Positions 1-27,272 of a stretch of DNA of 27,272 nt are shown in pieces (within the stretch, counting starts at the first letter, position 1; each line of letters opens with the position of its first letter). The notes below the pieces were generated by a model. That model searched no databases. It was not told the DNA's origin and saw only the letters and a program-made list of their open reading frames with translations. The stretch is from IMG/VR virus record IMGVR_UViG_3300020394_000046, positions 1 through 27,272 of that record. One strand, written 5' to 3'. Position numbers and translations under genes: made by a program. This DNA is from a virus.

Positions 1-140
1 ATCAAAAGATTTATTTTGAATTAGAAAAGTGTCAAGAAGCAGTTGAGGTACGTAGACAAATACTTGAAGCTACCAGACCCGACTACATGAAAGATGCAAT
101 ATATTGGGTATGGTGTACTCAGATACCACAGGAAGTATAG
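1..140 (+). CDS. C-terminal end of an unrecognised early gene (partial)
   Basis: A reading frame is open from the window edge (first full codon at base 3) to a TAG at 138-140. It gives 45 residues of a charged, helical tail (ELEKCQEAVEVRRQIL, then ILEATRPDYMKDAIYWVW) ending in QIPQEV. It is read in the same direction as the nuclease-like gene, which starts 1 base after this stop, so the two are probably co-transcribed. I do not recognise the family from this fragment. Confidence 0.6.
   Translation, partial: QKIYFELEKCQEAVEVRRQILEATRPDYMKDAIYWVWCTQIPQEV
130..135 (+). promoter_or_regulatory. Ribosome binding site that fixes the start at 142
   Basis: AGGAAG lies 6 bases upstream of the ATG at 142 and within the last codons of the preceding gene. 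The earlier in-frame ATG at 94 has no comparable site and would overlap the upstream gene by 47 bases. This favours 142 as the start. Confidence 0.6.
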
Positions 141-141
141 A

Positions 142-801
142 ATGAAGTGTTGTAAAGAATGTAATGTAGAGTTAATAGCAGGGTATAATAGTGAAGGTGG
201 TAACTGGAATCCAACTTTTGCAAAAAGTGATTACAGATTATGTAAACCTTGTTACAATAAGAAATACAATAGCACACAAAGTGCTAGAAGAGATCATCTA
301 CCTCATAGGAATCCTACAAAAAATAAACTTATGTTATATATTAATGGAAAATATATATCAAGAGCAGATCCTAGATATAAAATGTTTAAACCAGGTAGAT
401 ATAAAATTAGTGATGGATTAATAGAAGCAGGTAACGTTGGATTAGACAAGAAAGAAGGTTACATATATGTATTAGTAAATCCACACTTTGAAAACTGGGT
501 GAAGATAGGTATGGCTGAAAATGTTGATAAGAGACTTTCACAATTTAATACAGCCTATCCAGAGCGTGACGGTCAAATGGTATATACTGTAAAAGTATCT
601 AATATGAGAAAGGCAGAAAAGAAAGCTCATACAATAGCAGGAAAACTAGCCAAAAGAACAGAAAAAGAATGGTTTACCTTGACTGTAGGTCAGGCTATAG
701 ATATACTTAATAGAGTAGGAACCAAAGCAACTAAGAAAAAACAAGAGCAGGTAAAACCTGCCATACAGGATCTATTTAGTCATGCAGAAACTGGAACGTG
801 A
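142..801 (+). CDS. Zinc-finger GIY-YIG / T5orf172-like nuclease-family protein
   Basis: From the ATG at 142 the protein has 219 residues. The N-terminus holds a CCKEC and a CKPC pair about 30 residues apart, a likely zinc-binding DNA-recognition knuckle. The second half begins GYIYVLVNP, followed by WVKIGMAENVDKRLSQFN, which matches the GIY-YIG-related T5orf172/MUG113 pattern: YIY in place of GIY, VKIG in place of YIG, and an arginine one helix turn on. EKKAHTIAGK and EWFTL then match the later conserved His and Glu positions. Proteins of this family are free-standing or intron-borne endonucleases, or inactive relatives. It follows the upstream gene by 1 base and overlaps the next gene by 20. 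Nuclease activity is inferred from family only; a 235-residue form starting at 94 is possible but less likely. Confidence 0.72.
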   Translation: MKCCKECNVELIAGYNSEGGNWNPTFAKSDYRLCKPCYNKKYNSTQSARRDHLPHRNPTKNKLMLYINGKYISRADPRYKMFKPGRYKISDGLIEAGNVGLDKKEGYIYVLVNPHFENWVKIGMAENVDKRLSQFNTAYPERDGQMVYTVKVSNMRKAEKKAHTIAGKLAKRTEKEWFTLTVGQAIDILNRVGTKATKKKQEQVKPAIQDLFSHAETGT

Positions 802-964
802 AGCCAAAAAGTGGATGGAAGAAAAACGTAAAGGAAAGATAATCTGCCCTAAGTGTGACACCCAAATGATACAAGGTGGTGATCACGATGGAGAGGATGA
901 TTACATAGTTAGTAATTTTAGTTGTAACACTTGTGATACATTCTTATTGTTATACTGGAAATGA
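782..964 (+). CDS. Small zinc-ribbon protein, function unknown
   Basis: This 60-residue protein has a basic helical N-terminus (EREAKKWMEEKRKGK) and a compact C-terminal zinc ribbon: CPKC, then about 27 residues later CNTC, ending in hydrophobic LLLYWK. Such ribbons usually bind nucleic acid or protein; no enzyme motif is visible. The start overlaps the nuclease-like gene by 20 bases and has only a weak AGGA about 11 bases upstream. An ATG at 815 is an alternative that keeps the ribbon. The stop at 962-964 runs directly into the convergent terminator, so it is the last gene of the plus-strand unit. Confidence 0.6.
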   Translation: MQKLEREAKKWMEEKRKGKIICPKCDTQMIQGGDHDGEDDYIVSNFSCNTCDTFLLLYWK

Positions 965-996
965 AAAGGGCCGCTAGATGCGGCCCCTTCTCTTTA
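964..996. terminator. Bidirectional intrinsic terminator between convergent operons
   Basis: GGGCCGC (968-974), a TAGAT loop and GCGGCCC (980-986) form a perfect 7-bp GC stem. A pyrimidine-rich tract (CTTCTCTTT) follows on the plus strand and AAAA precedes it, giving TTTT after the stem on the minus strand. It lies exactly between the stop of the plus-strand zinc-ribbon gene and the stop of the 1149-residue minus-strand gene. It can therefore end both transcripts. Confidence 0.85.
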
Positions 997-3900
997 TAGT
1001 CTACCTGCTTCTTCCTGTATATCTTTCAGGTATTCCGCATATATCATAAATAGCTCAAGCTCCTTGTAGGTTAAGTCTTCGAGGGAGCCAGTTACCCCTG
1101 TCTGTTCTTTCATAAGCTTCAGGGCTTCTCTTGTTGTCTCTTTGTTATACTTCTGTGCTGCCTTGGCTGCTCTACGTAGCACAGCATTCTCACTACCAGT
1201 ATAACCTTTCTCCATACGCTCTCTGACTATAGACTTAATATCAGACAGTCTTGCCTTGAGCATACCTCTCTTCTGTGTAAGACTAGCATTCTGGAACTTA
1301 GGATCATCCAACAGTTGTTGTGTGTACACCTCAAGCATAGGTGCTACCAGTCCGTTAAACGCTTTGTCGTAGGCAGGTATCTTAGTTCTTTCGTTAGCTC
1401 TCCAAGGAAACATCTCTGCCATAGAATATGCTTTCTCTGTAGCTGTGCGCCCAGGTTTTACTGTTATACCAAAGATACGAGCAAAAGGATTGGCATCATA
1501 TACCTTACCTGATCTAGTTGCTACCTCTAAGTCTTCTCCTGTTATGGTGTCGGTCTTGTCTATGAAAGCTTCTATGATATTATCTACGTACTTGGTAGCA
1601 GACTGAGTAAATACATTCATACCTTCTGCTTGACGTACATCCTTGGCATTGTCTGTACCCATAGCAAAGCCGATAGTTTTGTTGATAGCATCTAGTGGAC
1701 GTGTAAAACCTGACACAAAGTTACCACCTACTTTATAGAAACCATCTACACTTGCTGCTCTTGCACCTTCATCTACGTTTGTCAATACATCTAGTAGATT
1801 GTTTATGTCGTTAGCAAACTGTGCATCACGTGCAAGCTGACCTACAACTAACTGTGTGCCTAGCTCTTGCTGTAGCTCTGGTGGAACTTGCTCACCGTTT
1901 CTTATGTTGTTTAGTATGCGTCCTGCAGCTAACCATAGAGAGAATGGGAATGTGTTCTTGGCATCAACGATAGTACCACCGCCTACGTCCACCTCATATA
2001 CACCCAAACCTTTTTCTTTACGCTCATTGTCGTAGTCCATAGACAGACGTAGAGCAGTGCTGCCTACAAGCATACGAGCAAATGCATCTCTGTCAGTTAC
2101 GTCAGGCTCACCCTTTACAAGGTTCTTTGTGAACTTAGCAAGTTGCTGTGGTGCAGCTAGTGGTGACCACTGATAAGCTGTAGCTATAACGTTGTTGAAG
2201 AACCTACCGAATGGTAGTAGCGTACCTAGCCCAGGGGTATTAGAGAAGGACTCAGCAAACTTAGCTGCTGTACGTAGTAGCTCTGGCTGCTCTGTTGTTG
2301 TGTAGTCTTTAGCAAACACAGACTTGAGCGTACTGTCCAGCGCACCTTGTATTATTTCTTCATCAATAAAGTCATCAGCTTCTAGTAGAGCTTCCTTGAG
2401 AGTGACACCTTTGTTGACTCGTAAGAACTTATCCATCTCAGTCATAAACATCTGAGACTTTGTGAAGCTGTCCTGTATACGTACACCTGTTACCTGACTG
2501 GCTGCTGTAGCAAATGCTTCTACGTTTCTGAATACTTTACTGTCAGGGTTGATGTTGTATCTATCTGCTGTAGCTTCTACACCGCCAGCCATAGTTTCAA
2601 ACAAGCTTCTACGTGCGCTTTCGTTGGTGTCTAAGAACTTTAAGTATGCATCATGCGTAGTGTATGGGTCTAACAAGTTACGCATCTTCTGCGCTTGCAG
2701 CATAGTCAATGCTCTAGCCTGACGCATAGTTTCTCTAGCAGCATTAGGGTTTACTGTTGCTTGACCCAGAGCTTTGAAACCTAGCATAGTAGAGTTAAAC
2801 AAGTCAGCCATTGTCTGACCTACATAGTACTGAGAGAAACCAGCAACGTTGATCATGGTTGTAGCAGGGGATGAAACAAGTAAACGTTTCCACACAGACT
2901 GACCATACTTGAGAGGCTCAGACTTCTTCATCTTGTTCTGTTCTCTCACAGCATCAGCTATGTCATCTTCAAAAGTTCTTTTGTTCTTATCACCAGCAGC
3001 TACGATACCGCCATCTATAAGCTTACGTGCCTGTGACATTACAGCCAGTGTCTTACCTGCTTCAGATATATCTTTTGCTAGTAAGTCTCTTAGCTCAGTA
3101 CCCCCATCCTCAGTGATCTCTCCTAGCTGTAGGTCTGTGTACTTTTTCATGCCTTTGTTTATCTCAACAAGGTCTTCTTCAGGTATAAACCTAACCACAT
3201 TAGTTATGATGTCAGATACTTTCTTCTGTCCATGTATCTTCATACCTTTTTCATTTAGTAATTTAGCTAAACCACTCTTACCATCTTCGCCTATCACAAT
3301 AGTACGTACTAAGTCAGAGGGCATGACTGCTGTGTTTATCTCATACCCAGCTTCTACTTTATCATTCCAAGACTTAACAGTATCCTTCACAAGCTTTGCA
3401 GCTTCTTTGCTTTCTTCAGCAGTAAGCTTTGCTGTGTTGTTATCTATGACAGCGTTGGCTATACCTTCGAGTGTAGTACCTGAGTCCTCGAATCCTGAAG
3501 AGCCTCGGAACATACCAAAGCCTAGCTGTGCTGCTCCTGCTACACCGCCTAACAGAGAAGAGAATGCAGTCTGTGTCTTGCTGTATTGCTCCTGCGCTCC
3601 TGCTTCTATGTATGCAGTCTGTGCCATCACATCTTGAAGTACAGCAGCACCAGCGTCCAGCGCTATAGTTTGTTTTAACGATCTCTTTGCAGCGCTTTCG
3701 AACAGTTCAGACTGCTTTTTACGCATAGCTTCCTGGGCTATGAACCTACGTCCATCTTTCTCTACAGTTTTTACTACACCGTCAGCTACTTTATTAGTCT
3801 GTCTTTTAGACAAGCCTGATTTGACAGCCCTGGCAGCAGCCTCTTTACCAGCTTTCTTAGCAGCTTCTACAGCAGCCTTTTTAGATGCACCGTCTTGTAA

Positions 3901-4443
3901 AGCTTTTCTACCAGCCTCACGAACAGCAGACCTAACCACTTGCTTACCTGTGAGTGACACACCTGCAACACCTGCACGTGCAACACCACCAGTGATAAGT
4001 CCTAGATAGTTTGTCGGATCTTTAGCAGCAGCAAAGATATAATCTTTTACACCATCCACAGCACCCATAACACCATCGTTCTGGAAGACGTTACCTAGCT
4101 GTTCATATATCTCATAGGCTTTACGAGCTTTGTTCTTGCGTTGGTCATTGGCTTTGTTTATGAATCTAAGTTCACCTGCAGTAGATACACTGTTGGCATT
4201 AAAGTAACGCATGTGTTGTACAAAGTCATCGACAACCTCATCCTCAGATGCATTCCTGTAGTCTACACCTTTACGCTCTATCATATAGTCACGGATAGGG
4301 TTTAGGTACTCATACTTTTTTAGGTCATCTTTTTCTAGGGTAACACTTTTATCTATGTAAAAGTCATCCTGAGTTGGAGATGTGTCAGGAGTGAAGGTTG
4401 ACCCACCGCCAAACCTCCTAAGATTTTCATAGTAACTTGCCAT
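994..4443 (-). CDS. Large internal virion (DNA-ejection) protein, putative
   Basis: This 1149-residue protein is mostly helical. After a polar N-terminus come Gly/Ala-rich hydrophobic stretches (NYLGLITGGVARAGVAGVSL near 145-164), a long Ala/Lys-rich helix (about 165-225), a second Gly/Ala-rich segment near 255-312, and another apolar stretch around 515-560 (SSPATTMINVAGFSQYYVGQ). The C-terminal 100 residues are charged helices. No lytic motif is visible. Size, composition and position as the last gene of the virion operon resemble the large ejected core proteins of podoviruses (T7 gp16 in role, not in visible sequence), which enter the host envelope with the DNA. A Shine-Dalgarno AAAGGA precedes the ATG, 3 bases after the previous stop. 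A polyvalent cargo-type protein is the alternative. Confidence 0.6.
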   Translation of the reverse strand: MASYYENLRRFGGGSTFTPDTSPTQDDFYIDKSVTLEKDDLKKYEYLNPIRDYMIERKGVDYRNASEDEVVDDFVQHMRYFNANSVSTAGELRFINKANDQRKNKARKAYEIYEQLGNVFQNDGVMGAVDGVKDYIFAAAKDPTNYLGLITGGVARAGVAGVSLTGKQVVRSAVREAGRKALQDGASKKAAVEAAKKAGKEAAARAVKSGLSKRQTNKVADGVVKTVEKDGRRFIAQEAMRKKQSELFESAAKRSLKQTIALDAGAAVLQDVMAQTAYIEAGAQEQYSKTQTAFSSLLGGVAGAAQLGFGMFRGSSGFEDSGTTLEGIANAVIDNNTAKLTAEESKEAAKLVKDTVKSWNDKVEAGYEINTAVMPSDLVRTIVIGEDGKSGLAKLLNEKGMKIHGQKKVSDIITNVVRFIPEEDLVEINKGMKKYTDLQLGEITEDGGTELRDLLAKDISEAGKTLAVMSQARKLIDGGIVAAGDKNKRTFEDDIADAVREQNKMKKSEPLKYGQSVWKRLLVSSPATTMINVAGFSQYYVGQTMADLFNSTMLGFKALGQATVNPNAARETMRQARALTMLQAQKMRNLLDPYTTHDAYLKFLDTNESARRSLFETMAGGVEATADRYNINPDSKVFRNVEAFATAASQVTGVRIQDSFTKSQMFMTEMDKFLRVNKGVTLKEALLEADDFIDEEIIQGALDSTLKSVFAKDYTTTEQPELLRTAAKFAESFSNTPGLGTLLPFGRFFNNVIATAYQWSPLAAPQQLAKFTKNLVKGEPDVTDRDAFARMLVGSTALRLSMDYDNERKEKGLGVYEVDVGGGTIVDAKNTFPFSLWLAAGRILNNIRNGEQVPPELQQELGTQLVVGQLARDAQFANDINNLLDVLTNVDEGARAASVDGFYKVGGNFVSGFTRPLDAINKTIGFAMGTDNAKDVRQAEGMNVFTQSATKYVDNIIEAFIDKTDTITGEDLEVATRSGKVYDANPFARIFGITVKPGRTATEKAYSMAEMFPWRANERTKIPAYDKAFNGLVAPMLEVYTQQLLDDPKFQNASLTQKRGMLKARLSDIKSIVRERMEKGYTGSENAVLRRAAKAAQKYNKETTREALKLMKEQTGVTGSLEDLTYKELELFMIYAEYLKDIQEEAGRL

Positions 4444-4446
4444 GTT

Positions 4447-5760
4447 TTATCCTTTAAATGTTCCATCAGGATTGTAGAACTCACCAAACAACTCATCCCA
4501 CTGTGCAGGTCTTAGGTATTTCGGTACTAGCATTTCACCTTTTAGAATAGCTTCTATGTCAGCACCGCCCATGCCTTGCCCAAAGAACAAGTTAGAAAAC
4601 TCTCTAGTAGGTCTAGGTGGTACACCATTTATAACTTTACCCTCGTCATTACGGTATGATACATTTGAGAATCTTGCTTCTTCTGCAGATACCTCTTCTT
4701 CTTTAGTTTCTGTATCGTCCTCTTTCTCTTCGGTAGCTTCTTCTGTATCGGGTTCAGTTGCTGTTTCAGGTGTTACCTCCTCTTCATCATCTTGGTCTAT
4801 GTTATATACTTCCATGTAGTCTGCTAAAAAGTCAGCACCCATAGTCTTCTCAATCAAGTCTATCGTAGTGTTGTGCTTAAAGAAACCACCTTTACCGTAC
4901 ATACCTGCAGTAGTTTCTATCAGGGGTAGTACTGCTTGTTGTGCTAGGAATTGTTCTGCACCTTTCTGTATCTCTGCTATTTCATCTGGTGTTAGAGGGC
5001 TACCAGATCGTTGTGCTTTGTCTATAGCTGCACTAACTTGAGCTTGTATAAAAGTCTCTGCTACTTTACCTGTTGTAGCTTTGGTGGCTGTCTCTGTGAA
5101 GTCTTTTACAAACTCTCCTGCAGCATCAGGTCCGTAGAAGTTTACCTCCATGAGAGTAAAGCCTATGTCAGGGAACAAAGATGTGTACTCTGCTTGTCTA
5201 GCTGCTTCGTTTATATCTGCAATAGACATACCTTCTACATACTCTGTGTCTTGTAGTCTTTGTTTAGCTAGGTTCATGTCTTCAAAGCCTAGAAGCTTTC
5301 TAACTACACTGTCACTAGTTTCTACTTCAGGTCTATCATCCATCGGCTTGACACCGTATGTCATGTTAGCAAAGTCTCTGAGTGACATATCTACATAGCG
5401 TTGGTTCACAGATGGTAGGCTAGGCATATTGATAATAGCTTCGATGTCATCCTCGCCCAAAGTCTTGACACCCTTCTGGTTGGCTGCAGTTTGTAGCTTA
5501 TCGTACAACTCTGCTACGCCCTTCATGCCAGATGCCATAGCAGCTTTGACGTGTTCTTTCCTAGCGCCTAGCTGAATAGCTTTCTGCCCTATAAGTGCAG
5601 CTTCCTGCGCTCTAAGGTTTCTAGTATTTATAATAGCCGCATTACGTTCAGCTAACTTCTTCTGCTCTTCTTCGTATGCTTCTGCTTTTTCTGTACGTGT
5701 GTCGATACCTTCCGCTATCTCGTTCAAAAAGCTTGCACTAAATTGTTCCAAGAATGACAT
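4447..5760 (-). CDS. Helical virion protein with an acidic linker, putative internal protein
   Basis: 437 residues. The first about 300 are helix-forming and rich in Ala, Glu, Gln and Lys (AEAYEEEQKKLAERNAAIIN near 27-46). Residues of roughly 325-365 are an acidic, Thr/Glu-rich low-complexity stretch (ETATEPDTEEATEEKEDDTE), probably a disordered linker. A short C-terminal domain (about 365-437) follows with SNLFFGQGMGG and a YLRPAQWDELFGEFYNPDG tail. It sits 3 bases upstream of the 1149-residue gene and 4 after the 172-residue gene, with GAGAGG before its ATG. The position and helical content fit a core or ejection protein; the family is not recognised. Confidence 0.55.
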   Translation of the reverse strand: MSFLEQFSASFLNEIAEGIDTRTEKAEAYEEEQKKLAERNAAIINTRNLRAQEAALIGQKAIQLGARKEHVKAAMASGMKGVAELYDKLQTAANQKGVKTLGEDDIEAIINMPSLPSVNQRYVDMSLRDFANMTYGVKPMDDRPEVETSDSVVRKLLGFEDMNLAKQRLQDTEYVEGMSIADINEAARQAEYTSLFPDIGFTLMEVNFYGPDAAGEFVKDFTETATKATTGKVAETFIQAQVSAAIDKAQRSGSPLTPDEIAEIQKGAEQFLAQQAVLPLIETTAGMYGKGGFFKHNTTIDLIEKTMGADFLADYMEVYNIDQDDEEEVTPETATEPDTEEATEEKEDDTETKEEEVSAEEARFSNVSYRNDEGKVINGVPPRPTREFSNLFFGQGMGGADIEAILKGEMLVPKYLRPAQWDELFGEFYNPDGTFKG

Positions 5761-5764
5761 TACT

Positions 5765-6283
5765 TTAACCTCTCGCCATTAGCCCTTGCGGTTTACTTTC
5801 TTCTGGTGTCTGTTCTTCCTCAACCACCTCACTCAATAATTGTTTTCCTGGGTCTGCATCATCAGGATTATCTTCTAAATATTTTAAGGCTAAGATTTTA
5901 AAGCGTTCTAGTTCTTTCTCTTCTGCCTCTTTCTGATAATCAATACCGTCATCGTCTACTTCTATGCCCATCATAGTTATAGCTTGCTTTAGAAACTGGT
6001 GTATGATAGGCGATACTAACATACCTGCATCTACTGTGTGCAAACCTCTCAAGTTACCAGAGCTTACAATACTTTGTACGATAGGCTTTAGGGCTATACC
6101 TGATTGACACAGCACAGCAATGTCATCTACTATTTCTTCATTTGATAAACGCTCAATATAAAATTTAGTAACGTCTTCCATTTCTGACATTTGTGCAGGG
6201 TTTTCCCAAGGATTATTCTTAGGCTCCCCTGTCAAAGACTGGCCTGGGATTGGTCTATCGAATGGTGTTATATCTTGTTCCAT
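5765..6283 (-). CDS. Small virion-operon protein with C-terminal PQGLM motif
   Basis: 172 residues: a Pro/Gly-rich N-terminal arm (DRPIPGQSLTGEPKNNPWEN), a helical core (40-108) with IVDDIAVLCQSGIALKPIVQ, and an acidic helical C-terminus (EKELERFKILALKYLEDNPDD). The last residues read KPQGLMARG, close to TPRGLMS and KPRGLMG in the murein hydrolase two genes upstream. No known domain is recognised. AGGAAAAAGC before the ATG is a good ribosome site. Lying between the lysis genes and the two large proteins, it may be a minor core protein or a scaffold for them; that is inference. Confidence 0.5.
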   Translation of the reverse strand: MEQDITPFDRPIPGQSLTGEPKNNPWENPAQMSEMEDVTKFYIERLSNEEIVDDIAVLCQSGIALKPIVQSIVSSGNLRGLHTVDAGMLVSPIIHQFLKQAITMMGIEVDDDGIDYQKEAEEKELERFKILALKYLEDNPDDADPGKQLLSEVVEEEQTPEESKPQGLMARG

Positions 6284-6291
6284 GCTTTTTC

Positions 6292-6738
6292 CTATTTAGT
6301 AAATCCTGCACCAAAGTATAAGCCTACGATAGCTGATACGATGTGTGTATCTAGTGGTGTTATTACAAAGCCCTGTGCATATTTCCACTTAACTACTTCT
6401 TCTCCTGGGCCGAAGATAAAGTCAAGGAAGCCTACCTGTATCTCAGTGTAGCCTACGTATACACCTACTTCTGGATAGAATACAGCAACCAACTTTGGCA
6501 ACACTATTATAGCAAAGACTGCAGATAATGCAATAAGTCTTCTTGTCCATGCAAAATGTTTATCTGTCTTTCCAGCGTTACGTGCTTCTGCTGCAAAGCT
6601 TGCGTTGGCATTGGCACGTTCCATGAGCATCTTATTCTGCTCTTGTTTCATCTTCATGCTCTGCCCCCAGATGGACATTACTCCACCTAGTACGGTAGAG
6701 CCAAGCATTGTTATTAGTTCTAGTGGTAATCCGAACAT
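6292..6738 (-). CDS. Putative holin-like membrane protein
   Basis: 148 residues with apolar segments at about 5-24 (PLELITMLGSTVLGGVMSIW), 67-88 (RLIALSAVFAIIVLPKLVAVF) and 126-146 (ITPLDTHIVSAIVGLYFGAG). A charged helix (KMKQEQNKMLMERANA) lies between the first two. The layout of a first apolar helix, a charged amphipathic stretch and two later segments is like the three-helix holins of gene transfer agents and alphaproteobacterial phages. It follows the murein hydrolase gene by 11 bases, the normal lysis pairing, and has AGGAATAGTA before its ATG. A virion membrane or ejection protein is the alternative, since neighbours on the other side look like core proteins. Confidence 0.55.
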   Translation of the reverse strand: MFGLPLELITMLGSTVLGGVMSIWGQSMKMKQEQNKMLMERANANASFAAEARNAGKTDKHFAWTRRLIALSAVFAIIVLPKLVAVFYPEVGVYVGYTEIQVGFLDFIFGPGEEVVKWKYAQGFVITPLDTHIVSAIVGLYFGAGFTK

Positions 6739-6749
6739 TACTATTCCTA

Positions 6750-8093
6750 TTAATTGCTAAACTTCATGTAATAATCTAAAAGACTTGTACCTAATTCATC
6801 TTCAGGGTTGTACTCTCCATTAGATTGTACAAACTTTTTCATGCCTGTTTTTCCTCCTAAATGAGCAACAGCACGTAAACCATCACGATTTTTAAAAGCT
6901 GAATTATCTATAACAGAATCAATAGCTTTATCTATATCATTAATATGCCAGATAGATACATCACCTTGCAACTTTAAGTCTTTCTTAAATTCATCCTGTG
7001 TAAACTTAGCACCTGTATCTCTTTTATAATCTGTTAAACGAGCTTTGCCAAACTGTAGTAGACCTACAAACCTTCTACCATCTTCTACAGTATATTCAGC
7101 ATCTGGATTTCCACTACTTTCACTTCCTGCTAAACGTAATATAAATCTTTCAGGGCTTGAACCTGCTTCCTCGTTAAAACTATTATAAAATTTTGCATCA
7201 GGATCTACATCTCTAAAACTTGCCTTAATAGGTTTTAGGTCTTCCATGCTAGTAGCTTGAGTAACGACAGCTTCATCCTCTAGTCTTTTTATAGGTATCT
7301 GTATATCAGCACCAGCTTCTATAACATCTACATCTGAGATTTGATTGAGGTCAGCTAACTCTTTTACAGTAGTACCTGTTGCTGCTGCTATCTCAGATAG
7401 AGTATCACCTGACTGTACTTGATATGCTGCTGTAGGTACGGCATTCGCTCTAGCCAACGCTCTAGGTATACCCATCAAACCCCTTGGCTTTTCAGGCTGT
7501 GTCATAGTGGGAGGTGACATCAAACCTCTTGGCGTTGTTAGTCCTGTATCACTGTCCGTAGCTGTAGTCGGTAGCGTTGGTGTCTCCATAGCTGTAGGTG
7601 CGAACGTTCTTGAAGTATCTCTTGCTGCGTCATCTAGCTGTTGTATAGTAACAGGAGTAGGTGTTGGTACTCTAAACAAAGGGCCACCATATACCTTTAA
7701 AGGAAACACAGCCTGTTCTTCTGGTGGAGAAAAGTCAGGTATAAGACTTGTCATAACTTTTACAAAAGCTCTGTCTATCTTTGTGCCTACAGACATGCTT
7801 TCGTCTTTAGTATCTTGAGCTTTCCTAGAGCCTAGTCCTGTAGTTATAGTTTGTGGTACTTCATCATATGTGCTACCGCTATCCCTTTGTGTCTCTCTTC
7901 TAAACCTATCTTGAATCTTTTGTGCAGCAGACGTAGTAGGTTTGCCACCAAGACCACCTACACCTACAGAACTCATTGTCCTAGCAGCTTGTTGATTAGC
8001 ATTCTTAGGCTTACTAGATTGTGCTTGTTTAGTTTTTGCCCTACCGTACTGTTCGTATGATTGGAATACACTTCTAGGATTATATGTAGTCAT
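6750..8093 (-). CDS. Murein hydrolase: LysM plus lytic-transglycosylase-like domain
   Basis: 447 residues. The start MTTYNPRSVF at 8093 leaves a 13-base gap to the previous stop; the frame stays open to 8201 but the extra 36 residues overlap the upstream gene and look unlike coding sequence. Residues 1-220 are low-complexity, with two PRGLM motifs (188-192, 203-207). A LysM peptidoglycan-binding domain spans about 224-268 (YQVQSGDTLSEIA to IEAGADIQIPI). Residues 315-447 have the soluble-transglycosylase/lysozyme pattern: LAGSESSGNP, with E325 as the likely catalytic acid, then FVGLLQFG and AVAHLGG. It should cut cell-wall glycan, either as a virion enzyme during entry or as the endolysin with the adjacent putative holin. 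The long disordered N-terminus favours a virion role. Confidence 0.8.
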   Translation of the reverse strand: MTTYNPRSVFQSYEQYGRAKTKQAQSSKPKNANQQAARTMSSVGVGGLGGKPTTSAAQKIQDRFRRETQRDSGSTYDEVPQTITTGLGSRKAQDTKDESMSVGTKIDRAFVKVMTSLIPDFSPPEEQAVFPLKVYGGPLFRVPTPTPVTIQQLDDAARDTSRTFAPTAMETPTLPTTATDSDTGLTTPRGLMSPPTMTQPEKPRGLMGIPRALARANAVPTAAYQVQSGDTLSEIAAATGTTVKELADLNQISDVDVIEAGADIQIPIKRLEDEAVVTQATSMEDLKPIKASFRDVDPDAKFYNSFNEEAGSSPERFILRLAGSESSGNPDAEYTVEDGRRFVGLLQFGKARLTDYKRDTGAKFTQDEFKKDLKLQGDVSIWHINDIDKAIDSVIDNSAFKNRDGLRAVAHLGGKTGMKKFVQSNGEYNPEDELGTSLLDYYMKFSN

Positions 8094-8106
8094 TATAGTG
8101 CTTTCT

Positions 8107-10263
8107 TTACAGGAAGATAAGATCAATAGCTTTGTTGGCGATCTTTCCAAGCAGATTACCAGCAGCATCTGCAACAATGTTACCACTCTTTTCGCCTCCA
8201 CTAGCAGAGATTGTAGCTACTGCTATAGCTTTATCTCTTTCTCTAGCATTCTCACCTGACTGCCATGCCCATGCTAGTAAGTCACGCTCACGTTGCACAG
8301 TATTGTTGTAGGCTGTCATGGTTAGGTTGTTAGCTGCCATAGCTGCATCACGGTTAGCTTGGTTAGCTGCAGCATTCTTGGCTGTAGTTATGTTCTGCGC
8401 CCACTGAGCATTAGCCTGTGCAATCACAAGATGGTTCTGAGCGTTAAATCTATCACGTGCATTCTCTTGTGCAGCGTTAAACTGTGCCAGCGCATTTGCT
8501 TCACCTGCGTTAAATCTTGCCATAGCGTTCTGTTGTTCAGAGTTAAATCTTTGTACCTGAGAACCTAGTGCTGCAAAGAACTGGTCTGTCTGTCCTTGAG
8601 AGGTTGCGTTAAACTGTCGTGCAGCATTAACAGCAGCTACATCACTTAGAATAGAATTAGCTGTCTCCTGTGCCTTAAACATAGTCATCTGTTGTTGATT
8701 GTCTAAGTTTCTCAGATCCATCTGCAAGAAAGCTTGTGCATTCTGTACGGCTGCTTGCTGTCTGTTGTCTAGGTTAGCCATGTCTATCTGTGTCATGGTA
8801 GCTGCATCAGCCATAACTTTAGCTTGTCTGTTTGATAGATTAGCTAAGTCTACAGTCTGAGCCATACGAGCATTCTCTAGTGCTACCTGTTGCTCTGCAG
8901 TAAAGTTAATGTTAGCTATCTCAGATATACGTGCAGCATTCTTTACTTTAGTTTGAAAGTTTTGATCAAACTCCATGCCCATAAATCTAGCACGTTGTTC
9001 AGCTTTCATCATAGCCATTTCTTGTTTGTTGGATGCATCCATCTGAGCGATGGGCAGTGCTGCTTCCATAGCTGCTTGTGTGATAGCCATCCCTGCCATT
9101 GATGATGCTGATAAACCACGTGCAGCCATAGCTGCGTTTGCTGCTCTCATAGCTCCTGCTGCCCACACAGGTGTTTTGCCACCCTGAAAGTCTTGCATTA
9201 AGTCAGCCATCTCATCTTGTACAAGGGCTGCTTCAGCTTTGGCTAGAGTAGAATCTACCTGTCCTTGATTTACAGCAGAACCATCTATAAGCTGATCTTG
9301 TGTTACTTGTAGAGGAGTGGGTGCTTGTACTGTTTGTGCTTGACCTAGTTGTGCAGCTTCTAATTGTAATGACGCAGCAGAGTTAGGGTCCATTGTCTGC
9401 GCTTGCATCAGAGACTGTGGACTTACCTGACCTTGTGCAGAACTCATGCCAGATAAAGCATTTTGTATATCACCCTGAGACTGAGCAGCAGTCATTTGAG
9501 GTGCAGGGGTTGGGGTAGGGGCTGCTGCTTGTGCTGATGTTCCTCCTGTAGTTACTGCTGCTGTATTGGCTGCACCTGCTTGGCCTGTGTTTTGTGGTAT
9601 TAAAGCTGCTGATCCACCATCTGTTGATACAACATTAGCAACAGTAACAGGCTTAGTAGGATCTTGTCCTATTTGTGTAGTTAAGTTTGAACCACTCGGC
9701 ATACCACCGCCTCTTGTTGCAGCAGCAGAGTTGACATCACCAGAAGCACTACTTGCCTTGTTCAAGGTTGTACTATCTACGCCAGGAAGCTGCATTGATA
9801 GATTAGAACCACCTGAAGGACTACTACCACTTGAGCCTCCATCACCTCCACCAGTACCACGAACTGCATCAGCAACACTGTACTGACCAGGGTTTGCTCT
9901 TTGTAACGCTACTCTATCTGCTAGGCTTCCAGAGCGCATAGTCTCTTTATCCTTTTGTGCTTTTTGAGCAGCTTCCATTGTTTCTTGTGTTTTCTTTTTA
10001 TACTCATCTGTACCAAAACCAGCAAAAGGATTAAGTTTTGCTAGATTAGCTCCAACAACTCCAACATTAGCGTTTATTGCAGGTTTACCTTCTACCATCT
10101 GCCTAGCTACCATAGTATATTTACCCATCTTAGCTGCTGCTGAAGGACTAGCTGCTAGAAAAGCGTTAATAGACTTTTGGTCTTTTGGTCCATTGTAGCC
10201 TAACGCTGGGAGTATTTTGTTGTGCATTGTCTCAGGCTTGAATCCTGCAAATTTTTTAGCCAT
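8107..10263 (-). CDS. Repeat-rich virion protein, putative ejection-tube or core component
   Basis: 718 residues in three parts. Residues 1-135 are a basic helical N-terminus; 136-330 are Gly/Ser/Ala/Thr/Gln/Pro-rich and probably disordered; 365-690 are long Ala/Gln/Asn/Met-rich helix. The helical part holds five 22-residue repeats (427-536, of the form MDLRNLDNQQQ) and then six 11-residue repeats (550-615, of the form RFNAGEANALA). Both have hendecad spacing, which gives right-handed coiled coils. The end is Gly-rich then hydrophobic (AGNLLGKIANKAIDLIFL). Position between fibre and lysis/core genes fits the internal-virion slot of T7-like phages. A multimeric helical tube used in ejection is inference. 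GGGAAATAAGAT precedes the ATG. Confidence 0.6.
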   Translation of the reverse strand: MAKKFAGFKPETMHNKILPALGYNGPKDQKSINAFLAASPSAAAKMGKYTMVARQMVEGKPAINANVGVVGANLAKLNPFAGFGTDEYKKKTQETMEAAQKAQKDKETMRSGSLADRVALQRANPGQYSVADAVRGTGGGDGGSSGSSPSGGSNLSMQLPGVDSTTLNKASSASGDVNSAAATRGGGMPSGSNLTTQIGQDPTKPVTVANVVSTDGGSAALIPQNTGQAGAANTAAVTTGGTSAQAAAPTPTPAPQMTAAQSQGDIQNALSGMSSAQGQVSPQSLMQAQTMDPNSAASLQLEAAQLGQAQTVQAPTPLQVTQDQLIDGSAVNQGQVDSTLAKAEAALVQDEMADLMQDFQGGKTPVWAAGAMRAANAAMAARGLSASSMAGMAITQAAMEAALPIAQMDASNKQEMAMMKAEQRARFMGMEFDQNFQTKVKNAARISEIANINFTAEQQVALENARMAQTVDLANLSNRQAKVMADAATMTQIDMANLDNRQQAAVQNAQAFLQMDLRNLDNQQQMTMFKAQETANSILSDVAAVNAARQFNATSQGQTDQFFAALGSQVQRFNSEQQNAMARFNAGEANALAQFNAAQENARDRFNAQNHLVIAQANAQWAQNITTAKNAAANQANRDAAMAANNLTMTAYNNTVQRERDLLAWAWQSGENARERDKAIAVATISASGGEKSGNIVADAAGNLLGKIANKAIDLIFL
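8419..8616 (-). repeat. Six 11-codon hendecad repeats in the same protein
   Basis: Residues 550-615 split into exact 11-residue units, each with an aromatic residue followed by Asn or Phe near the start: QFNATSQGQTD, QFFAALGSQVQ, RFNSEQQNAMA, RFNAGEANALA, QFNAAQENARD and RFNAQNHLVIA. The constant period without insertions indicates one continuous helix. Confidence 0.8.
8656..8985 (-). repeat. Five 22-codon repeats in the 718-residue virion protein
   Basis: Residues 427-536 align without gaps as five 22-residue units. The last three are clearest: VDLANLSNRQAK..., IDMANLDNRQQA... and MDLRNLDNQQQM..., each with an x-D-[LM]-x-N-L-x-N-x-Q-x core. The first two (ending in ISE and AQT) are more divergent. 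22 is twice 11, so the units keep hendecad register with the shorter repeats that follow. Confidence 0.75.
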
Positions 10264-10266
10264 ATC

Positions 10267-10509
10267 TTATTTCCCTATTTGCATCCACAGTGATGCGGCT
10301 ATGAATGTTATTACTGCTACGGTTGACATCTTTACAATAGTAGACCACACACCTCTACGTGTATCACGCCACGTTTCTAATAAGTTACGCATCTCGATTA
10401 TATCTTTACGAGCATCATCATCATGCAATCCTACTTCACGCAATGCTGCTGTAGCACCACGCTTGGCTGCACGATCTAGCATATCTTCTAATTCTTCTGG
10501 TGTAATCAT
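10267..10509 (-). CDS. Small single-pass membrane protein, DUF6127-like
   Basis: 80 residues. The N-terminal helix (TPEELEDMLDRAAKRGATAALREVGL) is followed by DDDARKDIIEMRNLLETW, a basic RDTRRG turn, and one C-terminal membrane helix (VWSTIVKMSTVAVITFIAASLWM). This layout resembles DUF6127, a family I associate with alphaproteobacterial phages and gene transfer agents; the match is from memory. It overlaps the radical SAM gene by ATGA and ends 3 bases before the 718-residue gene. The predicted topology would put the charged helix inside the cell. A holin accessory or pinholin-like role is possible but unproven. Confidence 0.6.
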   Translation of the reverse strand: MITPEELEDMLDRAAKRGATAALREVGLHDDDARKDIIEMRNLLETWRDTRRGVWSTIVKMSTVAVITFIAASLWMQIGK

Positions 10510-11318
10510 GCTGCACTCAACACTTCTTTACTTTTGTTTCCATAAAGAGTTCCATCTATGTTACAATTCTTACATGGTGACATTGATCTGTTCTCTCTTA
10601 GTCTTGCTCTAAATCTTTGTAAGGCCATATTGTTTACCCATATGTCTCTTACACTGGTTTTCATAACGTTACCAAACCGTACCTTCTTAGTCCAATCTTG
10701 GCAACAGAGTAGTACATCACCATCGTAATGTATGTTCATAGCGTAGAAGGGTAAGTTACATGTAGTATTCACACTTTTGTCTTCGAAGTTGTAACCTGCC
10801 CTGTTACTTAGTTTTTCAAATCCGTAGTTCTCTTCTTCTGTTTTGTAGTAGTGTTGGAGGAGATACATACTAGGATCTACATCTTCGAATATCTTTTTAA
10901 ATCTGTGTACTTGGTTCGGTCCTTGATACATAGACACAAAGATTTTATTTACCCCTGCTTCGTATAACTCCTTTGCTTTCGCTTTGTTTAGTCTGTCACC
11001 GTTGGTAACTATGTGAATGTTTTCTTGCCAAGGCATTTCATTCTTTAGTATAGTTACAGCTTCTACTAAGTGATTATATAAAAGCGGTTCACCAAACCCA
11101 CAGAACAGTAATCTGTTTTTGTACCCTAGATCAGCTAGTTCTTTTGCTACCTTTTGTATAATGTCTAAACTCATATGTAGGTTCAGGTTAGGGTAGTCTT
11201 TTGATCTAGGACAGAAGTCACACTTTAAGTTACAGAGTTCGGTACACATAAAGTCTATTGCCATGAGAGAACTAAATGGGTCTTCTGTTGACATTCTCTC
11301 TTCCATCGGAGAGAACAT
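10506..11318 (-). CDS. Radical SAM enzyme with SPASM-like C-terminus
   Basis: From the ATG at 11318 it has 270 residues. CNLKCDFC gives the CX3CX2C cluster motif (C29, C33, C36) that binds the 4Fe-4S cluster and S-adenosylmethionine. FCGFGEPL is the GGE-type SAM-binding strand, and IHIVTNGDRL the next conserved strand. The C-terminus has CNLPFYAMNIHYDGDVLLCC (C187, GX4C at C205) and PCKNC (C249, C252), enough to hold one auxiliary cluster, as in SPASM/Twitch enzymes that modify peptides or sugars. The frame extends to a TTG at 11372, but that start lacks a ribosome site and overlaps the previous gene by 37 bases; an ATG at 11294 with GGAAGAG upstream is a third choice. Substrate is unknown. 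Confidence 0.85.
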   Translation of the reverse strand: MFSPMEERMSTEDPFSSLMAIDFMCTELCNLKCDFCPRSKDYPNLNLHMSLDIIQKVAKELADLGYKNRLLFCGFGEPLLYNHLVEAVTILKNEMPWQENIHIVTNGDRLNKAKAKELYEAGVNKIFVSMYQGPNQVHRFKKIFEDVDPSMYLLQHYYKTEEENYGFEKLSNRAGYNFEDKSVNTTCNLPFYAMNIHYDGDVLLCCQDWTKKVRFGNVMKTSVRDIWVNNMALQRFRARLRENRSMSPCKNCNIDGTLYGNKSKEVLSAA

Positions 11319-11335
11319 AGACACTCTGTCTTTCT

Positions 11336-12232
11336 TTATGTATGAAGCTTCTTGCAAAGTTTTTCCTGCCAACCATTAACTGTAATGTCTGTACTTAATT
11401 CGTAATAATACCATGATAGAAATCTAAGTAAATCTTTTTCTTCAGGTATCCAATCAGTAAAGTCTTCAGTTGCGTTTTTGATGACAGGAGATATTTCGCT
11501 CCAAGGCATATTACGGTAACTTACTGTAGGTTTTCTGTTTAATATCGCTAAGAAGTTTACACCACTACAAGCACTAAAAACTCTACTGCTACTCTTTATT
11601 AATTTATTTGTGTTAACACCTTTTGCTAAGTGTGTATATTCTGATAGTAAACCTAGTCTCCTAAACTTTTCCCAATCAGCTTTGATAGTTTCATCTGTTC
11701 CGTTGTTAGATGAGGGATGTGTAGAAAATACTACATGTCTTTTGTTATTTGTTGCATACCTCAGTGCGTCTTGTGTTATGTTTCTGTCTACAGATGTTGG
11801 TTGTTGTAGTGCAAATAAATCAAACTTATCTGGTAGCTCACTTAGGTCAGGGTCTGCTTTTACTATGTTAAATTTATTATTGTTACACTTCTTATATATG
11901 TTTAGTATGTCAGTATCTATGTCGTAGTTTTTGTATCTATACTCAAAAGGATTGTATGTACCTATACTACCACTCCATCCCACTCCAGATATAGGTGCAT
12001 AAGCGGCCCTTTTACTGCAGATAAAATGTTCAAAGTTTGGTGTGCCTTCTGTATATACAAATGTGTCTACATAACTGTTTAAATTTTTTCTATCTACCAA
12101 GTCAATATGTAGAGCGTTTATGTTATACTTAGATAATTCATCTTCAAATGTTTTTAGTGATGGTGCTTTTCTTACTTTACTAATCTTATCGCTTCTGTAT
12201 ATAGCCCATTCTTTTGCATAGGGTTTAAACAT
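11336..12232 (-). CDS. Capsule-polysaccharide glycosyltransferase-like protein
   Basis: 298 residues. The C-terminal half has the pattern of the Capsule_synth (KpsC/KpsS-like, CMP-Kdo-using) and related GT-B transferases: LFALQQPTSVDRN (139-151), a KRHVVFSTHPSS strand with the conserved HP (164-175), and a VFSACSGVNFLAILNRKPTVSY segment (218-239), corresponding to the usual S-G-x-x-x-x-A-L-x-x-x-K-P-V motif. The N-terminal half is less conserved, with GVGWSGSIGTYNPFEYRY near 84-101. The start ATG overlaps the preceding gene by 8 bases. It probably transfers or acts on a sugar of a surface glycan. Recognition is by motif only, so donor and acceptor are unknown. Confidence 0.6.
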   Translation of the reverse strand: MFKPYAKEWAIYRSDKISKVRKAPSLKTFEDELSKYNINALHIDLVDRKNLNSYVDTFVYTEGTPNFEHFICSKRAAYAPISGVGWSGSIGTYNPFEYRYKNYDIDTDILNIYKKCNNNKFNIVKADPDLSELPDKFDLFALQQPTSVDRNITQDALRYATNNKRHVVFSTHPSSNNGTDETIKADWEKFRRLGLLSEYTHLAKGVNTNKLIKSSSRVFSACSGVNFLAILNRKPTVSYRNMPWSEISPVIKNATEDFTDWIPEEKDLLRFLSWYYYELSTDITVNGWQEKLCKKLHT

Positions 12233-12740
12233 CTTTGTCTACTATAAAGCTATTCATGGTTAGTCTTACATGATCGCCTGATTTAAAGTTATGCCATGTG
12301 TGACCTGTCTTACCTGCAAACACCATTGTTCTACTTGGTTGCCACTCTACTTCTTTTACAAAGTTTTTGTCTTTATCGTACAGAAGTGTACCGTAAGACT
12401 TTGCAGGGTGTATGTAAGTTACAAAAGATAATACTTTTCTTTCTATCTCATCGTGTATTCTGTATTCATGATTAGGTAGATTTATACTTATATCTGTTTC
12501 TACCACAGGATTCTTTACTGGTCTATGTTCAAACTTGTCAAGATAGTCTAGTAAATTTACAGAGTTAATTAGTTCTTTTGTTAGAGGTAAGCTATTAAAG
12601 TTAGTTATGTTAGTTGTGTTTTGGCTTAGATATATAGGTCTTGCTTTTATATACTCAATTAGTTCTTCTTTTATTTTACTAGTATCGTACAGATTATCTA
12701 TTACTAAATGATACCAAGGTTCATGACATTTGTATTCCAA
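12225..12740 (-). CDS. 2OG-Fe(II) oxygenase-like protein
   Basis: 171 residues, beta-rich C-terminal half. YRIHDEIERKVLSFVTYIHP carries a candidate HxE metal pair (H96, E98) followed by the typical strand. GTLLYDKD, VEWQPSRTMVFAG and TWHNF give the distal histidine (H150), and HVRLTMNSF the arginine (R159) that would hold 2-oxoglutarate. This is the order expected in 2OG-Fe(II) dioxygenases of the prolyl/aspartyl-hydroxylase type. The start is TTG: it is the only start codon after an in-frame stop, and GAGG lies 7 bases upstream. It overlaps the preceding oxygenase-like gene by 20 bases and the next gene by 8. Substrate unknown; hydroxylation of a sugar, lipid or protein are all possible. Confidence 0.72.
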   Translation of the reverse strand: MEYKCHEPWYHLVIDNLYDTSKIKEELIEYIKARPIYLSQNTTNITNFNSLPLTKELINSVNLLDYLDKFEHRPVKNPVVETDISINLPNHEYRIHDEIERKVLSFVTYIHPAKSYGTLLYDKDKNFVKEVEWQPSRTMVFAGKTGHTWHNFKSGDHVRLTMNSFIVDKDV

Positions 12741-13236
12741 AACTAAACCTCAACTGACTTGTGTAGATAGAGTGCCATATAGGTGCTTCAAATTCTCTAA
12801 TAGTCCAACCCATATTATCTTTATCGTAGTGTGTCTTGCCCTCTTTATCTACCCAAGCAAACCAAGCATCACCTTTTGTAAATGTGTAGTATCTTCTTAC
12901 GCCTGGATTGTCAGAGTTTGTGTGCCATCTCATTGTTGTTTCTGGCAGGTATATCATAGAGTTAGTTAGTTTTATTCCACCTAAATCCTTGCACCATTTT
13001 CTTAGAATTACTCTAGCTTCTAGCTTATCTTCAGCAGAAAATCTTTCGTTTGTGCATATGTCCACAGTTGGTGTACGTGGTTGCGCTCTGTCTTCTGTAG
13101 GAACTTTTTGATTTCTATAATCTTTTTCAGAATCACCATTACTTAAAGGTATTAAATGCCTCCAAGCCTCGCTAGTAAATTTTATTATGTCTTTTAATGG
13201 CTCTAGTTCTTCTTGTTTTATTTCTAGTTTATTCAT
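12721..13236 (-). CDS. Double-stranded beta-helix protein (oxygenase/cupin-like)
   Basis: 171 residues. After a helical N-terminus the core reads MIYLPETTMRWHTNSDNPG (94-112), then RRYYTFTKGDAWFAWVDKEG, GWTIREFEAPIWHSIYTS and QLRFSFGI. H105 with N107 or D109, distal H155 and R163 fit a jelly-roll metal site. The HxD position is Asn, so D109 would have to be the acid or the site differs from classic 2OG oxygenases. The HTNSD..G block resembles a family I associate with marine phages, from memory. It overlaps the 82-residue gene by 4 bases (ATGA) and has AGGATCTTT before its ATG. With the next gene, of the same length, it may form a pair acting on one substrate. Confidence 0.6.
   Translation of the reverse strand: MNKLEIKQEELEPLKDIIKFTSEAWRHLIPLSNGDSEKDYRNQKVPTEDRAQPRTPTVDICTNERFSAEDKLEARVILRKWCKDLGGIKLTNSMIYLPETTMRWHTNSDNPGVRRYYTFTKGDAWFAWVDKEGKTHYDKDNMGWTIREFEAPIWHSIYTSQLRFSFGIQMS
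12748..12751 (-). promoter_or_regulatory. Ribosome binding site for the TTG start at 12740
   Basis: GAGG (minus strand) lies 7 bases before the TTG at 12740 inside the end of the upstream gene. An in-frame TGA just upstream and the lack of any early ATG mean this TTG is the only workable start. Confidence 0.65.
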
Positions 13237-13481
13237 AAAGATCCTATAATGTCAGAAGCTTCTCCTCCTTCTGGTGGTATTTCTGGTGCAATATATTCTT
13301 TAATGCCTATTTTGTCAACTACAGATTTAAGTGCATTGTTATCTATAGTAGAGTCAGGATCATCTACATTAATTGTGTAAGGTATCCATCCAAAATCAGG
13401 ATGATCAAACTCTAAATCAATGTCACCATTCTCTGTGTAAACAGGGTTTCTTACATTATCTGTTGTAAAATCTATATCCAT
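13233..13481 (-). CDS. Small acidic fibre-associated protein, chaperone-like
   Basis: 82 residues, strongly acidic, with the block FDHPDFGWIPYTINVDDPDS followed by a helix (NNALKSVVDKIG) and a Pro/Gly tail. Its start coincides with the last base of the fibre gene stop. Small proteins of this kind directly after a fibre gene usually aid fibre folding or trimerisation; similar short genes follow other fibre genes in this window. No catalytic motif. The role is inferred from position. Confidence 0.5.
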   Translation of the reverse strand: MDIDFTTDNVRNPVYTENGDIDLEFDHPDFGWIPYTINVDDPDSTIDNNALKSVVDKIGIKEYIAPEIPPEGGEASDIIGSL

Positions 13482-14347
13482 TATGAGATCCTTTCATAAA
13501 GACCTGAGAAGAAAGTATAAGTATAATAAGCGTTATCGCTATAATTATATACTTGGCTAGTTGTAGAAGGAGAAATACATCTCCAAGTTCCTGGAAGGTT
13601 ACCGTATATACTACTACCAGCGTAGTTGCTTCCTGCACTATGTGAATAAGTAGCAGTACCTGCGTTGGTTGTTGCTGGAACTCCAACATGCAAACTGCCC
13701 ACAGCCTGTGCTGTTGTTGAGGATGCTGAGTAGTTAAACGTTATAGTAGCACCGCCACTTTGGTTTAAACTAAAAGATCCACCACCTGTCAAACTTGTAC
13801 CAGCAACTAAACTAATCGTTGGATTGTTTGCACCTGAACCAGAAGTGCTAATCTGTCCTGTTGAACTATTATAGTTTATACCTGACCCAGCAGACAAAGC
13901 CCCTCTAGCACGTGCCTCTGTAAAGTATTGGTTATTACCTTCTGTTATATTAGTAGTACTTATATTACTAACTGCTGATGATTGTATCTGTCCAGTTATT
14001 TGACCAGTAACAGATAAGTTACCAGCTATAGTAGCATTTTCATCTACTGTCAGTCCGTCTGTTCTTACTGTACCATCAAAGTGTCCGTCTTTAAACTGTA
14101 GTGCTGTTGTACCTAAGTCTAGTGCGTTAGTGGTTTTTGGTCTTACCTGCGATGCTGTAACAACTAAGTCTTGTGATGGACCTATTGTTTCTATAGGTGC
14201 GCCCTCACCTGCTGTGCCATCGTGAGTGTGACCAGTACCAGCATTAAAAGCTGACTGTATTTGATTGTACTCATCGTTAAAATCATCAGCGTCAATAACA
14301 CTTCCTGTGGTAATATTAGCTGCTGCTTGTCTTGTATAACCTGCCAT
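13481..14347 (-). CDS. Tail fibre protein (T7 gp17 position)
   Basis: 288 residues. The N-terminal virion-anchor block has TTGSVIDADDFNDEYNQIQ and the GHTHDGTAGEGAPI motif common to short-tailed phage fibres. The middle is a repetitive beta shaft (VDENATIAGNLSVTGQITGQ). NNQYFTEARARGALS is a motif shared with the 167-residue gene at the other end of the fibre array. The C-terminus is Ser/Gly/Tyr-rich and may carry the receptor tip. It follows the nozzle gene by 2 bases, the standard place for the T7-type fibre. It probably attaches to the nozzle/adaptor complex. Confidence 0.78.
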   Translation of the reverse strand: MAGYTRQAAANITTGSVIDADDFNDEYNQIQSAFNAGTGHTHDGTAGEGAPIETIGPSQDLVVTASQVRPKTTNALDLGTTALQFKDGHFDGTVRTDGLTVDENATIAGNLSVTGQITGQIQSSAVSNISTTNITEGNNQYFTEARARGALSAGSGINYNSSTGQISTSGSGANNPTISLVAGTSLTGGGSFSLNQSGGATITFNYSASSTTAQAVGSLHVGVPATTNAGTATYSHSAGSNYAGSSIYGNLPGTWRCISPSTTSQVYNYSDNAYYTYTFFSGLYERIS

Positions 14348-14349
14348 TG

Positions 14350-16887
14350 TTACTGCCTATCATGTTGTCTATACTCAAGCACTGCTGTGTCAAGAGTAAA
14401 GGTTGGATTTGTTGAGTTATCTGTAATACGCATTGCTATTGTTTTAAATGATCCTATTAAGTTTTCTTTATATATCTTATCTAATACACCACCATAAGTA
14501 ACACCTGCTCCTCCATATATAGAAGTTGATGCGCCAAATAAATGAACACCACCTCCTGCTGCTGCTGAAGATACGTTTATTGCTGGGGGTTGTATAACAC
14601 TTGGATCATTACCTGCATCAAAATCTATTTTAAAGTTTATAGCTACATTCATAGTTCCTGTAGGATTTGCATACAGGGTTAGTTTGTACATAGTCTTACG
14701 TATCTGAGGATCAGTGATAGGCATGAATGGGGATTCATATATAGACTCTATAGCTCCTCCATCAAAAGAGTTTCCTGAGTCCATCCTATAACAGAAACCA
14801 TCATCATTTCCAAACATAATAGTTTCTTGTGCGCCTGAATACGTACTGTCTGCTACATTTACTTTTAGTCCTTTAGTAGTTGACCAAGCTATACCGCTAC
14901 CACCTTGAGCGATAAATTTAGTTGCTATCAAACCAGATGCACTAGCTGCTTGTACACTAGGTATATATGCAAACAACCTATACTGAGATTTACCTCTAAC
15001 TAGTACAGAACAAAATACATCTGTCTGTGATATAAACTCATTAGCATCTTTATATATAGGATCAGAGGCAATATCAAGAGCTAAGTCACCGATACGATCA
15101 GTAGCACTTAACAAACGTATACCGTCAGGAGATAGGTATGCTATGTCACCACCAAATTCTTGTATGCTGTCTGGGTTAATACACCCTATTCTGTCTGTTA
15201 TAGGTTCTAATCTAAAGTCAGAAGAAGTACTACCTACAAGTTTTTTGATTGTGTCTGTTGTAAATATAATAAGCTGTTCACGAAAGCCTATCATACCTGT
15301 TACGTCAAAGCCTATGTTTAATGTACCAGCGCCATTACTTGTGGCAAAATCATCTACTGTGTTAGGTGCTGTAAAGAATATCTTACTACCTTTAGAGTAG
15401 AAAGCATGGTTTTTAAATACTGCTACATTTTCTGCACCTTGTACATCCGAACTGTTTGAAGATGTAAGATTTACTGTAGTGTTACCACTAGCGTTATATA
15501 TGATAGGAAAGCTTTTACTATCTACAAATATTGTTTTGTCTTCTTGTGTAAAATTAAAAGATGCGTATCTTGCTTTTAGTGTATTAGTAGATGAGCTTGT
15601 ACCTATGTGTGACCAAGTAGTGCCTGTGCCATGATAATAAAGTGTCTTGTCTACTTGACTAGAATGAAATGTACCAAATGTAAGAACAGTATTATCGGAT
15701 ATGGACTGCGCTGAGTCTAGTACAATATTGTTTTGATTTGATAGCGATGCCACTTTTACAGTACCAGATATGCCTGTGCCTGTAACAAACATACCAGCTT
15801 TTATATTAGTGACAAAACTAACTACAACGTTATCAGCTATAGATACTGCTGTGTCTAATATAATACTAGTCTGACTTGTTACAGTTTTTACTGTTACATC
15901 ACCAGAGATACCAGTACCAGTTATAAGCATACCTTTTGTGATAGTTCCAGGAAAGCTTGCACCAGTACCAGAAGTTAAGCCAAATCCTGCTATTGGTCCT
16001 TCTGCTAAACCTGTACCTGCTATGGTGGCTCCTGTTATACCACCTGATCCATCTACTGTAGTTATTGTTATAGTTGCATCGTTAGCTGTAGTAGCACCAT
16101 TTAACTGTGTACCAACTACTTTAATTGTTTCGTTAGCTGCAAATCCTGAACCTGCTGCAGTAATCGCTACAGTGTATGTGGTTCCTGTTTTAGTAATATT
16201 AAATGTAGCACTGCTACCAGAACCACTATATCCAGACTGCGTTGGATTTGTATATGTGACAGTACTAGAACCAACAGAACTAACTGTAATGACTGCGTTG
16301 TTTGCTGGAGTAGCGCCACCTAAGTCTGCACCAAGTATCGTTACTGTTTCGCCAACTTTAAATCCTGTACCTGCTTGAAGACCTGCTGGAGTTACTGAGT
16401 ATGTACCATTTGTGTTTGTTATAGTAAACGCAGCATTAGCACCAGCTAAAGAAGTAGCACCTGTTACACCTGCAAAAGTTCTTGCTCTGTCTAAAGTTAC
16501 TGTAGTGCCATTACTAACAGCGCCATTTACTACGGCTGTAGCTGTATTGTTATCAAGGGCCACTGCTGTAGAATTAGACACTGCACCATTTACAGTAGAG
16601 GTAGCTGTTTGGTATTCTGTTATAGTAGCTGTGTCCATCTTCCTAGCTGTGACAACTCTACCAGAAGATATAACCTTCATAGCAAGAACTTCACCACCGC
16701 CAGGAACTTTTGTCTCGCTAAACTTACTGTAACCTTGCAGCTTACTGTAACCACCTTCTCTATCAGACTCAAAGTTCTGTAAGATAGTAGCTGAACCTAC
16801 AGCGTTAGTACCCTGTTGTAATGGAGTAAGGTTGGAGATTAACCCACCTTTGAACTCCATAGGGAATGTAGTCCATTGTGTTGGCAT
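14350..16887 (-). CDS. Tail nozzle protein (tubular protein B, T7 gp12-like) with repeat insertion
   Basis: 845 residues, close to the T7 gp12 size. The N-terminus MEFKGGLISNLTPLQQG, then ILQNFESDREGGYSKLQGY, is the characteristic start of short-tail nozzle proteins. The C-terminal half continues the fold (FREQLIIFTTDTIKKL, IAYLSPDGIRLLSATDRIG, PQIRKTMYKLTLYA). Between about 94 and 405 lies a Gly/Thr/Val/Ser-rich block of duplicated beta units, described separately. It forms the lower tail tube through which DNA leaves. The start overlaps the adaptor stop by 1 base. The assignment rests on N-terminal motif, length and gene order. Confidence 0.85.
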   Translation of the reverse strand: MPTQWTTFPMEFKGGLISNLTPLQQGTNAVGSATILQNFESDREGGYSKLQGYSKFSETKVPGGGEVLAMKVISSGRVVTARKMDTATITEYQTATSTVNGAVSNSTAVALDNNTATAVVNGAVSNGTTVTLDRARTFAGVTGATSLAGANAAFTITNTNGTYSVTPAGLQAGTGFKVGETVTILGADLGGATPANNAVITVSSVGSSTVTYTNPTQSGYSGSGSSATFNITKTGTTYTVAITAAGSGFAANETIKVVGTQLNGATTANDATITITTVDGSGGITGATIAGTGLAEGPIAGFGLTSGTGASFPGTITKGMLITGTGISGDVTVKTVTSQTSIILDTAVSIADNVVVSFVTNIKAGMFVTGTGISGTVKVASLSNQNNIVLDSAQSISDNTVLTFGTFHSSQVDKTLYYHGTGTTWSHIGTSSSTNTLKARYASFNFTQEDKTIFVDSKSFPIIYNASGNTTVNLTSSNSSDVQGAENVAVFKNHAFYSKGSKIFFTAPNTVDDFATSNGAGTLNIGFDVTGMIGFREQLIIFTTDTIKKLVGSTSSDFRLEPITDRIGCINPDSIQEFGGDIAYLSPDGIRLLSATDRIGDLALDIASDPIYKDANEFISQTDVFCSVLVRGKSQYRLFAYIPSVQAASASGLIATKFIAQGGSGIAWSTTKGLKVNVADSTYSGAQETIMFGNDDGFCYRMDSGNSFDGGAIESIYESPFMPITDPQIRKTMYKLTLYANPTGTMNVAINFKIDFDAGNDPSVIQPPAINVSSAAAGGGVHLFGASTSIYGGAGVTYGGVLDKIYKENLIGSFKTIAMRITDNSTNPTFTLDTAVLEYRQHDRQ
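15673..16599 (-). repeat. Duplicated beta units inserted in the nozzle protein
   Basis: Residues 97-405 hold three duplicated pairs. Pair 1 is STVNGAVSNSTAVALD / AVVNGAVSNGTTVTLD (97-112, 118-133). Pair 2 is two about 60-residue domains (152-213 and 226-289) with AFTITNTNGTYSV / TFNITKTGTTYTV and VTILGADLGGATPANNA / IKVVGTQLNGATTANDA. Pair 3 is GMLITGTGISGDVTVKTV / GMFVTGTGISGTVKVASL (318-358, 364-404). They look like small beta domains projecting from the nozzle. Confidence 0.75.
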
Positions 16888-17576
16888 TAGAAACTAACTC
16901 TTCTATCTCTTATGTATGGTGTTCTATTTATATTTATAGAGCGTAAGTCTTTTATCTGTTTCTCAAACTTATCTAGTGCTAGGTTTGCAGCCTGTGTATC
17001 ACCTCTAAACTGATAAGCATAATACATAGCGCCATCTACTATAGCAAACCTATACTGCTGGGGTAGCGATGGTACATCTAAAGGGTTCTCTAAATCATAA
17101 CCCATTGAGTAGTATTCGTATACTATTGTATATGCCTTGTCAGGTACAGGATGGCATATTAGCTCTCTACTAGGTGTACGTATAATAAGTTCAGGCACAC
17201 CACGTATACTTGCATCTGTATTAAACTCATCATCTGCGTACTTTTCCAGCCATTCCTCATATACCATTGACTTTAGTTTTACTGTTCCTGTGCCAAGGCT
17301 GTCATCTCTTTTTACTCTAAATGAGTTCATGTTGATTGTCTTAGCATCTGTAGGATAGTAATACTTCATAGAACCTGCAGCTAGTACAAGCTCAGATTGT
17401 ACGTGATTCCAAGGCCATTCAAACTCTTCTTGTTGAATATGTCTTATCGCAGAGTTTACAGCGTCTTTAGCTATACTATAGTAGCCAGTGGCTGCTGCAA
17501 AGTTTGATGAAGTAAGAGCTACCTCATTTAGCCTGTGGTTAACATCGTTAACTAAGCCAAGAAAATCATAAGCCAT
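16887..17576 (-). CDS. Tail adaptor (tubular protein A, T7 gp11-like)
   Basis: 229 residues, typical of the family (T7 gp11 is about 200). The helical N-terminus (LGLVNDVNHRLNEVALTSSN, then AVNSAIRHIQQEEFEWPWN) packs against the portal in known structures. SMVYEEWLEKYADDE and VPDKAYTIVYEYYS are further conserved blocks, and the C-terminal helices end in RTPYIRDRRVSF. It links the portal to the nozzle, whose gene begins at the last base of this stop. It follows the 105-residue beta protein with no gap. Recognition by motif, length and neighbour. Confidence 0.85.
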   Translation of the reverse strand: MAYDFLGLVNDVNHRLNEVALTSSNFAAATGYYSIAKDAVNSAIRHIQQEEFEWPWNHVQSELVLAAGSMKYYYPTDAKTINMNSFRVKRDDSLGTGTVKLKSMVYEEWLEKYADDEFNTDASIRGVPELIIRTPSRELICHPVPDKAYTIVYEYYSMGYDLENPLDVPSLPQQYRFAIVDGAMYYAYQFRGDTQAANLALDKFEKQIKDLRSININRTPYIRDRRVSF

Positions 17577-17894
17577 CTATCTTTCCCTAATAGGTAGTGT
17601 TACAGAGCGCTCGTATGTAAGACCTTGAGTTGTGTTAATACGGCATGTAATATTATATCGTAAGTTATTTGTTCCTAAACCAAAACGTGCAGTAGCTACG
17701 TTACCAGAAACAGTAGGTGCAATAAACTGTAATCCATTTACAATCTGTGCAGTAGACACCTGCGTTTTTGTTCCGTCTGCATCATCAATAAAAAAGACAG
17801 CCGATACTATAGAGTCAGATCCTAGAAACCTAGACCAATCTATGCTGAAGTCTGCTGTTTCATCTGGATCTTTTTCAGGCCATTTGTAAGACAT
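17577..17894 (-). CDS. Small beta-rich virion protein
   Basis: 105 residues, predicted all-beta. The N-terminus KWPEKDPDETADFSIDWSRFL is followed by strands (SAVFFIDDADGTKTQV, ATARFGLGTNNLRYNITCRI, LTYERSVTLPIRE) that fit a single Ig-like sandwich. Similar short KWP.KDPDE proteins sit near the adaptor gene in marine phage genomes as I recall. It abuts the adaptor gene with no spacer. It may decorate the tail or head-tail joint. No catalytic motif. Confidence 0.6.
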   Translation of the reverse strand: MSYKWPEKDPDETADFSIDWSRFLGSDSIVSAVFFIDDADGTKTQVSTAQIVNGLQFIAPTVSGNVATARFGLGTNNLRYNITCRINTTQGLTYERSVTLPIRER

Positions 17895-17903
17895 ATCTTA
17901 TCC

Positions 17904-19268
17904 TTAACTAGTTATGTATACTACGTTGTTTCTTCTTACAGGACGTATAACTACAGTTCTATTTTCAGCAGCTACGTATACAGTTCTTGTACCTATAGTA
18001 GGTGCTATTATTACTACCGTTCTTCCTCTGTTAAACGTATCAGCAAAATCATCAAACGGAAAGAGTACACCAATAGGGTCATCTAAGTTTTGCGCTATAG
18101 TAGCATTTATATCAGGCAATGTAAAGAACGCTAGACCTGTTATGCTTGGTACTGCGTTAGCTAATACAGCAGCTACAGATGTTGGAGGAGTTGTAGCTTT
18201 ACCTTGTGCAGTTAAGCTTATTCCTACACCGCTAGTAGTAATACTATTACCCATAGCGTTGCCGTGTACAGTACAGTAGTATCTTAACCCTATTCCTGGT
18301 GCAGATGTTGGTACTGCAAAAGTCACGCTTGCACCAGATTGACCAGGGGTTCCTGTACTTGTTACACCAGTTGTGTAACTCTGGTTACCGCTTTTGAATG
18401 CTAGTGGATGTCCAGACACAGAGGAGTCACTAAGATCAAATGTGTATGTCGTTCCTCTTACAAGTTGCAGCGTTGGATTGTTTATACCATTTAAAACAAA
18501 TATGTTAACGCCACCTACGTTTGCAACGGTTACAGTAAAAGTTGTAGTGCTATCTACTGTAGTTATGGTATTGCCCATACCATTACCGTGTACAGTACAG
18601 TAGTATCTAGCTGGCATTGTACCAGATGTAGGAACTACTAATGTTACTGTAGCTCCTGATGATCCTGCTGTTCCTGAAGTAGTAACTCCTGTAGTATAAG
18701 AGTTACCAGATGCGTCTTTAAATCTAAATGGGTGTCCACTGTTAGTGCTGTCACTTACATCAAAGACGTATGTTAGTCCTTTTGTTAATGTTAACGCAGC
18801 AGCTTCTACACCATCTATGTAATACTTGTTACCACTTCCACTATTAGCTACAGTTACTGTGTAGTTGTTTCCTGTAGGCTGAACGTTATCACCAAAGACT
18901 GCGCCAGAAATAGCAGTTTGTGATGGTAGGTTTGTATTGGCTATACCTTCTATGTTAGGTACGTTAGCTGTAAATGCTGCAGTGTTTGCAGGAAGCGTAA
19001 AGTTTGCTGCTGCTGTAGTTGTTAATGCAGCTATGCTTGTGGTGCTTGCTACGTTAGCAGTAGTTATATTTGCTTTTCCGTCAATGTCAAGCGTAGCGTT
19101 GGTTAGTGTAGCAGAAACCCCTGTTAATGCAGGAAGATTTACACCCCCTGAAAACTGAGGAGAGTTTAGCGCAGTAGCTGCAGATACGTCAGCAAGATCA
19201 ACACCTATGGTGTACTTGGTAAGTTCTGCTGAGAACGGTGTCTCTGCTACTGCTGCGAAGCCAAACAT
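17904..19268 (-). CDS. Virion protein with two tandem cupredoxin-like domains
   Basis: 454 residues. Residues 1-130 are a Thr/Ala/Asn-rich beta region resembling a fibre or head-decoration arm. Two homologous domains follow (about 136-237 and 243-346), each with the ligand set of a type-1 copper site: H179, C224, H227, M231 and H287, C332, H335, M339, in SGHP...YYCTVHGNxMG. Each also has the TYxFD(L/V)SDS strand of plastocyanin-like folds. The C-terminal 100 residues end in a basic beta tail (GRTVVIIAP, RTVVIRPVRRN). Copper binding is inference; the pattern is complete in both copies. The ATG overlaps the stop of the 57-residue gene (TAATG). A structural role with a non-metal receptor-binding use of the fold is the alternative. 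Confidence 0.75.
   Translation of the reverse strand: MFGFAAVAETPFSAELTKYTIGVDLADVSAATALNSPQFSGGVNLPALTGVSATLTNATLDIDGKANITTANVASTTSIAALTTTAAANFTLPANTAAFTANVPNIEGIANTNLPSQTAISGAVFGDNVQPTGNNYTVTVANSGSGNKYYIDGVEAAALTLTKGLTYVFDVSDSTNSGHPFRFKDASGNSYTTGVTTSGTAGSSGATVTLVVPTSGTMPARYYCTVHGNGMGNTITTVDSTTTFTVTVANVGGVNIFVLNGINNPTLQLVRGTTYTFDLSDSSVSGHPLAFKSGNQSYTTGVTSTGTPGQSGASVTFAVPTSAPGIGLRYYCTVHGNAMGNSITTSGVGISLTAQGKATTPPTSVAAVLANAVPSITGLAFFTLPDINATIAQNLDDPIGVLFPFDDFADTFNRGRTVVIIAPTIGTRTVYVAAENRTVVIRPVRRNNVVYITS
18231..18542 (-). other. Cupredoxin-like domain 2
   Basis: Residues 243-346 repeat the fold with H287 in VSGHPLAF and the CTVHGNAM loop (C332, H335, M339). All four ligand positions are retained in spite of many other differences from domain 1. 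Confidence 0.7.
18558..18863 (-). other. Cupredoxin-like domain 1
   Basis: Residues 136-237 of the 454-residue protein. H179 in NSGHPFRF and the CTVHGNGM loop (C224, H227, M231) give CX2HX3M. That spacing lies between the CX2HX2M of amicyanin and the CX2HX4M of plastocyanin. Confidence 0.7.
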
Positions 19269-19441
19269 TAGTCAGCCTCTGCTATGGTGTTACCCTCTGC
19301 TACCCATGCTTGTAGAGCATCAGAATACCTATTACCTGCTACATTATGAGGTACGAACATTTCTTCGCCATCTATTGTGGCTTTAACAACACTAATATTA
19401 CCTTCACTGTCTCTTACAAATTGTGCGCTTGTTACGTTCAT
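19268..19441 (-). CDS. 57-residue small fibre-operon protein
   Basis: An ATG at 19441 directly after the stop of the 368-residue fibre gene opens a 57-codon frame ending in a TAA that overlaps the next ATG (TAATG). The protein reads MNVTSAQFVRDSEGNISVVK, then ATIDGEEMFVPHNVAGNRYS, then DALQAWVAEGNTIAEAD. It is acidic and compact, like the short chaperone-like proteins found after fibre genes (VVKATIDG and the AWVAEGNTI end look familiar from marine phages). Perfect packing between both neighbours supports it as real. Confidence 0.75.
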   Translation of the reverse strand: MNVTSAQFVRDSEGNISVVKATIDGEEMFVPHNVAGNRYSDALQAWVAEGNTIAEAD

Positions 19442-20548
19442 TTATAGCTCCGCATCTGCTTTCCACATAGTTAAATCTCCATAAGTGTTTAAATGTGTGG
19501 CTGTTCCTGACGTTAAAGATCCTGTTGTAAGATAAAACTCACCACTATTCTCACTAAGCTGACTAATACCTATTGCAGAAAATGATCTAGAAGTACCTGT
19601 GTTATATATACTGTAGTGACTTAAAGTCATACCAGAAATAGTTGGAGCAACTCTCATCGGCTTCCACCATCTCATACAAGAGTATGCATTGGTTGCTGTG
19701 TGTTGATTAAAAACTACTCCATACGTTCTACCATCACCAGACTTTTGATAATAGCGTTGGCACTTTTCTAGTGTGACATCATACGATTCGTGTTCGAACG
19801 GTGTAGCTTGCGGCCCAACTTCTAGCTGAACTCCTGTTAAAAGAAAAGTAGCATTTGTAGTCGTTATAACAGCATCCGTTGTACTAGGTTCACACCAATT
19901 TGTAGTAGTATAATTTGCCCAACCAGACGATGTTGAAACTGAATCATAATTACTACCAGCAGCTAAATGCCAACTCAAATAAAGACCAATACCATTATCA
20001 TCAGCTATACTTCCGCCAGTTAAAGTATTAGCTTCAAAAGTTATAGTCTTGTGTTCCCAAGTATTAGCAGCACTTATTGTATAAGTTTTGTTGTGAACTT
20101 GATACTCTAAAGATCCAGCACTATCATCTTTAAATAATCCAAGACAAAAAGTTCCTGTTACACTAGACTTTACCCAGAAAGAAGCTGTTAGTTTTTTTGC
20201 GCCACTTGTACCATAGGCTAAGTGTTGTAAATTCTGAGCTTCAATTTTTTGACTAATAAAATAATATTCGGCTGCTCCAATAGAACTTTCAGGAGTTGTT
20301 GTCTGAAAGCTAAGACTATGAGCAAACCCATAACCAGATGGCACATCAGTGTTTTGTGCAAGATTATAAACTAATTCACTTCTACCACTAATAATAGCTT
20401 CAAATCTATCTGTTCCATAAACACTAGCAGTTTTTCCAGTTTGGTTCCCTCTTTGATGGACGTTTTGTGCGCCATTAATAATGAGGTTTCTGTTACCAAG
20501 CTGTCCATCAGTAGGAAGATTGTCTGCAAGTTTACGTGCGTTGCTCAT
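19442..20548 (-). CDS. Tail fibre or receptor-binding protein with carbohydrate-binding-like domain
   Basis: 368 residues. The N-terminal anchor reads GNRNLIINGAQNVHQRGNQTG, and DRFEAI opens a jelly-roll domain: KKLTASFWVKSSVTGTFCLGL, NTWEHKTITFEANT, TNATFLLTGVQLEVGPQATPFEH. These are the strands of CBM-like concanavalin folds often seen in phage fibres, followed by LEKCQRYYQKSGDGRTYG. The C-terminus is a further beta domain. It likely binds a surface sugar of the host. AGGAGGAACCC gives the strongest ribosome site in the region, formed by the stop region of the previous gene, which suggests high expression. Confidence 0.75.
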   Translation of the reverse strand: MSNARKLADNLPTDGQLGNRNLIINGAQNVHQRGNQTGKTASVYGTDRFEAIISGRSELVYNLAQNTDVPSGYGFAHSLSFQTTTPESSIGAAEYYFISQKIEAQNLQHLAYGTSGAKKLTASFWVKSSVTGTFCLGLFKDDSAGSLEYQVHNKTYTISAANTWEHKTITFEANTLTGGSIADDNGIGLYLSWHLAAGSNYDSVSTSSGWANYTTTNWCEPSTTDAVITTTNATFLLTGVQLEVGPQATPFEHESYDVTLEKCQRYYQKSGDGRTYGVVFNQHTATNAYSCMRWWKPMRVAPTISGMTLSHYSIYNTGTSRSFSAIGISQLSENSGEFYLTTGSLTSGTATHLNTYGDLTMWKADAEL

Positions 20549-20551
20549 GGG

Positions 20552-20559
20552 TTCCTCCT
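20552..20559 (-). promoter_or_regulatory. Strong ribosome binding site of the 368-residue fibre gene
   Basis: AGGAGGAA (minus strand) ends 3 bases before the ATG at 20548 and overlaps the TAG stop of the preceding 69-residue gene. Near-perfect complement to the 16S tail; translation of the two genes is probably coupled. Confidence 0.7.
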
Positions 20560-20767
20560 ACTCCTCTAACTCAGCAATCTTAGCTTGTATCTGATTCCAA
20601 GTAATTTTAAAGTCTGACGGATCGTTAGAAAATATAATGTCACGACTTTCCGATATACCTGTTTGTATTTCAAACTTTGCTAAAAACTCTGTCTCATTAG
20701 TTGGAGGTGGTGTCGCCATTTTCCAATTTGTGTCAGGTATGAGTTCTCTTATTGCTCTATTTAACAT
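20558..20767 (-). CDS. Small fibre chaperone-like protein
   Basis: 69 residues: LNRAIRELIPDTNW, PTNETEFLAKFEIQTG and DPSDFKITWNQIQAKIAELEE. The arrangement PTN..EF...F......DPSxFxxTWxxIxAKxxEL also appears in the 127-residue chaperone-like protein (PTNQVEFETMF, DPAHFGTTWDKVKAKKDEL), so the two are paralogues. The longer copy has an extra C-terminal part that this one lacks. It lies between two fibre genes, 2 bases after the first. It probably helps fold or attach the fibre encoded next to it. Confidence 0.65.
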   Translation of the reverse strand: MLNRAIRELIPDTNWKMATPPPTNETEFLAKFEIQTGISESRDIIFSNDPSDFKITWNQIQAKIAELEE

Positions 20768-20769
20768 TA

Positions 20770-21549
20770 TTATAATCCCACATTTGAAACACCTGTTCCA
20801 CTAGTAGTGCTTTCTCTTAACTTCCATGCAATTAGACCTGTCTCTCCGTTTCCGTCATCTTGATAAAACGCAGCAGTAGACGTACCGCTTTGATAAGAAA
20901 TCACATAAATTGACTTAGATGAATTACCGTTAGCAACATCAATATACCACATATGATTACCAGCTATATTTGCGTTATTTGCATCGTGGTTGCCTATTCT
21001 TTCCGCAACCATTCTATAGGTACTAAAAACACCACCACTTGATGTAGAGGTTGAAAGCGCAACTTTATGATATGCAGAATGTGCTTTATAACCAAACCTA
21101 CTTTGGTAACTCACGACCCAAATACCACTAGAAGGTAGTGTTAAGCCGCCAAGATTTACATAGGTGCCATTTGAATTATGATTTGTATAGCCAAACCCTG
21201 CTGATGCAACTACATTTGTTGATATGTTTTGGTATCTCGCATCTGCTGCTGATTGTGTGTAATAACGTGCATCGGCTCCTGATTGAGTAATTGCATCACC
21301 AACGCTGAACGTATTGTATGCAACAACTTCTATCTCATCACCTGCTGCTGCACCTGATGTAAGTGTTACTGCTGATCCGTTGCTTGTCCAGTCTACTGTT
21401 TCATCTAAAAGCAAGCCATTCATGAACACCTGTATAAATCCCTGTGTGTGAGATATAGTAAAGGCTGTCTGTCCTGCAGTAGCTGTGAACGTAGTACTGC
21501 TGTAATTACCAGAACCTATGAGGTTAGCTACATCTCTTGCTCTTGTCAT
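20770..21549 (-). CDS. Tail fibre-like protein
   Basis: 259 residues. MTRARDVANLIG is an anchor, followed by a beta module (TATAGQTAFTISHTQG, QVFMNGLLLDETVDW, DEIEVVAYNTFSVGDA) shared with the 349- and 155-residue fibre genes nearby. A tandem 10-11-residue fibre repeat follows (ITQSGADARYY, TQSAADARYQN). The C-terminal 140 residues are a jelly-roll-like tip (GIWVVSYQSRFGYKA, KSIYVISYQSGTSTAAFYQ). Its ATG overlaps the preceding stop (TAATG). Role: host attachment as a trimer, inferred. Confidence 0.7.
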   Translation of the reverse strand: MTRARDVANLIGSGNYSSTTFTATAGQTAFTISHTQGFIQVFMNGLLLDETVDWTSNGSAVTLTSGAAAGDEIEVVAYNTFSVGDAITQSGADARYYTQSAADARYQNISTNVVASAGFGYTNHNSNGTYVNLGGLTLPSSGIWVVSYQSRFGYKAHSAYHKVALSTSTSSGGVFSTYRMVAERIGNHDANNANIAGNHMWYIDVANGNSSKSIYVISYQSGTSTAAFYQDDGNGETGLIAWKLRESTTSGTGVSNVGL

Positions 21550-21812
21550 TAGGGTGCGCTCTCCGCTAAGTGTGCAGCATAAGCTGTCTTGATTGCGTTT
21601 GTATGAAACTGTGCTGCTAATGCTTGTACGTCTGCACTTTCATTTGCTAAATCATCTGCACTAATATCTGGTGTTACAACATGACGATGAAACGAACGGC
21701 TTAGTTCAACCCCATCTTCTTCTATGATTGTGTCTGTTCTAACTTGTATACAGTTGAAAGGTTTGACTATCTCTAGCTTTCCTTGTTCTATTCTTTTTGT
21801 AATTGCCATCAT
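21549..21812 (-). CDS. Small fibre-array protein, chaperone-like
   Basis: 87 residues: AITKRIEQGKLEIVKPFNCI, QVRTDTIIEEDGVELSRSFH, then RHVVTPDISADDLANESADV and a C-terminal helix. The IVxPFxxIQVRTxTxIEEDGxELSRSFHRHV block is one I associate with short proteins in marine phage fibre operons. Two consecutive ATGs (21812, 21809) follow GGAG at 4 and 7 bases; the second has the better spacing, so the mature start may be MAITKR. Lies between two fibre genes. Function is not known; assembly help is inferred. Confidence 0.6.
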   Translation of the reverse strand: MMAITKRIEQGKLEIVKPFNCIQVRTDTIIEEDGVELSRSFHRHVVTPDISADDLANESADVQALAAQFHTNAIKTAYAAHLAESAP

Positions 21813-21822
21813 TAATCTCCAA

Positions 21823-22872
21823 CTAAGCGGCTGTTATGTAACTAAAAGTTGCTGAAATATGTGTGTTTCCAGTACCTAATTGACTGTAGCTCATTATAAC
21901 ACTTTGCTGTGTAGGGTAACTAAGTTCTAAGCCAAGGGTATTTGATCCAGTTTGGCCTACACGTCCATTTACATTAATAATTGATGTTGGAAGACTTGGA
22001 ACTCCTAGCACTGAAACATTAAAATAGCTTTCATGTGCAGTTTCAAAAGCAAAAGGTAAACCACTAATTTTAATTTGTGATGAATTTGAATAGTTACTCC
22101 AGTTATACAAATAAAAGTAACAAGTAACTAGTTTTCCAATTTTGACATACCACTGGTTTTGATAAGCTACCGCTGACCCCACGTTTAATGATGGTGTCCA
22201 GTTTCCTTCTTCTACGTCTTCCAATTTATTAGCCGCACCAGTGCCGCCAAGGTACACACCACCAGAGAGGTAAAAGTCTCTGAAGCGATGAGAAGGATCT
22301 CCTAAATCTATAGCGGTATCACGAGCAGCATTTGATGAAACATTCCAAGGTATAATCTCATCATTTGTTTGATTCATTAACAGTCCAGTATCACCAGAAC
22401 CTACAGTAAGTGTGTCACCACCAATAGTTCCAATACTCCCCACCGTAGTGCCGTTTTTCTGCACATTAATGACTGTGCCATCAGTTGTCGCACGATCCAC
22501 AGTTAAAGGCGTTGCACCATCATCATCAACTGTCAAACCATTAGAAGCAGTAACAGTACCAGTAAACGTACCACCTGTCGCAGGTACATAATTACTGTCA
22601 GGTATATTAGTTTCAAACGATACAATGTTGATAACGTCATTCAGGTTAGCTGCAGATGCTAGTGTGACTGTACCAGTGCCAGTTGTGGTGAAGTCACTAT
22701 CATCCATGAGAATACCGTTGACGTATACCTCTATCTGTCCAACAGTAAAGGCTAATACTTTACCATCATCATCAGCACCAGTAAACGCTGTCTGACCCTG
22801 CGTAGCAGTATAGTCAAACTTAGTTCTGCCAAATGATCTTATATCCTTAGGTTCAGTGCCGATGTATGACAT
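21823..22872 (-). CDS. Tail fibre-like protein
   Basis: 349 residues. The N-terminus SYIGTEPKDIRSFGRTKFDY leads into the shared module TATQGQTAFTG...IEVYVNGILMDDSDF...DVINIVSFETN. A shaft follows (NYVPATGGTFTGTVTASNGL, VDDDGATPLTVDRATTDGTV), then LGDPSHRFRDFYLSGGVYLG, a block common in fibre and tailspike shafts. WTPSLNVGSAVAYQNQWYVKIG opens a C-terminal beta tip (about 225-349). It probably contacts the host surface through that tip. It has no enzymatic motif. Confidence 0.7.
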   Translation of the reverse strand: MSYIGTEPKDIRSFGRTKFDYTATQGQTAFTGADDDGKVLAFTVGQIEVYVNGILMDDSDFTTTGTGTVTLASAANLNDVINIVSFETNIPDSNYVPATGGTFTGTVTASNGLTVDDDGATPLTVDRATTDGTVINVQKNGTTVGSIGTIGGDTLTVGSGDTGLLMNQTNDEIIPWNVSSNAARDTAIDLGDPSHRFRDFYLSGGVYLGGTGAANKLEDVEEGNWTPSLNVGSAVAYQNQWYVKIGKLVTCYFYLYNWSNYSNSSQIKISGLPFAFETAHESYFNVSVLGVPSLPTSIINVNGRVGQTGSNTLGLELSYPTQQSVIMSYSQLGTGNTHISATFSYITAA

Positions 22873-22882
22873 TATTATTCCT

Positions 22883-23266
22883 TTACGGTTTTGTAGGCCA
22901 TGTTACATCATCTAATGACGTAGCGCTGGATGTTATGTCACGCAACGCCTGTCTATAGTCTGTCTGTGCAGATGTCATAGTACGGTCTGACATAGCCCAC
23001 CAATCTGTTTCTGCTAATCTTCTGTTACGCTCTTCACGTAATAACCTCATGGGTTCTGCTGCTACAAGCTCATCCTTTTTAGCTTTGACTTTATCCCATG
23101 TTGTACCGAAGTGCGCTGGGTCTGAGCTTTCTATGGCAGAGCCATTAGAGTCTGCGCCCATAACCTTGCGGAACATAGTCTCGAACTCAACTTGATTAGT
23201 TGGCTCTCCACGTAACACCCATTCAGTTACGCTTAGTTCGTTTAATGCTGTTGCTATATCTGTCAT
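22883..23266 (-). CDS. Tail fibre assembly chaperone (Phage_tail_APC-like)
   Basis: 127 residues. The C-terminal half has LREERNRRLAETDWWAMSDR, then YRQALRDIT and VTWPTKP, the classic pattern of phage tail-fibre assembly chaperones (R..RNxxLxxTDW...YRxxLRDIT). The N-terminal half matches the 69-residue gene product. Such proteins bind the fibre tip and aid trimerisation, and may remain attached. It is followed 10 bases later by the 349-residue fibre gene and preceded by the C1q-like gene. Either could be its client. Confidence 0.78.
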   Translation of the reverse strand: MTDIATALNELSVTEWVLRGEPTNQVEFETMFRKVMGADSNGSAIESSDPAHFGTTWDKVKAKKDELVAAEPMRLLREERNRRLAETDWWAMSDRTMTSAQTDYRQALRDITSSATSLDDVTWPTKP

Positions 23267-23270
23267 TTGT

Positions 23271-23777
23271 TTATCCTATTAAATGTCCATGCCAAGTCGT
23301 CCAATAAAGGTTAGAGTCTCCATATATTTGTTGACCACTAGCGCTAATAGTTATCTCTAGATAATCATTTACTGCAAGCTCTACAGTAACGGTTATAGTG
23401 GTTGTTTGGTGTTGATTTGCACCTGTATCTTTAGAGTTTCTTGACCTGTTAATAATGGTTCCGTTTTTTGTTAAATGAATATCAGATTGTGAAGTAGTGT
23501 TTGTTGTCAACCACTGACAGCTTGTGGAGTAAACTCCAGCAACAGGAGCAACAAAAGCATTAGCTGTAGCCCCTGAAAACGAAAATCCATTACCTTTATT
23601 AAGTGTTGTAGTAGCCCATGTAACTCTTTCGTTTGCAGCCGATGCGGTTTGTATAGCATCTTTATAAGCACTCCAAGCTACAGTATTTGGATTAAGCACT
23701 CTACCACTGCTATCTATGGTTAACCCAGTAGTACCACCAGTGTTCTGTATCGTATCAACTTTAAGGATAGAACTCAT
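23271..23777 (-). CDS. C1q-like receptor-binding fibre protein
   Basis: 168 residues. SILKVDTIQNTGGTTGLTID is the anchor used again in the next upstream gene product (SILKVDTINEKTTGNG). The rest is a C1q/TNF-like jelly roll: F75 with five residues to G81 and Y83 (AFVAPVAGVYSTSCQW), then DIHLTKNGTIINRSR, TVTVELAVNDYLEITIS and a closing WTTWHGHLIG strand. These small trimeric domains act as fibre tips. Overlaps the upstream gene by 4 bases (ATGA). Confidence 0.7.
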   Translation of the reverse strand: MSSILKVDTIQNTGGTTGLTIDSSGRVLNPNTVAWSAYKDAIQTASAANERVTWATTTLNKGNGFSFSGATANAFVAPVAGVYSTSCQWLTTNTTSQSDIHLTKNGTIINRSRNSKDTGANQHQTTTITVTVELAVNDYLEITISASGQQIYGDSNLYWTTWHGHLIG

Positions 23778-24244
23778 TGGGCTATCTCCATAGCTGTTAA
23801 ACTCATAATTCCATATGTAGGATATGAGTAGTAAGTAGTAGTTCCATTTTCGCTTTTTATGTATACAGTATAGGTTACTGCACTCGTAGTATTAGGACTA
23901 TCATAAGCTGACGCAGAATGAGGGTGATATCTAGCATTTACATTACCTTGCTTATATGCCAACCCACCAGTGCCATGTCCTATATTTGTACTGTTTCTAT
24001 ATAAAGTTACATTAGCTGTTCCAGCTTCTATATACCAACTACCTCCTGCTATATTTAAAAAGATTTTACTACTAGCAAATTTGGGAGTAATCGTTACCGA
24101 ATGTCCTGTTGTAACAAAAGAGGTACTTGTTGTGTTAAAGCTTGTATTAAAACCTGAGTTTTGCACCTGAACAACATGACCAGGAATAGCCACCCCATTG
24201 CCAGTAGTCTTTTCGTTGATGGTGTCTACCTTTAGGATGCTCAT
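23774..24244 (-). CDS. Small fibre-like protein
   Basis: 156 residues. The anchor SILKVDTINEKTTGNGVAIPG is followed by GHVVQVQNSGFNT, SFVTTGHSVTITPKFASSKI and FLNIAGGSWYIE, the module with a TITPxxxSSKIxL core that is also visible in the next gene product (SFTPKLSTSRLFI). The C-terminus is a beta tip with His/Tyr-rich loops (NVNARYHPHSASAYDSPN). It is probably an alternative receptor-binding subunit. 4-base overlaps link it to both neighbours. Confidence 0.65.
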   Translation of the reverse strand: MSILKVDTINEKTTGNGVAIPGHVVQVQNSGFNTSFNTTSTSFVTTGHSVTITPKFASSKIFLNIAGGSWYIEAGTANVTLYRNSTNIGHGTGGLAYKQGNVNARYHPHSASAYDSPNTTSAVTYTVYIKSENGTTTYYSYPTYGIMSLTAMEIAQ

Positions 24245-24807
24245 TGTACCACCTCTTCAACAATTATTGTGGAGTAATAGTAAGCGCCTTGGTTAACATT
24301 CGCTGCCGTAGTAGCTGTTCCATATTTAATCATTTGTAGTTTAATAGTTCTTGCGTTGGTACTACCTGAAGCAACCGTTATACATTTTGATTGCCTAGTG
24401 TGTATATTAGTATTAGTAGACCCTGATGTAGTTTCATAGTAAAATTCATATTGTTGGCTTGTATGATCTATAGCAGTTCCATTATGTAATAATCTAACCA
24501 TACCTCCTGCATAACTTCCACCACTACTATAAGCATTAGCATGATAATGAGCGGTTATAAATAAACGGCTTGTTGATAACTTAGGTGTAAAACTTAAACT
24601 AGAATTACCTACATCAGTCCAAGCACTGTTAGATGTAGTAATTGTGTCACTATTCCAAGTATGATGAACCTTTTGTATTACTTGCCCTGCACTTGGTGTT
24701 ATTGTTCCAGCGCTAGCGTCTAATGTTTGACCAGATGGTACAATAATCTTATTGGCATTACCGCCAGAGCTAAGACCTTTTAGATTTTCTACATGTAAAG
24801 TACTCAT
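24241..24807 (-). CDS. Small fibre-like protein
   Basis: 188 residues. STLHVENLKGLSSGGNANKI is a related short anchor, then GQVIQKVHHTWNSD and SLSFTPKLSTSRLFITAHYH as in the 156-residue protein, then VRLLHNGTAIDHTSQQYEFY, SKCITVASGSTNARTIKLQM and YYYSTIIVEEVV. The overall fold is predicted to be one beta-sandwich after the anchor. Overlaps both neighbours by 4 bases. Likely a receptor-binding subunit; paralogue of the preceding and following array members in part. Confidence 0.65.
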   Translation of the reverse strand: MSTLHVENLKGLSSGGNANKIIVPSGQTLDASAGTITPSAGQVIQKVHHTWNSDTITTSNSAWTDVGNSSLSFTPKLSTSRLFITAHYHANAYSSGGSYAGGMVRLLHNGTAIDHTSQQYEFYYETTSGSTNTNIHTRQSKCITVASGSTNARTIKLQMIKYGTATTAANVNQGAYYYSTIIVEEVVQ

Positions 24808-25271
24808 ATGATTGTCAAGTTCCCATTAACTGTAAGCGTCACATTAGACGCTATTGTTAGAGGCCCATTACAACTAGCATTCTGTGAGCTAGGTATTGTT
24901 GTATCTGTACCCATGCTTTGCTCATTAGTTTGAAACAAAGCTGTCTTCATAGTATTCTGTGTTGTATCGTATATAGGCGCTCTGATACTAGCTGCAAATG
25001 TACCACCACCTGAAAGTGTAGGTGCATCTGCTACGCTGAATATGTTGTGAGCTATAATAGTTATCTCATCATCTAGTGCAGCAGCAGTGCCTAACACCAC
25101 TGTAGTTCCTGTGGTAGCTGTGTAGTCAGCAGGTTGTAACAGTATTCCGTTTTGATATACGTCTACGTTTCCAAGAGAGTATACAGCATTAAATGTGGTT
25201 TGTCCAGCAGTAGCTGTATATGTGTGCGCTCTTCTTGTACCTTCGGTTAGTGTCTGTCCGATGTATGCCAT
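24804..25271 (-). CDS. Short fibre or linker protein with shared N-terminal module
   Basis: 155 residues. The N-terminus AYIGQTLTEGTRRAHTY leads into the shared module TATAGQTTFNAVYSLGNVDV, YQNGILLQPADYTATTG, DEITIIAHNIFSVADAPTL. After it come only about 65 residues of shaft-like sequence ending NASCNGPLTIASNVTLTVNG, with no large C-terminal tip. It is therefore shorter than the 259- and 349-residue relatives and may be a fibre base that joins to a tip supplied by the next gene, or a trimmed paralogue. Confidence 0.6.
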   Translation of the reverse strand: MAYIGQTLTEGTRRAHTYTATAGQTTFNAVYSLGNVDVYQNGILLQPADYTATTGTTVVLGTAAALDDEITIIAHNIFSVADAPTLSGGGTFAASIRAPIYDTTQNTMKTALFQTNEQSMGTDTTIPSSQNASCNGPLTIASNVTLTVNGNLTII

Positions 25272-25280
25272 GTCTGTGTC

Positions 25281-25532
25281 CTATGAGGAAGCTGTTTGCC
25301 TTGCTTCCGTTCTTTTTTGCAAAACATCATCAGGAATATCTTGTCCTGTTTCAGCTTTTCTTGTTACATACCAATCTGTTTTCTTTAAATATTGTTTTGC
25401 ATTAAACTTATTAGTCATGATCGTTGCTGCAGCAACTTGTTCTTCTGTAAGATCAACACCACCATGTTCTGTTATAGGATAAACACCATTAGCGTTAAAA
25501 TAGTCTATCTCAAATTGTGTTTTCTCAGTCAT
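25281..25532 (-). CDS. Small tail fibre chaperone-like protein
   Basis: 83 residues. QFEIDYFNANGVYPITEHGG, then LTEEQVAAATIMTNKFNAK and YLKKTDWYVTRKAETGQDIP followed by VLQKRTEARQTAS. The KTDWYVxRKAETG...VxxKRxxAR pattern is that of the phage tail-assembly chaperone group, here without the N-terminal half seen in the 127-residue copy. It follows the 274-residue fibre gene by 11 bases, so it probably serves it. Confidence 0.7.
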   Translation of the reverse strand: MTEKTQFEIDYFNANGVYPITEHGGVDLTEEQVAAATIMTNKFNAKQYLKKTDWYVTRKAETGQDIPDDVLQKRTEARQTASS

Positions 25533-25543
25533 ATTGTTACCTA

Positions 25544-26368
25544 TTAAAATGGGTGATTACTTCCATCATTACGAACTTGAACGGCTGTTACTTGGATGCC
25601 TCTCCAACCATCTCCATGACCACCAAACTGCAAGACCGCATTACCTTCTGTATAACCAGTTTGCCCTAGCTGAACTTTAAAACATAAGCTTCCATCTGTA
25701 GTTCTATATGCACTAGCAAAATATTGACCGCCTGAAGCATTTTCGTAGGCAGTGACATTAATTACACCGCCTTGATAAGTATAACCGCCTATCCAAGCGT
25801 CCATGTGAGCATAACCGTACATGTACCCTGTCAGTCTAGCCTGAAACATATATCCATTAGAAGTAAGGTTTGTTTTGATACAAACAGAGTTTTGATATGC
25901 TCTTAGGTTTATATATGCTACTGGTATCATTTTACCATCTGCTGGCTGACTGACCCCAGTACCTTCAGTCATACCACTATTTTCTGAGGCACTATAACTA
26001 GATATACTTGGATACCAGTTTCTTAGATTAGAAAAAAACCTTTTATCAAAGTTTGTTCGTACATGCCCCTCACTGGTCATTCTAAAGTTTTCTGTTAGGT
26101 TGTTGTCAGTTCCCCTGTCTGCATATGGTTGATGATTAAAGGTTGTGAAATGTCCTGTCGTTGTTGAAAAGCCACCACCGCTACCACCAACGCCTAACTC
26201 TAGGTGCTTCGAAGAATTGTAGCTGGATTGTATCTTAGGCAAAGCTGCATTTACAGCTAATGCACCTGTCATTGTATCTCCAGATACATTTACATATCGT
26301 GCATCACTTTCAGTCTGATCCTGATAAAAAGCAGAAGCACCAGTAGCTAAATCTTTAGACTTACCCAT
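25544..26368 (-). CDS. Tail fibre protein
   Basis: 274 residues. FYQDQTESDARYVNVSGDTM TGAL is the well-known fibre shaft repeat (SDARYxNxSGDTMTG). It is followed by a beta region (LELGVGGSGGGFSTTTGHFT, RMTSEGHVRTNFDKRFF) and a C-terminal jelly roll (NLRAYQNSVCIKTNLTSNGY, MFQARLTGYMYGYAHMDAWI, FKVQLGQTGYTEGNAVLQFG, QVTAVQVRN). The tip is Gly/Tyr-rich and probably binds the receptor. The ATG overlaps the previous stop by 1 base. Chaperone-like gene follows. Confidence 0.72.
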   Translation of the reverse strand: MGKSKDLATGASAFYQDQTESDARYVNVSGDTMTGALAVNAALPKIQSSYNSSKHLELGVGGSGGGFSTTTGHFTTFNHQPYADRGTDNNLTENFRMTSEGHVRTNFDKRFFSNLRNWYPSISSYSASENSGMTEGTGVSQPADGKMIPVAYINLRAYQNSVCIKTNLTSNGYMFQARLTGYMYGYAHMDAWIGGYTYQGGVINVTAYENASGGQYFASAYRTTDGSLCFKVQLGQTGYTEGNAVLQFGGHGDGWRGIQVTAVQVRNDGSNHPF

Positions 26369-26700
26369 TAGGTAATCTCCAATATACTCATCATTACATC
26401 ACAAGAGGAGGCTGCACTCGATGTCACTTTAATGCTATCGCCTGTTTGTAAAACGACCTTTTGATCACCTCCCACGACAACAAGTGAGCCTCCACTAGGT
26501 ACGGTAGCTTGTTTAACCAAGAATGTATCGTTAGACCCATCGTTGTGTGTTACGTCAACTGTGATAGCTGCAGTGGTTCTGTTAGCACAAGACAAACCAA
26601 TAACGGTTGTGGCTGTGCTTGAACCCACTGTGTAGCTTCCCACCGTAACTGCTGATGTGCCTATGCTACGTGAAGTCTTTCTAAGAAATGTATTTGCCAT
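26368..26700 (-). CDS. Small beta-rich virion protein
   Basis: 110 residues. ANTFLRKTSRSIGTSAVTVG, then SYTVGSSTATTVIGLSCANR, TVDVTHNDGSNDTFLVKQ, TVPSGGSLVVVGGDQKVVLQ and GDSIKVTSS form one predicted beta-sandwich. Similar short proteins next to fibre genes occur in marine tailed phages as I recall. No catalytic motif; one of the tail or fibre-base components is likely. It lies 4 bases after the 167-residue gene. Confidence 0.6.
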   Translation of the reverse strand: MANTFLRKTSRSIGTSAVTVGSYTVGSSTATTVIGLSCANRTTAAITVDVTHNDGSNDTFLVKQATVPSGGSLVVVGGDQKVVLQTGDSIKVTSSAASSCDVMMSILEIT

Positions 26701-26704
26701 AATG

Positions 26705-27208
26705 TTATCCCAAAGCTATCGCTAGTGCAACAGCAGAACCTGCTGGGTCAAAGGCTGTGGATGCAGCAACACGTGCATCTGCTCTAGCGTTGGTGAAGTA
26801 TAAGTTGGAAGATCCTTCTGATATATCATCTGTGTCGTGATTACCAAAGGAGATGACTGATGCTAAGTCGTGATCGTTAGATGCTGGGTCAAGGTGAGCA
26901 GCAGCACCAGCAGGTAAAGTTATGAATACAAATTTAGTACCTGCTGAAAAGTTTGTTGCTGATCCACCGTTTGAGCTAGACAGTACTGTAGTTCTTGTAA
27001 GAGTGTTAGTACCACTGTATGTACCTAGTCCAACTTCCCATTCATCTGTGCCATTAGCTGTATGCACAATGGCGTAGTAAGTCGTGTCATTCGTAGACAT
27101 GACTGATGCGAATGTATCGAAGGTTGCACTTGCGCCACCAAGAGTTAAATTACCTGTTCCTGTAGTCGTAGTCGTTTCACGTACACGATCTCTTAGTATC
27201 AGTGCCAT
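26705..27208 (-). CDS. Fibre-base or tail structural protein
   Basis: 167 residues. ALILRDRVRETTTTTGTGNL, TLGGASATFDTFASVMSTND, TTYYAIVHTANGTDEWEVGL and GTYSGTNTLTRTTVLSSSNG form a beta domain common in marine phage fibre operons. The C-terminus has DDISEGSSNLYFTNARADARVA, with the EGxxNxYFTxARA motif shared with the T7-position fibre at 13481-14347. It is probably a fibre anchor or base protein. AAGG lies 7 bases before its ATG. Confidence 0.65.
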   Translation of the reverse strand: MALILRDRVRETTTTTGTGNLTLGGASATFDTFASVMSTNDTTYYAIVHTANGTDEWEVGLGTYSGTNTLTRTTVLSSSNGGSATNFSAGTKFVFITLPAGAAAHLDPASNDHDLASVISFGNHDTDDISEGSSNLYFTNARADARVAASTAFDPAGSAVALAIALG

Positions 27209-27218
27209 TAGTTTACCT

Positions 27219-27272
27219 TTACGTTATTCGTATAACTGCGTTGGATGCATCTGCTGTAGGAAAGATAACTGT
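27219..27272 (-). CDS. C-terminal end of a virion-operon gene (partial)
   Basis: The frame is open from the right window edge to a TAA at 27219-27221 and encodes TVIFPTADASNAVIRIT. The stop lies 10 bases before the ATG of the 167-residue gene, so it belongs to the same operon. Too little remains for a family call; the beta-forming ending fits a tail or fibre protein. Confidence 0.5.
   Translation of the reverse strand, partial: TVIFPTADASNAVIRIT

Follow-up and report, generated by a model that had tools for sequence, protein, structure and literature searches.

Behind the tail fibre of a marine HMO-2011-type podovirus (IMGVR_UViG_3300020394_000046; all 27,272 nucleotides analysed here, hereafter the window), four genes, named OXA, OXB, GT and RSAM, form a cassette that recurs behind fibres in unrelated phages and is exchanged together with the fibre tip. 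Its place there suggests decoration either of the part of the virion that grips the host or of the host surface that is gripped. To the first possibility, that the cassette is a mobile enzyme module modifying the phage's own fibre, we give an even chance.

Gene layout and selection

All four open reading frames are present on the minus strand at 10506-13236 (Table 1), with a tail fibre and a small gene upstream and DUF6127 and internal-virion-type proteins downstream, as originally predicted; the claimed overlaps of 20 bases (OXA/OXB) and 8 bases (OXB/GT) are also confirmed. Translational coupling links the four genes and extends outward, with overlaps of 1 base between fibre and chaperone, 4 bases between chaperone and OXA and 4 bases between RSAM and DUF6127. 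The short gap that had been described between GT and RSAM requires RSAM to begin at the internal ATG at 11318. Because the residues upstream of this ATG (YIKKDR...) are conserved among relatives, one of which (locus L016) has an ATG at the upstream start position, this junction is probably an overlap as well, of up to 37 bases.

Purifying selection acts on all four genes, with dN/dS values, taken only from comparisons with unsaturated synonymous sites, of 0.19-0.26 for OXA, 0.13 for OXB, 0.18-0.27 for GT and 0.06-0.08 for RSAM. No transmembrane stretch was predicted in any cassette enzyme. Promoter-like and terminator-like matches were at chance level, and late expression is what gene position would imply.

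Table 1 Features of the cassette and its flanks in the window
Feature	Length	Coordinates	Strand	Description
FIB288 tail fibre		13481..14347	-	Cassette-associated tip is the last about 75 residues (13481-13705)
CHAP	82 aa	13233..13481	-	Small fibre-assembly-type protein; PHROG tail fiber assembly, E 6e-5
OXA	171 aa	12721..13236	-	First enzyme-like cassette gene; WHTNS...WHS...R motif (HxN...H...R), fold unproven
OXB	171 aa	12225..12740	-	2OG-Fe(II) oxygenase-like; H96-x-E98 ... H150 ... R159; TTG start
GT	298 aa	11336..12232	-	GT-B glycosyltransferase, KpsC/WbbB Kdo-transferase fold (model)
RSAM	288 aa	10506..11372	-	Radical SAM/SPASM (twitch), BtrN-like; true start at or near TTG
DUF6127 gene		10267..10509	-	Right flank outside the exchangeable unit; Pfam DUF6127, E 2.5e-22

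Enzyme families

Judged by its sequence, RSAM is a BtrN-like radical SAM/SPASM enzyme. It exceeds the Pfam cut-offs for SPASM (58.5 versus 21.5 bits) and Radical_SAM (56.5 versus 29.5 bits), and its best solved relative is BtrN, with an E value of 2e-39 against 1e-9 for the next family. Invariant cysteines comprise C47, C51 and C54 (Cx3Cx2C) together with C205, C223, C267 and C270, so that RSAM shares with the butirosin dehydrogenase BtrN (4m7t) both the Cx3Cx2C motif and four auxiliary-cluster cysteines. Unlike BtrN, it is phage-encoded and lies beside a glycosyltransferase and a fibre, and the likeness is one of sequence alone.

In its structure model (pLDDT 82.5), GT has the full-length two-domain GT-B fold of the KpsC/WbbB type. 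KpsC was the best match in Foldseek, and alignment to KpsC (6mgc) covered 236 residues across the whole model (Z 12.6, rmsd 4.2). Comparisons with KpsC/WbbB structures (6mgc, 8fux and 5fa0) gave Z 11-12.6 over about 220-244 residues, spanning 1-291 or 1-298, whereas most other GT-B proteins reached a similar Z over only ~130 residues. A search of PDB sequences with the GT profile returned WbbB entries as the only matches, weak (E 0.19) and in the same motif region; for the catalytic Asp, PDB titles mark D160 in KpsC and D232 in WbbB. GT thus resembles these beta-Kdo transferases in whole-length fold, with a weak sequence match to WbbB, and differs from them in its location in a phage fibre operon, its low identity (about 9-14%) and its lack of a Pfam match (no family at E up to 1); a PHROG search gave nothing useful. 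The acceptors of KpsC and WbbB are glycolipids or polysaccharides, not proteins. GT is thus the cassette enzyme that probably attaches a sugar.

That OXB is a small 2OG-Fe(II) oxygenase is well supported by its sequence motif and through its relatives. The iron-binding triad and arginine, H96-x-E98 (D in some) ... H150 ... R159, align in 9 of 10 relatives, the exception being a cyanophage paralogue in which neither the +2 acid nor the second histidine is present. The 27-bit cut-off of Pfam 2OG-FeII_Oxy_3 is narrowly exceeded by two relatives, in L042 (29.5 bits) and L039 (27.4 bits); the window protein itself does not match this family. Searches of PDB sequences found unrelated proteins at best (E 0.26) and, with a wider alignment, a 'putative hydroxylase' (E 0.46). 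The weak PHROG label of endonuclease V (E 4.6e-4) is probably a mislabelled oxygenase family.

OXA has a distinct motif. Among 10 aligned, divergent phage proteins, W104, H105, N107, S108, W154, H155 and R163 are invariant; the second histidine and the arginine are kept, and HxN replaces the acid of the iron triad in 10/10. Because HxN stands at the position of the iron-binding acid, we do not file OXA as a 2OG oxygenase, and it may be a pseudoenzyme. It had no match in Pfam or PHROG or in PDB sequences, its model (pLDDT 68.6) had no fold match at E 0.001, and profile comparison with OXB gave no homology signal (probability 1-2%). The best Z of this low-confidence model, 5.6 to sensor domains, was taken as meaningless. 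Two jelly-roll oxygenases, a capsule-type glycosyltransferase and a radical SAM enzyme had originally been predicted: the radical SAM assignment stands, the glycosyltransferase does so by fold and OXB is upheld as an oxygenase, whereas OXA, which lacks the canonical acid, is unproven as one.

Recurrence and exchange across phages

The cassette genes stay together in other phage contigs, and the scattering that would have refuted the original proposal was not seen. Of 15 OXA clusters (70% identity), 14 have GT no more than two genes from OXA, usually adjoining it. In a scan of 80 loci that started from OXB, not OXA, 20 loci contained OXA, and GT was present in all of them (20/20) versus 6 of the 60 without OXA; together these counts rule out chance proximity. 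The usual order, seen in several phage types, is fibre, small chaperone-like gene, OXA, one or more GT genes and OXB/RSAM. Where the contig extends far enough, most loci have two genes ahead of OXA: one for a fibre, recognised by a PHROG tail fiber match or by collagen repeats, and one for a small protein. Some cassettes additionally carry a sulfotransferase, an FkbM methyltransferase or further 2OG oxygenases. Close relatives lack OXB altogether, so the four-gene set is not obligatory.

The cassette also changes place together with fibre parts, as would be expected of a host-recognition module. All cassette-bearing contigs of the window group keep the FIB288 tip, even on unrelated N-terminal parts, and have CHAP between fibre and OXA. 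Loci L003 and L004 share with the window the tip (96% and 58% identity, respectively), the chaperone and the cassette, while the first 110 residues of their fibres are unrelated to it (20% and 28%). On a CRP-207-like backbone, two fibre slots are used: the cassette follows FIB288 in the window, whereas in L083 and L094 it follows a different fibre that lies several genes further upstream. CRP-207 itself carries no cassette at this place; its fibre ends in a different C-terminus, and a DUF6127 homologue comes directly after that fibre. Within the window group, tip divergence correlates with that of the chaperone (r 0.91) but poorly with that of OXA (r 0.21) or GT (0.13), so that the tip itself may not be what the enzymes recognise.

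The fibres of L039, L083 and L094 are collagen-like; FIB288 has no collagen repeats. The small gene preceding GT stands alone in L047 (97 aa), whereas L005, L045 and L048 carry it as a fusion with a methyltransferase-like domain, the match of that domain being weak (E 0.0025).

Sequenced phage isolates yielded no GT homologue, no match to either of two fibre tips and only single weak matches to OXA. In bacterial genomes there was no OXA homologue; OXB appeared a single time, by itself among ordinary bacterial genes. The literature searched contained no account of the cassette, and the terms radical SAM, glycosyl and oxygenase are absent from a survey text on HMO-2011; isolates offer just distant relatives of single genes.

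Discussion

We favour modification of the fibre because the cassette follows fibres and moves with the tip, its enzymes are predicted to be soluble, a small gene is fused to an enzyme-like domain, accessory genes of a decorating kind occur and precedents exist. We infer the substrate, sugar, reaction order and benefit as follows. Fibre tip, fibre-assembly chaperone, OXA, OXB, GT and RSAM would form one exchangeable host-recognition module. While fibre and chaperone are being produced, OXB, perhaps with OXA, would hydroxylate fibre residues or a bound sugar; GT would attach a Kdo-like sugar taken from the host CMP-Kdo pool; and RSAM would oxidise the hydroxyl of a sugar or, with lower probability, a residue, to give a decorated receptor-binding fibre. 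A further proposal, which we consider rather doubtful, is a mobile fibre-maturation system of marine phages, in which a soluble set of radical SAM, dioxygenase and Kdo-type transferase enzymes, located behind matching tips, yields a fibre glycoprotein with an unusual sugar, optionally sulfated or methylated, with OXA acting as an HxN iron enzyme.

One precedent is mimivirus L230, which hydroxylates and glucosylates viral collagen (PMC4691112). Like the cassette, it combines virus-encoded hydroxylase and glycosyltransferase activities, its target being a viral collagen-like protein, but it is a fused two-domain enzyme of other families, from an amoebal giant virus and without a radical SAM enzyme. 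Mycobacteriophages decorate their own virion proteins, with glycans on capsid and tail-tube C-termini rather than a fibre, according to a citation within PMC12619734.

Modification of the host surface is the main rival, a possible, though less probable, explanation. The receptor of the matching tip would be a Kdo-containing residue of LPS or capsule, which the enzymes would synthesise or change so that re-adsorption and superinfection are blocked or progeny are spared from debris. KpsC and WbbB are indeed Kdo transferases of capsule and O-antigen, a cyanophage relative of OXB is clustered with KdsA and KdsB, and a receptor tip and a masking enzyme would also travel jointly. Hypervariable fibre regions with glycosyltransferase and radical SAM cassettes are known from pelagimyophage host-recognition clusters and were read as O-chain modification, although in excerpts from that report these are mainly GT8 enzymes with no fixed OXA-GT-OXB-RSAM set (PMC7029224). 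Against a host-surface target, the enzymes are predicted to be soluble and come with neither a flippase nor a membrane partner, virion genes are coupled to the cassette, which moves with its preceding fibre on one backbone, and the fusion in one lineage involves a small fibre-adjacent protein.

It seems improbable that the enzymes serve auxiliary metabolism or the production of a secreted small molecule late in infection, with no relation to fibre or receptor. BtrN acts on an aminocyclitol in an antibiotic (butirosin) pathway (PMC9012708), and RSAM has relatives that lie apart from fibres, in the company of an aminotransferase and DUF454, but OXA cassettes adjoin fibres in nearly every backbone and include no transporter or complete pathway. 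Among the three targets first proposed, the sugar- and virion-linked reading gains from the KpsC/WbbB fold, the constant place behind a fibre in different phage types and the fusion; no positive sign of a secreted product emerged.

We think it quite unlikely that RSAM and the oxygenases cross-link or hydroxylate the fibre peptide while GT performs a separate decoration. SPASM enzymes often modify peptides, and the C-termini RKxYRT[FY] or LY[EQ]RIS, common to fibres before OXA, were found among 1,833 ORFs only two genes before OXA, in loci that were chosen for cassette genes; however, these C-termini are parts of homologous tip domains, where their role may be structural, and the aminocyclitol substrate of BtrN, the closest solved relative, points elsewhere. 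DNA hypermodification is least credible of all: a 2OG oxygenase, a glycosyltransferase and a radical SAM enzyme resemble the enzyme mix of phage DNA-modification sets, but Pfam revealed no DNA-modification family, the endonuclease V label is the single, weak one from PHROG, the fold of GT matches KpsC/WbbB and the cassette lies with fibres, not replication genes.

Fibre sequence is usually the only guide used to phage host range. Should enzymes that travel with the fibre decorate it, prediction of receptor binding from sequence or structure would overlook some of the ligand, and recombinant fibres would be wrong unless produced with the cassette. If the host receptor is rewritten instead, the cassette would be a compact superinfection-exclusion module tied to tip identity. 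Under either reading, the module recurs across unrelated marine phages.

Genomic context of the cassette

The window is a complete virus record of 27,272 bases, and its tail protein matches HMO-2011-type podoviruses, most closely Roseobacter phage CRP-207, to which 63% of the query aligns at 59.5% identity. Genes flanking the cassette are collinear with this phage. The minus strand carries every sizeable gene from 27208 down to 994; near the left end, the sole sizeable plus-strand gene resembles homing-endonuclease-type PHROGs. The original prediction placed four translationally coupled enzyme ORFs, encoding two oxygenase-like proteins (OXA and OXB), a glycosyltransferase-like protein (GT) and a radical SAM enzyme (RSAM), in the middle of a virion operon. 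We confirmed these ORFs and their overlaps, sited between the fibre and small genes on one side and the DUF6127 gene on the other, and all four are under purifying selection. The RSAM start most likely lies upstream of an internal ATG, because the intervening sequence is conserved. Expression had also been described as late; promoter-like and terminator-like signals in the window occur at chance level and so the basis for this description is gene position alone.

Coordinates of features in the window and at other phage loci (L numbers)
Sequence	Position	Strand	Feature
Window	94-801	+	Homing-endonuclease-like gene
Window	10267-10509		DUF6127 gene
Window	10506-11372	-	RSAM
Window	11336-12232	-	GT
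Window	12225-12740	-	OXB
Window	12721-13236	-	OXA
Window	13233-13481		Small gene (CHAP)
Window	13481-14347		Fibre (FIB288)
L005	6502-7200		Small protein, fused
L045	5508-6212		Small protein, fused
L048	5508-6209		Small protein, fused
L047	5861-6154		Small protein, free
L039	3-1610		Collagen-like tail fibre
L040	1-1452		Collagen-like tail fibre
L018	5678-8912		BtrN-like cassette
L042	1963-6381		KdsA/KdsB cluster
L033	264-5819		Amidinotransferase and radical SAM-like genes

Enzyme families

RSAM scored well above the cut-off for both Pfam Radical_SAM and SPASM, and its alignment profile found BtrN (E = 2e-39), whose cluster cysteines match those of RSAM. This twitch enzyme oxidises 2-deoxy-scyllo-inosamine and binds its auxiliary cluster through four cysteines (PMC9012708). 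GT had no sequence-family match; KpsC and WbbB matched its predicted model (pLDDT 82.5) along the full length, and a wider GT profile gave weak matches to PDB sequences, all of them WbbB. OXB carries the signature HxE/D...H...R, and two of its relatives passed the threshold for Pfam 2OG-FeII_Oxy_3. In OXA, whose oxygenase fold is putative, the H...H...R layout is kept, with HxN in every aligned relative.

Relatives of RSAM and OXB also occur in other gene neighbourhoods. A BtrN-like radical SAM protein with ~60% identity to that of the window was found at L018 (also L017, L020, L021 and L024), in a different phage cassette that also encodes a class I/II aminotransferase and DUF454 and lies apart from the OXA set. 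Synechococcus phage S-SCSM2R (L042) clusters KdsA, KdsB and an amidinotransferase with two OXB-like 2OG oxygenases, suggesting that Kdo-type sugars are made by the phage. Among firehammerviruses, Campylobacter phage CP20 (L033) has a glycine amidinotransferase gene beside several adjoining radical SAM-like proteins.

Conservation of the gene set

Close relatives retain the fibre, small gene, OXA, GT and RSAM. OXB is absent from L008, L009 and L010, and at L016 its slot holds a different protein with a 2OG signature that is still detected by the OXB profile. A scan with the OXB alignment yielded 80 loci, 20 of which contained OXA, and GT was present in all 20. Cassette genes were used to pick the loci, which include some redundancy; this OXB-based count is the least biased. 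When OXA was clustered at 70% identity, GT lay no more than two genes away in 14 of the 15 clusters, the exception being a 595-kb phage. Gene order varies, with additional transferases at some loci, and adjacent cassette genes abut or overlap in nearly all of them.

Order of cassette genes at selected loci
Locus	Gene order
Window, L004	OXA-OXB-GT-RSAM
L051	OXA-GT-OXB-RSAM-methyltransferase-RSAM
L039	OXA-GT-GT-RSAM-OXB-RSAM
L006	OXA-GT-GT-OXB-sulfotransferase
L056	OXA-GT-GT-GT-OXB, plus sulfotransferase and FkbM methyltransferase genes

Linkage to the fibre

Where the contig extends far enough, OXA in most loci comes after a fibre gene and a small gene, and some of these fibres are collagen-like. 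At L052, L056 and L061, the long protein before OXA has no PHROG match and is called a fibre by position only. Two fibre C-terminal motifs, RKxYRT[FY] and LY[EQ]RIS, each occurred 14 times among 1,833 ORFs (redundant loci counted), always two genes before OXA. The fibre-adjacent small protein is fused to a methyltransferase-like domain at three loci (L005, L045 and L048), while at L047 it is a free 97-aa protein lacking this domain. At L039 and L040 the collagen-like tail fibre has ~140-157 unbroken GXY triplets, among which GPT and GQK are frequent, and is followed by the cassette and more PHROG 2OG-oxygenase-type genes.

In the window group of contigs, sequence comparison shows the fibre tip (the last ~75 residues) travelling with the small gene and cassette. 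The fibre N-termini of L003 and L004 are unrelated to that of the window, yet their tips are 96% and 58% identical to the window's tip. Neither this tip nor the small gene nor the cassette is present at the corresponding position in CRP-207. Across seven sequences of this group, tip divergence correlated with that of the small gene (r = 0.91) but not with that of OXA (0.21) or GT (0.13); the latter two values count against tight matching between enzymes and tip. The CRP-207-like backbone of the window recurs in L083 and L094 (coat, 145-aa and tail proteins 57-81% identical to CRP-207), and there the cassette follows another fibre, several genes upstream of the window's site.

Possible target of the cassette

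Glycosyltransferases near fibres are already known in phages. Our literature search found no description of the recurrent OXA/GT/OXB/RSAM set, its link to the fibre tip or a KpsC-type phage transferase, and GT and the fibre tips had zero matches among 50,697 phage records.

The main alternative to modification of the phage's own fibre is that the cassette modifies the host receptor, which we consider less likely. It is consistent with the predicted Kdo-transferase fold of GT and with the KdsA and KdsB neighbours of an OXB relative, and it agrees with the published interpretation of pelagimyophage clusters (PMC7029224). Our preferred reading, at about even confidence, is that the cassette acts on the fibre of the phage itself: while the enzyme families and fibre linkage are observed, we infer the substrate, sugar and reaction sequence. 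Precedents are mimivirus L230 (PMC4691112) and the virion glycans of mycobacteriophages, the latter as cited in PMC12619734.
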